From assembly GCA_019090895.1 (NCBI GenBank), contig JAHRVB010000053.1, positions 1 through 64,000 on the forward strand: a DNA stretch of 64,000 nt, written 5' to 3'. Each line of letters begins with the position of its first letter. Within the stretch, counting starts at the first letter, position 1. This document shows, one piece after another, positions 1 to 64,000 of the stretch. A program made the position numbers and the translations under genes. This DNA is from Kangiellaceae bacterium (GTDB taxonomy: Bacteria > Pseudomonadota > Gammaproteobacteria > Enterobacterales > Kangiellaceae). The notes beneath the pieces were generated by a model, which was not told the DNA's origin, did not search any database, and was given only the letters and a program-made list of their open reading frames with translations.

Positions 1-1398
1 GGGGGGCGAGCCGGTGATCCACCTTCAATGGGATTAGCGAGTCGACTTCGTGATTTACCGTTTAATATTCAAAGATTAAAAACAGGGACACCGCCACGTT
101 TAGATAGCCGAACAATCGATTTTGCTGAATTAGAGGCTCAGCATGGGGATAATCCAGTGCCTGTGTTTTCTTTCACGGGTAAGGCTTCTCAACATCCAAG
201 ACAAATACCTTGTTTTATTACTGCTACCAACAAAACCACCCATGAAATTATTCAGCAAGGTATGGATCGTTCACCATTATTCACTGGAGAAATTGAAGGG
301 GTTGGTCCTAGGTATTGCCCATCTATAGAGGATAAAGTGGTTAGATTTTCGGATAGAGACAGCCATCAAATATTTATAGAGCCTGAAGGGCTTAATACTC
401 ACGAAATATATCCTAACGGTATATCGACAAGTTTACCGTTTGATGTACAACTCAACTTGGTTCGTTCAATTAAAGGGTTTGAAAATGTTCATATAACCAG
501 ACCAGGTTATGCAATAGAATATGATTATTTTGACCCACGGGAACTTAAAAAATCACTAGAAAGTAAACATATAGAAAACATGTTTTTGGCTGGACAAATC
601 AATGGAACAACAGGATATGAAGAAGCTGCTGCGCAAGGGTTAATCGCTGGATTAAATGCTGTTTTAAAAATAAACCAAAAAGAAGCTTGGTCACCGGGTC
701 GAGAGCAAGCGTACATCGGCGTTATGATTGATGATTTGATTACACGCGGTACTCAGGAACCTTATCGAATGTTTACTTCGCGAGCAGAATATCGACTGAT
801 GTTAAGAGAAGATAATGCTGATTTAAGACTGTCAGAGCAAGCTCATCGACTCGGGCTGATTGATGATCTAAGATGGCGTCAAGTGACAGAAAAAAACGAA
901 CAAATTAGTAACGAAATGGAACGGTTGAAAACTTCTTGGGTTCAACCTAATTCACAATTAGCTCATAAAATAGCGCAAAAACTAAATAAACCACTCACGA
1001 GAGAATATAGTCAACTGAATCTATTAAAGCGGCCAGAGTTAGATTACGACACTATTTCTAGTTTGGTTGAAATTGGCGAGGGAGCGATAGCGCCAGAAGT
1101 TGCTGAACAAGTTGAAATTCAAGCTAAATACTCCGGTTACATTGATCGACAAAAAGATGAAATAGAGCGTAATAAAAAACAACAAGATGTACTGCTACCT
1201 ATGGATTTGGATTATTCTGCTATTGGCGGCCTTTCGACAGAAATTATTCAGAAGCTTAACGAACATCGACCAGAGAATATCGGCCAAGCAAGTAGAATCT
1301 CTGGTATTACACCAGCGGCAATTTCTTTGTTGTTAATCACTCTGAAAAAGAAGAACTATAAAAAAGCGATTGCTAGTAAGTTACGGTCAGGTGAATAG
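1..1398 (+). CDS. mnmG: tRNA uridine-5-carboxymethylaminomethyl modification enzyme MnmG (GidA), 5'-truncated
   Basis: FAD-dependent partner of MnmE that installs carboxymethylaminomethyl at U34 of several tRNAs. The reading frame is open from base 1 and enters at the GGRAGDPPS motif, so roughly the first quarter to third of this ~630-residue family lies outside the window. Visible hallmarks are [38 protein letters not shown], the FAD-contacting [17 protein letters not shown] and the C-terminal helical domain with [16 protein letters not shown]. It is followed one base later by rsmG, the usual gammaproteobacterial order, which often lies close to oriC. An ATG at 28 is internal and is not the start. 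Confidence 0.97.
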
Positions 1399-1399
1399 T

Positions 1400-2023
1400 A
1401 TGGGTGAGTTACGCTCAGCGTTGCAGCAAGGGTTATCCGTTTTAGATATATCCTCCACGAGTAAACAAATAGACAGCTTGGTTGAATTGGTAGAACACTT
1501 ATTGAAGTGGAATAAAGCTTATAATCTTACTTCTATCAAGGACCCTGGAGAAGTTTTATCACTTCATTTATTGGATAGTCTTGCAGTATTGCCCCACATT
1601 AATCAAAAAAATATCATCGATGTAGGAACTGGTCCAGGGTTTCCTGGTTTGCCCTTAGCGATCATGCTACCAGAGGTGAAATTTACTTTATTAGATAGTA
1701 ATAGCAAAAAAATTCGGTTTATCCGGCAAGTCATCCATCACCTGAATATCGAAAATGTAGAGGTGGTCCACTCAAGAGTTGAAGACTTTAAGGGGATTGA
1801 ATTTGACGCAGTGATCTCTCGAGCCTTCGCATCGATTTCGGACATGGTTATTCTTACTCGACATCTATTGTCTGACGGGGGTGTATGGTTGGCGATGAAG
1901 GGGCAGTCACAAAAAGAAGTGCTTGATTATCATTCAATTGGCGTGGAAAAAGTAGTCGAAATCGATTTGTCGATACCAAACCTTAAAGCAGAGCGTTGTT
2001 TGATTAAATTGCAGCCCTGCTAG
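1400..2023 (+). CDS. rsmG: 16S rRNA (guanine-527-N7)-methyltransferase RsmG (GidB)
   Basis: SAM-dependent methyltransferase that makes m7G527 in 16S rRNA; its loss gives low-level streptomycin resistance in other bacteria. The 207-residue product has the family length. It shows the SAM-binding motif I DVGTGPGFPGLPLAI, the N-terminal WNKAYNLTSI signature and VISRAFASI. The ATG at 1400 is chosen because it lies just after the mnmG stop and starts with MGELRSAL, as in homologues; an in-frame upstream start at 1370 would add ten residues overlapping mnmG. It is probably co-transcribed with mnmG. Confidence 0.95.
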   Translation: MGELRSALQQGLSVLDISSTSKQIDSLVELVEHLLKWNKAYNLTSIKDPGEVLSLHLLDSLAVLPHINQKNIIDVGTGPGFPGLPLAIMLPEVKFTLLDSNSKKIRFIRQVIHHLNIENVEVVHSRVEDFKGIEFDAVISRAFASISDMVILTRHLLSDGGVWLAMKGQSQKEVLDYHSIGVEKVVEIDLSIPNLKAERCLIKLQPC

Positions 2024-2206
2024 TTAAATCACCGAAGATATAACGGTTGTTATTGACCATATTAAAGATCAACCTATAATGTTGGGTTCGCCAAAACAGA
2101 TCATAGTATGTTTTTCGGTTTGCAGAAGTGCTAACTACTCGTGGTTTAGATAAAAAATCAGTTTAAAAACAATAAGATACAAAAAGGCTATATAAAAGAG
2201 GCGCTT

Positions 2207-2977
2207 GTGGGAAAGATTATTGCAATAACCAACCAGAAAGGTGGTGTTGGTAAAACGACGAGTAGTATTAATATTGCCGCATCCTTGGCTGCCACTAAGA
2301 GAAGTGTCTTATTGATTGATCTCGATCCCCAAGGAAATGCCTCAAGTGGTTGCGGAATTGATAAAGATGAAATCGAATACCACGTTTTAGATGTGTTATT
2401 GGGAGAAAAATCGGCAAGAGAATGTATGGTTAATGCTGAACAAGCTGGGTTCTATATTTTGCCTACCAACTCTGACTTGGCTGCTGCAGAAGCCCACCTT
2501 CTCAATGAAGAGAATAAAGAAAACCGCTTAAAACAAGCAATATCAGAATTGAAGAACGATTTTGATTACGTTTTCATCGACTGCCCTCCTTCACTCAGTA
2601 TTCTAACGGTTAATGCTTTGGTAGCAGCTGATAGCGTTATGATTCCAATGCAATGTGAATATTATGCATTAGAAGGACTTAAAGCTTTACTTAGCACTAT
2701 TGAACAAATAACTGAGCATGTTAATCCTAAGCTAACAATCGAAGGGCTTCTCAGAACAATGTATGATCCAAGGAATAGATTAGCAGTCGAAGTCTCTAAT
2801 CAACTTCATGAACACTTCGGAGATAAAGTTTACCGTACCGCTATTCCTAGAAATGTTCGGTTGGCTGAAGCGCCAAGTTATGGAATGCCTGCATTGATGT
2901 ACGATCGGTTGTCTCGGGGAGCTAAGGCTTATTTAGCGCTGGCCGGAGAAATGATCAGGCGACAAGAAAGCGAATAA
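2207..2977 (+). CDS. parA: Chromosome-partitioning ATPase ParA (Soj)
   Basis: Walker-type ATPase that works with ParB-parS to segregate chromosome origins. The 256-residue product begins almost directly with the deviant Walker A box KGGVGKTT, followed by LLIDLDPQGNAS (switch I/Walker A') and FDYVFIDCPPS (Walker B), and has the short chromosomal-type N-terminus without a DNA-binding extension. The start is GTG, preceded by AAGAGG at good spacing. It lies 183 bases after rsmG and 69 bases before parB; that upstream gap probably carries the par promoter, but no strong box was identified. Confidence 0.96.
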   Translation: MGKIIAITNQKGGVGKTTSSINIAASLAATKRSVLLIDLDPQGNASSGCGIDKDEIEYHVLDVLLGEKSARECMVNAEQAGFYILPTNSDLAAAEAHLLNEENKENRLKQAISELKNDFDYVFIDCPPSLSILTVNALVAADSVMIPMQCEYYALEGLKALLSTIEQITEHVNPKLTIEGLLRTMYDPRNRLAVEVSNQLHEHFGDKVYRTAIPRNVRLAEAPSYGMPALMYDRLSRGAKAYLALAGEMIRRQESE

Positions 2978-3046
2978 CCAAAACTATGAAATAGGCGGAC
3001 AAACAAAAGGCCGCACTTATTAGAAATTTATTTTAGAGTAATTATT

Positions 3047-3928
3047 ATGAAGAAGAAACTAGGGCGTTCGCCTTTAGATGCTTTTCTAAGCAAACCAAAG
3101 ACAAAAGAATCAAATAGTAATCAAGAAGAGTCAATTATATTTAGTAGCGAATTGCGAAAGCTGCCAGTTGAGTTTTTACAACCTGGTCAGTACCAACCTC
3201 GCAAAATAATGACTGACGATGCCTTAGAAGAGTTGGCAAGCTCCATTAAAGCGCAAGGAGTTATCCAACCAGTTGTTGTGAGAGAGCTCAGCAAAAACAA
3301 ATTTGAGATTATTGCAGGTGAAAGGCGATGGCGTGCGTGCCAACTTGCTGAGCTTGATGAAATTCCTTGTTTAGTCAAAGATATTCCAGACGAAGCTGCT
3401 ATCGCAATGGCGCTGATCGAAAACATCCAACGTGAAGATCTTAATGCTATGGAAGAAGCAGTTGCTTTGCAGCGGTTGATGCAAGAATTTGAACTAACTC
3501 ACCAACAAACGGCAGATGCGGTAGGTAAAAGCCGTACAACCGTTACTAACTTGCTGAGACTACTTTCTTTGACGGAAATTTGCCGTACGATGCTTGAACG
3601 CGGAGATTTGGAAATGGGCCATGCTCGAGCGCTACTTTCACTCCCTGGTGAGGAACAATCATCGATAGCGAGAGTCGTTGTGGCTAAAGGCTTGACGGTG
3701 AGAGAGACTGAAAAGTTGGTGAGAAACACCAACTCTCCTGTGAAATCCAATCCTGGAGCAAAGGCCGATCCCCATATTTCACAATTAGAAAGAACGTTAT
3801 CTGATAAGTTGGGCGCATCAATAAAAATACAACATGGCGCTAATAATAAAGGAAAAATTCAGATTCAATACAATAGTTTGGATGAACTAGATGGGGTGCT
3901 TCAGCATATGGGCATTGAGCAACAATAA
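3047..3928 (+). CDS. parB: Chromosome-partitioning protein ParB (Spo0J)
   Basis: CTP-dependent DNA clamp that loads at parS and recruits ParA. The 293-residue protein has the family layout: a short basic N-terminus; a ParB/Srx nuclease-fold CTP-binding domain with the GERRWRA motif and ENIQREDLNAMEEA; a central helix-turn-helix region (LTHQQTADAVGKSRTTVTNLLRL, cited in part); and a C-terminal dimerisation domain ending in a GKIQIQY strand. It is the downstream partner of parA. No canonical parS site was found in this window, so the parS sites are presumably nearby outside it. Confidence 0.96.
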   Translation: MKKKLGRSPLDAFLSKPKTKESNSNQEESIIFSSELRKLPVEFLQPGQYQPRKIMTDDALEELASSIKAQGVIQPVVVRELSKNKFEIIAGERRWRACQLAELDEIPCLVKDIPDEAAIAMALIENIQREDLNAMEEAVALQRLMQEFELTHQQTADAVGKSRTTVTNLLRLLSLTEICRTMLERGDLEMGHARALLSLPGEEQSSIARVVVAKGLTVRETEKLVRNTNSPVKSNPGAKADPHISQLERTLSDKLGASIKIQHGANNKGKIQIQYNSLDELDGVLQHMGIEQQ

Positions 3929-3944
3929 CCCTATCAAGCACTAG

Positions 3945-3968
3945 ATTCGAGATATAAATGGCTCGAAT
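3945..3968 (+). terminator. Weak hairpin after parB, possible terminator
   Basis: A 7-bp perfect inverted repeat (ATTCGAG / CTCGAAT) with a 10-base loop lies 17 bases after the parB stop. It is followed by an A/T-rich stretch with only a short T run. It could end the mnmG-rsmG-parAB transcript before the reductase gene, but the stem is short and the U-tract poor. Confidence 0.3.
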
Positions 3969-4066
3969 TATAGGATTTTGAATCCTTAATACACCCTACT
4001 ATCAACGATACAACTTATACAGCTAATTTTGAGTTGTCTTCATCTCAGCAAGCGAGCATTCTTGTT

Positions 4067-5182
4067 ATGTCTATAAAAAATCTAGAACAACTGATGACTA
4101 TTCCACAATGGTCCACCAAAAAAACGCCAGTGATTTGCGTTAATGTTATTCAAGAAACTCACAATGTAAAAACATTTCAGTTTCGAGCCAATAGCCCTCA
4201 ATTGTTCACCTTTAAAGCTGGCCAGTTTATAGGTATTCAACTGGAAATTAATGGTGAACGACATAACCGTTCTTACACAATCGCTTCCAGTCCTAGCCGG
4301 CCGCATTTGTTGGAGTTAACGATTAAGAAAGAGCAAGGTGGCGCTGTTTCACCTTGGTTACATGAAAATATATTAGTTGGCTCTGAGCTAGAAGTTCGCG
4401 GGCCAGCTGGACGTTTCAACAATTTGGATATTGAATCAGACAAAGTTCTGCTAATTTCTGCTGGTTCAGGAATTACGCCGATGATGTCTATGGCTCGTTT
4501 CTGGAGTGATGTAGAGCCTAGTAAAGATGTTCGGTTTTTGAACTGGGTTAGATCGGTTGAAGATATTATATTTCGCAGAGAATTATCGCTTTTAGATTTC
4601 AAAACACCTGCATTTGAATTAGATGTCATTTGTACGCAACCCGGATTGTCGGAGAATTGGTTGGGTCGTCGAGGTAGAATTAATACCACTGTTTTAAAAG
4701 ATATGGTCGATGACATTAACGATCGAGAGATTTTTTGCTGTGGACCTGAAGGGTTTATGGAACAAGTAAAAATTTGTTTGGAGGCGTTGGATTTCGATAT
4801 AAGTCATTATCATGATGAATCTTTTGATCCAGGAGGTAAAAAAAAAGCAAAATTAGCGGAAGTTAAAGGGGGCTCAGCACAAAACTCTCCCCAAACGAAT
4901 CCAAATGAACCGATCCGCAATATATACCAAGTTAAACTAATCAAATCCGGACAACAATTTGAGATTCGCTCAGATGAAATTTTATTAGATAAGTTAGAAG
5001 CCCAAGGGGTTTTGATTGATACAGGTTGTAGAGCAGGCAATTGCGGTGCTTGTCGTGTCCACAAAATATCAGGACGCACAGAGACTCAAAATGAAACGGG
5101 ACTCTTAAGGGAAGATCGTCAACGGGGTGATATATTGACCTGCACCACGCACGTTAAGAGTGATATTGAATTAGAGCTTTGA
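4067..5182 (+). CDS. Ferredoxin-NAD(P) reductase-type oxidoreductase with C-terminal plant-type [2Fe-2S] domain
   Basis: Three-domain electron-transfer flavoprotein of about 371 residues. The N-terminal FAD-binding barrel carries the RSYTIASS motif. The NAD(P)-binding domain carries GSGITPMMS and, near its end, CCGPEGFM. A C-terminal ferredoxin domain has the cluster motif CRAGNCGACRV plus a fourth Cys in ILTCTTHV. The layout matches Hcr-type and GbcB/VanB-like reductases that pass electrons from NAD(P)H to a partner such as hybrid-cluster protein or a Rieske oxygenase. No partner is adjacent; a Rieske oxygenase lies at 39654-40742. The ATG at 4067 is preferred over a TTG at 4034, but neither has a strong ribosome site. 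Confidence 0.8.
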   Translation: MSIKNLEQLMTIPQWSTKKTPVICVNVIQETHNVKTFQFRANSPQLFTFKAGQFIGIQLEINGERHNRSYTIASSPSRPHLLELTIKKEQGGAVSPWLHENILVGSELEVRGPAGRFNNLDIESDKVLLISAGSGITPMMSMARFWSDVEPSKDVRFLNWVRSVEDIIFRRELSLLDFKTPAFELDVICTQPGLSENWLGRRGRINTTVLKDMVDDINDREIFCCGPEGFMEQVKICLEALDFDISHYHDESFDPGGKKKAKLAEVKGGSAQNSPQTNPNEPIRNIYQVKLIKSGQQFEIRSDEILLDKLEAQGVLIDTGCRAGNCGACRVHKISGRTETQNETGLLREDRQRGDILTCTTHVKSDIELEL

Positions 5183-5890
5183 GTGACTTATACAACAAAA
5201 ATAATTGAAACCCTCCAGTCTCTGGGAAATTCGGAGATAGTCTACCATTCAAAGCGATTCTTCAAAACTGGAGTAGGAGAATATGGTGAAGGCGACCAAT
5301 TTCTAGGGATTCGTGTACCTATTGTCAGACAACAGGTTCGAAAATTTAATCAATGTTCCCTAGAAGATTCTTTGGTGCTATTAGCTAATCCATACCACGA
5401 GGTTCGGCTGTTCGCGGTATTGAAATTGGTGGAATTATACCAAACAGCGCCAATCGTATTAAAAAACAAAATTTACACCTCCTACTTAGAAAACTCCCAT
5501 TGGGTTAATAGCTGGGATTTAGTTGATAGTTCCGCTCATAAGATAGTGGGCAGTCACTTACTCAAGCTATCGAAGCGCCCCCTCTTTCAATTAGCAAAGT
5601 CAGATCTAATTTGGGATCGCCGGATAGCAATGATTGCTTGCTATCACTTCATTAAGAAAGATGCTTTTGACGACGCTCTAAAACTCGCTCAATTATTACT
5701 TAACGACCCTCATGATCTTATCCAAAAAGCGGTCGGTTGGATGTTAAGAGAAGTTGGTAAAAGAGACCTCGAAAGAGAAGTATTTTTTCTAAATCTGTAT
5801 TACCGACAGATGCCTCGCACCATGTTGCGATATGCAATAGAAAAATTTCCACCAGAGCTTAGGTTAGAATATTTAAACGGTCGTGTATGA
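5183..5890 (+). CDS. AlkD-type DNA alkylation repair protein (HEAT-like glycosylase)
   Basis: Predicted DNA glycosylase of the AlkC/AlkD superfamily, which removes bulky or positively charged alkylpurines with a curved stack of HEAT-like helices. The 235-residue product has the AlkD pattern FLGIRVPIVRQQVRKF, the HEVRLFAVLKL repeat, NSWDLVDSSAHKIVG and WMLREVGKRD. The start is GTG at 5183, directly abutting the TGA of the reductase gene, so the two are probably translationally coupled. The family assignment is confident; the substrate range is inferred. Confidence 0.88.
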   Translation: MTYTTKIIETLQSLGNSEIVYHSKRFFKTGVGEYGEGDQFLGIRVPIVRQQVRKFNQCSLEDSLVLLANPYHEVRLFAVLKLVELYQTAPIVLKNKIYTSYLENSHWVNSWDLVDSSAHKIVGSHLLKLSKRPLFQLAKSDLIWDRRIAMIACYHFIKKDAFDDALKLAQLLLNDPHDLIQKAVGWMLREVGKRDLEREVFFLNLYYRQMPRTMLRYAIEKFPPELRLEYLNGRV

Positions 5891-6197
5891 CGCTATTAAT
5901 ATTTGTCAAGTCTAGTTAAATGAACTTCTTAAGATTTCCTTAAATAACATGTAGTTATATAGCAATAATTACTATCAACTCGAAATAAATTGTTCTAAGG
6001 GCTAAATCTGTATCGAAACAGCTCGGATGTTAATCGTTATTTATGAATAATTAACTGCTTATCAGGGTTGCTTATAAAGACGTTGATCACTATAATTTCC
6101 GCCGCATTTAGACGGTTGTGTAGCATTCATCCAAACACTATGGTTTGAGGTGCTAAATACCAGTTAGTATGAAGCGTTAGATTAGAGCGATTTAACA
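5891..6197. other. Intergenic region upstream of the atp operon
   Basis: A 307-base A/T-rich gap. Apart from the promoter-like pair at 6068-6096, no gene, RNA or strong hairpin is visible. Confidence 0.6.
6068..6096 (+). promoter_or_regulatory. Candidate sigma-70 promoter for the atp operon
   Basis: TTGCTT at 6068-6073 and a perfect TATAAT at 6091-6096 are separated by 17 bases, about 100 bases upstream of atpI. The -10 box is ideal and the -35 box is only a partial match. This is inference from sequence alone. Confidence 0.45.
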
Positions 6198-7413
<1,216 letters not shown>

Positions 7414-7453
7414 TTTTTAACTTTTAATTTTAAACTTAACTATTCCTTACTAG

Positions 7454-7732
<279 letters not shown>

Positions 7733-7775
7733 TCACTCTCGAGTCATCAACTAACCGACATTTGAGGAGATACCC

Positions 7776-8246
7776 GTGGATTTTAATTGGACAATAATAG
7801 GTCAATCGATTGCGATGCTCGTATTCGTTTGGTTTACTATGAAAAACATTTGGCCATTACTTGATGCTGCCATTGTAGAGCGACAAGAAAAAATTGCAGA
7901 AGGATTAGCTGCTGCTGACAGAAGTCAACACGACTTAGAGTTGGCTCAAAAAAGTGCCGCTGAAACCATGCGTGAAGCAAAAGAAAAAGCAGCTGAACTA
8001 CTTGACCAGGCAAAAAAGCGACATGCTGAAATAGTCGATCAAGCTAAAGACGACGCCCGTGATGAAGCGAGCAAAATCAAAGCTGGTGCTGAAGCTGAAA
8101 TTGAGCAAGAAGTACATCGTGCTCGAGAAGAGCTTCGCAAGCAAGTTTCTGTATTGGCTGTTGCTGGCGCAGAAAAAATTCTACAACGTAGCATTGATGC
8201 ATCTGCTCAAGCAGATATTCTCGATAGCTTAGTTGCTGAACTGTAG
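7776..8246 (+). CDS. atpF: ATP synthase Fo subunit b
   Basis: Peripheral-stalk subunit: one N-terminal membrane helix (IIGQSIAMLVFVWFTMKNIW) followed by a long charged coiled coil rich in Ala, Glu and Lys that reaches F1. Its 156 residues match the bacterial b subunit. The start is GTG with GAGGAG upstream. It is followed 13 bases later by atpH. Confidence 0.96.
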   Translation: MDFNWTIIGQSIAMLVFVWFTMKNIWPLLDAAIVERQEKIAEGLAAADRSQHDLELAQKSAAETMREAKEKAAELLDQAKKRHAEIVDQAKDDARDEASKIKAGAEAEIEQEVHRAREELRKQVSVLAVAGAEKILQRSIDASAQADILDSLVAEL

Positions 8247-8259
8247 ATGAAGGTGGCCC

Positions 8260-8796
8260 ATGGCTGAATTAACTACATTAGCAAGACCTTACGCCAAAGC
8301 GGCGTTTGAATTTGCCATTGACGCAAAACAACTGCCCGAGTGGTCAGAGATGCTTAATTTTGCATCTCTGGTTGTTGGTGATGAGGCGATGCAAGAATTG
8401 TTGACTAGCCCTCACCTCACTAAAGATGATCAACAAGAAGCAATGCTAAAAGTTTGTAGTGACAAACTTAACGATAAAGCAGTTAACTTTATCAAGCTTC
8501 TTGCTCAAAATGGTCGTTTGGTCGCACTGCCTGAAATTGAAGTTCTTTTCAATTTCTTGCGAAGCGAGTTTGAGAAAACTGTTAAGGCGCAAATCACTTC
8601 AGCGACTGCATTGAATGAGCAACAAATTTCCCAAATCAAAGAAAAACTAGCGGCTAAATTAGGTCGTCAAGTTGAAGCAAGCGTAGAAATTGACGCTGAG
8701 CTATTGGGTGGTTTGATTATTCAAGCAGAAGATTTAGTAATTGATGGTTCGGTTCGCGGTAAGTTAGCCAAACTGTCAGATACATTAAACGTATAA
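8260..8796 (+). CDS. atpH: ATP synthase F1 subunit delta
   Basis: Links the b stalk to the top of the alpha3beta3 head. The 178-residue protein has the N-terminal six-helix domain starting with LARPYAKAAFEFA and the C-terminal GGLIIQAEDLVIDGSVRGKL signature that identifies the OSCP/delta family. It sits in the canonical position between atpF and atpA. Confidence 0.96.
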   Translation: MAELTTLARPYAKAAFEFAIDAKQLPEWSEMLNFASLVVGDEAMQELLTSPHLTKDDQQEAMLKVCSDKLNDKAVNFIKLLAQNGRLVALPEIEVLFNFLRSEFEKTVKAQITSATALNEQQISQIKEKLAAKLGRQVEASVEIDAELLGGLIIQAEDLVIDGSVRGKLAKLSDTLNV

Positions 8797-8837
8797 AATG
8801 AACGTAATAGACGTCTATTAATAAAGGAAATCTGAGC

Positions 8838-10385
8838 ATGAGCATGCAACTGAATCCATCAGAAATTAGCGAGTTAATTAGACAGCGGATTAACGACTTT
8901 GAAGTTGTTTCTGAAGCTCGAAACGAAGGTACGATTGTAAGCGTATCTGACGGTATTTTAAAAATTCACGGTCTAGCTGAAGTTATGCAAGGTGAGATGA
9001 TCGAATTGCCTGGTGGCAAATACGGTTTAGCACTAAACCTTGAGCGAGATTCGGTTGGAGCGGTTGTTTTAGGCGATTACTCTGATATCGTGGAAGGCCA
9101 AAAAGCCAAATGTACGGGGCGAATTCTTGAAGTTCCTACCGGTGAATCTATGTTGGGTCGCGTTGTTGACGCACTAGGTAGTCCCATCGATGGAAAAGGT
9201 CCAATTGAAAATGCCATTTATGCACCTGTTGAGAAAGTAGCTCCAGGGGTAATTTCTCGTAAGTCAGTTGATCAACCAGTACAAACAGGATACAAATCTG
9301 TAGATGCAATGATTCCTGTTGGACGTGGACAACGAGAGTTAATTATCGGCGATAGACAAACAGGTAAAACAGCATTAGCAATTGATGCGATCATCAATCA
9401 AAAAGGCACTGGCATTAAATGTGTTTATGTTGCGATTGGTCAAAAAGCATCAACTATTGCTAATATTGTAAGAAAACTCGAAGAACACGGCGCAATGGAC
9501 CACACTATTATTGTAGCTGCTACCGCTTCTGATTCAGCAGCGCTTCAATTTATCGCGCCATTCGCCGGTTGTACAATGGGCGAATACTTCCGTGATAAGG
9601 GCGAAGATGCATTAATCGTATATGATGATTTAACTAAGCAAGCTTGGGCATATCGTCAAATCTCTCTTTTGCTTCGTCGACCACCAGGTCGTGAAGCATA
9701 CCCTGGAGATGTATTCTATTTGCATTCTCGTTTGTTAGAACGTGCAGCAAGAATCAATGCTGATCATGTTGAAAAGTTAACGAATGGTGAAGTGAAAGGG
9801 AAAACTGGTTCTTTAACCGCTTTGCCTATCATCGAAACTCAAGCCGGAGATGTATCAGCTTTCGTTCCAACCAATGTAATTTCGATTACTGATGGTCAGA
9901 TATTTCTAGAAACTGACTTATTTAACGCTGGTATCCGACCTGCTGTGAATGCTGGTCTTTCAGTATCACGAGTCGGTGGAGCTGCGCAGACTAAAATCGT
10001 TAAGAAATTGGGTGGTGGTGTTAGATTGGCACTTGCTCAATATCGTGAATTAGCGGCTTTTGCTCAATTTGCTTCTGATCTTGATGATGCAACTCGAGAA
10101 CAATTAGAGCATGGTCAACGAGTAACAGAGCTAATGAAGCAAAATCAATATGCGCCAATGTCAGTTGCTAAAATGGCTGTATCACTGTTTGCAGCTGAAA
10201 AAGGTCATCTTAAAAGTGTTGAACTCAGCAAAGTCGGTGATTTTGAATCTGCTCTTCAGGACTACATGGTTAGTAATGAAAAAGCCTTGATGGAAAAAAT
10301 CAACGAAGCTGGAAGTTACGATAAAGATATTGAAGCCGGCCTTGATGCTGCTATCAGCAAGTTCAAAGAAACAGCTACTTGGTAG
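8838..10385 (+). CDS. atpA: ATP synthase F1 subunit alpha
   Basis: Non-catalytic nucleotide-binding subunit of the F1 head. The 515 residues match the family length. The P-loop is GDRQTGKT, and the alpha-type signature [14 protein letters not shown] is present. Two in-frame ATG codons occur at 8838 and 8844; the second would give [11 protein letters not shown], matching E. coli, but the AAAGGAAA site fits either. It is followed by a hairpin and atpG. Confidence 0.98.
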
Positions 10386-10396
10386 TTTTATATTGC

Positions 10397-10419
10397 CCTC
10401 TTCTCTTATTGAGAAGAGG
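10397..10419 (+). promoter_or_regulatory. Hairpin in the atpA-atpG intergenic space
   Basis: A perfect 9-bp stem (CCTCTTCTC / GAGAAGAGG) with a 5-base loop lies 11 bases after the atpA stop. No T-run follows, so it is more likely an mRNA-stability, processing or attenuation element inside the operon than a terminator. The function is inferred. Confidence 0.5.
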
Positions 10420-10448
10420 TTAAATTAACTTAATTCTGGAAACGGTCT

Positions 10449-11309
10449 ATGGCGGTCGGAAAAGAAATTCGCACCAAGATTGGAAGTATTAAAAATACTC
10501 AAAAAATCACCAGTGCGATGGAAATGGTTGCTGCGAGTAAAATGCGTAAAGCACAAGATCGTATGGAAGCAACAAAACCTTACGCTGAAAAAATTCGCAG
10601 TGTAATCGGTCATCTTGCAATGGGGCACACAGAATATAAACACCCTTATATTATTGAGCGAGAAGTGAAACGAGTTGGGTTTATCGTTATCTCAACTGAT
10701 CGAGGATTATGTGGTGGGTTGAATACCAATTTGTTTAAAGTTGGCCTCAAAGAAATGCAACTTTGGCAAGAGAAGGACGTAGAAATCGATCTGTGTTTGA
10801 TTGGTTCAAAAGCTGCAGGTTTCTTTAGTCGTTTTGGTGGAAATGTTGTCGCAAAAACGTCTGGCTTAGGTGATAACCCAAATGTCACAGATTTGATTGG
10901 TACGGTTAAGGTAATGCTAGATGCTTTCGACGATGGTCGAATAGATAGACTATATCTTGTAAATAATGATTTTGTTAACACGATGACCCAAGAACCAACA
11001 GTTGGCCAATTATTGCCTGTCGCAAAACAAGAAGAAGATGAGCTAAAACATCATTGGGATTACATCTACGAGCCAGATGCAAAAGAGATATTAGATGTAT
11101 TGTTGGTTAGATATATTGAGTCTCAGGTTTATCAAGGTGTCGTCGACAACATGGCTTGTGAGCAAGCATCTCGAATGGTGGCAATGAAGGCCGCGACAGA
11201 CAATGCGGGTGACATTATTGATGACCTACAGTTGATTTACAACAAGGCTCGTCAAGCTGCGATTACTCAAGAAATTTCAGAAATTATTAGTGGTGCTGCA
11301 GCTGTTTAA
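10449..11309 (+). CDS. atpG: ATP synthase F1 subunit gamma
   Basis: Central rotor shaft. The 286-residue product has the N-terminal helix signature [20 protein letters not shown] and SKMRKAQ, the [11 protein letters not shown] motif, and the C-terminal helix with MKAATDNAG and [16 protein letters not shown]. The length and the flanking genes are typical. Confidence 0.97.
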
Positions 11310-11326
11310 GGCTGAGCATAAAAACA

Positions 11327-11349
11327 ACTACTGACTTAAGAAGTAGTTA
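11327..11349 (+). promoter_or_regulatory. Hairpin in the atpG-atpD intergenic space
   Basis: A 7-bp inverted repeat (AACTACT / AGTAGTT) encloses a 9-base loop between atpG and atpD. It lies in a similar place to the atpA-atpG hairpin and likewise lacks a T-run. It may tune relative subunit output; this is inference. Confidence 0.35.
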
Positions 11350-11387
11350 AAATACAATATTTTATATTTTACTTAACAGAGGAATAA

Positions 11388-12767
<1,380 letters not shown>

Positions 12768-12800
12768 TACTGCTTTAGATAGATTTTAAAGGAAACTAAT

Positions 12801-13226
12801 ATGCCAATTACATTTCAACTTGATATAGTAAGTGCAGAGAAATCGATATTTTCCGGTACTGTTGACTCGCTGGTTGCAACTGGAGAGTTAGGTGAATTAG
12901 GAATCAGTCCTGGTCATGCACCATTATTGACATCATTAAAACCTGGAACGGTTAAAGTGACCGCTCATGATGGAAATGAGGAAACTTTCTACGTTTCTGG
13001 TGGAATGCTAGAAGTACAGCCTCACGTAACCACAATTTTGGCTGATACTGCGTCAAGAGCTGATGATGTCGATGAAGCTGCCGCAATCGCGGCAAAAGAA
13101 GCGGCGGAAGCAGCGATGGCGGATCAGAACTCTGAAATTGAATATTCAAAAGCAGCTGTTGAACTAGCAGAAGCGGTCGCTCAATTAAGAACTTTGCAGT
13201 CTATTCGTAAGAGAGCTGGTAAGTAG
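12801..13226 (+). CDS. atpC: ATP synthase F1 subunit epsilon
   Basis: Rotor subunit that couples c-ring and gamma and inhibits ATP hydrolysis. The 141 residues show the N-terminal beta-sandwich (ELGISPGHAPLLTSLKPG) and an Ala-rich two-helix C-terminal domain. It is the last gene of the operon and a terminator follows. Confidence 0.96.
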   Translation: MPITFQLDIVSAEKSIFSGTVDSLVATGELGELGISPGHAPLLTSLKPGTVKVTAHDGNEETFYVSGGMLEVQPHVTTILADTASRADDVDEAAAIAAKEAAEAAMADQNSEIEYSKAAVELAEAVAQLRTLQSIRKRAGK

Positions 13227-13252
13227 TAGGCTGTAAGAAGATATAATAAAAC

Positions 13253-13275
13253 AAGCGTCTTAGGGCGCTTTTTTT
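13253..13275 (+). terminator. Rho-independent terminator of the atp operon
   Basis: A 7-bp stem (AAGCGTC / GGCGCTT, one G-T pair) with a TTAG loop is followed by an uninterrupted T run, 26 bases after the atpC stop. Confidence 0.85.
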
Positions 13276-13387
13276 ATGTGCTCTAATAATGAAAGACTGT
13301 TTTTTTATAACCTGTAAGGGTTTATATCTAGTCCTTTACGAAGTAAAATGCACTCTTGCGCTCATCTTAAACGGAACATAGATACGA

Positions 13388-14764
13388 ATGGATATCCAAA
13401 CTATCATTCTGGCTGCTGGCAAAGGTAGCAGAATGAAATCGCAGCTTCCTAAAGTACTTCATCAAATAGCTGGTAAGCCATTAGTCCAGCATGTCATTAA
13501 TAGTTGCCAAACTCTCGGAGCTACCCACAGTCATTTAGTTATCGGGCATGGTGGGGACTTAGTCCGTGAAACTGTTAAAGGTGGCCGAATAGAATTAACC
13601 TTTGCAGAACAGATTGAACAACTCGGTACCGGTCATGCAGTGAAAATGGCACTTCCTGGTTTGAAGTCCAACTCCCCTACTCTCATCCTATATGGAGATG
13701 TGCCTCTTACTCATCACCAAACCTTGCGAGAGTTGGTTGAATTACACAATAATAATCCTTCTGGCATAGCGCTAATGACCTGTCATTTTAAAGATGCGAC
13801 CGGATATGGTCGAATTGTTAGAGACGACGATCTTAAGGTAGTGGGTATTGTTGAGCACAAGGATGCTTCGGAGCAGCAAAAACTGATCAATGAAATAAAT
13901 ACCGGAATCCTTTGCTGCAATTCTGATCAATTAACTAAATGGATTTCGCAATTAAGCAATAACAACGCACAAGGCGAATATTATCTAACCGATATTATTG
14001 CCATGGCAGTTGAAGATGGTGAAAAGGTTGAAACAGTACAACCTGATAATTTATATGAAATTGAAGGTATTAACACGTTACGTCAATTGGCAGATTTAGA
14101 GCGCGTTTGGCAACGAGAATTAGCTAATCAACTCATGGATGGTGGAGTGACATTTAGAGATCCTAATCGGTTTGACCTTCGAGGATCTTTAACCTGTGAA
14201 GAAAACGTTGTGATAGATGTGAACTGTGTAATTGAAGGGCATGTAAATCTTCTGCAAGGTGCGAAAATTGGTGCTAATGTATGTTTGAAGGACTGTACTA
14301 TTGGACCCAATACGGTAATAAAGCCCAATTCTTTGATCGAAGATACAGTCATTGAAGATGAGTGTAGTGTTGGACCTTTTGCTAGATTACGTCCTGGCAC
14401 TGTGATGAAGTCTGATTCTCACGTCGGTAATTTTGTAGAAGTCAAAAAGTCGATTATTGGGAAAGGTTCTAAAGCGGGGCATCTATCGTATATTGGCGAT
14501 TGTGAAGTTGGTAAAAACGTAAATATCGGGGCAGGAACTATTACATGTAATTATGATGGCGCTAACAAGCATAAAACGATCATCGAAGATGATGCTTTTA
14601 TTGGGTCTGACTCTCAATTGGTTGCCCCGGTAAGAATAGGTAAAGGCGCAACCGTTGGCGCAGGAACAACCGTTACATCTGATGTATCGGCAGAATCCTT
14701 AACTATTTCAAGAGTAAAACAGAAACAAATTGAATCCTGGGAACGACCCCAGAAAAAGAAATAA
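13388..14764 (+). CDS. glmU: Bifunctional UDP-GlcNAc pyrophosphorylase / glucosamine-1-phosphate acetyltransferase
   Basis: Makes UDP-N-acetylglucosamine for peptidoglycan and LPS from glucosamine-1-phosphate. The N-terminal nucleotidyltransferase domain shows LAAGKGSRMKSQLPKVLH and YGDVPL. From about residue 250 the left-handed beta-helix acetyltransferase domain shows hexapeptide repeats, RLRPGT, HVGNFVEVKKS and GAGTITCNYDG. The 458 residues match the family. glmS follows after 16 bases, so both steps of the pathway are co-expressed. Confidence 0.97.
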   Translation: MDIQTIILAAGKGSRMKSQLPKVLHQIAGKPLVQHVINSCQTLGATHSHLVIGHGGDLVRETVKGGRIELTFAEQIEQLGTGHAVKMALPGLKSNSPTLILYGDVPLTHHQTLRELVELHNNNPSGIALMTCHFKDATGYGRIVRDDDLKVVGIVEHKDASEQQKLINEINTGILCCNSDQLTKWISQLSNNNAQGEYYLTDIIAMAVEDGEKVETVQPDNLYEIEGINTLRQLADLERVWQRELANQLMDGGVTFRDPNRFDLRGSLTCEENVVIDVNCVIEGHVNLLQGAKIGANVCLKDCTIGPNTVIKPNSLIEDTVIEDECSVGPFARLRPGTVMKSDSHVGNFVEVKKSIIGKGSKAGHLSYIGDCEVGKNVNIGAGTITCNYDGANKHKTIIEDDAFIGSDSQLVAPVRIGKGATVGAGTTVTSDVSAESLTISRVKQKQIESWERPQKKK

Positions 14765-14780
14765 CTGGAGCTTTAATTAG

Positions 14781-16613
14781 ATGTGCGGAATCGTTGGTGC
14801 AGTTGCACAAAGAAATATTGCAGAAATATTAATCGAGGGTCTAAAACGGTTAGAGTATCGTGGTTATGACTCTGCTGGTATAGCCGTTATTTCTGAAAAT
14901 AAAATATCAAGACTTCGGCGAGTTGGGAAAGTTTCCGAACTACAAAAAGCCGCGGACGAAAACCCAATTGATGGGAATATTGGTATCGCACATACGCGTT
15001 GGGCTACCCATGGAGAGCCGAACGAATCGAATGCCCATCCTCATTTCTCAAATGACACCATCGCTGTAGTACATAACGGTATTATCGAAAATCATGAAAC
15101 TCTACGAGACCAATTGAAAGAGCAAGGTTATGTCTTTACCTCAGAGACAGACACTGAAGTCATGGCACACTTAATCGAAAGAGAAAGAAAAACAACTGAA
15201 TCTTTATTAGACGCAGTGCTTAAGGCAACCAAATTACTTGAAGGTGCGTATGGGACGGTTGTGATGGAGTTAGATAATCCCGACTGTTTGGTAGTCGCAC
15301 GGTCAGGTAGTCCTCTTGTCTTAGGAAAAGGCATTGGCGAAATGTTCATTGCTTCGGACCAATTAGCCCTACTTCCCGTTACGCGCCAGTTTATGTTCCT
15401 TGAAGAGGGCGAAGTAGCAGAAGTGACTCGCCGTTCGATTCGCATTCTTTCGCCAGAAGGTGAGCCAATTGAACGAGCTTTTGAAGAAACCAAAGTTCAA
15501 CACGATGCCGGAGATAAAGGGCGTTTCCGTCACTTTATGATGAAAGAAATCTATGAACAGCCTGATTCTATCAATAGTACGTTAGAAGGTCGTCTTGCTC
15601 AAGACACTGTTATTATTGAATCTTTTGGTAATAAAGCACCTGAATTACTCGATAAAGTCGAATTTGTTCAAGTCATTGCTTGTGGTACTAGTTACCATTC
15701 CGCAATGGTCTCAAAGTACTGGATTGAGTCAATAGTTGGTATACCTTGCCAAGTCGAAATCGCGAGTGAATATCGATACCGAAAAACTGTTGTTTTACCT
15801 AATTCACTGTTTATTAGTATTTCCCAGTCGGGAGAAACCGCGGATACCTTAGCTGCTCTAAGAATAGCTAAACAACAAGGTTTCTTAGCTAGCCTAACAA
15901 TATGTAATGTGCCTGGTTCATCTTTAGTTAGAGAATCCGATATGGCATTTATGACGCGTGCCGGTGCTGAAATTGGAGTCGCTTCTACCAAAGCATTCAC
16001 TACTCAGCTCACAGGATTATTAATGTTGGCCACTGCGCTTGCACAAACGAAAAAGTCGTTACCTTCTGAAGAAATTTCAAAAATCGTACATGAGCTAAGA
16101 TCGTTACCTAACGATATAAACCATGCGCTTGAAATGGATACCACCATTGAACTAATGGCTGAAGAGTTTAGTGAAAAAGAGCATTGTTTATTTCTTGGGC
16201 GTGGAGAACAATATCCGATAGCAATGGAAGGCGCGCTCAAGTTAAAAGAGATCTCGTACATTCATGCAGAAGCGTATGCAGCAGGAGAGCTTAAACACGG
16301 ACCCCTCGCTCTTATCGATCAAGATATGCCAGTAGTGGTAGTTGCGCCAAATAATGAACTTATTGAAAAATTGAAATCTAATATGGAAGAGGTTCGCGCT
16401 CGAGGTGGTCAGTTGTATGTGTTTGCTGATAATGAAAGTGAAATAGTTGAAAATAAAGGTATCAAACTAGTGCATTGTAATATCAAAGGTAAATACACAG
16501 CTCCAATTGTATTTACTGTTCCCCTACAGCTGCTGTCTTATCATGTGGCAGTAATAAAGGGTACCGATGTCGATCAACCCCGTAATCTCGCTAAATCTGT
16601 TACTGTTGAGTAA
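14781..16613 (+). CDS. glmS: Glutamine-fructose-6-phosphate aminotransferase (isomerizing)
   Basis: First committed step of amino-sugar synthesis: fructose-6-P plus glutamine gives glucosamine-6-P. The 610-residue protein begins MCGIVG, where Cys2 is the glutaminase nucleophile, and continues with [11 protein letters not shown] and HTRWATHG. Two SIS domains follow ([39 protein letters not shown]), and it ends [11 protein letters not shown]. No glmS ribozyme is visible upstream, consistent with a proteobacterium. Confidence 0.98.
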
Positions 16614-16679
16614 CGTAAGTAATTTGTAATCATCTAAACGAATATCCATTTGGTATTCAGTGCAAATAATGAGGAAGTT

Positions 16680-17297
16680 ATGAAAACTAAGTTTTATCTA
16701 TTTTTATCTCTACTACTGACTACGATTATATCCGTCACTAATTCAATTGCAGAGGTTCGTCCATTAGTGGAGGGAAGTGACTATGAAGTCATGACAGCTA
16801 AGGGCACCAAACAAGCAGAAGCACTCGAGTTTTTTAGTTATGCATGTGGCGCTTGTTATAGTATGGAGTCGTTCGTTAACCAATTCAAAAAAAATAACGC
16901 TAATATAAAAATAGTGCCCGTTCCAACTGATTTGGGTCATCCTCAATGGACTATTTACGTAAAGGCCTATTATCTAGGTGAACTATTGAAAGTTCTCGAT
17001 AAAAGTCACACAAAGCTTTTCCATCAAATTAATATAGAAAAAAAGCACATTACCAGCGAAGAAAAGCTAAAAGCCTTTTTCGTCGATCTCGGTGTTGATT
17101 CTGCTAAGTATGACGCGGCTAACAAATCATTTACTTTAGATAGTAAGTTGCGAAAAGCAAAGCAGTTAACCAGTAAGTTCAAAATTTCTGGAACACCGAC
17201 TTTCGTTGCTAACCGGAAGTTTAGACTGAACAATCAAGCCTTAGAGTCGACAGAAATGATCGAAAAAGCGTTGAAAGACCTCACCCAAGCAGATTAA
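16680..17297 (+). CDS. DsbA-family periplasmic thiol:disulfide oxidoreductase with atypical CGAC active site
   Basis: Secreted thioredoxin-fold protein of 205 residues: signal peptide about 1-24 (cleavage near SIA-EV), the active site FSYACGACYSME with cysteines at 56 and 59, the inserted helical domain, and the cis-Pro loop SGTPTFV. It is likely a disulfide donor for secreted proteins. Classical DsbA has CPHC; the CGAC dipeptide here should alter redox potential and is unusual. The ATG at 16680 has a GAGGAAG site; an upstream TTG-type start would place residues before the signal peptide. A second DsbA-like protein with CPHC lies at 24835-25539. Confidence 0.85.
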   Translation: MKTKFYLFLSLLLTTIISVTNSIAEVRPLVEGSDYEVMTAKGTKQAEALEFFSYACGACYSMESFVNQFKKNNANIKIVPVPTDLGHPQWTIYVKAYYLGELLKVLDKSHTKLFHQINIEKKHITSEEKLKAFFVDLGVDSAKYDAANKSFTLDSKLRKAKQLTSKFKISGTPTFVANRKFRLNNQALESTEMIEKALKDLTQAD

Positions 17298-17307
17298 ATG
17301 ACTATAA

Positions 17308-17333
17308 CGGCTTAGTTCCTGCGCACTAAGCCG
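17308..17333 (+). terminator. Hairpin after the dsbA-like gene
   Basis: A perfect 9-bp stem (CGGCTTAGT / ACTAAGCCG) with an 8-base loop lies 10 bases after the stop. There is no T run (a CCCTCCT stretch follows), so it is a terminator-like or 3'-end-protecting hairpin. Confidence 0.45.
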
Positions 17334-17478
17334 CCCTCCTCGCAAAATACTAACTTTCTAATCAATTCGAATTCTAGACATAATTTCTTACAACGGAGAA
17401 CAGGCAGCGTTAGAACTTTATCGCTAATCTTGTCGACTTATAGAAAAACATAAGTTGTGTACATTCTGGAGATAAAAA

Positions 17479-18246
17479 TTGAAGAAAATTATAGTTGCCG
17501 CTACCCTTTGTTTTTCGAGCTTTACTTTATTTGCCCATAATCAGATTTGTGAATATAGTTTGGATTACGACATTAATATCAGTGAATCAAAAATAAGTTT
17601 CACTAATGATTCGCTTAAAGACATCATTTTCCATAAAGACCGACTAGTAATTGGTGGAAAGCAAGCCTCACTTAACCGAAAACAACTTAAAAACAGCCTA
17701 AAATTTCAAAGAAAGACTCGAGAGTTGGTGCCAAAAATAGCCGAAATAGCCCTCGAAGGCGCTGGAATAGGGGTTAAAGCTGCTACTCTTGCTGTAACGG
17801 CACTTTTTGGAAACGACCTTGAAATAAAGGAAGATCTACTCCAACCAATTGAGTCTATATCAAATAAGATTAAAGCTAATATCAACGACAAAATGATTAA
17901 TGTAAACACTATTGAGACCTCCTTGGATACTGAGTTGGAAAAAGAGATAGAAAACTTAGTAGCAAAAGCTTTGAGTAAATACTCAGGAAAAGTAATTGGC
18001 CAAATCCTCTCTACCTTATTTTCGGGTGATGAAGAGGAAATTAAAGATTTTGAATTCAGAATGGAGAACTTAGAACACGATATCGAAACCTATGTAGAAT
18101 CTCAGGCAGATGAGCTAGAAGATAAAGCCGAAGAATTATGCCAACAAATCGAGTTATTATCTGAAATCGATCAAAAGTTAATCGGTGTGGAAGGATACCC
18201 TAAAAGCGGGATCATCCTAGCCAATGCTAGTTTTGATGCCGAGTAA
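17479..18246 (+). CDS. Secreted DUF2884/YggN-like protein
   Basis: A 255-residue exported protein of unknown function. The signal peptide covers about 1-19 (ending LFA-HN). The early strand CEYSLDYDINIS and the pattern in which a nucleotide-like N-terminal beta region is followed by long acidic helices resemble the DUF2884 (E. coli YggN) family; this is recognition by pattern and is moderately sure. Helices from about 75 on are rich in Glu and Lys and may form coiled coil. The start is TTG at 17479 with GGAGAT upstream. It stands alone. Confidence 0.6.
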   Translation: MKKIIVAATLCFSSFTLFAHNQICEYSLDYDINISESKISFTNDSLKDIIFHKDRLVIGGKQASLNRKQLKNSLKFQRKTRELVPKIAEIALEGAGIGVKAATLAVTALFGNDLEIKEDLLQPIESISNKIKANINDKMINVNTIETSLDTELEKEIENLVAKALSKYSGKVIGQILSTLFSGDEEEIKDFEFRMENLEHDIETYVESQADELEDKAEELCQQIELLSEIDQKLIGVEGYPKSGIILANASFDAE

Positions 18247-18599
18247 CTCAAAACGCAAAAGACTTAACGATCGAGCCCCTACCAATGTCGCTGGCTATCC
18301 ATGCAGAAGTTTCTGCTGGATGGCTCCGAGCGCTGTTTACTCCATTGTCCCGAGTAACTAATTACTACGAACCGATATAACCTTTTTATCTAATAGAAAG
18401 ACTACATCCTTGTTTTTTAATCTATTTTTCAATGAGTGATGAAAGTCTCAACTTAATTAAAACTTGCAATTGAAATACCGTTATTTTATAACGGAACCTA
18501 TCTGCACCGTCCGTTAATCATATAAGAGACATTCTGAAGTCCTGCGGTGTGGACAAAGATGTAAAACAATAACTAACTATCGAAAACAGGAAATTACAC
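18247..18599. other. Intergenic region before the TonB receptor, with hairpin and inverted repeat
   Basis: A 353-base gap. It holds a strong imperfect hairpin at 18296-18321 (GCAGAA-GT-TTCTGC core extended by ATCCA/TGGAT with one bulged T) and a 7-bp inverted repeat CCGTTAT/ATAACGG at 18478-18494 with a 3-base spacer. The second could be an operator for the receptor gene; the first lacks a T run. No coding sequence is seen. Confidence 0.45.
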
Positions 18600-21158
18600 A
18601 TGACAAACAATTTTAAAGTAAAAAGCTTGATTCTGGCGATGGGAGTGACGTTAATGTCTGCTCCTGTCTATGCAGAAGATGAAGCGGCTGCTGAAGACGA
18701 AGGCCAAGTAATGGTTGTCGTTGGATCGCGTGCTGCTCCTCGTTCTGTTGGTGATTCTCCAGTACCTGTCGATGTTATTTCAGCAGAAGAAATGATGGCA
18801 AATGGTACGTCCGACATGACCTCACTTTTGGCTCAAGTAGCACCTTCTTTTAATGTTGGCGCTCAGCCAATTTCAGATGCAGCTACAATGGTTCGTCCAG
18901 CGAACCTACGTGGACTCTCACCTGATTCAACATTAGTACTGGTAAACGGTAAGAGAAGACATCGTTCTGCTGTTATCGCTTTCTTAGGTGGTGGTATTTC
19001 AGATGGTGCACAAGGTCCTGATATTGCAGTAATTCCTGCAATTGCGCTTAAACAAGTAGAAGTTCTTCGTGATGGTGCATCGGCACAATATGGTTCTGAT
19101 GCAATTGCTGGAGTAATCAACTTCGTACTAAAAGACAACAGTGACAGCGGTGTGTTAGAGGTGAAAGCGGGAGAATACGCTGAAGGTGACGGTGACCAGT
19201 TGACTATTGCTGGAAATATAGGAATGCCTTTAACTGAAAGAGGTTTTGCAAGCTTTAGCTTTGAGTTTAACGAGCAAGATGCTACAAGCAGAAGCGTGCA
19301 ACGTGATGATGCAGCGGCTTTTGCCGCAGCCGGTTTACCGGTAGCAGATCCAGCGCAAATTTGGGGTGCGCCAGAAATTAAAGACGACATGAAATTATTT
19401 ATGAATGTCGGTTTGGAACTGGATAATAATAGCGAAGCTTATATGTTTGGTAACTGGGCAGAACGTGAAGTTGACGGTGGTTTCTTCTTCCGTAATCCTA
19501 ATACACGTTCAGGCGTATTCGGTGGACCAGGTGTAGTTGAAACTGATGGTTCTACAACGCCTACTATTTTAGTCGGAGATTTAACGCCGGGTGCACAAGA
19601 CAATTCAGCTTGTCCAATTGTTCGTATTGACGCAAATGGTGTGCCGGATGCAACAGCTTTAGGTTCTTTAGAAGCAGCTAACTGTTTCGCATTTAACTTA
19701 ATGTTCCCAGGTGGTTTCACACCAAGATTTGGTGGTGACGTAACTGACGTTTCTATCGTTATGGGGACTCGTGGTGAGTATTCTGACGGTACTACTTACG
19801 ATTTCAGTGCTGGTGTAGGCCAAAATCAAGCGGACTTCCGTATTCGTAATACAATTAACGCTAATTTAGGACCACTTACGCCGACTGAATTTGAGCCTGG
19901 TTCATACACTCAATTAGAAAAATCAGCCAATGCGGATTTCTCCAAAGATCTCGAAACAGATATGTCTTCTTTAACTGTTTCATACGGTTTTGAGTTCCGA
20001 GAAGAATCGTTTGAAATCACAAACGGTGATTCAGCTTCTTTTACTAATACGTTAGGCACAGATGTTGATTTAGCGGTTCAAGGATTTAGTTTGGGATCAA
20101 ACGGTTTTCAAGGGTTTAATCCTTCAATTGCCGGTGTATTCTCTCGTCGTAGTAAAGGTGCTTATTTTGACGCAGAATCATATGTTACTGATAGCTTCAT
20201 GGTTGACTTTGCTGCTCGTTATGAAGATTTCTCTGATTTTGGTTCGACGTTTGATTGGAAATTGTCTACAAAATTCGACATCACTGATGACTTAGCGATC
20301 CGTGGCTCAGTAAGCACTGGTTTCAGAGCGCCAACGATTGGTCAATCAAGTGTTAGAAACGTGAGTACAAGTTTCAGTCCATCAGGTGGTTTGCAAGAAA
20401 TTGCAACAGTACCTCCAACATCGGATACTGGTATATTACTAGGTGGTAAAGCACTTCAACCTGAAGAGTCAGAAAGTTTCACGCTTGGTGCTGTTTATCA
20501 AAATGGTGATTTCTTTTTAACCGTTGATTACTTTGATATCTCAGTTGATGGACGAATCAGTCAAACATCTGACATCGCTCTCGATGATGCAGACAGAGCG
20601 TTCTTAGTGGCAAATGGTAACCCTGACGCAATCAATTTGTCGGCAATCCGTTATTTCACCAACGATTTTGACACCAGTACTCGTGGTGTTGACCTTGTAG
20701 CCAATTATTCTCACGAATTAGGTGCGGGTGATCTTAAGTACTCTTTCACTTATAACTGGACTGATACTGAAGTTGTTTCTTCGGGAGAGTTTGTTGGAGA
20801 AGGGAAAATTGTTCAGTTAGAGCAGAATCTGCCAAACAATCGAGCTAACTTTTCTATTAACTATAGCCAAGACGATTGGAGACTAGTAACAAAAGCAAGT
20901 TATTACGGTTCATTCACGGAACTGCATTTAGATAGTTTGTCTCTTCCTATTTTTGCTGGGAATACGATTCTATTAGATGCAGAGTTTGCTTATGACGTGA
21001 GTGAGAGTTTGACACTGGCTTTAGGTTCTAACAATTTGTTAGATGAATACCCAGACGAAAACCCGCATCAAGGTGGTTGGGGAGCTAAATACCCTACTAC
21101 TTCTCCATTCGGGTTTAACGGTCGTTTTGTATATGGTAAGGCAACTTACAGATTTTAA
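18600..21158 (+). CDS. TonB-dependent outer-membrane receptor
   Basis: An 852-residue receptor. The signal peptide ends near VYA-EDE. The N-terminal plug domain shows VDVISAEEM, LRGLSPDSTLVLVNGKRRH and LRDGASAQYGSDAIAGVINF, followed by a long beta-barrel with aromatic and acidic alternation and a C-terminal Phe (YGKATYRF), the Omp sorting signal. Sequence of this type belongs to the large receptor family of marine gammaproteobacteria that takes up carbohydrates, peptides or siderophores; the substrate cannot be read here. It is monocistronic, with its own terminator. Confidence 0.92.
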   Translation: MTNNFKVKSLILAMGVTLMSAPVYAEDEAAAEDEGQVMVVVGSRAAPRSVGDSPVPVDVISAEEMMANGTSDMTSLLAQVAPSFNVGAQPISDAATMVRPANLRGLSPDSTLVLVNGKRRHRSAVIAFLGGGISDGAQGPDIAVIPAIALKQVEVLRDGASAQYGSDAIAGVINFVLKDNSDSGVLEVKAGEYAEGDGDQLTIAGNIGMPLTERGFASFSFEFNEQDATSRSVQRDDAAAFAAAGLPVADPAQIWGAPEIKDDMKLFMNVGLELDNNSEAYMFGNWAEREVDGGFFFRNPNTRSGVFGGPGVVETDGSTTPTILVGDLTPGAQDNSACPIVRIDANGVPDATALGSLEAANCFAFNLMFPGGFTPRFGGDVTDVSIVMGTRGEYSDGTTYDFSAGVGQNQADFRIRNTINANLGPLTPTEFEPGSYTQLEKSANADFSKDLETDMSSLTVSYGFEFREESFEITNGDSASFTNTLGTDVDLAVQGFSLGSNGFQGFNPSIAGVFSRRSKGAYFDAESYVTDSFMVDFAARYEDFSDFGSTFDWKLSTKFDITDDLAIRGSVSTGFRAPTIGQSSVRNVSTSFSPSGGLQEIATVPPTSDTGILLGGKALQPEESESFTLGAVYQNGDFFLTVDYFDISVDGRISQTSDIALDDADRAFLVANGNPDAINLSAIRYFTNDFDTSTRGVDLVANYSHELGAGDLKYSFTYNWTDTEVVSSGEFVGEGKIVQLEQNLPNNRANFSINYSQDDWRLVTKASYYGSFTELHLDSLSLPIFAGNTILLDAEFAYDVSESLTLALGSNNLLDEYPDENPHQGGWGAKYPTTSPFGFNGRFVYGKATYRF

Positions 21159-21176
21159 TATATAAAATATACCAAT

Positions 21177-21206
21177 AAAAAATCCAGCTTCGGCTGGATT
21201 TTTTAT
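21177..21206. terminator. Bidirectional rho-independent terminator
   Basis: An 8-bp perfect stem (AATCCAGC / GCTGGATT) with the stable TTCG loop at 21189-21192 is flanked by A-runs on the left and T-runs on the right. It serves the receptor gene on the plus strand and the PLA2-like gene on the minus strand. The stop codon of the minus-strand gene (21203-21205) sits in its tail. Confidence 0.85.
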
Positions 21207-21652
21207 TTCTGGGGGTTAATATCTGAGTTTGATAGGTAAACACTCCACGCGTGTTCGATTTGATTTTCTTCCTCGATTGTCAACTTACCGTACGTTTTGG
21301 GGAATTTCCAACCATAGCCCCAACGAAAACTAGTTGGCCAATAGGGAGACCCACCCACTCTTACCCCCGTAAGCATTAATTTGGCAATTTCTGGGTTTCC
21401 AGTGTTAGCGACGCAAGATTTCAGAGCCTTATCGGAATCCAACCTTTGTTGTCTAGTTCCACCTTGCCAATAGGCTTTATCATGTATCTGACAACATTTA
21501 AGCCATAAGTTTTTTTGTTTTAACGTGCCGTTAGGAAACGAAGAACATCCATCACTGGTAAAAGGTGCTAATTCAGAACCTAATATAGGTTGAGGAGATA
21601 ATGACAGAATAGTACAAGATACGGTGAGGTATAGAAGGCATGAAAGTCTCAA
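21203..21652 (-). CDS. Secreted phospholipase-A2-like protein
   Basis: A 149-residue exported protein: signal peptide about 1-25 (ILG-SE), then a Cys-rich segment DGCSSFPNG and the motif WLKCCQIHDKAYWQGG. The C-C-x2-H-D pattern is that of the PLA2 catalytic helix (His-Asp), and further blocks VRVGGSPYWPTSFRWGYGW are shared by a family of small proteobacterial proteins. The calcium loop is not obvious, so enzymatic activity is uncertain. The start is TTG at 21652 with an AAGGAAA site. It is convergent with the TonB receptor. Confidence 0.6.
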   Translation of the reverse strand: MRLSCLLYLTVSCTILSLSPQPILGSELAPFTSDGCSSFPNGTLKQKNLWLKCCQIHDKAYWQGGTRQQRLDSDKALKSCVANTGNPEIAKLMLTGVRVGGSPYWPTSFRWGYGWKFPKTYGKLTIEEENQIEHAWSVYLSNSDINPQK

Positions 21653-21872
21653 ACAGGGTTTCCTTTAAAGTGGCTAGACGCTTACTTAATAAGAGATTCA
21701 CCTTTCAATCTGAAACTCGCAAGTAGTGCAGTTTTAAAACTGTGTATTTTTAGTTCACTTACTTGATGCTCACATCGATGAGTGACTCTTAATACAAGGT
21801 CGGCCCGTCAGATCAATCTGAAATAAGAACGTTAATCTGACAGTCTATACCCATTTCATAAAAAGGCTGCTT
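21653..21872. other. Intergenic gap
   Basis: About 220 bases between two minus-strand genes. No coding sequence or clear hairpin was recognised. Confidence 0.4.
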
Positions 21873-23114
21873 TTATTTTTTAATATTCATATCAAGCGCT
21901 AAATCTTTAGCTGCTTTAACGCCCATCATTTCGATTAGCGTCATCGCGCTATCGCCTCCACTGGTGGCATTACCCATTTGCACTTCAGGCACCCACTTTT
22001 GTTTCTCAATTGCCGCGGCAAATCTCTCCATTACTCTTTCATAAGTGGCGAGTTTTTGTGCTAGCGCACCATCAGCTTCCATAACAATACGTTTATATGC
22101 GCCGTCACCTTCACCACGTAATATTTGTTCTTGTTTATACTCAGCCGCCGCTAGTTTCTTTTGCTCAGCTACGAGCTTTATTTGTCTTGCTACCTCAACA
22201 TTTTTCTCAGCATTAATGACAGCAACCTGTTTTTCCCTTTGTGCATCTACAATCGCTTGTTCTTTTACAACTTCTTTTTCGTATTTTGCGGTCATTACAT
22301 TTGCTTTACCTTGTTCTTCTGAAGTAATCGCATCTTGTTTCGCTCGTTCCGCGTTGGCCTTTGCGGTAATAATAGCCATGGTTGCTTCGCGCTTAGTAGC
22401 GATTTGTTGAAGTGTTTTAGGTTCAAAATCCCAATCGGTGATTTGGAAGCCATTTACATCAATTCCATAATTTGATAAATCACTATTCAAATGAATAGGT
22501 AGACCATCTTTACCGAAGCTAATAACAGGAATGTTTTTAGTTACGGTTTTTCCGGTACTTTCATCAACTGTTTTTATTCTCTCTAACTTTGTTTGGAATT
22601 TACCTTTCGAAATTTGTTGGCTAGACCATTGTGTGTATATGCTTCGTTTTTCTGCATAAGCTTCCTCAGATGACATTAGGCCGGCCGTAAGATTCATTCC
22701 TTCTTCGGTAACAGATTTAATCAGTTTTTGCGAAACACCACGGTTTGAACGAAACGCTTTATGCAAGTGAAGCATCGTCTCTTCATCGTTTGGCAATGTG
22801 AATCGTGCTTTACCATAGACGGTACCTGTGCCTCCATCTTGATAGCGAACAGAGATACCGACCTGATCAATCGAAGAATCCACTTCGGCGGCTGTTTTGT
22901 CGTAATCAAAAGTAATTACATCGTTATAAATTTCAGTTGTTCCGAACCACTGAGGATAAATACCTGGCGAAAATTTTACATACAGGGTGCCAGTCGGGTA
23001 CTGCACAACTGTTCTGTGGCCAGCGTTATTTATACCAAAAGCCATGAAAAGTACTGCTAATATTCCTGCTAAGATTAGCACTATAGCAATGGATTTAGGG
23101 GAGCTTTTAATCAT
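21873..23114 (-). CDS. SPFH/band-7 (prohibitin-like) membrane protein
   Basis: A 413-residue protein with one N-terminal membrane anchor (about 8-27, SIAIVLILAGILAVLFMAFG), an SPFH domain up to about 230 and a long Ala/Glu/Lys-rich coiled coil (about 235-350: EEQGKANVMTAKYEKEVVKEQ, in part, and AEKNVEVARQIKLVAEQ). The family forms large membrane cages that organise proteases or lipid domains; the specific role is unknown. AAAGGAATATAAA precedes the ATG. It is divergent from a coiled-coil gene at 23559. Confidence 0.8.
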   Translation of the reverse strand: MIKSSPKSIAIVLILAGILAVLFMAFGINNAGHRTVVQYPTGTLYVKFSPGIYPQWFGTTEIYNDVITFDYDKTAAEVDSSIDQVGISVRYQDGGTGTVYGKARFTLPNDEETMLHLHKAFRSNRGVSQKLIKSVTEEGMNLTAGLMSSEEAYAEKRSIYTQWSSQQISKGKFQTKLERIKTVDESTGKTVTKNIPVISFGKDGLPIHLNSDLSNYGIDVNGFQITDWDFEPKTLQQIATKREATMAIITAKANAERAKQDAITSEEQGKANVMTAKYEKEVVKEQAIVDAQREKQVAVINAEKNVEVARQIKLVAEQKKLAAAEYKQEQILRGEGDGAYKRIVMEADGALAQKLATYERVMERFAAAIEKQKWVPEVQMGNATSGGDSAMTLIEMMGVKAAKDLALDMNIKK

Positions 23115-23558
23115 TTTATATTCCTTTTTTATTCGTTTAAAATCATGAAGAATACATCTTCAATTGTCGAAGGTATGGTTAGTAACGGCTACAATATAGA
23201 GAATATTCCATTTATACACCAATTTCTTCATCTAAAGTAGGGCATTTAACGGTTTAGAACTCTGTACCAACTTACTGACGCTCAACACAAGTGTTTGGTC
23301 AAAAGACGAGTAATGCTTTTTGTCGGACATTATCTGATAAGCCCCATAAGCTTACTAATTTTAATTATTCGGAATTAAAAAGTTGGTGCGCTAGTTGGAA
23401 GTGATGGTGAAGTCAAGGCGTCCATGAAAATGCTGGCCTATCCACCAAACCTTATAAAGTGACTCGATTGCATTGAAAATTCAGTGTAAATGTAAATATG
23501 AGTTATACTCATTAAAATGATAAATAAATCAATCGCTTAAATAAAAGCCTAGAATGTC
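23115..23558. other. Divergent intergenic region
   Basis: A 444-base gap between two divergent genes, so it should hold two promoters. It is A/T-rich; no RNA gene or strong symmetric operator was recognised. Confidence 0.4.
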
Positions 23559-24476
23559 GTGAGTAACAAATTCGATTTTGACAAGATAAAGAAACAGTTA
23601 GCTATTACCTACAGCGATGCTAGGCGGAAGTTTGTCTATTTAATGGACTGTATCAATCGATTTGGGTTTAGCGGGATTGCTTGGTGGTTGAAAACTCACA
23701 AACAGAAGGATAGTTTTGAATTAGCTTTGGAAATACTTCGGAGCGAATTGGAAAAACAAACCGTGTCTTTAGATGTTGTTGAGAAGACGTTTGCAGACTT
23801 CATTGTCCCTGAAGACGACATGGGGCATGTGTATTGGTACACTGACGCACATAAGAAGCTTTGTAAGTTTGAAAGTGCTTTAGACAAAAGTAAAGGATTT
23901 AGCGTTAAATTACTTCAAGACGCAATGAACGAACTAAAGTTTATTGGTCAGTCAAAAGAGTTCCACCAACTCTATCAACTTGAAGCCATCCAACAGAGGG
24001 TGAACGATATGTATCATGAACTTCAACAGAAAATAATTGATCAACAGTCAATTGAGCGAGATAAAATTGAAGCAGATAAGCAACGTCATGTGTCTGAAAT
24101 AGCGCGCCAAGAAGCAGAAAAAGCAGCTTCCATCGCCAAGGCAAAAATGATGGAAAGTGTCAAAGTTAAAGAGAAGCGACTTGCTATTATCGAAGAGAAA
24201 AAACGTCAACAGGCAGAAAAAGAAGCTGCAGAACTAAAAATCACTGAACAGCGAGAGTTAGCCGAAACTAGCGCTAAAGAAGCGGAGAGAGAGCGCCAAG
24301 CTAAACTCCAAGAGTCTTATCGTGAGCTCGAACTTAAAGAGAAGATGAAGGAATTACCATTGGAAGAAATCATCGAAATGGCGCATAGCCAAATCGTTAA
24401 TAAGAAAATACTCACTTTTATTCAGCTAGATCAATTGTCCAAGCTCAAACAAACAATCGAAGACAAAAAGGCATAG
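23559..24476 (+). CDS. Cytoplasmic coiled-coil protein of unknown function
   Basis: A 305-residue protein without signal peptide or membrane segments. The N-terminal 125 residues are globular and mixed (YSDARRKFVYLMDCINRFG, then DMGHVYWYTDAHKKL). From about 145 to 270 it is a continuous charged coiled coil (ERDKIEADKQRHVSEIARQE and similar), and the C-terminal tail (PLEEIIEMAHSQIVNKK) is again helical. I do not recognise a family. The start is GTG at 23559. Its coiled coil resembles in composition that of the divergent SPFH gene, so a functional link is possible but unproven. Confidence 0.65.
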   Translation: MSNKFDFDKIKKQLAITYSDARRKFVYLMDCINRFGFSGIAWWLKTHKQKDSFELALEILRSELEKQTVSLDVVEKTFADFIVPEDDMGHVYWYTDAHKKLCKFESALDKSKGFSVKLLQDAMNELKFIGQSKEFHQLYQLEAIQQRVNDMYHELQQKIIDQQSIERDKIEADKQRHVSEIARQEAEKAASIAKAKMMESVKVKEKRLAIIEEKKRQQAEKEAAELKITEQRELAETSAKEAERERQAKLQESYRELELKEKMKELPLEEIIEMAHSQIVNKKILTFIQLDQLSKLKQTIEDKKA

Positions 24477-24495
24477 CCACATTACAAATGAGCTC

Positions 24496-24834
24496 TTAGC
24501 CTAGTTTTGCCCCGTTGTTCACTGGTTGGTCGGGCACGGCGAGGACGACACTACCATCTTGCTTATAAAATCCTGTGACTAAACATTCAGACATAATCGG
24601 TCCAATTTGTTTCGCAGGAAAATTGACGACCGCAACGACTTGTTTATTTAATAGCTCTTGCAGACTGTAGTTTTCGGTAATCTGAGCACTCGATTTTTTA
24701 ATCCCAAGTTCATCCCCAAAATCAACATGAAGAATATATGCAGGCCTTCGAGCTTCAGGAAATTCTTCCGCTCTAATGACCGTACCAATACGTAATTCAA
24801 CTTTCTCGAAATCGGGCCAGTTAATCGTTTGCAA
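24496..24834 (-). CDS. CsaA/EMAP-type tRNA-binding domain protein
   Basis: A 112-residue single OB-fold protein: NWPDFEKVELRIGTVIRAEEFPEAR, in part, and QITENYSLQELLNKQVVAVVNFP are characteristic of the CsaA/YgjH tRNA-binding domain also found in MetG and PheT. CsaA has been proposed as a protein-export chaperone; YgjH binds tRNA. The start is TTG directly after the stop of the upstream DsbA-like gene, suggesting translational coupling. Confidence 0.85.
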   Translation of the reverse strand: MQTINWPDFEKVELRIGTVIRAEEFPEARRPAYILHVDFGDELGIKKSSAQITENYSLQELLNKQVVAVVNFPAKQIGPIMSECLVTGFYKQDGSVVLAVPDQPVNNGAKLG

Positions 24835-25539
24835 TTATTTAGCGCCACAATTAGACGGCAATGCTAGCGTCTGATCAACAACCTCGAATACTTTTTCATA
24901 TCCGCCAGCTTTGGTCACGTCGAATTGATAACGATGGTTGACTAAGATTGTCGGTACACCAGCTATTTTATATTTTGCGAGTAAGCGAAAATCGTCATCA
25001 ATCGCATTCTTAGAATTTTCCTGGTCCTGTAATGTTTTAACTGCGTCTTCTTTACTAACTCCTAGAGCAATTAAAAAGTCGACTGCTTCTTGTTCAGATG
25101 CAAATGCTTTCTGGTCGTCGTGAATTCTACTGAATAACTTAGGGGTAGCTTTATCTAAAACACCTAATACTTTAGCCGCTTGATGGACAATTAGGAAAGA
25201 GCCAAATTGTTGGTTGCCCAAGTGAGTGGGAACCGCTCTAAACTCCACCTTTCCTGCATTTTTGTCTTTCCACTTCTTTGCGAATTTTTCTAAGGTTGAA
25301 CAATGTGGACATTGATAGGCGAAAAATTCAATGACTATCGGTGATTCACAAGCTTCATCTGATTCGATAATGTCATAGGGTAGTCCACTATCTTCCATTA
25401 TAGCCGCTGTGTTTTCATGTTTATGATTATGTTCTTCTACCGCGATAGGTTTGGATGCGGTAGTTTCTATTGATTTTTCTTCGGTTGGATTACACGCAGT
25501 AATCAATAAAGATAAGAGGATGATTCGAGCTAAATTCAC
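24835..25539 (-). CDS. DsbA-family lipoprotein thiol:disulfide oxidoreductase
   Basis: Thioredoxin-fold protein predicted to be anchored as a lipoprotein: lipobox LITAC with Cys16, a His/Glu-rich linker (EEHNHKHEN), the active site FFAYQCPHCSTLEKF with CPHC at 77-80, and the cis-Pro loop AGVPTILV. It differs from the soluble DsbA-like protein at 16680 by the anchor and by a classical active site. GTG at 25539 has AGGA at the right spacing; the ATG at 25545 sits directly on that site and is less likely. It is followed by csaA without a gap. Confidence 0.85.
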   Translation of the reverse strand: MNLARIILLSLLITACNPTEEKSIETTASKPIAVEEHNHKHENTAAIMEDSGLPYDIIESDEACESPIVIEFFAYQCPHCSTLEKFAKKWKDKNAGKVEFRAVPTHLGNQQFGSFLIVHQAAKVLGVLDKATPKLFSRIHDDQKAFASEQEAVDFLIALGVSKEDAVKTLQDQENSKNAIDDDFRLLAKYKIAGVPTILVNHRYQFDVTKAGGYEKVFEVVDQTLALPSNCGAK

Positions 25540-25651
25540 AAGCATTCCTATTGGCCTTTCGAGCCTTAAAAAATAAAGTCGGTTGATTGTATCAGAGAAT
25601 TCTTAAGGGATGCAGTGTTTGTGTGGTATGAGTATTCCTATCAGCTTGTGA

Positions 25652-26416
25652 CTAAAACTGCTTGGTGATAGAAAACATGAGTTCGGCTTTTCGTTGAACA
25701 CCCTTTTTGGCGCGATCAAGGCTCCACATTTTGATTTGTTTACCGGAATTTTCATAGAGGCAACGTCCCTTTAGAGTCAACATAAATACCACGGGGATTG
25801 TATCTGAAGCTCGATCTAAACCAGCGCCAATGGTCTTAGGGTGATAATTGGACTTACTGGGCTTGTGTTGAAACGAAAAGAGCGAGATCTGCGGGTCAAA
25901 TTGATAGGTGTAAGAATCTTTGAATTGAGACTCTGTGGCCGAGAATAGTGAAAATTGAATTCCTGTCAAATCAGAAAAGTCTTTTTTGAGAGAAAATAAG
26001 TGTTCATGGTTACCAGAAAAATAGAAATCTTTGGATTTTTGTTCCCTTTCGTCCATCGAAAAATTTAAGTTGGCCGTATATTTTATACTTTGAAAGAGAT
26101 CGTTTGATATTTGAGTATTACTATCTATTGTAGTTTGAGGAGCAATTGATTTGTGTTCACCAGCAGATACCGTGTTAAATGGACTGCAAATAAGTGCAAT
26201 GGTCGCCGCTACCACTCTGAGAATTTGCTGCTTCCAAAGGGTTGTTCGTAACTGGTAGGTATTGATAAAACCCAGTTGTTCTAGTGCCTCCCCAAGCTTG
26301 AGATCATGTTCCTTTTGAAAGTCCAACGCTTGAGCTAGTTGTGACTCGGTGAGTTGTCGTTTTCTGATTAATAAAGAGCCGAGGCGAGATTTGTTGTTTT
26401 CTGACAGATTGACCAA
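25652..26416 (-). CDS. MshEN-domain membrane protein of unknown function
   Basis: A 254-residue hybrid protein. Residues about 7-60 (RLGSLLIRKRQLTESQLAQA and LGEALEQLGFINTYQLRTTL) match the MshEN/GspE N-terminal repeat pattern, a c-di-GMP-binding module normally found on secretion and pilus ATPases. A hydrophobic segment (ILRVVAATIALICSPFNTVSAG) follows, then about 170 residues, beta-rich in appearance and presumably extracytoplasmic, with no recognised family. There is no ATPase domain. The TTG at 26416 is chosen because GGGGAGG lies five bases upstream; an ATG at 26461 is an alternative. The neighbour at 26669 is a GGDEF-like gene. Confidence 0.55.
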   Translation of the reverse strand: MVNLSENNKSRLGSLLIRKRQLTESQLAQALDFQKEHDLKLGEALEQLGFINTYQLRTTLWKQQILRVVAATIALICSPFNTVSAGEHKSIAPQTTIDSNTQISNDLFQSIKYTANLNFSMDEREQKSKDFYFSGNHEHLFSLKKDFSDLTGIQFSLFSATESQFKDSYTYQFDPQISLFSFQHKPSKSNYHPKTIGAGLDRASDTIPVVFMLTLKGRCLYENSGKQIKMWSLDRAKKGVQRKAELMFSITKQF

Positions 26417-26668
26417 TCTAACCTCCCCATTATAGATGGACGAATTAAAAGTGATGAACAACTTGATTGATACTAATTATTTCGGCATAAACTCAAATTT
26501 CTTGAGCGGGAGGCTATGGGCTATCAGCCCAAAAGACAGGAGTTTCTAGGATAGAAAGTAGTTAAATCAGAGGATTACCTCACAGGTCGGATGACCAAAA
26601 ACGTTTTTACTTAGGTATAGGTTTGAATATTTGCGAGAGAGCCATATATGAGAGGCTAAAGTCCAATC

Positions 26669-27439
26669 TCAATTTTGACTTAGACTTTCTTCCAGCGCAG
26701 TGACTAGGTTTTCTCGCGCCCTTTTTAGTAAGCGATTACTATCATCATGCTTTTGCCAATAGGCACTACCAAAAACTATCCTGCAATCAATAGATTTTGA
26801 AAGTTGCGCCACCTCAACTTCAACGGCTTTGAGAATCTTGTTCTTTAGTTTTTCCAACACACTATTAGGGGTCTCAGGAAGCACCATCAAAAAACTACCG
26901 TGACTCGTATTTCCAATCATATCAGCCCATCTAAGTTCGTCCATTATGGTATCTTTAATTGTTTGCTTAATGTCACTTTCGTCAAGACCATCAGGCTTAT
27001 TGTTTAATAAAACATGGAGCTTCAAAACACACAAGGGATTATCATAGCGTCTGCTACGGCTTACCTCGTAATCCAAAAACTCAATCCAGTTGGGACGCTT
27101 TGGCAATTTGGCAATATTTAAACGAGGTTTGTTCTCGTTGTTGTCCCTTTTGAGAGCGAAATAGTGGATGGTCGCATTTTCTACCATATTACTGGGGGAG
27201 TGCCAATGCTGAAACTTTTTAGAGGGAGAGTTCGATTCAATGAATTGCTGTACTAAGTGAGTTTTCTTGTCAACAGCTTCGAGAGGTATTGCCGCTAACA
27301 ATTGACCCTCTACTTTTTCGCGAGGCAGATTGGTATCGCTGATAAAACGAGAGTTACACCAGATTACACGTTGCTCAGCGTTGACGACTAAAACGCCTAA
27401 CGGAGATAAGTTTAATATTTCAACGTGATCTATTTGCAT
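26669..27439 (-). CDS. PAS plus degenerate GGDEF domain protein
   Basis: A 256-residue cytoplasmic signalling protein. The N-terminal ~110 residues fit a PAS fold (VEILNLSPLGVLVVNAEQRV, NSRFISDTN). The C-terminal half follows the diguanylate-cyclase pattern: FLDYEVSRSRRYDNPLCVL, ELRWADMIGNTSHGSFLMVLPET and SRLLKRARENL-like C-terminal helix. The signature position reads SHGSF instead of GGDEF, so it is probably catalytically dead and may act as a sensor or binder. The ATG at 27439 has GGGGGTGG just upstream; a start at 27478 is less likely. It is divergent from cyaA. Confidence 0.72.
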   Translation of the reverse strand: MQIDHVEILNLSPLGVLVVNAEQRVIWCNSRFISDTNLPREKVEGQLLAAIPLEAVDKKTHLVQQFIESNSPSKKFQHWHSPSNMVENATIHYFALKRDNNENKPRLNIAKLPKRPNWIEFLDYEVSRSRRYDNPLCVLKLHVLLNNKPDGLDESDIKQTIKDTIMDELRWADMIGNTSHGSFLMVLPETPNSVLEKLKNKILKAVEVEVAQLSKSIDCRIVFGSAYWQKHDDSNRLLKRARENLVTALEESLSQN

Positions 27440-27638
27440 AACCACCCCCAAAGTGGTGTCGAATAACCAAGGATTCAATAAATTCTACGGAAAAGTACCG
27501 TAATTTAACGAGTGAGTCTAAAAAATCATACTACAATTAATTGTAGAACAAAAATACCTAACAGGTTGGATATTAGGCAATTTATCAGCCGATGTAACTA
27601 ACCATAAAAATCGCTATTTAGAGCACATCCGTGATTCC

Positions 27639-30410
27639 GTGAATACAGCCGAAATAGACAAGAAGCAAATTAGTGAAATAAAGAACGAATTTCTACGACT
27701 TAGCCAACTGCGATTTAGTCGAATGGAAGCCAGTCTTTCGCCAACTTTGGCCGATAAGCTGAAATTATTACCTTTATTGTTTCATGTTAATCATCCTATG
27801 CTTCCGGGATATGTAGATAAATTTACTCCTTGTGGTATCCCGAATTATTCGCCGAGTCAGTTAGAAAAAAAAATAGCCAAAACTGTTAGTCAAAGTTTTG
27901 AATATAAGCCTCGGGCACATTTGAAGTATCAAATTTCCTCGTTGTTTCTAATGGGTAGTATGGGGACTTTAGGGCAGTCTAATCAAAGCGACATTGACCT
28001 ATGGATATGCCTTGATGAATATCTTGACCCTAAGTTAAAACACAAATTATCTGAAAAGACTAAAGGAATAAAGGAATGGTTTGCTGGATTAGGCATTGAG
28101 CTTAATTCATATATAGTTTCGAGCGATGAATTTAGTGCTCAAAATAGTAGAGTACTCGAGTCCGATAATTGTGGTAATGCTCAAAATTTTCTTCTATTAG
28201 ATGAATTTTATCGAACTGCCGTTTGGATCGCCGGTCGCTGGCCTTTGTGGTGGGTCATTCCTCAATTAGAAAATCACAACCTGTACGGCAAGCGATTGCT
28301 AAATCAAAAACACTTAGACTCTGCAGATTGGATTGATTTCGGAGAAGTTAAGAGTATTCCAGCGTCAGAGTATTTTAGTGCGGCACTTTGGCAATTATAT
28401 AAGGCTTTGGAATCACCCTACAAATCGGCCGTCAAACTTTTGGTTTTAGAAGTTTACGCTAAGCAGTTTCCGTGTGCTGGGATACTTTCAGATGAATTTA
28501 AAGAATGGGTCTATAGCGGTAAGTCTAAGGAAAGAAATCTTGATCCTTATTTACTTACCTTAAAATTCGCAGAAAAGGCTTTAGCTGATAACCCTCAAAG
28601 ATTAGAGTTTCTACGAAGAGCTTTTTATCTAAAAACCAATATAAAAATTAATTTGAGTAAGAATAAACCATCTAATTGGCGATACCAAACAGTCAAGAAA
28701 TTGGTAAAGAGTTGGCAATGGAATCAAATGCGACTGGATTACCTGAATAGCCGCCAAAAATGGGATATTAGGGTCGTAAAAGATGAAAGAATAAGTTTAG
28801 TACGTGAATTGACAAGCTCTTATCATTTTTTATCCAATTTTTCTCGTGTGCATGGGGTTATCAATCGAGTAGCAAAAAACGAATTGTTGTCTCTTGGTCG
28901 AAAATTATATGCAGCATTCGAACGGCGAAGTGGGAAAATTGAAATTGTTAATTGTGGTATTGCAAAAGATATTTTTGAGCCATCGATTACGATTAATCAA
29001 AAGAATGAAGATAAATGGGAAATTTACGTTGGTCATATTGAACAAAAAAAGCTAACAATTAATAGTTGTATTTTTTCATCTCAGTCGTTGTTTGAATGTT
29101 TGTTTTGGGGTCAAGTGAATGGTGTGATTTCGAATAAATCGAGACTTCATATCTATCCACTGAGTCAGTATCATGACTTGAAAATGGCGAGTGACCTTTC
29201 TCGTGATATTAGTAATCTGCTAGTGAGTTTTAAAGATGATGGCTCTGCTAATCAATATAACCAAGAGGTAAAGACAATACACTTTGGAGTTTTTATGAAT
29301 TCTAGAACTGATCCTTTAGCCGAGGAAAAGAGTCGAGATCTCTATCAAATAGCATCGGGTGCTGATTGTTTTTCTTGGGCAGAAAATAAAACTAACCTAG
29401 CCAGCCATTTTGATGTTGTTCTCTTTAATTCTTGGGGGGAAATTACTACTAAACATTTTTCTGGACCATTCGCTTGGATGGAGTTCTTTAAGAAAAATGT
29501 TCAGATTATCAATGGTGGAATATCAGAGACTCCTATCTATTGCAGAGGTTTAGTACAAAAAGATCTCATTACAGCTCGAATTCGAAAGCTTTTCGATAAA
29601 TGGAATAATTTGCGACTTTCTAGTTTTAGAACCCACCATGCTCATCGGTATGTACTAACAGTGTCTGGGAAATGGATGGTCATAAATATATTTCAAGACG
29701 ATATTACTTACCAAGAATATTCATCACTAGCAAAGTTATACAGTAGTCTGAGCGACAACTTATATATTGATCAGCCAGAAATTAAAACCAAATACAATTT
29801 TGATGACCACACGGTAATTAACGTGTTCATTCAAACCGTATTAAAGAGGCGATTTTCCGATAGTTTAGACTTTTATGTAAACCAAAAAAACAAACAATTA
29901 ATTGAAGTGATTATCCGCTCATCTAACGGTTCTATACATTACCAGGCACACAAAAACACTAATATTAGACAAGTGATTAATCATTATCAACAATTCTTTG
30001 AAAAAATTCAAAATCGAAATCTTCTTAACAATGGCTTATTAGAAAAGGTTCACTTCTTTCAATTTATTAGGGGGAATACAATTAATAAACCAAGAATAAA
30101 GAGCATTAAAGTTAATAGTACAGATAATTATGACGGCTTTCGCCTGGTGCAAGCTATAGCGACTCAAAAACATGTACTTAGTGCAGGATTCGACTTATAT
30201 ACTAGCGAAAGTTGTTTCCTTTACGTGGATCATGGTGAAGGGGTATACGCAAAACTGAGAGACGAGATATTATCGTTCAGAGAAAATAACGAACACTACC
30301 CCATCTTTCTAACAGACATTGATTTATCCGCCATTAACGAAAAGGTTTCGATTGTCGAGGCTCTTGTATATAAGAAGAGCATTGAAAGAAAATTGAATCG
30401 CTTGCGCTAA
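27639..30410 (+). CDS. cyaA: Class I adenylate cyclase
   Basis: Makes cAMP from ATP for CRP-type regulation. The 923-residue protein is somewhat longer than the 848-residue E. coli enzyme. The N-terminal catalytic domain shows PKAR-like PRAHLKYQISSLFLMGSMGT, in part, and QSNQSDIDLWICLDE, whose two Asp residues are the metal ligands of the nucleotidyltransferase-like site. The long C-terminal regulatory region has HIYPLSQYHDL and FEHYPIFLTDIDLS-like ends. The start is GTG at 27639; an upstream GTG runs into a stop. It lies on the cyaA side of the dapF block, as in enterobacteria, but with other genes between. Confidence 0.93.
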   Translation: MNTAEIDKKQISEIKNEFLRLSQLRFSRMEASLSPTLADKLKLLPLLFHVNHPMLPGYVDKFTPCGIPNYSPSQLEKKIAKTVSQSFEYKPRAHLKYQISSLFLMGSMGTLGQSNQSDIDLWICLDEYLDPKLKHKLSEKTKGIKEWFAGLGIELNSYIVSSDEFSAQNSRVLESDNCGNAQNFLLLDEFYRTAVWIAGRWPLWWVIPQLENHNLYGKRLLNQKHLDSADWIDFGEVKSIPASEYFSAALWQLYKALESPYKSAVKLLVLEVYAKQFPCAGILSDEFKEWVYSGKSKERNLDPYLLTLKFAEKALADNPQRLEFLRRAFYLKTNIKINLSKNKPSNWRYQTVKKLVKSWQWNQMRLDYLNSRQKWDIRVVKDERISLVRELTSSYHFLSNFSRVHGVINRVAKNELLSLGRKLYAAFERRSGKIEIVNCGIAKDIFEPSITINQKNEDKWEIYVGHIEQKKLTINSCIFSSQSLFECLFWGQVNGVISNKSRLHIYPLSQYHDLKMASDLSRDISNLLVSFKDDGSANQYNQEVKTIHFGVFMNSRTDPLAEEKSRDLYQIASGADCFSWAENKTNLASHFDVVLFNSWGEITTKHFSGPFAWMEFFKKNVQIINGGISETPIYCRGLVQKDLITARIRKLFDKWNNLRLSSFRTHHAHRYVLTVSGKWMVINIFQDDITYQEYSSLAKLYSSLSDNLYIDQPEIKTKYNFDDHTVINVFIQTVLKRRFSDSLDFYVNQKNKQLIEVIIRSSNGSIHYQAHKNTNIRQVINHYQQFFEKIQNRNLLNNGLLEKVHFFQFIRGNTINKPRIKSIKVNSTDNYDGFRLVQAIATQKHVLSAGFDLYTSESCFLYVDHGEGVYAKLRDEILSFRENNEHYPIFLTDIDLSAINEKVSIVEALVYKKSIERKLNRLR

Positions 30411-30531
30411 TGGGTAAATCAACTTGGATACTCGTTCGTTTAATTGTAAACTGGTTGTTCAAGCGCTAAAGTAACGATTGTAAAGTACTATTTAACCTAA
30501 TACTTTTATATGTAACGGCAAAGGAGAGAAA

Positions 30532-31782
30532 ATGAACACGCATATGCCAACAGTTTTTCTTATAGTTTTCAGTTTTATCTTTGGCAATATCATTACTGTT
30601 AAGGCTGCTATCCCGGGACGATTTCCTCCAAAACATATACAAAATAATGTGCGACCATTACTTAAAGATATTCGTATGGCTCAATCCGCTAAGAATGAAC
30701 AACAAGTACTAAAATTAACAGAAAATATTGTTGAGCATTTAGGAGATTGGGTATCTAATCCGGATTATGCTCCGGTGTATCATTTTCCCATTAAAGTTGA
30801 ACAGCCGTCACAAAAAGTTATTGAAGCCCTGTGGGAAAAAATTAGTGATAAAGTGAAGAGAAACGCTCTTTGGGTGAAAGTGCCAGACGGTAATCCTGAC
30901 AAAATGTCTCACGGTCTTCGACAAGCGGCTCGTCCTTTGATTGCAAATGCGACAATGTATAACCACCAAAAATATCGCGAACCTGAAACACTCAAATTCA
31001 TTGCGAATGGAGCAGATTATCTTCTAAAATTGCAACGGGCTAACGGTTTATTCCCGACTCCTGATTTGAGGGGGGATGATGTGCATTATACGAGTTTTAA
31101 TAAACGAGCCTTGAAGAAAAATCCAGAAGCATTAATTGAAGGTTGGTTTGTTGATGATTATCGAGGAGAGCTTCAGCTTGATCATGCAGTCAGCGGTTTA
31201 GCTATGTTGAAAGTGTATCAAATCACCAATCAAGAAAAATATCTAGCTAGTGCGGTTAAAGCAAGCGAATGGTCGATAACCAAACAATTAGACACCAATT
31301 GGTCATATAATGCATATAGTGTATGGTTACTGGCAGAAACGTATCAAGTAACTGGTAGGCAAAAATATTTGTTTCATGCCATTGAAAAGCTAAAGCTTGG
31401 TGTGTTGCCAGGTCTGTTGCCCAATGGAAGATGGTTTGACCCAATCAATTCCCGATTAATTTATCATGCGACTAACGTGAGAGCTATGCTCGCAGTTTAC
31501 AGGAATTTACTGGAGGCTGATCCATTTAAGAAGCAACTAAAACAAAGAATTGAACGAGCATTAACTAATGCTACGACTGAAATTATTAATTATGGTGCAT
31601 CTTCGGTCACAACCTCAACCGAAATGCTGGTTGATGCTATGAAAACTCTGGATGCCAATAGTGATTGGCAGACAGCATTAAATATTAATATTAATGCAGG
31701 CATCGATTCGTCTGAAAATAGAGGGCATTCTCCTATCGGTATATTTTTGCCTTCATATTTAGACTTTAGGCTAAATAATTAG
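30532..31782 (+). CDS. Secreted alpha/alpha-toroid-like protein, possible glycan-active enzyme
   Basis: A 416-residue protein with signal peptide about 1-25 (ending VKA-AI). The body is helical with repeated motifs: LKFIANGADYLLKLQ, NGLFPTPD, GELQLDHAVSGLAMLKVYQIT, NAYSVWLLAETYQVTGRQKYL and STEMLVDAM. This pattern is typical of six-hairpin glycosidase or polysaccharide-lyase folds (GH88, glucuronyl C5-epimerase and similar). No family can be named from motif alone. AGGAGAG lies before the ATG. Probably monocistronic. Confidence 0.55.
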   Translation: MNTHMPTVFLIVFSFIFGNIITVKAAIPGRFPPKHIQNNVRPLLKDIRMAQSAKNEQQVLKLTENIVEHLGDWVSNPDYAPVYHFPIKVEQPSQKVIEALWEKISDKVKRNALWVKVPDGNPDKMSHGLRQAARPLIANATMYNHQKYREPETLKFIANGADYLLKLQRANGLFPTPDLRGDDVHYTSFNKRALKKNPEALIEGWFVDDYRGELQLDHAVSGLAMLKVYQITNQEKYLASAVKASEWSITKQLDTNWSYNAYSVWLLAETYQVTGRQKYLFHAIEKLKLGVLPGLLPNGRWFDPINSRLIYHATNVRAMLAVYRNLLEADPFKKQLKQRIERALTNATTEIINYGASSVTTSTEMLVDAMKTLDANSDWQTALNININAGIDSSENRGHSPIGIFLPSYLDFRLNN

Positions 31783-31816
31783 GCACCTGGTGGACTTATT
31801 GTTTGCTCGAATCAAT

Positions 31817-32695
31817 TCAATGTTTATCAAATAACCAAGGCCTAATCGTATCCAGGTTTTCAATGACAACTTGTTGTGATTTAGGTTCTTCTTTGGTAGC
31901 GTTTGTGTTGATTCGTAAAAATTGTAACCAATAGTCGACCATAGCTCCACGAGAATTTATCCTAAGGTACCCGTCCGTCATACCATAATCGGCGGCAATT
32001 ACTTTTTGTTGAGATGGTGTCAGTCGATCATCCGGTTTTATAACAATCTCCAACTTAGTATTCCAGCCGATATCGTCTTCACAGGAGCGTTCACTTGGTC
32101 CAACAACATCATAAATATTAGTAATTCTCGATAGCACAAAATCACGAAATTCAGAGCTTTTTTCACAATAAGCTCTGACATGCCAGCGATACCCATTAAA
32201 TACTAAGGTATGAGGAGCGATGTTGCGATAGTCTTGTTCAGAACTGAGCGACATATATTCAATTTCGATACGTTGTCGGTCTCTCGACGCTAATATGATG
32301 GGTCTCACTACTTCGGCATTGACTGAGCGAAATAGTGGGTTAACGACCTCCGTGTAGGCTTGGGGAAGGTTTGGTGCTGCAAATTGAGTCATCAAATCAC
32401 CGCGAATATTGAGCATATGTAAATACTCATTGATTTCACCTTTGGTGACTTTGGGAGAAAAACTATCTGACGGAATGTAGCCTTTTATTTGTTTATCAAA
32501 GACCAAGTTTTCAGGTGCTATATTGTTTCTATATTCATTGATATCTTTACTCGCCTGTTGTCGGCCTATTCCAAAAGCTTGTTGCAAGTGCTTGCTGGTT
32601 AACCGGCCTTCCCACAAAGTGATGATCTCAATCATCCGATATCGAAGTAACAAATCCCATCGATAGGGCCAGTCCATATTATTTGAATTAGTCAT
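31817..32695 (-). CDS. WYL-domain transcriptional regulator
   Basis: A 292-residue DNA-binding regulator: N-terminal winged helix-turn-helix (YRMIEIITLWEGRL then SKHLQQAFGIGRQQASKDIN), followed by the WYL domain (IEIEYMSLSSEQDYRNIAPH, LVFNGYRWHVRAYCEKSSEFRDFVLSRI) and a WCX-like C-terminal extension. WYL proteins bind ligands such as nucleic acids or cyclic dinucleotides and often regulate defence or DNA-damage genes. No such neighbour is seen here; the target is unknown. Confidence 0.85.
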   Translation of the reverse strand: MTNSNNMDWPYRWDLLLRYRMIEIITLWEGRLTSKHLQQAFGIGRQQASKDINEYRNNIAPENLVFDKQIKGYIPSDSFSPKVTKGEINEYLHMLNIRGDLMTQFAAPNLPQAYTEVVNPLFRSVNAEVVRPIILASRDRQRIEIEYMSLSSEQDYRNIAPHTLVFNGYRWHVRAYCEKSSEFRDFVLSRITNIYDVVGPSERSCEDDIGWNTKLEIVIKPDDRLTPSQQKVIAADYGMTDGYLRINSRGAMVDYWLQFLRINTNATKEEPKSQQVVIENLDTIRPWLFDKH

Positions 32696-32996
32696 TTATT
32701 ATTGGCTCTAACTAGATTATCTAAGGAACAGGATATCCTTTTAAGCAAAATAGATACAATGCCACCGTTCGGTATAATTGATATATCTTGTCCAATTTTC
32801 GGTTGCAAAGCTATAGCTTACCGAAATATTTATTCAGATGAAGAACCATCATAAATACTATCGATGTGAGTGAATGTTATATAGGGCTCCAGGTAGAGCT
32901 ATTAAGAACATTGATACTATTGTAGGAGGTCTTTACATCTATCGATAGAGCCTTTAAAGCTCGTTAGCACTGCATATCGAGCAGACTAGTCTACCA
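32696..32996. other. Divergent intergenic region
   Basis: A 301-base gap between the WYL regulator and the lipoprotein gene. It contains a 10-bp palindrome AGGATATCCT at 32730-32739, 35 bases upstream of the regulator start, which might be an autoregulatory site. Nothing else was recognised. Confidence 0.35.
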
Positions 32997-33275
32997 TTGA
33001 CTAAGAATATCCCGATAAAAATTGATTTCCTTAGCAAAATTGTCGAAAATCAACCTAGTAATGTCAACTTATCATCGCGGGCCTTGTTTTTGACCAAAAT
33101 TCTAATACTAGTCGTTATCTGTAGCTTTCTTTCAGCCTGTGGTTCTAAAGGGGAGCTGTTCGTACCTGACGAAATTCCAGCTGATCAAGCACACGAAGTA
33201 TTGGATAAGGGCGTGTCAGACGTAGAGAAAGAACAACCGACCGAATTGACCTCGCTGGAACCTAATATATTATGA
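32997..33275 (+). CDS. LptM/YifL-like small lipoprotein
   Basis: Short lipoprotein always found upstream of dapF in many gammaproteobacteria; in E. coli LptM assists the LPS transporter LptD. The lipobox is LSAC followed by GSKGELFVP, close to the family consensus GxKGPLYxP. A TTG at 32997 would give 92 residues, but the N-terminal 29 residues before the signal peptide look spurious; TTG codons at 33084 or 33090 would give a normal 61-63-residue lipoprotein. Its stop overlaps the dapF ATG. Confidence 0.75.
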
Positions 33276-34102
33276 TGATCAGTTTCGCAAAAATGCACGG
33301 GTTGGGTAATGATTTTATGGTTGTTGATACCATATCCCAAAACGTATATTTCAATGAAAGCCAAATTAGAAAGCTAGCCGATCGCCATAAAGGCATCGGT
33401 TTTGATCAATTATTGCTTATTGAGCCCCCTCCCCAACCGGATGTGGATTTTCATTATCGAATATTTAATGCCGACGGCTCAGAAGTTGGTCAGTGTGGAA
33501 ACGGTGTACGTTGTTTGGCTAAGTTTGTTCGCCAAATGGGACTAACTTGGAAACAGAAAATTCGAGTCAGTACAATCAACGGCATAATGGATCTGCAGTT
33601 TATGCGAAATGGTCTGGTAAGTGTCGATATGGGAGTTCCACAACTTGAACCCACTAAAATACCGCTTAATGTAGAGACTGAATCAATAGAATATGAAATT
33701 AAGCTAGACGATGAAGTCTTCAACTTTGGTTCTGTTTCAATGGGTAATCCGCATTGTGTATTGCTAGTTGATGACATTGAGGCCGCGAGAGTTGATGAGT
33801 TGGGCAAGATTATTAACCAGCATGAGTTATTTCCAGAAGGCGTAAACGTTGGTTTTATGCAAGTCGTATCTGATGATGAAGTTAAACTAAGAGTCTTTGA
33901 ACGGGGTGCCGGTGAAACTCTGGCTTGTGGTTCGGGGGCTTGTGCCAGTATGGTCATTGGTCGACTTCAGAATAAATTGCAGCAACGAATTAGAGTTTTC
34001 TTACCGGGGGGGCACTTACACATTGATTGGCATGGAAAAGGCGAATCACTGAAAATGGTGGGTCCAGCAGAATTTGTTTATCACGGGTATATAGAAATAT
34101 GA
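33272..34102 (+). CDS. dapF: Diaminopimelate epimerase
   Basis: Cofactor-independent racemase converting LL- to meso-diaminopimelate for lysine and peptidoglycan. The 276 residues have both catalytic Cys motifs, [12 protein letters not shown] and [10 protein letters not shown], plus [13 protein letters not shown] at the start. Its ATG overlaps the lipoprotein stop (ATGA) and its own stop overlaps the next start (ATGA), so the three genes are translationally coupled. Confidence 0.97.
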
Positions 34103-34827
34103 AGTTATCTCAGCACCAAGTTCTAGAAAATAACAAACATAAAGAAAACCTCGCTCGTGTTTATGAAATGATGGACGAAGCCAAGGTTAAACAGTATTTG
34201 CTAGAGAACCCAAATTTTCTCATAAAAAATCCGGAGTTGTTGAGTCATATTGAACTTCAATATGGAGAACAGGAAACATTCTCGCTGGTAGAAAGACAGG
34301 TAAAAACTTTACGGGATAAAAATAGCGAACTCCAAGGTCAACAAATTAATATGCTTCAAACGGCTCATGCTAATGAAGAACTATTAATACTATGTAATGA
34401 GTTTATGCTCGATCTCGTAGGGTGTGAAAGTCTAGCGGTTTTAACGTCCAAAATTATCACTCAGCTCCGGCAGTCATTTGAACTCGATGGTGCTGCGTTG
34501 GTATTGGTTGGTGATTATGAGCATTGTGCACCCGCACAGGTTTTTGAGAGTGCTGATAAAATAAAGGAATTGTTGAATTGTCAATTTCCAGACAACCAAC
34601 CGCTTTGTGGTCGATTAGGACAGTCACCTAAAGAAGTTCTTTTCGGCGAATTATCCTATAACTACCAATCCTGTGCACTAATTCCCCTCGGTCGGGAATG
34701 TGAACACGGTTTAATCGCTCTTGCTAGTAAAGATGTTTTAAGATTTGATCCGGAGATGGGGACTCTTTTTGTTGAATTAATCGCCAAGTATATTACCGCA
34801 TTAGTTACACCCTATGAGCGAGCATAA
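34099..34827 (+). CDS. DUF484 (GAF-like) family protein
   Basis: A 242-residue protein of the DUF484 family found between dapF and xerC in proteobacteria; it has a helical N-terminus ([22 protein letters not shown], in part; [12 protein letters not shown]) and a C-terminal GAF-like fold (GALVLVGD-type strand and [18 protein letters not shown]). The function is unknown. The ATG at 34099 overlaps the dapF stop. Confidence 0.88.
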
Positions 34828-34873
34828 TAGTTTCAGTGAAGATAACTCGTTAGAGAACAATATTGTTCAATAA
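34814..34873 (+). pseudogene. Possible xerC remnant (19-codon ORF at the expected xerC start)
   Basis: An ATG at 34814 overlaps the DUF484 stop in the way xerC normally does, and opens a 19-codon frame beginning [10 protein letters not shown] before a stop. Nothing resembling the Xer catalytic domain follows. It could be a vestige of a deleted xerC or a chance ORF. Confidence 0.2.
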
Positions 34874-35149
34874 ATTTAGAAGCCGTGAGAACCAGAATGA
34901 TTGTTCTGGTTTAATCTGTATAAATTTATTTGAAACAATTGAATAAGCTACTCTCGAATATGTACTAACATATGCTCTCTCCGTCGGAGCATATCTCACA
35001 GACCGGTGTTCTATTGTGACTTGTCGAATCCTGAGCAGTACCAACGTTGTTAATTCTTACAAGCACCTTGAAAACCCAAGTTCGTGTAGCTTAAGACTTT
35101 CAAATGCTAGCATCTTTATGAAAAAGTACTATCCAGGGCGACGAAAAAA
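34828..35149. other. Intergenic region in place of xerC, with hairpin
   Basis: A 322-base gap between DUF484 and the HAD gene, where xerC would be expected. It contains a perfect 8-bp hairpin (AACCAGAA / TTCTGGTT, loop of 6) at 34890-34911 with a weak T-rich tail, possibly a terminator for the dapF operon. No coding sequence is supported. Confidence 0.5.
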
Positions 35150-35833
35150 ATGACTTATACGAAAATAAAATTTCTGAGTTTTGATTTGGATAATACACTA
35201 TATGATAACCAGCCTGTGATTGAGTTGGCAGAACAAAAATGCAAAGAGTTTCTGCAACTTCAATTTACAAACCAAAGGATAAAATTTGATTTTCAGACCT
35301 TCCTAGAATTACGCAAAAAGACGATAAGAATCGCAAAGTCCAACCATGAACAGAAACAAATCGAAAATCTTAGTAGGTTGAGAAGAGAGGTATTGATTGA
35401 ATTTTGCCAGGACTTAGAAGAATCAACACAGACTGCCGAACAGGCGTTAAAAATTTTTCTAAAATATCGTAGTAAAGTTAATTTGGTGACACCGATTTTA
35501 TCAATGATGAAAACGCTTTCAACTGATTTTAAAATGGTGAGCATTACTAATGGTAATTGCGACCCTAGTCTCACAGCGTTAGCTGTATTTTTTGTTAAGA
35601 ATTATTCGCCTGTCGACGATTTTCGAGCAAAACCCAATCCCGAAATGCTTATTAAAGTAATGGATGAATTTTCCCTAAAACCGGAAAATATCCTTCATAT
35701 TGGGGATAGCGTTAGTTCCGACGGAGAAGCCGCGAAAAGAGCCGGTTGTCAATATCTACATTTCTCTCCGTTTGAAAATGAAGGCGTCATCGCTGCACAT
35801 TGTGATCATCTACTGGTACAGCTAAGAAAATAA
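35150..35833 (+). CDS. HAD-superfamily hydrolase, YigB-like
   Basis: A 227-residue haloacid-dehalogenase phosphatase: motif I FDLDNTLYDN, motif II SITNGN, motif III Lys in RAKPNPEML and motif IV HIGDSVSSDGEAAKRAG, the usual YigB order. In E. coli YigB dephosphorylates FMN and other small phosphates. It normally follows xerC; here it follows the gap. The methyltransferase gene begins only 28 bases later, so it may share a transcript with the borosin genes. Confidence 0.85.
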   Translation: MTYTKIKFLSFDLDNTLYDNQPVIELAEQKCKEFLQLQFTNQRIKFDFQTFLELRKKTIRIAKSNHEQKQIENLSRLRREVLIEFCQDLEESTQTAEQALKIFLKYRSKVNLVTPILSMMKTLSTDFKMVSITNGNCDPSLTALAVFFVKNYSPVDDFRAKPNPEMLIKVMDEFSLKPENILHIGDSVSSDGEAAKRAGCQYLHFSPFENEGVIAAHCDHLLVQLRK

Positions 35834-35861
35834 GGAGAGGGCTATCGATAATCAAGGAAGT

Positions 35862-36653
35862 TTGGTTGTTGTGGGGACCGGTATTTTAACGCCGGCTCAT
35901 CTTACTCAAGCAGCGATTTCTAAGATCAAATCAGCTGATATTGTTCATGCACTTGTCCCTGACCCGCTCGGACTATCAACGATTAAAAAACTTAATTCTA
36001 AGCTTTGCAACCTTGCAGAATTTTATTATGACATTAATAGTGACCGTAACGGCGAGAACCGATTAGAAAGTTATGATCGTATGGTCGAAATCGTTTTAAA
36101 AGATGTATTTCATGGACTAAAAGTTTGCTGTATTTTTTATGGTCACCCTGGAGTATATGTATACCCATCTCATGTGGTGATTGAAAAAGCGAGAAAAGCC
36201 GGATACAAAGCTGAAATGCTACCGGCTATTTCTGCAGAAGACTGTTTATACGCAGATCTAGGCATTGATCCGGGGCGATGCGGAAGTCAGTCATATGAGG
36301 CGTCCCAGTATTTGTTTTATCAACACACCACTAACACCTTTGCAAATATGATTTTATGGCAAATTGGTGTGGTCGGCGATGAATCGCTAAAGAGGTTGGA
36401 GCCCTCAGAGTTTGGACTTGCAATGTTGGCAGACAAGTTATCCAATTTCTATCCGCAAGATCACGAGGTTATCCTTTATGAAGCTTCCCGACTTCCGATC
36501 ATGGATTATCGCTCGGATAAGATAGAACTGAATCAATTAGTTCAAGCAAAAGTAAGCACCATTACAACGTTAGTTGTTCCTCCGTTATCGAATCTGCCCA
36601 TAAATAGGGAGTTTTGCGAAAAGTGGAATATAGACTTAGAAAGCTTAAATTAA
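35862..36653 (+). CDS. Split-borosin peptide backbone alpha-N-methyltransferase (SonM-like)
   Basis: Tetrapyrrole-methylase-fold enzyme predicted to use SAM to methylate backbone amides of the peptide encoded next door. From my recollection of SonM of Shewanella, the shared blocks are: SLVVVGTG at the start, ENRLESYDRMV (Arg67 and Tyr71, in the region of the catalytic Tyr/Arg cluster), YGHPGV 93-98, ISAE 123-126, DLGIDPG 132-138, SQSYEASQYLF, ILWQIGVVG and YPQDHEVILYEA. The 263 residues match the family. It lacks the fused substrate tail of fungal OphMA, so it is of the split type. TTG at 35862 is the first usual start codon, but its ribosome site is too close; an ATC at 35844 has AAGGAGAGG at ideal spacing and restores the residues preceding GSLV. 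Confidence 0.88.
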   Translation: MVVVGTGILTPAHLTQAAISKIKSADIVHALVPDPLGLSTIKKLNSKLCNLAEFYYDINSDRNGENRLESYDRMVEIVLKDVFHGLKVCCIFYGHPGVYVYPSHVVIEKARKAGYKAEMLPAISAEDCLYADLGIDPGRCGSQSYEASQYLFYQHTTNTFANMILWQIGVVGDESLKRLEPSEFGLAMLADKLSNFYPQDHEVILYEASRLPIMDYRSDKIELNQLVQAKVSTITTLVVPPLSNLPINREFCEKWNIDLESLN

Positions 36654-36732
36654 ATTCGCAACTAATAGCCATTTGCAGTTTATGCCTATTCGTTGTATAA
36701 AGGTTATAGGACGAACCATAAAAGGGTATATT

Positions 36733-36951
36733 ATGAGCCGGCAATTAACCGATTTCTTAACCAATTTGTCAACAGATGATGCTCTCGTAGATGCTTTTAA
36801 TAATGATAAAGAAAGTACGATGAAAGCGTATGGTGTATCAGATAAACATATCGAATTAGTAATCAATAAGAACTATGGTGAAATTCAAAGCATATTGGGG
36901 GCAGACTACACCATTGCAAACAATAGTGTTATCAAAGCATTTAAGAAGTAG
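36733..36951 (+). CDS. Borosin precursor peptide (SonA-like)
   Basis: A 72-residue peptide starting MSRQLTDFLTNLS. Residues about 5-55 form a small all-helical leader/recognition domain of the LigA-like borosin-binding type: DDALVDAFNNDKESTMKAYG, in part, then GVSDKHIELVINKNYGEI. The C-terminal tail from about 57 (ADYTIANNSVIKAFKK) aligns by eye with the methylated end of SonA, placing the SVIKA segment over its modified hydrophobic residues. The ATG at 36733 has AAAGGG seven bases upstream; a longer in-frame start at 36673 would add an implausible tail. It lies 79 bases after the methyltransferase. The family recognition is strong for so short a protein; the modified residues are inferred. 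Confidence 0.85.
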   Translation: MSRQLTDFLTNLSTDDALVDAFNNDKESTMKAYGVSDKHIELVINKNYGEIQSILGADYTIANNSVIKAFKK

Positions 36952-36978
36952 CCAATTAAACCACGTTATAGCTGTCAC

Positions 36979-38838
36979 ATGAGTTCTCGTAGATTTTTCA
37001 TTTCGTTGTTCCCATTCGTCATATTATTTTTGGTTGATGTGGGATCAGTGAAAGCAGAAGATCAATCCTCAACCTTTTTAAATGAAGAAGCTTATCAGAA
37101 ATTAAAACAAGGTAATTATGAAACGGCTTACCAAATTTCTGTTCAGGCATTAAGCCAAGCAAAAGCCGAAAATCAACCCATTGAACAAGCGAGGGCGTTG
37201 AGCAATTTGGCCTCAAACCTTTCATACCTCGGAGACAAAGAAAAAGCGTTATCGCTTTATTCGGAATCATTAGAAACGAGTCGACAAGAAAATGACTTAT
37301 TTGGAACCAATCGAGCACTTAATAATATAGCCAGTATTTATTATGATCTTGAAGACCCTGATGAAACCTTAAAATATCGCCAACTCCAACTGGAAAATAG
37401 TTTAGCCTCCAATGATATCGAAGATTTACTCATTGCCTACATAGGGCTAACCCAAGCTTATTCGCTAAAACTCAATCTTGGCGATGCGAAACACTACGCC
37501 AATCTCGCACGACAATCGTTAGTCAATCATCCAAATCCATTCTTGGAAATATATGTTCTTTTGTCAGAGTCTGAAATAGAAGAAATTCAAAAAGATTACG
37601 ACAAAGCCATTAGTTTAATGAACAACGCTGTTTTTATTGCTGAATCCAATGATTTTCACGGCTTAACAGTAAGTGCGAGAGCTAATATAGTTCAATACTA
37701 TTTGAAACAAAAAAAATACGCCGAAGCTATTAGAGTTGGAAATGAAACTCTTGTTAAAGCACAGGAAATAAAACATCAAACTAAAATAATACAATTGAAC
37801 AAATTGCTTTCGGAAGCTTATCAAGCGATAGGTAATTTCGAACAAGCTCTTCATCATTACAAAAAATTGAAATCAGTTAACGAACGCATTATTGACGAGA
37901 AAGTTAGATTATTGGGTGAAGTTACAAAAATAGAACGTCAAGTGTTTGAGAAAGAAGAGCAACTGATTAAAATGGTAAAAGACCAAAAAATACTTTCGTT
38001 GATGCTTGATAAACAAAAACAAAATCAATTAATTTGGGCTGCTATTGCAAGTGCAGTTTTTATTCTATTATTCTTTATTTATTACCGGCTTAATAGTGAA
38101 AAGGAGATACATCGCCAAAAATCACTTAATAAGCGATTGGAAGAATTAGACGTTATAAAAGATCGCGTATTGACCAATACTTCACATGAACTGCGTACAC
38201 CATTAAATGGAATTATAGGATTGTCAGAGATTATTATTAAAGATGAGCAAAGTGGACTCTCAGAACCCACGATACATTCGCTCCGTTTAATTAAGTCTTC
38301 AGGTGAACAATTGGCTAGGGTAATTAATGATATTCTGGAACTTTCTAAGCTTAAGAGTAATAAGCTGACGATCGTTAATACAAGGTTTAATTTAAATGAA
38401 CTCATTAATGATGTGGTAGCTGTTTGTTCTCCACAAGCGAATCAAAAATTATTGCGGGTTACTTACCGAGAGATAGATAATGCGGTGATAGCTCAAGATA
38501 GAGGGCGTTTACAGCAAGTCCTTTTTAATGTGATTGGAAACTCGGTAAAATTTACAGAAAATGGCGACATAGATGTTGTCGTAGATATTAAAAATGGTGA
38601 GATTGAAATTATCGTTAATGATACCGGTATTGGAATTCCCTTAGAAAAACAAGAGAGGATTTTCGAAGGGTTTGAGCAAGTTGATATTGGTAATAATCGC
38701 AGACAATCGGGTTCAGGTTTAGGATTAGCAATTAGTCGTGGTATTTCGGAAGCGATCGGAGGAGAACTTACGCTAACTTCAACATTAGGAAAAGGAACGA
38801 GTGTTAAGGTTCTAATCCCCAATATCTCAGTTAGTTAG
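36979..38838 (+). CDS. TPR-domain sensor histidine kinase
   Basis: A 619-residue membrane kinase. The signal peptide covers about 1-26 (VKA-ED). A periplasmic part with about six TPR-like repeats (ARALSNLASNLSYLGDKEKA, in part) runs to about 300, then a coiled coil, a membrane helix near 355-375 (LIWAAIASAVFILLFFIYY), HisKA with phospho-acceptor His403 in NTSHELRTPLNG, and HATPase with N-box VLFNVIGNSVKF and G2-box GSGLGLAIS. No receiver domain and no response-regulator gene are adjacent. It starts 27 bases after the precursor gene on the same strand, so it is likely co-transcribed; whether it senses the peptide or is only a neighbour is unknown. Confidence 0.9.
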   Translation: MSSRRFFISLFPFVILFLVDVGSVKAEDQSSTFLNEEAYQKLKQGNYETAYQISVQALSQAKAENQPIEQARALSNLASNLSYLGDKEKALSLYSESLETSRQENDLFGTNRALNNIASIYYDLEDPDETLKYRQLQLENSLASNDIEDLLIAYIGLTQAYSLKLNLGDAKHYANLARQSLVNHPNPFLEIYVLLSESEIEEIQKDYDKAISLMNNAVFIAESNDFHGLTVSARANIVQYYLKQKKYAEAIRVGNETLVKAQEIKHQTKIIQLNKLLSEAYQAIGNFEQALHHYKKLKSVNERIIDEKVRLLGEVTKIERQVFEKEEQLIKMVKDQKILSLMLDKQKQNQLIWAAIASAVFILLFFIYYRLNSEKEIHRQKSLNKRLEELDVIKDRVLTNTSHELRTPLNGIIGLSEIIIKDEQSGLSEPTIHSLRLIKSSGEQLARVINDILELSKLKSNKLTIVNTRFNLNELINDVVAVCSPQANQKLLRVTYREIDNAVIAQDRGRLQQVLFNVIGNSVKFTENGDIDVVVDIKNGEIEIIVNDTGIGIPLEKQERIFEGFEQVDIGNNRRQSGSGLGLAISRGISEAIGGELTLTSTLGKGTSVKVLIPNISVS

Positions 38839-38860
38839 TAAAATTGTCAGTCATTACTCT

Positions 38861-39622
38861 TTAAAAACGTAACGATAAACAGCTTAATCCCCCATCAATT
38901 TTTTGAAATTCTGAGACGTCGACTTCTCTTACTTTGTAGCCCATCGATTCAATCAATATCTTTGTTTTAGGGAATCCTTTAGGTGTTAATACCATCCCAT
39001 TAATCCATACACTATTGGCTGCGTAGGCCTCATCACTATCAACCGCCAACACTTGATATTTTTGAAATTCGGGCTTTGTTAGAAATTCACCACAAGCGAG
39101 TAAGTTCCCGTCTTCTAAGTAACCCAACCCAGTTTTAAGGTGTAACACTTCAGTTAGAGTTACAATCGAGCCTGTCATGTGATGTTTTTCAAGGATCTCT
39201 ATCATTTGCTCCGCCCCTTGTTGATTCGTTCGGGCAGATAATCCAATATAAAAATGACTGCCGACCATCATAATGTCGCCAGCTTCCACATTACCAGGGG
39301 CGGAAATTTCCTCTATTTTAGAATAGAACGATTCTATTATCGGCTTGATGGATTCTATTTCTTTGGTTCGCGTGTCCGCACCTGGGTTAGTAATAATTGC
39401 GCAGTGTGGTGTCATCAATGCAACATCTTCTACAAAGGTTGAGTCTGGAAACGCTTCATCTGACTCAAGGCAAGTAACTTCCAGCCCGCACTCTTCTAGT
39501 GCTTGAATATAGTCTTTATGCTGTTTGATGGCTATTAGGTAATCTGGTTTCCCTAAGTTAGCACTGGTTAGCCCGTTAATCATCGCCTTACAAGGCGTTC
39601 TCACAATTGCTTTACTAAACAT
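38861..39622 (-). CDS. N(G),N(G)-dimethylarginine dimethylaminohydrolase (DDAH)
   Basis: Amidinotransferase-superfamily enzyme that hydrolyses methylated arginines to citrulline and methylamines. The 253 residues carry the pentein catalytic set: FVEDVA 63-68, GNVEAGDIMMVG near 110, LSARTNQQG, HLKTG with catalytic His161, and GGLSCLSLRF with catalytic Cys248. The length equals that of bacterial DDAH, and the C-terminal SLRF matches the family. It is second in a two-gene unit behind the Rieske oxygenase, with a 31-base gap. Confidence 0.88.
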   Translation of the reverse strand: MFSKAIVRTPCKAMINGLTSANLGKPDYLIAIKQHKDYIQALEECGLEVTCLESDEAFPDSTFVEDVALMTPHCAIITNPGADTRTKEIESIKPIIESFYSKIEEISAPGNVEAGDIMMVGSHFYIGLSARTNQQGAEQMIEILEKHHMTGSIVTLTEVLHLKTGLGYLEDGNLLACGEFLTKPEFQKYQVLAVDSDEAYAANSVWINGMVLTPKGFPKTKILIESMGYKVREVDVSEFQKIDGGLSCLSLRF

Positions 39623-39653
39623 AGATTTCTCTTTTAATATTAAATGACAAAAA

Positions 39654-40742
39654 TTACTTTAAGTGCTTAGAGATCGTTCGTCGCACAAGATTTTGGAAGT
39701 GAAGTACACCCATCTCACGTTTGCTGCATAATCGGCCAGCTTGATAGCTGCCGGAATTGAGTCCAACTTGTACCTTCTCACAAATATCGATGTCTTCCTG
39801 TTGAACCTCGTCACTAAACTCGGTGTCCTTTTTAATTAATTTCTTGGTCGACTCAGACTCTAAGTCAGCATAATAATAATCAAAAAGGATCTTAGTTTTT
39901 TGATGGCCTTCAGGAAGAATGATATTGGTTTGTAGTCGGCCCGGCAAAATATTTAACATGAGGTTGGGAAAAATACAGTAATAATGAGCGCTCCCTTCTC
40001 CGTAGTAAATATCTGCTTGATTATTTGATTCATTCTCTAAAGGGCTGTATTGATAGCTATACCACTCAAACAATTTAGTGTCATAACTGCGATAGTCGAG
40101 TAACTTATTTAAACCCGGATGGACGTGTGGAAGATGGTATCCTTCAAGATAGTTATCCATATACACTTTCCAGTTGCAATCGATAATATATTCGTCTCGA
40201 TGACTAAAAGAGAAGTTTTCTAAATTAATCGGTTTAATCGTTTCGACAATGTTTGCTAACAAATGCTCGATATCGACGTCGGGTTTATCAATTGAAGCAA
40301 AAATAAAACCTTGCCAGATTTCAACAAACGCCTCAGGCAATTTGTGTTGGCATACTTCAAAATTCGGGGTGGATTGCATTTCAGGTGCTGAGCGAAGTTG
40401 GCCATCTAATTGGTAGGTCCAACCGTGGTACTTGCAACGTAGCACTTTACTATTACCCTTTCCCGTTGCGACTGGCCCCGCTCTGTGACGGCAAACGTTA
40501 TGCAGGGCTCTAATTCCGTTGTCTTCATTCCTAACAATGACCAATGGATATTTACCAACTTTTACTACAAACTGATCACCAGTATTCTTGAGTTGGCTAA
40601 CATGACCGACTAGTTGCCATTGCTTTTCAAATATCGCTTTCTGTTCAAACTTTAGGAACTCTAGAGTGTTGTAGGTACTTGCATGCAACGCATGAGCGTT
40701 GTCTTCGGATGATTCTATTAGGAACTCACTAAAATCAAGCAT
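39654..40742 (-). CDS. Rieske non-heme iron oxygenase alpha subunit
   Basis: A 362-residue ring-hydroxylating-type oxygenase. The Rieske [2Fe-2S] motif has Cys84, His86, Cys103 and His106 (CRHRAG ... CKYHGW), with the standard 16-residue spacing. The mononuclear iron site is in DNYLEGYHLPHVH with His203 and His208, and a carboxylate further on. This architecture covers ring-hydroxylating enzymes and N-demethylating ones such as GbcA, CntA and choline monooxygenase; the substrate cannot be settled here. A reductase is not adjacent; the flavin/[2Fe-2S] reductase at 4067 could serve. It is first in the unit with DDAH. Confidence 0.85.
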   Translation of the reverse strand: MLDFSEFLIESSEDNAHALHASTYNTLEFLKFEQKAIFEKQWQLVGHVSQLKNTGDQFVVKVGKYPLVIVRNEDNGIRALHNVCRHRAGPVATGKGNSKVLRCKYHGWTYQLDGQLRSAPEMQSTPNFEVCQHKLPEAFVEIWQGFIFASIDKPDVDIEHLLANIVETIKPINLENFSFSHRDEYIIDCNWKVYMDNYLEGYHLPHVHPGLNKLLDYRSYDTKLFEWYSYQYSPLENESNNQADIYYGEGSAHYYCIFPNLMLNILPGRLQTNIILPEGHQKTKILFDYYYADLESESTKKLIKKDTEFSDEVQQEDIDICEKVQVGLNSGSYQAGRLCSKREMGVLHFQNLVRRTISKHLK

Positions 40743-40962
40743 TGCTCATTCTCCAAAGAACAGATTTAAGGCATTAGATCCTACAAAATATAATTAATTA
40801 CTTAGGATTGCAATCGATATATATTCGTAATTTTGACGTAATTGACTTAATCTCAGTACCAGCGTACAACAAGAGGTAGGCCCTAGATGAGCGGTCAACC
40901 TGTCCGACAATATTATTTATTGGTATATCAAACTCGTCATGAATTATTAATGTTTATTCAAA
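40743..40962. other. Divergent intergenic region
   Basis: About 220 A/T-rich bases between the oxygenase and the nucleotidyltransferase-like gene. No clear operator or RNA gene was recognised. Confidence 0.4.
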
Positions 40963-41502
40963 TTGAATTTAAATAAAAAAATCAGCAATACTATTGCGAA
41001 TGATTCAATGCGTATGCGAGCACTTTCAGCCGTCCGATTTTTAGCTCCGCCTGATTGGCTGATTGCAGCTGGCTTCGTAAGAAATTGCCTGTGGGATAGT
41101 CAATTCCAACAAAAGACTCCACTTAATGATATCGATGTCATCTATTTTTGCCCTGATAATGTGACCGCTGATAGGGATTTAGAGATTGAGCACCAGTTGC
41201 AGCTCATAGCACCATATTATGAATGGTCTGTTAAAAATCAAGCTAGAATGCACTGCAGAAATGGAGACAAGTCCTATCTGAACAGTCTTGATGCGATGAG
41301 TTATTGGCCAGAAAAACAAACCGCTATCGGTGTCAAATTAAATAAGGTTCATCGGATAGAAATTGCGCATTGTTTTGATCTGGAGCTTCAATTCAATAAG
41401 AAAATATCAAGAAACCCAGTTCGTTCTGTGAAATTATTTGAACAACGAGTGGCAAGTAAGAAGTGGTTGCAAAATTGGCCAGATTTAGAGCGAGAATATT
41501 AG
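40963..41502 (+). CDS. Nucleotidyltransferase-family protein
   Basis: A 179-residue cytoplasmic protein of the bacterial nucleotidyltransferase-like family (COG3575 type): AAGFVRNCLWD resembles the GxxRN loop, PLNDIDVIYF gives the Asp-x-Asp motif, and HCRNGDKSYLNSLDAMSYWP is the family's characteristic segment. The function is not established in the family. The start is uncertain: TTG at 40963 or ATG at 41008. Confidence 0.65.
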   Translation: MNLNKKISNTIANDSMRMRALSAVRFLAPPDWLIAAGFVRNCLWDSQFQQKTPLNDIDVIYFCPDNVTADRDLEIEHQLQLIAPYYEWSVKNQARMHCRNGDKSYLNSLDAMSYWPEKQTAIGVKLNKVHRIEIAHCFDLELQFNKKISRNPVRSVKLFEQRVASKKWLQNWPDLEREY

Positions 41503-41504
41503 AC

Positions 41505-42452
41505 CTATTTTAGGCTCGTCCCTAACTTTTGTCCCCAACCAAGTTTGGTCCTTAACACTTCAAAATAATCATAATCCAGAGGATGAACTAAACACATTTC
41601 AATGGGATACTGTTTAATTCTAATTCTGTCACCTGGCCGTAGGGATATAATGACTTGACCATCGCAACTGAGTTGAGGGTTGTGGGGATTCGCGTCCGCA
41701 ATGACGATATCGATTACTTTTTCTTTATTTACTGCAATTGGGCGACTCGTTAAAGTGTGAGGGCACATCGGTACCAATACAATAGTATCGGTTTGAGGAG
41801 CAAGAATCGGACCGCCTCCAGAAAGAGAATAAGCCGTTGATCCTGTCGGTGTTGAAACGATTAATCCGTCTGACCGTTGGCTATAAACGAATTTTTGATC
41901 CATATAGAGTTCAAACTGAATCATCCGAGCGATTTCACCGGGATAAAGGACAACATCGTTCACTGCGTTGGAACCACCAATTGATTTGTCGTTTCTAAAT
42001 ACTTCGGCATCAAGAAGAAACCGGTTTTCAAGGGTGTATTGACCTTCAAGAATAGGAGGTACTCTAGAATCGACTTCCGTTGGACGAATATCTGTTAAGA
42101 ATCCAAGGTGGCCTCGATTAATACCCAGTAGCGGGACTCTACTATCAATCAGATCTCGGGCGGTTTTAAGCATACTGCCGTCGCCGCCAACTACAATGGC
42201 TAAGTCGCAGGTTTCTCCAATACTCTCCATTGGTATTTTTTCGGCTTGGCCACTCGGAAAGTCGTATATGTCTGATTTTGGTAAATAAACTGAAAGTCCT
42301 AAGTCGTTAATTTGTCGACAAAGCACATCAATCGTTTCTTGTGCGGCATTACTTCCAGGCTTACCAACCAGTGCGATTTTTTTGAAGGCTTTTAGTTTCG
42401 ACATAAGGTTTCCAGAGCTTGCTACCGTGTTGGGATTGAATTTTACGCTCAT
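41505..42452 (-). CDS. nadK: NAD kinase
   Basis: Phosphorylates NAD to NADP. The 315 residues show the [11 protein letters not shown] motif, [27 protein letters not shown] and [26 protein letters not shown]-type signature (cited in parts). An in-frame ATG at 42404 has GGAAA upstream and would give a length closer to 299; both starts are possible. It is divergent from hrcA and converges with the nucleotidyltransferase-like gene. Confidence 0.96.
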   Translation of the reverse strand: [315 protein letters not shown]

Positions 42453-42585
42453 CGTCCCAATGATTAGTTCAACGCTGCGTGTATCCTAGAGGGTTATTTA
42501 TACATTGATAATCTATTTTTTTCTATTGATTATCAAGGATATAGTGAGATTATAATTAAAAAGTTGGAAAAACTGCAAAAAGTCT

Positions 42586-43641
42586 ATGAAAGAACGCGAT
42601 TTAATTCTAATGAAATCTCTGATTGAATCCTACGTCAAACAGGGAATTCCAATTGGTTCTAAAGCACTGTTACGTACTTCGCACTTATCGGTTAGTCCAG
42701 CTACTGTCAGAAATATAATGGCTGATTTAGAGCGACAAGGTCTGTTGCTCTCCCCTCACACATCCGCTGGGCGAATCCCGACAACCCAAGGCTTGAGGAT
42801 ATTTGTTGATCGCTTAGTGACAGTTCGGTCGTTGCGATCTGAGGTCGTCGCACACGTTAAACGAAACTTAAACCCGAATCAAGAAACCAAAGCTCTGTTA
42901 GGTAATGCTTCTAATCTACTGTCTGATATGACCAAAATGGCAAGCCTGGTTCAGATTCCTTGCACACCGGTTAATCGGCTTCAACATGTTGATTTCGTTC
43001 CGCTTTCTGATCAGCGTCTGTTAGTTGTAATGGTATTGGAAAATGATGAAATCCAAAACAGGGTGATAGCAGTTGATCGGAATTATCAAAGAGATGAGCT
43101 TGCCCAAATGTCTAATTTTCTGAATCGCCATTTGGTGGGAAAAGACGTCAACTCTGCCCGGCAAGAACTATTTGGTCAATTACTAAAAGAAAAGCAGGAA
43201 TTGGATGTGTTATTACAAAGGGCAATCGACTTTGCAGAGCAAGGGTTTGAACATTCGACTCAGCTTTCCGCAGACTCAAACCAACCATTTCATTTTTCCG
43301 GCCAAACTAATTTAGTCTCGATGGCGTCTCATGGTCAATTAGACAACATCGAACAAGTTTTTGGCGCGTTTAAACAGAAACAACAGATCATGGGGCTTTT
43401 GGACCGTTCTTTAGCCGCAGATGGCGTTAAAATATTTATTGGAGAAGAGTCAGGAAGTGAAGGGTTGAGTGGTTGTAGTATCGTTTCTGCGCCTTACAAA
43501 CAGCAAGGCAAGTCGATTGGTGTGCTGGCCGTTGTCGGGCCGACTCGAATGCAATACGATAAAGTGATCCCAATTGTTGATGTGACCGCCAAAATGCTTT
43601 CATCGGCCTTGGACAGTAAATCTAGTCCAGTATCACTATAA
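42586..43641 (+). CDS. hrcA: Heat-inducible transcription repressor HrcA
   Basis: Represses groE and dnaK operons by binding CIRCE elements; folded by GroEL. The 351 residues show the N-terminal winged helix (IPIGSKALLRTSHLSVSPATVRNIMADLE, in part) and the HrcA middle and C-terminal domains with IEQVFGAFKQKQQIMGLL and GVLAVVGPTRMQYDKVIP. No CIRCE repeat is visible in this window, so its targets lie elsewhere; grpE, a frequent neighbour, is not here either. Confidence 0.95.
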   Translation: MKERDLILMKSLIESYVKQGIPIGSKALLRTSHLSVSPATVRNIMADLERQGLLLSPHTSAGRIPTTQGLRIFVDRLVTVRSLRSEVVAHVKRNLNPNQETKALLGNASNLLSDMTKMASLVQIPCTPVNRLQHVDFVPLSDQRLLVVMVLENDEIQNRVIAVDRNYQRDELAQMSNFLNRHLVGKDVNSARQELFGQLLKEKQELDVLLQRAIDFAEQGFEHSTQLSADSNQPFHFSGQTNLVSMASHGQLDNIEQVFGAFKQKQQIMGLLDRSLAADGVKIFIGEESGSEGLSGCSIVSAPYKQQGKSIGVLAVVGPTRMQYDKVIPIVDVTAKMLSSALDSKSSPVSL

Positions 43642-43706
43642 TAATAAAAATCGTAGTATCAACCTCGTGTCGATGCTAAAACAGAAAAAAGATTATTGAG
43701 GACCTT

Positions 43707-44150
43707 ATGAGATTTCTACAAGCGACTGTTATAGCAGTTCTTTTAATTTCTAATGCGCTGGCTTCCGAAAAAACAGATCAAGCACAAATTATCGATAATA
43801 TTCACTCAATGTGGAAAGCGGTTGAGTCGAACAATCTAAAATCTTATATGAAGTACATCCATCCCGATTACACACTTTTTGGTGAAGGTGATGCCTATTT
43901 ACATCGAGGCAAAGATAAAGAAGCGATCGATATTGGTGATTATTTGGGGCGAGTCGAAGGCGTGAGGACGTTTATGCATCAGCCAGAAGTGATCGTAAAG
44001 GGTGATACCGCGTGGATTACGTATTATTGGAGTGATGCGGGTTATCTAAGTGGGGAACGATTCACATCCAGGGGTAAATCGACTCGAATATTTGTTAAAG
44101 AAAAAGGTCAGTGGCTTTGTATTCACTCACACTTTACAGAACAGTCTTAA
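43707..44150 (+). CDS. Secreted SnoaL/NTF2-like protein
   Basis: A 147-residue exported protein: signal peptide about 1-19 (ALA-SE), then the cone-shaped NTF2-like fold with INDIHSMWKAVESNN-type helix (here IDNIHSMWKAVESNN), YTLFGEG, AWITYYWSDAG and TRIFVKEKGQWLCIHSHFT. Homologues are often annotated nuclear-transport-factor-2-like or DUF4440 and have diverse functions. GAGGACC lies before the ATG. Confidence 0.72.
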   Translation: MRFLQATVIAVLLISNALASEKTDQAQIIDNIHSMWKAVESNNLKSYMKYIHPDYTLFGEGDAYLHRGKDKEAIDIGDYLGRVEGVRTFMHQPEVIVKGDTAWITYYWSDAGYLSGERFTSRGKSTRIFVKEKGQWLCIHSHFTEQS

Positions 44151-44165
44151 CTCGTTTGGTTAAGT

Positions 44166-44645
44166 TTAATCACTCGAACTTACAAATGTACGACGGTATT
44201 TCTCTTCACTAAACCCATTCATCCGCTTATTTCCGTGCAGTATAACGGGTACGCCTTTGCCGCCGATTCGTTTGAATTCGCGGTTATACTCATCAGATAA
44301 TTCAATGTTCCTTTCTTGAAAATCGATATTTTCACGGTTAAAGAATTGACGAGCCTTTTGGCAATAACCGCAGCGAGTGGTGGTATACATGACTATCATG
44401 TTAGCCTGGCGATTAACGCCAAAGTCAATTGGTTCAATTTTTATAGTGACATTTTTATAACTACTCACCTTATCGGCAAGCGCCTTTTCATCAAACTCTT
44501 CGGTTTTGGCATCTTTAGGTGGTTTGTCCGTGAAATGAAGCTTGCCGTCTTGATCGCGCCATTTATAGACAGTAGCGTTAGCAACATTGCAACCAGCAGT
44601 TACTAATATCAACAATAAATAGCAGAGTATCGTTCCCTTTTTCAT
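44166..44645 (-). CDS. DUF4124-glutaredoxin fusion lipoprotein
   Basis: A 159-residue envelope protein: signal with lipobox TAGC (Cys19), an N-terminal DUF4124 motif VYKWRDQDGKLHFTDKPP and a C-terminal glutaredoxin-like domain with MYTTTRCGYCQKARQFF (CGYC) and GKGVPVIL. It is likely a periplasmic disulfide reductase or isomerase. It faces the SnoaL-like gene tail to tail with only 15 bases between stops. Confidence 0.8.
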   Translation of the reverse strand: MKKGTILCYLLLILVTAGCNVANATVYKWRDQDGKLHFTDKPPKDAKTEEFDEKALADKVSSYKNVTIKIEPIDFGVNRQANMIVMYTTTRCGYCQKARQFFNRENIDFQERNIELSDEYNREFKRIGGKGVPVILHGNKRMNGFSEEKYRRTFVSSSD

Positions 44646-44949
44646 TCCCTTGTATTCCCTGTCCCAAGATTTGTCGAGTATTCGAAGCTAGTTCTAGATG
44701 ATTGTATCGTAACAAATAGATATCCGTAAATAGCCTTCCAACCTAAGCCAAAACAGTCGTTCAGGCTGTGTTAGGCTTCTTTTTACTCGATATCTGAGAT
44801 ATGAGTCTAATATTAGAGCCAATAATGCTTCCATACCGTTTCTCTGAGCTATGATTAGTAGACTAAAGGACCGTTCTGTCGACTAAGTTTATTTGCGATT
44901 GAATCTTCTCCTTCCTTAACTAAACCACGGCCAATTATTTCGTTAACAA
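44646..44949. other. Divergent intergenic region
   Basis: A 304-base gap between the glutaredoxin-like gene and the kinase. It should hold promoters for both directions. A loose imperfect hairpin (CCTAA ... TTAGG with ACAG/CTGT inside) around 44743-44775 is the only structure noticed. Confidence 0.35.
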
Positions 44950-47190
44950 ATGAAAAATAGTTTATTTCCTAAAACCGGTTGGTTCTATCTTTGGTTAGTA
45001 CTGGCTAGCCTCGTCCTATGGGGTGACCGAAATCGCGCTTGGAACTCATTGGAATCGTTGAATCTTAATATTTGGAGTCGGTTAAAGCAGCCAATTGATT
45101 CAAGTACTCCCTTGGTTCGTTTAATAGTGCCTTCGTCCAAAACGATTAAGGAGCTCTCAAAATTAGTCGTTGATTATCCATTGGCAACCTTTTCAGTTAT
45201 CAGTGAAAAAATGGACTTTGACCAGTTACGGCAACAACCGGAAATTTATAACCGACTGACAATTTACAGTAAGAGCCATTCTTCCATTCGCTCGATTGGC
45301 AAAGCGAGTCCATTAGATTTACTCGACCAGCCTCAAGTAAAATGGTTAGCGGATGCCCGTTTAGATATCGCTTTTCACGATTCAACCTCTGTTAATCAAG
45401 TAGCCGTTTTATGGTCAGCGAATAAATCGATTTATCCAGCCTTTATTGCTCATCTTTTAGCAAAATATTTCGATCCGAAACAAGAGGGAACGACGGGCTA
45501 TTCAGAGTTGTCGTTTTCTGCCAATTTACTGACTATCAATAATAGGATTACTCGAGTAGGAATTGATGGTGCTATATTACCTCTTGAACAAAATATTGGT
45601 GCAATTTCACTTTCGCAACTAAATCAGCAGTTCGACAAGAGTTTTAGTGGAATTATTTTGCTCGATGATTTGTCTTCAACACAAGGGAAAAAAATTACGA
45701 ATGGTTTGGCTAGCTTGTTGAGTGACGGATACTTTGTTACTGCCACTTCAACCTATCTGGTTGAATTAATACTATACCTAACCCTCGCATTGCTGGTTTG
45801 GAAAGCATGGTGGAAACCACTCTTATTTCAAATTATTTTTGTCGTCTGTTTTATAACGGTGTGTTTATTGTTGCAGATATTATTGGCAGGTGAAGAACTT
45901 TGGTTATCGATCAAAGTGTATCTTATACTAAGTGTATGTAGTCTGTTCGTTTTTATCGGTTCGTATTTCGAGAGGCGAAAAGAAGTTAATTTTTCCAAAA
46001 GGTTAACGGAGCTCCTCTCGTTATCTGCACCGGTATTTTATCAAAACGAAAGTATGGAGAAACTGCTTCCATTATTACTGCATAGCAATCCCGATAGGAC
46101 GTTGATTGATAACATTAGCCAACTAGCGATTAAAGCAGAGTCTGAGAATAAACTAATGCTCTCCGAAAAGCTCTATCTTTGGCTGGCGAAAAATCAATGG
46201 AATTCATCTCCAACCCAACAAAACATTGAAAAACAAGATTCGGAATTCGGAATAGAGCAGCTTGATAAAACGATGGTAATCAAAACCGATGGAAAGACCT
46301 TTGCGCCTAAAGTTGGTGGTATTCTTTCAGTTAAAAACTTCGGCCGTTACCAAATTGAAGGAATTCTAGGAAAGGGCGCTATGGGAATCGTATTCCAGGG
46401 AGTCGATCCAAAAATCAATCGTTATGTTGCAATAAAAACTCTTCAGCTAAATGACGAAATGGATGGAGAATCAATGGCAGAAAGTAAAAGCCGTTTCTTT
46501 CGCGAGGCGGAAACCGCCGGCAACTTGAGCCATGCCAATATCGTGACTATTTATGATGTCGGAGAACAGCAACAAGACAGCGAACATTCCCTAGGATATA
46601 TCGCGATGGATCTTCTTACTGGTGCACCGCTATCCGAGTTTATTAAACAAGGAAAACTACTGCCTTCTGCGTTGGTCTATCAATTGATGATTCAAATGAC
46701 GGACGCTTTAGATTATGCACATCGACAAAAAGTCATTCATCGAGATATAAAACCTGCGAATATCATTTATGATGATGAATTACAAAGAGGCACGTTAACT
46801 GATTTTGGAATTGCTTATTTGTCAGATCATAGTAAAACTAAAACAGGTACAATTATGGGCAGTCCCTTTTACATGTCTCCTGAGCAAGTACTTGGCATTC
46901 CGGTTGATGGGCGTTCTGACGTATTTAGTCTTGGAGTTACTTTCTATCAATTATTAAGCGGGCACTTGCCTTTTAACGGCGAATCAATTGCTACAGTCGC
47001 TTTGAATATCACCAAAACAAAACACGAATCGGTTAGAAATTGGAATAAGTCACTACCAACAAGTGCCGCACGAATTACTAATAAAGCGATGCAGAAAGAT
47101 GCGTCCAAACGTTTTCAGAGTATGCAGGAATTTAAGCAAGCATTAATAAATGCCTTAAAGAGAGATTACAAAAAGTCCCCCATCTACTAA
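44950..47190 (+). CDS. Membrane Ser/Thr protein kinase with N-terminal extracytoplasmic sensor
   Basis: A 746-residue Hanks-type kinase with an unusual order. An N-terminal anchor (TGWFYLWLVLASLVLWG) is followed by a ~230-residue presumably periplasmic domain, then three membrane segments at about 270-340, a linker, and the kinase domain at the C-terminus (about 465-740). Kinase motifs are intact: GKGAMG 474-479, Lys496 in VAIK, HRDIKPAN with Asp599, DFG with Asp618, and SPFYMSPEQ. The linker contains LDKTMVI, a possible phosphorylation site for FHA binding. The sensor part looks like a shortened CHASE2-type layout, which is inference. The PP2C gene overlaps its stop. Confidence 0.9.
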   Translation: MKNSLFPKTGWFYLWLVLASLVLWGDRNRAWNSLESLNLNIWSRLKQPIDSSTPLVRLIVPSSKTIKELSKLVVDYPLATFSVISEKMDFDQLRQQPEIYNRLTIYSKSHSSIRSIGKASPLDLLDQPQVKWLADARLDIAFHDSTSVNQVAVLWSANKSIYPAFIAHLLAKYFDPKQEGTTGYSELSFSANLLTINNRITRVGIDGAILPLEQNIGAISLSQLNQQFDKSFSGIILLDDLSSTQGKKITNGLASLLSDGYFVTATSTYLVELILYLTLALLVWKAWWKPLLFQIIFVVCFITVCLLLQILLAGEELWLSIKVYLILSVCSLFVFIGSYFERRKEVNFSKRLTELLSLSAPVFYQNESMEKLLPLLLHSNPDRTLIDNISQLAIKAESENKLMLSEKLYLWLAKNQWNSSPTQQNIEKQDSEFGIEQLDKTMVIKTDGKTFAPKVGGILSVKNFGRYQIEGILGKGAMGIVFQGVDPKINRYVAIKTLQLNDEMDGESMAESKSRFFREAETAGNLSHANIVTIYDVGEQQQDSEHSLGYIAMDLLTGAPLSEFIKQGKLLPSALVYQLMIQMTDALDYAHRQKVIHRDIKPANIIYDDELQRGTLTDFGIAYLSDHSKTKTGTIMGSPFYMSPEQVLGIPVDGRSDVFSLGVTFYQLLSGHLPFNGESIATVALNITKTKHESVRNWNKSLPTSAARITNKAMQKDASKRFQSMQEFKQALINALKRDYKKSPIY

Positions 47191-47957
47191 TGAGCAACTT
47201 AAATCCAACATTCGAATTTCAATCGATTAGTGACTGTGGCGCATTTCGCTCCAATAACGAAGATGCTATTGAATACGGTATTGAATGTAATAATCATCTA
47301 GCTTGGATGGTAGTAGCTGATGGCATGGGCGGACATCTTGCGGGTGAAGTTGCGAGCCATATGTTTGTTGATGAGCTAAAACAAGCGATTAAAAAGATCA
47401 AAACGCCTGAATCTATCGACTGGCTATGTTGGCTTGAAATAGAGATTAACCGCGCGAACAATAAAATTTTTATTAGCTCACTAAAAAATCGACAACAAAA
47501 AGGTATGGGTACTACGGGTGTCGTTGCTATCGTTGTTGATAGTAATTGTTACATTGGTTGGGTCGGAGATTCTCGTTGCTACTTATATGAACCAAAAAAT
47601 AGCGATCAGGTTCTAACTCAGTTAACGGTGGACCACAGCATGATTCAAGTGTTACTTGATAAAGGCGCTATTACCGAAAAGGAAGCGAAAAATGCAAATA
47701 ATAAAAATATGCTTTCAAAAGCGATAGGCATAAAAAAAGGTGTCGATGTGGATACTAAAACCGTTGCTCTTCACAAACCTGTGGCTTTAATGTTATCAAC
47801 AGATGGCTTACATGATAGTCTTTCGACTGGGATATTAAGTTTCTCTCTGGAGAAAATTTTTAACGGCAAAGACGTCACTAACGAGTTGATAGAAAAAGCC
47901 ATTGAAGGTGGAAGTAAAGACAATATCACTTATGGAAGTATTGTTATTCATCAATGA
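47190..47957 (+). CDS. PP2C-type Ser/Thr protein phosphatase
   Basis: A 255-residue cytoplasmic phosphatase that presumably reverses the adjacent kinase. The metal-binding motifs are intact: SDCGAFRSNNEDAIEYG, VVADGMGGHLAGEVAS, GWVGDSRCYLY, LSTDGLHDSL and GSKDNITYG. Its ATG overlaps the kinase stop by one base (TAATG), which indicates translational coupling. Confidence 0.92.
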   Translation: MSNLNPTFEFQSISDCGAFRSNNEDAIEYGIECNNHLAWMVVADGMGGHLAGEVASHMFVDELKQAIKKIKTPESIDWLCWLEIEINRANNKIFISSLKNRQQKGMGTTGVVAIVVDSNCYIGWVGDSRCYLYEPKNSDQVLTQLTVDHSMIQVLLDKGAITEKEAKNANNKNMLSKAIGIKKGVDVDTKTVALHKPVALMLSTDGLHDSLSTGILSFSLEKIFNGKDVTNELIEKAIEGGSKDNITYGSIVIHQ

Positions 47958-48025
47958 GAGTCGTGAATAATCACAACCGATTAAACAAGCGACAAAAAAG
48001 AATCAAATAACACTGGAAAATTATC

Positions 48026-48373
48026 ATGGCCTATTTAGCACTCATTATCGAAGATGTAATCATCAACAAGTGGGAACTGACAGAAGAAGTCACTATTCTC
48101 GGTAGAGCAAGAGATTGTGATATTCAAATTGACGATCAATCGGTTAGTTCAAAACATGCTCGAATCGTTTCGGAACCTGATCCCTATCTAAAGGGAAATC
48201 GAGTACTTTATTTAGAAGACTTAAGGAGTACTAATGGTACTCAATTGAATAACTTGCCTGTTACAAAAGAAAAACTATCTGATGGTGATGACGTTAAGAT
48301 CGGATTTACCGATTTTCAGTATTTCGAAAATCAACAATCTGGCCTGGATGATACCTCAGTTATTATTTCCTAA
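48026..48373 (+). CDS. Small FHA-domain protein
   Basis: A 115-residue phosphothreonine-binding protein made of one FHA domain: ILGRARDCDIQIDD, SVSSKHARI and LEDLRSTNGTQLN are the conserved loops. The C-terminal tail reads LDDTSVIIS, a Thr in a context similar to the kinase linker and to the ETTSVF site of mycobacterial GarA. It is third in the kinase-phosphatase-FHA cassette. No type VI secretion genes are in the window. Confidence 0.88.
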   Translation: MAYLALIIEDVIINKWELTEEVTILGRARDCDIQIDDQSVSSKHARIVSEPDPYLKGNRVLYLEDLRSTNGTQLNNLPVTKEKLSDGDDVKIGFTDFQYFENQQSGLDDTSVIIS

Positions 48374-48410
48374 CGTTTCCTACTTTGAAAATGTCCTCTT
48401 GAAAAGCCTT

Positions 48411-48452
48411 AAATAACGGTTTTGGAATAAATCGCCTGCAAAACCGTTATTT
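48411..48452 (+). terminator. Long inverted repeat after the kinase/PP2C/FHA cassette
   Basis: A 13-bp perfect inverted repeat (AAATAACGGTTTT / AAAACCGTTATTT) with a 16-base loop follows the FHA gene and is succeeded by CCTTTAAC. It is probably a terminator or 3' stabiliser; the large loop and absence of a long T run make this uncertain. Confidence 0.5.
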
Positions 48453-48555
48453 CCTTTAACAATTTAGTCTATTAAACTGTTGATTTATTGTTCAATTTTG
48501 GGCTAACTAGTCAATTGGATGATAGTTAAGCATTTAATAACAGAGGGAAAATATT

Positions 48556-49470
48556 ATGGAAGGCGGATATATCGTTTTATCAATATTGGGTGCGGTTGTT
48601 TTTTTAGTGTTATTAGGCGCTAAAACGGTTCCTCAAGGATATGAATACACTATAGAAAGGTTTGGCAAATACACCAAAAGTTTACGACCAGGATTTGATT
48701 GGATAATACCTGTTATAGAATCGGTGGGCGCCAAAGTGAATATGATGGAGCAAGTTTTGGATATACCAGAACAACAAGTCATTTCACAAGACAATGCAAC
48801 AGTTACTATTGATGCCGTTTGTTTTTATCAAATCGTCAGTTCCCCTCAGGCAATGTACGAAGTCAATGATCTTGAGCGAGCCATGCAAAACCTGGTGACC
48901 ACTAATATGAGAACGGTACTTGGTTCAATGGATCTAGATGAAATGCTTTCGAAGCGAGATTCGATCAATGCGAGAATACTCGGCATTGTCGATGAGGCTA
49001 CTAATCCATGGGGAGTGAAAGTAACCCGAATTGAAATTAAAGATATTTTGCCGCCTAAAGACTTGGTAGAGGCGATGGCACAGCAAATGAAAGCGGAGCG
49101 GATCAAACGTGCCAACATATTGGAGGCCGAAGGGTTTAAGCAGTCCGCTATTTTAAAAGCCGAGGGTGAAAAAGAATCTGAGATTCGTCAAGCCGAAGGT
49201 CTGCGACAAGCAGCGTTTTTAGAGGCCGAAGCTCGAGAGCGTCAGGCAGAGGCTGAAGCCAATGCAACAGAAATGGTTTCAAAGGCGATTGCAGAAGGTG
49301 ATATTCAGGCGATTAACTATTTTGTCTCGCAGAAATATATTGAAGCATTAGCAGAAATTGGCAAAGCTGAAAGTTCTAAATTGGTAATGATGCCATTAGA
49401 GGCAAGCTCTGTGATTGGCTCAATTGCAGGAATCGCAGAATTAGCCAAATCAGCCGGAATAGCTAAATAA
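48556..49470 (+). CDS. Stomatin-like SPFH protein (QmcA family)
   Basis: A 304-residue membrane-anchored protein: N-terminal helix ([19 protein letters not shown]), the SPFH domain with [19 protein letters not shown] and [20 protein letters not shown], and the [20 protein letters not shown] coiled coil. Homologues such as QmcA/YbbK form membrane cages together with NfeD proteins. The next gene is NfeD, the standard pairing. AGAGGGAAA lies before the ATG. Confidence 0.92.
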
Positions 49471-49491
49471 TTAATCCACAGGAGTGAAAGA

Positions 49492-49938
49492 ATGTTAGAC
49501 AATTTAGTTTATTGGCATTGGATAGTGCTCGGATTTGTGTTGTTGGTTTTAGAGATGCTGGCGCCGGGTGCGATTTTAATGTGGTTTGGAGCTGGAGCAC
49601 TTTTTGTTGGAGCGCTGCTTTTTTTATTTCCCGGCATGGGGTGGGAGTGGCAAATCTTTATTTTCGCCATGGTTTCTTTGGTGAGCCTTTTCGCTTGGAA
49701 AAAAATACGAAAGAATGTGCCGGTTGATAACACCGAATCTGGCACCTTGAATCAACGTGGAAAAGCTCTAGTCGGTAGAAGAGTTCCGTTGGTTGAAGCT
49801 ATTGTTAATGGCGTTGGCCGGGTCCAAGTTGACGATACTTTCTGGCGAGTGGAAGGTAAAGATATGACAGAAGGTACATTAGTAACAGTGGTTGAATCGG
49901 AAGGGGCGACTTTGATAGTGGCCGAAGCTGATTCTTAA
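49492..49938 (+). CDS. NfeD-like membrane protein
   Basis: A 148-residue short-form NfeD: two to three membrane helices (WIVLGFVLLVLEMLAPGAIL, LFVGALLFLFPGM, IFIFAMVSLVSLFAW) and a C-terminal OB-fold (GRRVPLVEAIVNGVGRVQVD, DTFWRVEGKDMTEGTLVTVV). It partners SPFH proteins in membrane quality control. It starts 21 bases after the stomatin gene. Confidence 0.92.
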   Translation: MLDNLVYWHWIVLGFVLLVLEMLAPGAILMWFGAGALFVGALLFLFPGMGWEWQIFIFAMVSLVSLFAWKKIRKNVPVDNTESGTLNQRGKALVGRRVPLVEAIVNGVGRVQVDDTFWRVEGKDMTEGTLVTVVESEGATLIVAEADS

Positions 49939-49974
49939 ACAAGCTATTTAATTGACAAACTTGAACAAAAAATC

Positions 49975-49999
49975 AAAGGCCGCTGTTTGCGGCCTTTTT
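49975..49999 (+). terminator. Rho-independent terminator after NfeD
   Basis: A perfect 9-bp G+C-rich stem (AAAGGCCGC / GCGGCCTTT) with a 5-base loop is followed by T's, 36 bases after the nfeD stop. Confidence 0.88.
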
Positions 50000-50061
50000 A
50001 ATGAGATTTTCTAGAAATAGCTGTATAATCTTTGCACCGTTTACTCTTCGTTTATTTATTG

Positions 50062-50967
50062 ATGCTCTCTAAAGTCTTGCCTAAATTTATCTTGGGCTCA
50101 ATTTCGTTCCTACTTCATATTGTCAATACTCTGTTTTGGGTTGTACCCATTCTTTGTTTTGCGTTGCTTAAGTTATTGTTACCTATTCCCTTTATTAGGA
50201 AAATATTTGATAGATTGCTAAATGGCTGCGCAAGTAATTGGATTAGTTTTAATGGGCTGATTTTTAAATTAACAAAAAAGATAGAGTGGAATGTTGATCT
50301 GCCATCGGAACTTTCAATTGATGGCTGGTATTTAGTAATGGCGAACCATCAGAGTTGGGTCGATATCATGGTATTGCAACAAGTGTTTAATCGCAAAATA
50401 CCATTTCTCAAATTTTTCCTCAAACAACAACTTATATGGGTACCTGTGCTTGGGCTTGCATGGTGGGCCCTCGATTTTCCATTTATGCGAAGGTATACCA
50501 AGTCGTTTATTAAGAAAAACCCCCACATGAAAGGTAAAGATTTCGAGACCACTAAGAAGGCCTGTGAAAAATTTAAGACCATTCCTATCTCGATTATGAA
50601 TTTTTCTGAGGGAACACGTTTTACTGAAGAAAAACATAAGAAACAACAATCGTCATTTCAGAATTTATTGAAACCAAAAGCAGGAGGTATAGGTTACGTG
50701 CTGACCTTAATGGGTGAAGAGATCAATCAAATTCTCGATGTAACCATTGATTATCCAAATCATCACTCTCCAAGCTTTTGGGATTTGATGACCGGTAATT
50801 TAGACAAGGTCGTCGTAAGAGCCAACTTAATCACTATTCCAGAGCAAGTGCAAGGGAGCTATATTGAAAGCTCCCAGAAACGTAGACAAGTTCAAAAATG
50901 GGTCAATGAATTGTGGCAGGATAAAGATCAATTGTTGTCGGAACTGCGCGCAATAGAAGAAAAATAG
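50062..50967 (+). CDS. PlsC-type acyltransferase, YihG-like
   Basis: A 301-residue membrane acyltransferase: hydrophobic N-terminus, the catalytic H-x4-D box NHQSWVDIMVLQ and the downstream NFSEGTRFT motif of the PlsC family. The overall pattern resembles YihG/YihG-like lysophospholipid acyltransferases. ATG at 50062 is preferred to a TTG at 50032. No close operon partner. Confidence 0.85.
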   Translation: MLSKVLPKFILGSISFLLHIVNTLFWVVPILCFALLKLLLPIPFIRKIFDRLLNGCASNWISFNGLIFKLTKKIEWNVDLPSELSIDGWYLVMANHQSWVDIMVLQQVFNRKIPFLKFFLKQQLIWVPVLGLAWWALDFPFMRRYTKSFIKKNPHMKGKDFETTKKACEKFKTIPISIMNFSEGTRFTEEKHKKQQSSFQNLLKPKAGGIGYVLTLMGEEINQILDVTIDYPNHHSPSFWDLMTGNLDKVVVRANLITIPEQVQGSYIESSQKRRQVQKWVNELWQDKDQLLSELRAIEEK

Positions 50968-51001
50968 ATAACTCATTTTCTTCTAGTCTAGAAGCGATTA
51001 A

Positions 51002-51379
51002 TTACCAATAAATCGGTCTGGTTATCGCATGAAAAAATATTGCTCCGATACAAACCAATGCGATTACAAAAGCGCTTATTCTGGTCTTTTTTGTACGGCC
51101 TTTTTTGAGCGCAAATATTCCAGCGACAATGTAACCGACCAACAGCACGACCTTTACTCCTAACCAGCTAACCACAAATGGATAGAGTTGACTGGTAATA
51201 GAGAGATAGATTGCAGAAACGAGCAATACAGTGTCGTTTACATGGGGAAATATCTTCACCAGTTTATGTTCAAGTAAAACATTGCCGCTCGCCATCCACC
51301 ATCCACGAATGATAAATCCAAATAGTGAAAGCACTGCGGTGGTGATATGTACATCTATTATGATGGGATAGTATTCCAT
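51002..51379 (-). CDS. SirB-family membrane protein
   Basis: A 125-residue protein with four hydrophobic segments (TTAVLSLFGFIIRGWWM, VNDTVLLVSAIYLSI, WLGVKVVLLVGYIVAGIFAL, ISAFVIALVCIGAIFF), which is the SirB/invasion-regulator-like family pattern. The function is unknown. Its 5' end overlaps yigZ by 22 bases, so it is coupled to it. Confidence 0.8.
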   Translation of the reverse strand: MEYYPIIIDVHITTAVLSLFGFIIRGWWMASGNVLLEHKLVKIFPHVNDTVLLVSAIYLSITSQLYPFVVSWLGVKVVLLVGYIVAGIFALKKGRTKKTRISAFVIALVCIGAIFFHAITRPIYW

Positions 51380-51972
51380 GTAATTTGACCCTTAAATTGA
51401 TTGTTAATACTCAGTTTGAATTGTGCTATATCTGATTCTGAAATACTAAAAGACGCTAAAATTTGGCCCTGATAGTCAAACTTAGATCGCCCCACTTGGT
51501 ATTCAGAGAGCGTATGTTCGAAATCCTTTAATTGCGAATATTCGAGCTCACATTGTAACTCTATATAGTTGATTTTTTCCTTTAACGGTAATTGTTTCAG
51601 TGCTAATTTAGTACCGCCACCGTAAGCTCTCGCCAGGCCGCCAGTACCTAGTTTGGTTCCCCCAAAATAACGCGTACACACAACTACGATATCACCGATA
51701 TCTGAATGTAGTAGAACGTGTAACATCGGCTTACCAGCAGTGCCTGAGGGCTCTCCATCATCGCTGCAACCGATAAGAGTTGTCGAGCTCGGGTTTCCGA
51801 CGATGTAAGCCCAACAATGATGTGAAGCGTCAGGAAAACTTCGATTCATTTCCCTGACGAAGTCTTTTGCAGCTTCCGCAGTACTAACGTTTCTAGCCCG
51901 TGTTGTGAACAGACTATTTTTAATCGTTTCCTCTACATCTAAGGGCTCAGACGGAACCTTATAACTCGACAT
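51358..51972 (-). CDS. YigZ/IMPACT-family protein
   Basis: A 204-residue protein of the IMPACT/YigZ family. The signature block DASHHCWAYIVGN, CSDDGEPSGTAGKPML and CTRYFGGTKLGTGGLARAYGG is complete. The function in bacteria is unclear; eukaryotic IMPACT regulates translation. ATG at 51972 matches homologous starts; an upstream start at 51996 overlaps pepQ. In E. coli it also lies next to pepQ. Confidence 0.93.
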   Translation of the reverse strand: MSSYKVPSEPLDVEETIKNSLFTTRARNVSTAEAAKDFVREMNRSFPDASHHCWAYIVGNPSSTTLIGCSDDGEPSGTAGKPMLHVLLHSDIGDIVVVCTRYFGGTKLGTGGLARAYGGGTKLALKQLPLKEKINYIELQCELEYSQLKDFEHTLSEYQVGRSKFDYQGQILASFSISESDIAQFKLSINNQFKGQITWNTIPS

Positions 51973-51976
51973 ATAT

Positions 51977-53299
51977 TTAAACTCGCGCGAACGCATCTCG
52001 AGTTAAATTAGTTACAGAGTTTTGATTAATGACAATATCATCTTCGATTCGTATTCCGCCATAAGGCATAAAGGATTCGATTCTTTGCCAGTTAAACGAA
52101 TTTTTATGTGGGCCATTGCGGTGTTGTTTAAGTAGTGTTTCGATGAAGTACAAACCAGGCTCTATAGTGAATGCCATTCCCGCTTCCATTTTTCGAGTGC
52201 TTCTCAAAAATGGGTGCTCTTTAGGTGGCGGGTTAGCTTTTCCTGTTGCATCGGCAAACTGACCGCCCACATCATGAACCTGTAGCCCGATAAGGTGGCC
52301 CAGTCCGTGGGGGAAAAAGTTGGCTGAAATACCAGTTTCTACTATCGATTCTGGCGACATATCAACCAACCCAAATTGTTGAATAATAGAAGCAATTTGG
52401 TGATGTGCATCGACATGTAGATCCAAGTATTGTTGGTCGGTTTTTATCGAGTCAATACAACGGCGTTGCATTTCATCCATAGCGGTAATTAAATCTGCAA
52501 ATTCATCTTGTTGAAACGAGTAAGTACGAGTGATATCCGAATGGTAACCATTGACGGTTGTGCCTGCGTCAATCAGGAACGAATGGTGAGTATTTGGTTT
52601 TATTGATTGGCATTCCATATAATGCAAGATAGAACAATGTTGATTGAGAGCAACAATATTGCCATAGGGCATTTGGTGTTCCATCATGCCTGTTGCTTCA
52701 ACATACGCCAGGTGGATTTGTTGCTCGCTATTACCTTGCCTAAAAGAATGTTCTGCCGCGTTATGTGCTTTGGCAGCTAGTTCATTTGCTAATTTAAGTG
52801 ATGCAACTTCGTAGTCACTTTTGTATGCGCGTTGCCAATAAATAGCATTAATAAGCGACTCTGGGTTTTGTTTTGCATTGGTGAGCTTCTCAGTCAAACG
52901 AGTTGGTTCGCCCAAAATGGCGACTTTGTCGCTATTTTCAGGAAAATATCTTAACGCTTGTTCAAATTCGGTAATTATTTGGATATCGAAACAAGCTGGC
53001 CAGAATCCACTCGGATCGGATGGAGGCGTATGCCAAAAATCGACCGGTTGGTAATAGGCCAATACCGGTTTCCCGCTGTGCCCAATAATTAGATAACTAT
53101 CAGGTAATTCTGTGAGTGGGACATAAGTTCGAAATAAGAAACTGGATTTAAATGGATAATCCATGTCGTCTTGATAAATTCTAATAGGTGCTCCCGACGG
53201 AATTACCAAGTAATCAATATCAGCGGCTTTCATTAATTGACGATGGCGACTGAGTAAGTCGTCCATGTGTTGCTGATAGAGTTCTACAAGAGAAGACAT
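51977..53299 (-). CDS. pepQ: Xaa-Pro dipeptidase
   Basis: Mn-dependent M24 peptidase that hydrolyses X-Pro dipeptides (and organophosphates in some species). The 440 residues match PepQ. The metal ligands lie in DAGTTVNGYHSDITRTY, GLGHLIGLQVHDVGGQF, AFTIEPGLYFIETLL and GGIRIEDDIVI. It is followed within a few bases by yigZ and then sirB; pepQ-yigZ is next to fadBA in E. coli too. Confidence 0.95.
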   Translation of the reverse strand: MSSLVELYQQHMDDLLSRHRQLMKAADIDYLVIPSGAPIRIYQDDMDYPFKSSFLFRTYVPLTELPDSYLIIGHSGKPVLAYYQPVDFWHTPPSDPSGFWPACFDIQIITEFEQALRYFPENSDKVAILGEPTRLTEKLTNAKQNPESLINAIYWQRAYKSDYEVASLKLANELAAKAHNAAEHSFRQGNSEQQIHLAYVEATGMMEHQMPYGNIVALNQHCSILHYMECQSIKPNTHHSFLIDAGTTVNGYHSDITRTYSFQQDEFADLITAMDEMQRRCIDSIKTDQQYLDLHVDAHHQIASIIQQFGLVDMSPESIVETGISANFFPHGLGHLIGLQVHDVGGQFADATGKANPPPKEHPFLRSTRKMEAGMAFTIEPGLYFIETLLKQHRNGPHKNSFNWQRIESFMPYGGIRIEDDIVINQNSVTNLTRDAFARV

Positions 53300-53426
53300 A
53301 ATTAATCCAAAACCAAACCGAAAGTGGCTTTATTTTAACATAGCCCTTACTGAATTCTAACTTGCTGAGAGATAATAAAATTAGCCTCGGTTAGTCAGGA
53401 GGCTTTTAATAAAATAGGAATGCATA

Positions 53427-53463
53427 AAAGAGAAAACCCGCTTAAGGGATAACCAGAAGCGGG
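53427..53463 (-). terminator. Terminator of the minus-strand TonB receptor
   Basis: A 7-bp stem CCCGCTT / AAGCGGG with a 13-base loop lies 26 bases downstream of the receptor stop. On the minus strand the stem is followed by TTTTCTCTTTT. Confidence 0.7.
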
Positions 53464-53488
53464 CGGAGGTTTTACTTAATTAGAGCGT

Positions 53489-56137
53489 CTAAAATCGATA
53501 ATTAGCACTAACGTAGGTAAAACGACCTTGTCCACTATGGGTTGAGTTAACAAAACCCATAAAATCATGGTGACTATAGGGGGGCTCTTCATTAAACAGA
53601 TTAGTTGCACCAAATGTAACCGTGGTGTTTTCAAATCCATTATAACTCACAGAGAAATCTACCGTCATCATTGAGTCGACAGTTCTATGTCCAAAACCAC
53701 CATCAGCATCGCCGTTAAACTCATCAATGAAATTGATCGCAGCGCTGGCAGATAGATCATCCTGAGACCATCCTGTCGCCAGAGTCCATCGCATTTCTGG
53801 TTGTTCAAAGTCACCTTCTACCTTGTTGATTCGTTTGCCACCATCGCCATCAGGGCGTAGTTCTTCGTATTCAAGAACGTAGTTAAGTACGTAAGAGAAA
53901 TCGAACTTACCCATGTCGGTTTCAAGACCGTATTGCACATCGATATCTAAACCCGAAGTATTCAAATCACCAATGTTTTGAAACGAATCAAAGACATTGG
54001 CAATTTCACCCGGGTCGCCAGGAATGGTCGACGGTAGTCTCGAAACAACGTTAGTATCGAGGCCAAAAGTATTCAATACAAACTGAGTATCCGAATCAAT
54101 GACATCTTCGATTTCGTAGTTATAATAATCAACACTTAAGCTGAAATCGTCGGAAAATTCATAAATGACCCCAAAGTTATAACTGGTAGATTCTTCAGGA
54201 CCTAAGTCGGGATTACCTTCAAATACTGCCGTATATTCCCAAGGACCACAGGCGATATCCCGAGCAGTTTCTACATCCACCGAGTTGCCAGCACCAACCA
54301 GTGCCGCACAGCGGAGATTGTCCACAAGGCTTGGCGACTCATCAGTACGACCTAAACCGATTTGATGCAAAGAAGGCGCTCGAAATGCTGTACCGTACGA
54401 CCCACGAAGAACCAGTTCATCAGATGGAGCCCATCGAAAGGCCACTTTAGGATTGGTTGTTGTTCCAAAATCACTATAGTCTTCATAGCGCATCGCTAGT
54501 TGGAGTTCAAAGTTCTCTAGCAATGGGATGGCAAGTTCAGCGAAAATCGATTTGTTATCTCTTTCTCCATTTGCTTGAGTGGCTTCAGTACCAAATACAT
54601 CACCACGAAGAAACTGATCATCTGGGTTATCGCTAATCGTTTCTTCACGGTATTCTGCACCAACTGCCAGCATTAACGGTCCATGCTCCATTTCAGTAAG
54701 GGCACCAGAAATAGAACCATCGATTGATCGGTTAGTCGATTTACCAACACGAGTCGTCGTGGTTTCAATAAAATCCAACGCTTCTTGAGTGTTTGTTGAT
54801 GGTTCAAAGGGATTCCATAAACCGCTATCAATCGCTTCTTGTACTCGCCGAGAGTTAGGGAAACCATCCACACCGCGTTCAATAGAATGACTTCTAATAT
54901 AGTTGGCGGCCACTTCCCAATCCCATTCGCCGAAAGCTCCTTCTAAACCAACCACGGCTCTATAATAATTTGTATCAGCGACTTTCTTCCGATTGCCAAT
55001 ATCAACTAAGCGGCGTCTCATAGTTAAATCTTGCTGGTAAAACTCGTGTACCGGATCATCAGCAAAAGGATGATTCGCGTTATCACCGTCCATAAAGAGT
55101 TCATTAAAACTGGGACTACCTGCCCCTTTTATTACCGAGTTTGCACTTTGCCCATTTAATTCAGTGAATAATTTGAGCTCACTATTGATCTGATGATTGC
55201 CCATATAATTGAAGCTAAATCGTTCAGTTGAAGGCACCATGGTCATATGGGGTGCATAATCATACCGGCAGAGATTACCTACAATATCTTCAGCGGCACA
55301 TACATCGTTGCCGAAGGTATCGGGCATTCTATTACTTGGATCAGAGCGAAGCGCAACGGTTCCCGGAATGCCTGAAGAACTTCGGAAATCATCTGCATCA
55401 GCATCATTTGGATGGAGCGATGCTTGATTAGCTGTAGCAGAATAGCTTCGGTCAGAATACAAAATCTCATCCCGTTGATAATAATCAAGAATAAACGTAT
55501 GACTCGTGGTCGCATTAGAGCTTCCCCATACCATACTGAAATTCTGTTCGTCTCCTCCGCCATCGGCAGTGGTACCAAATTTACCAGAGACTTCTACACC
55601 GTCAAACCCTTGCTTCAAAATAATATTAATGACACCAGCGATTGCGTCTGATCCGTAAGTTGCCGACGCGCCATCTTTTAATATGTCGATTCGTTCAATA
55701 GCGGCAATGGGGATGTTATTTAAATCGACAAATGCAGTGTCGATACCTTTTGCAAAAGGCGATACCGAGACGCGTCTTCCATTGATTAATATTAAAGTAG
55801 AATCTGCGCCTAACCCACGGAGTGAAACACTCGATCCGCCATTAGCAGTATCATCGCTTGAATTGCCTTGAGTAGAGAAAGTACCTTGCCCAGAAATGGG
55901 TAATTTTGTAAATAACCCAATAATGTCTGTGACACCCGTTGAAGCAATATCAGCAGCAGAAATACTGGTGACTGGCGAGGGTCCTTCCATATCACCTCGT
56001 TTAATGTGAGAGCCTGTAATTGTTAATTTATTCTCGCTTTCTTCAGCCTCCTCCTCAGCAATTGCGGTAAATGGAATTGCCAGTGCGCTTGCTAACGCGA
56101 CTTGCAATATGCGGCGTTTAAAATGTGTCTTTTGCAT
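53489..56137 (-). CDS. TonB-dependent outer-membrane receptor
   Basis: An 882-residue receptor. The signal peptide ends near AIA-EE. The plug domain has the segment LTITGSHIKRGDMEG, PVTSISAADI, LRGLGADSTLILINGRRVS and LKDGASATYGSDAIAGVINI, followed by a beta-barrel and C-terminal FTYVSANYRF. This subtype, with GSxIKR after the signal, is common in marine gammaproteobacteria for peptide or carbohydrate uptake; the ligand is unknown. It sits between pepQ-yigZ and fadBA, which are close together in enterobacteria. Confidence 0.93.
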   Translation of the reverse strand: MQKTHFKRRILQVALASALAIPFTAIAEEEAEESENKLTITGSHIKRGDMEGPSPVTSISAADIASTGVTDIIGLFTKLPISGQGTFSTQGNSSDDTANGGSSVSLRGLGADSTLILINGRRVSVSPFAKGIDTAFVDLNNIPIAAIERIDILKDGASATYGSDAIAGVINIILKQGFDGVEVSGKFGTTADGGGDEQNFSMVWGSSNATTSHTFILDYYQRDEILYSDRSYSATANQASLHPNDADADDFRSSSGIPGTVALRSDPSNRMPDTFGNDVCAAEDIVGNLCRYDYAPHMTMVPSTERFSFNYMGNHQINSELKLFTELNGQSANSVIKGAGSPSFNELFMDGDNANHPFADDPVHEFYQQDLTMRRRLVDIGNRKKVADTNYYRAVVGLEGAFGEWDWEVAANYIRSHSIERGVDGFPNSRRVQEAIDSGLWNPFEPSTNTQEALDFIETTTTRVGKSTNRSIDGSISGALTEMEHGPLMLAVGAEYREETISDNPDDQFLRGDVFGTEATQANGERDNKSIFAELAIPLLENFELQLAMRYEDYSDFGTTTNPKVAFRWAPSDELVLRGSYGTAFRAPSLHQIGLGRTDESPSLVDNLRCAALVGAGNSVDVETARDIACGPWEYTAVFEGNPDLGPEESTSYNFGVIYEFSDDFSLSVDYYNYEIEDVIDSDTQFVLNTFGLDTNVVSRLPSTIPGDPGEIANVFDSFQNIGDLNTSGLDIDVQYGLETDMGKFDFSYVLNYVLEYEELRPDGDGGKRINKVEGDFEQPEMRWTLATGWSQDDLSASAAINFIDEFNGDADGGFGHRTVDSMMTVDFSVSYNGFENTTVTFGATNLFNEEPPYSHHDFMGFVNSTHSGQGRFTYVSANYRF

Positions 56138-56513
56138 AATGTTGTGTCCTGTATTTTATGTTGTTAGTTATTCAGTAGAAGCGACCTACAATTTTGTCGC
56201 CACTATCAACACGAATCTGTTTTTATTGTTTTTTTATCGAGAAATAAACGGATCCGATTCTTCACTTTTAACAACAAACTCAACTACAACGCAAATATGT
56301 AAATATTCACACTTTTAAAAAGCGATTAATATCTAGAATTATTGATGGTTTTAACGAGGGTTTATCATGAAATGGCTTAAAAAGAGTAAAAATTCGCACC
56401 AAAATGGGGATGCTGTGATGCAGCACAAGAAACTGTATCAGTTAACTGATAATTATCTCAATACGAGAATTTTATTTTAAAGTCAAAGGGTTACGATCAA
56501 GCAGCCAACTAAT
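56138..56513. other. Intergenic region upstream of the TonB receptor, with palindrome
   Basis: A 376-base gap that should contain the receptor promoter. It holds a perfect 16-bp palindrome TATCAGTTAACTGATA at 56436-56451, about 300 bases upstream of the receptor start. This may be an operator or the end of the Mpo1-like transcript. Nothing coding was recognised. Confidence 0.45.
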
Positions 56514-57041
56514 TTATTGACCGCGTTCAAATATTCTTCGTTTCTCAATCGCCATTTCAGTAATAGTTGATTCGAGTTTTTTCAGACCACCTAACATAAA
56601 TACCAATTCGGCAATTAAGAAGAAAGGACCAATCGACAATTGATTTAAATCGTCAACAAAAGCTGGTTTTGCTTTCTCATAATGGTGACCTAAGAATTGG
56701 ATTAACCAACCAACGACAAAAACAACAATTGCAATCCAAATGGCATATTCTGAAGCAGAAACCAGCATTGCTGAATAAAGTAAAGGGGTTAACAGTAGAC
56801 TGGCTGTTAAGGCTAATACCCAATGAAGCAGGAAGTAATAAACCAACACAATAGCAAAAAATACTGCAGCAACAGTCATTGGTAGGTTGATGATAGGAAG
56901 TTCTATGGGCAGCTGAATTAAGTTTAATAAAACCAATATTGACCATATGATTAAAGGAACACCAAAGAAGTGAGTCATTACATTCTTTTTACTCAAATGG
57001 ACGCTCTTGTAAGTAGAAAGTTGGTCTTCTGCTGTTTTCAT
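56514..57041 (-). CDS. Mpo1-like (DUF962) membrane protein
   Basis: A 175-residue membrane protein of the Mpo1/YGL010w family, whose yeast member is an Fe-dependent 2-hydroxy fatty acid dioxygenase. It shows SVHLSKKNVMTHFFGVPLII with the first His motif, LLHWVLALTASLLLTPLLY and WLIQFLGHHYEKAKPAF with the second HH motif. Location next to fadBA is compatible with a lipid role. ATG at 57041 has GAGGAC upstream and is preferred to 57068. Confidence 0.82.
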   Translation of the reverse strand: MKTAEDQLSTYKSVHLSKKNVMTHFFGVPLIIWSILVLLNLIQLPIELPIINLPMTVAAVFFAIVLVYYFLLHWVLALTASLLLTPLLYSAMLVSASEYAIWIAIVVFVVGWLIQFLGHHYEKAKPAFVDDLNQLSIGPFFLIAELVFMLGGLKKLESTITEMAIEKRRIFERGQ

Positions 57042-57185
57042 TAGAGCTGTCCTCGTTAAATAACTCATTTTGCTAATTTAGGATACAAAACTTAGCGCCA
57101 TGCTGCAAACTAAGTGATAGACGCCCAAAGGCGTCATTTTATTGGATTGCCAAAGTATAGACGTCCATTTATAGGCGAACTTGAA

Positions 57186-57213
57186 ATAAATTCAAACAAG
57201 TGTTTGAATTTAT
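57186..57213 (+). promoter_or_regulatory. PsrA-like operator upstream of fadBA
   Basis: A perfect 13-bp inverted repeat with a 2-base spacer (left half 57186-57198, right half 57201-57213). Its core CAAAC-AAGT-GTTTG (57193-57206) matches the published PsrA consensus (G/C)AAAC-N2-4-GTTT(G/C). PsrA is a TetR-family fatty-acid-responsive repressor that controls a fadBA operon in Pseudomonas. The operator overlaps the candidate -35 box. Confidence 0.75.
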
Positions 57214-57231
57214 GGTTGTAGTCGCTATAAT
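57204..57231 (+). promoter_or_regulatory. Candidate fadBA promoter
   Basis: TTGAAT at 57204-57209 and a perfect TATAAT at 57226-57231 are separated by 16 bases. The operator covers the -35 region, so repressor binding would block RNA polymerase. Confidence 0.55.
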
Positions 57232-57338
57232 CGATGACATCAATCTCAACAATTCCCATTTAATCGAGTTAAATCTATAGTTTTGGCATCATCTAAAACC
57301 AAATTTTCTCATGACAATGACTATTTACGGAGCACACC

Positions 57339-59483
57339 ATGATATACGAAGGTCAATCACTTCGCTGTGAAATGCTGGATAACGGCATAGCGGAAGTTAT
57401 ATTCGATAGTAAAACTGGTTCAGTTAATAAATTCGATAAAGTCACATTGGCAGAATTAAAAGATGTTGTTGAAGCGCTGGGGTCTACTGACGGGGTTCGT
57501 GGCGCAGTTGTTACCAGTGCAAAAGGTGTATTTGTGGTTGGTGCCGATATCACTGAATTCCTAGCCATGTTCAAAGAGTCGCGTGAGCAAATGTTGGCAT
57601 GGAGTGCTGATGCCAATGCCATCTTTAGTGGTTTTGAAGATTTACCTTTCCCGACAGCGGTTGCACTTAACGGTTTCGCTCTTGGTGGCGGAATGGAAAT
57701 GGCCCTTGCTTGTGATTTTAGAATTGCATCACCGGCGGCACGCGTTGGATTACCTGAAACTCAGCTTGGTATTATTCCCGGCTTTGGTGGAACGGTTCGG
57801 TTACCAAGACTAATCGGGGCAGATAACGCTATCGAATGGATCGCAACGGCAAAATCTCAAAAACCCGAAGCCGCTTTAAAAGTGGGTGTTATTGATGCGG
57901 TTGTTGCACCTGAGAGCACAAAAGACATTGCTATTCAGATGGTGACGGATGCTGCCGACGGGAAATTAGACTGGCAAAACAGAAGAAAACTCAAACAGAG
58001 TCCACTAAAACTTAACAAACTCGAAAGCATGATGGCATTCAATGTTGCCAAAGGTGTTGTTGGAGCCAAAGCGCTTCCTCACTACCCTGCGCCAATGGAA
58101 GCTATCCGCGTCATCGAAGAAGGTTCTCGCCTTGCTCGAGATGAAGCACTAAAAATCGAACATGATGGGTTTGTTAATGTTTGCCAAACGCCTCAAGCAC
58201 GAGCCATGGTACAGATTTTCTTAAGTGACCAATTATTAAAAGCCAAGGCTAAAAAAGCGGCTAAAACAGCCACTAAAGAAATCAAACAAGCAGCCGTTTT
58301 AGGTGCTGGAATCATGGGTGGCGGAATTGCATATCAATCCGCCAGCAAAGGTATTCCAGTTGTCATGAAAGACATCAATCAACCGGCGCTTGATTTAGGC
58401 ATGAACGAAGCTATTAAAATCTTAGGTAAAGGCGTCAAGCTCGGTAAACTAACTGCCGATAAAATGGCCAAAGTGGTTTCGACCATTACCCCAACTTTGG
58501 ATTACTCGGCTGTTAAACATTGCGATTTAATCGTTGAAGCTGTAGTCGAAAATCCAAAAGTGAAAGACGCCGTATTACAAGAAGTTGAGTCAATCATTGC
58601 TGATGACGCTATTCTCACTTCAAATACATCCACTATCTCAATTGATTTATTGGCAACTAATCTCAAACGTCCAGAAAATTTCTGTGGCATGCATTTCTTC
58701 AATCCAGTACACAAGATGCCATTGGTTGAAGTGATTCGTGGTGCAAAGACTTCCGATGAAACAGTTGCTGCCACCGTAGCTTACGCAAGCGCTATGGGAA
58801 AATCAGCAGTTGTTGTTGAAGACTGTCCAGGTTTTTATGTTAACCGAGTATTGTTTCCCTATTTCAGAGGCTTCAGTTTATTGATGAACGAAGGCGCTGA
58901 TTTCAGACAGCTTGATAAAGTAATGACTAAATTCGGTTGGCCAATGGGTCCGGCTTATTTGATGGATGTTGTTGGAATTGATACTGGCTTTCATTGTGCG
59001 GGCGTTCTAGCAGAAGGATACCCTGACAGAATGGCAATGATTGACGGTGATGTGATTGCGAAATTGTACGACAACAAGAACTTCGGTCAAAAAACAGGTT
59101 CTGGTTTCTATACTTATAGTCTCGATAAAAAAGGTCGTCCTAAGAAAGAATTTGTTGAACAAATTTTCGAACTGTTAGGAACGCCTAACAAGCAATATGA
59201 GCAGCAAGAAATTATTGAAAGAATGATGCTTCCGTTGATCTTCGAAGTTGCACGTTGTTTAGAAGAAGGCATTGTAGCGACTGCAGAAGAAGCAGATATG
59301 GCACTTATTTATGGTATAGGCTTCCCTCCATTTAGAGGCGGCGCGCTCAAATACGCCGACGAAATTGGATTGGCTAATATCGTAGCCATGGCAGAAAAAT
59401 ATCAATCACTGGGTGTGTGTTATGAAGTGCCAGAAAACTTCAAAACAATGGCAGCAAATAACCAAACTTTTTATAAAGCTTAA
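57339..59483 (+). CDS. fadB: Fatty-acid oxidation complex alpha subunit FadB
   Basis: Bifunctional beta-oxidation enzyme: enoyl-CoA hydratase/isomerase and 3-hydroxyacyl-CoA dehydrogenase. The 714 residues match FadB. The N-terminal crotonase domain shows [20 protein letters not shown] and [19 protein letters not shown]; the NAD-binding domain shows [30 protein letters not shown] and [21 protein letters not shown] is placed six bases before the ATG. It is followed by fadA 15 bases later, as in FadBA operons. Confidence 0.97.
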
Positions 59484-60659
<1,176 letters not shown>

Positions 60660-60680
60660 TTGAACTTTTAATCAATTTTA

Positions 60681-60706
60681 AAAGGCGACCATCGGTCGCC
60701 TTTTTT
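60681..60706 (+). terminator. Rho-independent terminator of fadBA
   Basis: A perfect 10-bp stem (AAAGGCGACC / GGTCGCCTTT) with a 3-base loop and a T run follows, 21 bases after the fadA stop. Confidence 0.92.
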
Positions 60707-60771
60707 ATTCTTATCAATCCAGTCACTAGTGATTCATTTGGTTTTAAACACACTTAAATAGACTAAAGGCG

Positions 60772-61094
60772 TTTCGCAGCGCTGCGCTTTCCTGCGAGTT
60801 ACTTTTTTCAAGAGCAAAAAAAGTAACCAAAAATGCTTTACGCTAATGATAACTTGTTACTTATTTGCTGGTGGTTTATTGAAGCCTTTGATGTTCTTAC
60901 TTGTGAGTAAAGAGTCAGCGGAAGAAAAGAGCTCGCTCATTCACTTTTCTTGTCTACCCGCTGTCTCATGAGTTTCATGGCCCCGTTATAGCCGCTAGAC
61001 CAAACTGAGTACTCGCGGATATTATTGACTTATGTCTTTGGATGGACGTTATATCATTCGTGCTGGAACAACAGGCTGTCGCTGCGCTGCGAAA
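60772..61094. mobile_element. Candidate non-autonomous element (MITE-like) with 11-bp terminal inverted repeats
   Basis: TTTCGCAGCGC at 60772-60782 and its exact reverse complement GCGCTGCGAAA at 61084-61094 bound a 323-base non-coding segment. Just inside the left end is an 11-bp hairpin GTTACTTTTTT / AAAAAAGTAAC (60798-60827). The GTAAC/AAAAAAGTAACC pattern recalls multi-copy intergenic repeats of other gammaproteobacteria. There is no transposase. The 61094 end adjoins the nitroreductase stop. One copy in the window. Confidence 0.5.
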
Positions 61095-61113
61095 TAGGAA
61101 GTAACTTTGGAGA

Positions 61114-61800
61114 TTAAATAAACGTACTAATATCTGATAAAGACTTTTTAATCATTGCATGATCAGGTACTTGCGCATTGTCTGCGGGATATCCAGCAAC
61201 CAATAAAATATAGGCTTTGTCTGTTTTAGGACGATTGCAGATTTCGTTTAAAAAGTTCATTGGTTTTGGGGTGTGAGTTAATGTCACCAACCCACAATGA
61301 TGAAGCGCATTGATCAAAAATCCAGTGGCAATTCCAACAGATTCTCTGACGTAATAATTTTTATTCTGCTCTTCAATGGTTACGCCGCCTTTTTGTTGAG
61401 CAAAAATACTGATTAACCAAGGCGCTGTTTCTAAATAAGGTTTTTGATCATCGGTGCCGAGTGCTTCAAGGGCATTTAACCACTCTTCCCCACCTCGACC
61501 AGCGTAAAAAGCTTGTTCCTCTTTTTCTGCTGCAATTCGGATTGCTGATTTTGTTGAAGCGTCGCTTATCGCAGAGAAATGCCAAGGCTGGTGATTGGCG
61601 CCACTTGGTGCGGTACCCGCTGCTTTAATGCAATTTTCAATGATTCGTTGGTCAACCGGACGATCGGAAAATTCCCGTATTGTGTGACGTCGTTTAATTT
61701 GTTGATAAAAATCATCAGAGCGAGCCAACATTTCTGATTCAGGGTATTCAACAAAATCGGAAAGTGGTTTTGAGTTATGTTCTTTCATTGCGTCAGCCAA
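61114..61800 (-). CDS. Nitroreductase-family flavoprotein, iodotyrosine-deiodinase-like subgroup
   Basis: A 228-residue FMN-dependent enzyme. The N-terminal FMN-binding part shows KRRHTIREFSDRPVD and TAPSGANHQPWHF; the lid region EEQAFY ... KPYLETAPWLISIF resembles the Glu-Tyr-Lys lid of halotyrosine dehalogenases (IYD). Classification beyond nitroreductase is by eye. It starts 16 bases after the next upstream gene at 61817. Confidence 0.8.
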   Translation of the reverse strand: MADAMKEHNSKPLSDFVEYPESEMLARSDDFYQQIKRRHTIREFSDRPVDQRIIENCIKAAGTAPSGANHQPWHFSAISDASTKSAIRIAAEKEEQAFYAGRGGEEWLNALEALGTDDQKPYLETAPWLISIFAQQKGGVTIEEQNKNYYVRESVGIATGFLINALHHCGLVTLTHTPKPMNFLNEICNRPKTDKAYILLVAGYPADNAQVPDHAMIKKSLSDISTFI

Positions 61801-61816
61801 TTAGGTATTTTTATTA

Positions 61817-62275
61817 CTAGTCTTGTTCCACTTCATACACGCTATCCGCATCATCGTCATAGCTAAATGCACCAAGTAACGTTAAATATTCATCACTTTC
61901 AACACTCGATAACTTAGCGCTATATTCATATTCGTAAACAAGCACAATCCATGTTATCTCTAACAAGTCTTTCTTCTTAGCTTTACTCATGAGTGGTTCA
62001 ATAAAGGAGCTCGAAAAGGAGCATTCGCCTGCCGCTTGTTTAACAGATACCGTTCCTTCAGTTGAACCATTGGTTTCCATATCTTCCGGTCGAAAGTAGC
62101 GCATTTTAAAATTATCTGACCAAGTATTTCTTGCCCGAGTATTGTTCTTACTAAATATTTCTTCAAAATACTCTTCAGGAATATCCGTATAAGGGTGAGT
62201 AGATACCCACACAGAGACCTTATTTTTCTTAAAGAAAAGCAGGCCTTTGTCGGTTGATTGATTTGGTTTGTTCAT
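61817..62275 (-). CDS. Hypothetical protein, possibly Imm22-type immunity family
   Basis: A 152-residue cytoplasmic protein of unknown function: KNKVSVWVSTHPYTDIPEEY at the N-terminus, CSFSSSFIEPLMSKA and the strand LLEITWIVLVYEYEY, then LGAFSYDDDADS, acidic at the end. The starting VSVWV and the LGxFxYD end recall the DUF4284/Imm22 immunity family, but I cannot verify it. No toxin gene is adjacent. Confidence 0.5.
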   Translation of the reverse strand: MNKPNQSTDKGLLFFKKNKVSVWVSTHPYTDIPEEYFEEIFSKNNTRARNTWSDNFKMRYFRPEDMETNGSTEGTVSVKQAAGECSFSSSFIEPLMSKAKKKDLLEITWIVLVYEYEYSAKLSSVESDEYLTLLGAFSYDDDADSVYEVEQD

Positions 62276-62327
62276 TGGTCGATCCTAAAATTCGGAATAT
62301 TTCTTGAAGGCTTCTCAAGCAGAAACA

Positions 62328-63203
62328 TTAATCACTTTCGGCTTCTTGTTGGCGCTCAATCCTTGCCTGCTCTTCTTCGTAGGCCGCCTTTATTTGCAAT
62401 AAGATATCATCAACATCGGCTTCATGTTCGGGTTCCTTAAACAGTCCGGTTAATTGCACATCGCGATTAAGCTCGGCAGACTCATAAAGGTTCCAGATTT
62501 CACTGGCGTATTGGCTGTTCTTAAGCTGTGGTGCGAATTGAGAGTAATAAGTGGTCATGTTATTAACGTCTCTTTCCAACATGGCTTTCGCATTATTATT
62601 ACCGGAGGCATCCACTGCTTGTGGTAAATCGATAATCACTGGACCATGTTCGTCTAATAACACATTAAATTCGGATAGATCACCATGCACGATTCCGACA
62701 CTTAACATCCGGGCCACATCATGCATAATCGTTTCGTGATCATCGAGAGCTTGTTGTTCGGTGAGCATGACATCATTTAACCGTGGTGCTACATCGCCAT
62801 CGGCGGCTAAAACGAGCTCCATCAATAAAACACCATCAAAACAGCCAAAAGGGTGGGGGACGCGAACACCGCCATCGGCAAGTCGATACAGCGCATCGAC
62901 TTCAGAATTTTGCCAGGCTTCTTCCTGCTCTTTACGGCCAAAGCTGGATTTCTTTTCCATCGCTCTGGTTCGTCGGCTATTTCGACTCTTGCGTCCTTCT
63001 TGATATTGCACCGCTTTTTTGAAGCTACGTTTGTGTGCTTCTTTATAAACTTTGGCGCATCTAATATCGTTTCCACAACGGACAACATAGACAGTCGCTT
63101 CTTTACCACTCATTAATTGACTCAAGACTTCATCAACGATTCCGTCTTCGTACAGTGGTTTTAATCTCTTTGGCATCTTCATGCCGACTTTATACATCAG
63201 CAC
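62328..63203 (-). CDS. RIO-type serine protein kinase
   Basis: Atypical kinase of the RIO family, 291 residues. Motifs: SGKEATVYVV (32-41, nucleotide loop), Lys51 in CAKVYK, the catalytic loop IVHGDLSEFNVLLD with Asp175 and Asn180, and the metal-binding IDLPQ with Asp192. Bacterial RIO proteins are of unknown role; the archaeal and eukaryotic ones act in ribosome assembly. The C-terminal tail is rich in Glu and Gln. It begins on the minus strand, divergent from the acyl-CoA synthetase. Confidence 0.88.
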   Translation of the reverse strand: MLMYKVGMKMPKRLKPLYEDGIVDEVLSQLMSGKEATVYVVRCGNDIRCAKVYKEAHKRSFKKAVQYQEGRKSRNSRRTRAMEKKSSFGRKEQEEAWQNSEVDALYRLADGGVRVPHPFGCFDGVLLMELVLAADGDVAPRLNDVMLTEQQALDDHETIMHDVARMLSVGIVHGDLSEFNVLLDEHGPVIIDLPQAVDASGNNNAKAMLERDVNNMTTYYSQFAPQLKNSQYASEIWNLYESAELNRDVQLTGLFKEPEHEADVDDILLQIKAAYEEEQARIERQQEAESD

Positions 63204-63310
63204 AGCTCTAAATGGAACGAAAATTCAACTTGAGAGGGCTAGAAAAGGCCTATAAGTATGTTACTCTTTGAAAGTATTAGGGTTGTTTCTTGACCAATAA
63301 CAATAAACGA
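63204..63310. other. Divergent intergenic region
   Basis: A 107-base gap between the RIO kinase and the acyl-CoA synthetase, which must hold both promoters. No PsrA-like site was recognised here. Confidence 0.4.
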
Positions 63311-64000
63311 ATGAGGTATCTCATCTTGACTAATAAGCTTCCATTAGCCCAATTTCTAACAATTTCGGAACAACAGAAAGAGCGCAATTTCTTACACCAA
63401 CCCATTGATGGAGATGTAACAGTATTCACCTGGGGGGAAGTTGAACAACAAGCTCGTCAAATAGCGACTGGTTTAAAATCGATGGGTAATGTCGAAGGCG
63501 ACCGCGTTGGAATCCTTTCTAAAAATTGTGCGGAATGGTTTATTTCCGATTTGGCCATCATGATGGCTGGCATGATTTCGGTACCGATTTATCCGACGGC
63601 TAACCGCGATACCATAGAACACATTATTGAAGACAGTGGCTGTAAAGCGGTATTTGTTGGTAAGTTAGATGGTGTCGAAGAAGCAGATAACGGTTTGCAT
63701 CCAGATATCGCTCGAATCAGGTTTCCCTATGCTCAAGCTGAGAATCAAACCATAGAGTGCCAGTACCAATGGCAGGATATGCTCTCTCACGAACCCCTTG
63801 AACAAGTCTACCAAGCAACCGAAGAAGACACTTTCAGCATTGTTTATACCTCCGGCAGTACAGGAAAGCCGAAAGGTGTGGTGTTAGATAATCTAAATTT
63901 ACAAGCGGCTGCGTCTACCGCAGCAGATCTGCTTGAAACCACCAATGAACAGCGAGTTCTTTCCTATTTGCCCCTCGCTCATATTACCGAAAGGGGTCTT
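63311..64000 (+). CDS. Long-chain acyl-CoA synthetase (AMP-binding), 3'-truncated by the window
   Basis: The frame is open to the last base, so the gene continues outside; the first ~230 residues are visible. They show the AMP-binding family layout: FTWGEVEQQARQIATGLKSMG, VGILSKNCAEWFISDLAIM, the motif IVYTSGSTGKPKGVVL (P-loop-like) and YLPLAHITERG. This is the FadD/long-chain acyl-CoA ligase type. The ATG at 63311 is the first start, with alternatives downstream. It suits the neighbouring fatty-acid oxidation genes. Confidence 0.88.
   Translation, partial: MRYLILTNKLPLAQFLTISEQQKERNFLHQPIDGDVTVFTWGEVEQQARQIATGLKSMGNVEGDRVGILSKNCAEWFISDLAIMMAGMISVPIYPTANRDTIEHIIEDSGCKAVFVGKLDGVEEADNGLHPDIARIRFPYAQAENQTIECQYQWQDMLSHEPLEQVYQATEEDTFSIVYTSGSTGKPKGVVLDNLNLQAAASTAADLLETTNEQRVLSYLPLAHITERGL

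Follow-up and report, generated by a model that had tools for sequence, protein, structure and literature searches.

A candidate split borosin pair encoded beside a TPR sensor histidine kinase in a Kangiellaceae bacterium

Three adjacent genes of a Kangiellaceae bacterium almost certainly include the enzyme and precursor of a split borosin pathway, and the third, which encodes a membrane sensor histidine kinase carrying tetratricopeptide repeats (TPR), is very likely to encode a functional partner in that pathway. The genes lie within the stretch of 64,000 nucleotides analysed here (contig JAHRVB010000053.1, positions 1 to 64,000), which we call the window. Because the enzyme and precursor genes adjoin a membrane sensor gene in the window and in dozens of relatives, the arrangement suggests that bacterial borosin peptides act as signals. 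We favour, by a modest degree, a reading in which the locus supplies the biosynthetic part of a module for peptide signalling whose receptor is the TPR domain, and we hold the chances to be about even that the tail of the precursor is the ligand of the TPR protein. A more general proposal, which we offer tentatively, is that backbone N-methylated ribosomal peptides constitute a class of extracellular signals in Gram-negative bacteria, detected by membrane TPR receptors with interchangeable phosphorelay or c-di-GMP outputs, of which this locus would be the histidine kinase version.

The unit is preceded on its 5′ side by genes for a class-I adenylate cyclase, dapF, DUF484 and a yigB-like HAD-family protein (35150-35833, + strand), the last being the first of four + strand genes at this site. 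An earlier note, made from the sequence of the window, had placed the locus in just such a housekeeping neighbourhood. The enzyme gene, recognised by homology as encoding a borosin alpha-N-methyltransferase related to SonM, ends at 36653 (+ strand) and is separated by 79 bases from the gene for the 72-residue precursor, a SonA homologue with an ATG start (36733-36951, + strand), which was identified by homology, conservation and structure modelling. After another 27 bases comes the gene for the 619-residue TPR sensor histidine kinase (36979-38838, + strand), assigned from Pfam matches to TPR_12, HisKA and HATPase_c and from its linkage to the pair. Since the next gene is on the opposite strand, approximately 22 bases away, the unit ends after the kinase gene. 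The features that the note had listed are all present: the open reading frame from 35862 to 36653 on the + strand, which begins with TTG, the peptide, the gap between them and the motifs it quoted. Its limits for the locus (35862-36951) stop short at the 3′ end, where the conserved third gene was missed. Scans of the window revealed no Rfam or tRNA features, and promoter and terminator scans gave no signal above shuffled expectation. A separate observation concerns the roughly 320 bases between DUF484 and yigB (34828-35149), which hold no obvious gene; in many gamma-proteobacteria, xerC occupies this interval.

A phmmer search of the PDB aligns the enzyme over its full length (residues 6-268) with SonM of Shewanella oneidensis (7ltc_A, E = 1.8e-63) and over approximately residues 5-258 with fungal borosin enzymes of the fused type (2.5e-50 to 3.4e-38). 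SonM residues Y58, R67, Y71, Y93 and W166, the roles of which have been described (PMC8429565), correspond to Y62, R74, Y78, Y100 and W173 of the enzyme and are invariant in an alignment of 12 sequences. With both the match and the active-site residues in place, the SonM-like methyltransferase proposed in the note is upheld. The enzyme is 263-270 residues long and is fused to neither clasp nor core; it probably N-methylates the backbone of its small partner peptide. By sequence, the locus is assigned to the type IV split borosins, a known and widespread class of which the pair is a further member.

The note had also raised the question of whether the closest homologues might be cobalamin or siroheme methylases, in which case a tetrapyrrole methylase would merely sit beside an unrelated small protein. 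Such an identity could draw on a match to Pfam TP_methylase (3.7e-18) and on weak matches to CobI/CbiL, but the closest homologues proved to be borosin methyltransferases. The sole tetrapyrrole enzyme matched in the PDB, a precorrin-2 methylase, appears at 6.8e-4, over 50 orders of magnitude behind SonM. The best score against the NCBIfam tetrapyrrole models is 24.7 bits, below every curated cut-off (at least 92.9), and both the precursor and the active site are conserved. Homology thus rules out this identity in practice, and we assign it a negligible probability.

The exact start of the enzyme gene is less clear-cut. In relatives, the ATG start aligns with an ATC at 35844, where the window has no ATG, and six bases before this codon lies AAGGAG (35832-35837, + strand), a putative ribosome-binding site that overlaps the stop codon of the yigB-like gene. 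The TTG at 35862 is the only standard start codon close by, and the frame remains open 5′ of it. The frame that begins with this TTG is real, but the true start may instead be at 35844, on a non-standard codon. Translation may begin at a rare start codon or at the TTG, or the draft genome may contain a sequencing or assembly error. The ATC found where relatives carry ATG might also be taken as a sign that the gene, with no ATG, GTG or TTG at the aligned start, is decaying or untranslated. We consider this very improbable because the frame of 263 codons is intact, every catalytic residue is kept and the ribosome-binding site is good; furthermore, the TTG could serve as a start at a cost of only six residues, and a sequencing error is possible in this one draft assembly.

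Residues 5-57 of the precursor match SonA (phmmer, E = 1.3e-4). Given this match and the full-length match of the enzyme to SonM, the similarities of the two proteins, taken as sequence comparisons, are far beyond chance. An AlphaFold2 model of the precursor (mean pLDDT 85) has helices at residues 3-14, 16-24, 26-32, 37-44 and 48-55, which together form the predicted leader, a five-helix borosin-binding domain spanning residues 1-56 (36733-36900, + strand). The top 24 PDB matches of this model are all SonA chains (TM approximately 0.55-0.70, mostly 0.6-0.7, with an rmsd of about 1 Å for most), with no Foldseek E value below 0.001. A profile built from 32 precursors, some of them from Shewanella, so that its match to SonA is partly circular, also matches the fungal borosin clasp weakly (0.006), the clasp being a distant relative of the leader. 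The peptide is conserved beside the enzyme across relatives, which was a check suggested in the note, and together with the SonA match and the five-helix model this conservation supports the note's description of a SonA-like precursor with a recognition leader. The precursor has no signal peptide.

The leader is followed by a linker and core tail, ADYTIANNSVIKAFKK (36901-36948, + strand). Tails are more variable than the leader. Those of Kangiellaceae loosely follow one pattern, in which N precedes S/T/G and a hydrophobic stretch comes next. In SonA, the methylated residues are L63 and I65 (PMC8429565). An ungapped alignment equates I65 with V66 and L63 with N64 of the window precursor, and a multiple alignment equates them with I67 and S65, respectively. 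Under both alignments the predicted methylation site lies within NSVI (residues 64-67). The note had favoured the region around SVIKA, a stretch that is the conserved portion of the tail among close relatives and spans the positions of SonA L63 and I65, and this choice remains the likely one.

The association of the TPR gene with the borosin pair extends well beyond the window. We surveyed the best 80 of 583 encoded enzyme relatives, namely those closest to the Kangiellaceae enzymes, and it is for this part of the family that the linkage holds: a profile search detects a TPR protein encoded on the same strand within 4.5 kb in 73 of the 80 loci, or 72 if a locus with a different TPR protein (L066) is omitted. 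The output domain is GGDEF in 60 of these 73, a kinase in 6 and none detected in 7, some of the last group reflecting frameshifts or contig ends. The seven loci that have no same-strand TPR gene include four (L111, L115, L119 and L129) where the contig ends near the enzyme or precursor; in L086, the TPR gene is on the opposite strand. In all Kangiellaceae-type loci with this type of precursor, the TPR gene is directly 3′ of the precursor gene, and among close relatives of the window locus it encodes a TPR histidine kinase of approximately 620-665 residues. A median of 8.5 bases separates the stop codon of the precursor from the start of the sensor gene (78 pairs). Shewanella loci with SonA-like precursors (L074, L088) likewise encode a TPR-GGDEF protein 3′ of the precursor. 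The flanks of the trio vary: the window has yigB, Aliikangiella-type loci have a MarR-like gene plus dnaK/dnaJ, and Pleionea has an rnf operon, the names of flanking genes in relatives having been assigned by reading their sequences. On the enzyme tree, the output type switches several times (7 changes, counting all labels) and the TPR part and the precursor persist.

The converse search gives a similar picture. In 61 genomes, 14 sites match the TPR part with E values no higher than 1e-15, and 12 of these are beside a borosin pair. The other two are a distant GGDEF protein and a protein of genome G001, where a transposase gene is present at the place expected for the pair. In this last case (L136, 7995-10901) a TPR kinase gene is located at the contig end with a DDE transposase gene directly 5′; no enzyme was detected in that genome, and this is probably a broken locus. 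The genome of the window itself encodes one further TPR-like protein, which is unlinked (1e-9). Shorter TPR-membrane proteins with neither kinase nor GGDEF are encoded 3′ of the precursor in three loci of the Pleionea type (L041, L043, L047).

Seven loci, from Rhodanobacter, Dyella, Rheinheimera and G005 (a genome of the window's genus), hold two precursor-sensor pairs each. In five of them from Rhodanobacter and Dyella (L075, L083, L089, L093, L103), tandem pairs of precursor and TPR-GGDEF genes stand behind one enzyme gene, and in G005 (L032, 7394-12728) two precursor-kinase pairs surround one enzyme gene, the first precursor being the most window-like. Precursor-to-precursor distances are correlated with those between the adjacent TPR parts (r = 0.77, or 0.40 once enzyme distances are removed). 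When partners were re-paired at random 2000 times within the seven two-pair loci, no arrangement did better than the real pairing and 10 tied with it, roughly the number of ties that would arise if none of the 128 arrangements but the real one reached the observed value. These data fit cognate precursor-sensor pairs. Co-variation of neighbouring genes could also stem from shared descent and the duplication of linked genes, with no physical binding between the products.

The anatomy of the window sensor is that of a membrane histidine kinase, as evident by HisKA and HATPase_c domains behind a transmembrane sensor part. A predicted signal peptide or N-terminal membrane anchor (36979-37056, + strand), hydrophobic from residue 6 and then VKA/ED, precedes a TPR solenoid at residues 31-283 (37069-37827, + strand) that AlphaFold2 models with high confidence (block pLDDT 82-98) as 13 TPR-type helices. 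One long helix of the model then crosses the membrane to the kinase, and hydropathy locates the transmembrane helix at residues ~351-369 (38029-38085, + strand). The HisKA dimerisation and phospho-acceptor domain (38158-38358, + strand), which contains SHELRTP, was assigned by Pfam and by a fold match to HK853, and the HATPase_c catalytic domain (38497-38820, + strand) by Pfam; the kinase part resembles histidine kinases of known structure. Under the usual rules of membrane topology, the TPR part should lie outside the cytoplasm. An N-terminal and a later hydrophobic segment are found in 68 of the 76 sensors that carry an output domain.

In the mechanism that we propose, a dimeric SonM-like enzyme would bind the five-helix leader of the precursor and use SAM to methylate at least one backbone amide of the tail, most likely within NSVI, a step for which homology provides strong support. 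The tail would presumably then be cut from the leader and leave the cytoplasm through functions encoded elsewhere. Linkage and anatomy point to the remaining steps, in which the tail would bind the extracytoplasmic TPR solenoid of the neighbouring gene's protein and thereby switch its cytoplasmic output, a histidine kinase here and a diguanylate cyclase in most relatives. The module contains no gene for an exporter, protease or response regulator, and the cognate response regulator is not encoded adjacently. Because the Pleionea TPR-membrane proteins carry no output domain, signalling would not be universal among these loci.

Two other readings of the trio deserve consideration. RiPP clusters commonly contain regulators, and the pathway might yield a secreted natural product such as an antibiotic or metallophore, with the TPR sensor regulating production, sensing stress caused by the product or giving immunity rather than being the chief target of the peptide. 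Fungal borosins are indeed bioactive cyclic peptides (PMC8429565), and two distant borosin relatives adjoin prolyl oligopeptidase genes; nonetheless, genes for a transporter, protease, macrocyclase or immunity function are absent from the module, with none conserved among relatives, and the sensor is the sole constant neighbour, matched one-to-one with precursors. We regard a natural product pathway of this kind as improbable, but not so improbable as to be dismissed. TPR domains accept many kinds of binding partner, and the whole or methylated precursor could instead serve the TPR protein or the cell envelope as a subunit or scaffold, with methylation protecting or anchoring it. The absence of processing and export genes and the occurrence of TPR-only versions without output are in keeping with this second reading, whereas the TPR part is predicted to be outside the cytoplasm and the precursor has no signal peptide, and tail variation exceeds leader variation. 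We consider it somewhat less probable again than a natural product. If the signalling reading that we favour is correct, N-methylated peptides would join the means by which bacteria control phosphorelays and c-di-GMP.

Enzyme homologues were found in 54 of 99 related genomes, and an alignment scan of genome contigs recovered the 583 encoded relatives, with Aliikangiella, Pleionea and Kangiella among them; a single-sequence scan of the same kind of contigs had returned none. The note's statement that only a handful of split systems have been studied is thus too low as a guide to abundance, given more than 580 encoded relatives from one scan, and a review describes several types of split borosin. 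A phylogeny of 79 enzymes places the window sequence within a Kangiellaceae/Pleionea clade (support 100/97). Because the window's own genome yielded a single enzyme and a single precursor, it contains no hidden paralogues of either. Viral contigs gave no enzyme relatives, there was no match to a PHROG family, and PADLOC includes no borosin-specific family. A recognisable leader-type precursor is present in three of four plasmid borosin loci (from Bradyrhizobium, Streptomyces, Haloarcula and Burkholderia), and none of the four has such a TPR gene within 5 kb. A recent plasmid origin of the window locus was rejected, as no plasmid relative exceeds 41% identity and the sensor is absent from the four inspected. 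On the Bradyrhizobium and Haloarcula plasmids (L140, L143), it is the distant borosin enzymes that adjoin the prolyl oligopeptidase genes, an arrangement that recalls fungal omphalotin pathways.

The closest known system is SonM/SonA of S. oneidensis (PMC8429565; PDB 7ltc), which likewise has a separate enzyme of ~265 residues, a precursor of ~72 residues, a five-helix borosin-binding domain, the same gene order and the same catalytic residues, and Shewanella relatives also have a TPR protein 3′ of the pair. The window enzyme is ~40-45% identical to Shewanella homologues; the third gene carries a histidine kinase where theirs carries GGDEF, and the tail reads NSVIKAFKK versus SYLVISHGNGD of the SonA type (as in L074). 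The methyltransferase domain is shared with fungal OphMA, dbOphMA and MroMA, but in the window the enzyme and substrate are separate proteins with no fused core. As a proposed receptor for a short peptide, the TPR solenoid would also resemble the RRNPP receptors, TPR proteins of Firmicutes. Those receptors are cytoplasmic, often with a DNA-binding domain, and their peptides are re-imported, whereas the window sensor has a signal peptide, a transmembrane helix and a kinase, and membership in the RRNPP class was rejected on these grounds.

At the first description of a split borosin, no split pathway had been tied to a final natural product, and the main text of that report makes no mention of an adjacent TPR protein (PMC8429565). 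Because a GGDEF domain is named among borosin architectures in the Figure 1 legend of Xu et al. (2024, PMC11395268), part of the link, that of borosins to c-di-GMP enzymes, had been noticed before. In the borosin literature that we searched, whose scope did not extend to the main split-borosin surveys of 2022-2024, so that earlier notice is possible, there was no pairing with a diguanylate cyclase or tetratricopeptide protein, the sole co-mention of a histidine kinase was unrelated, and neither a TPR histidine kinase partner nor an established function for split borosins was reported. A near-constant, one-to-one TPR sensor partner offers a concrete candidate function for these systems, open to experimental test.

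Several unusual loci were also encountered. In L059 (~7000-8817), a borosin leader is followed by approximately ten core repeats of the AIIKGYA type, which resemble SVIKAF in the window precursor. Directly 3′ of the L059 precursor, in place of the TPR gene, stands a gene of the DUF3391/HD-GYP type (the c-di-GMP phosphodiesterase type). In L066 (1383-3185), a 600-residue FAD amine oxidase-like protein carries a fused precursor-like leader and tail at its C-terminus, with the enzyme gene located 3′. In L048 (535-3800), the enzyme gene is followed by a gene for a small protein with a different N-terminus (MDKLSRFYLELSTDASKLARFNEG...), possibly another type of leader, and then by a TPR kinase gene.
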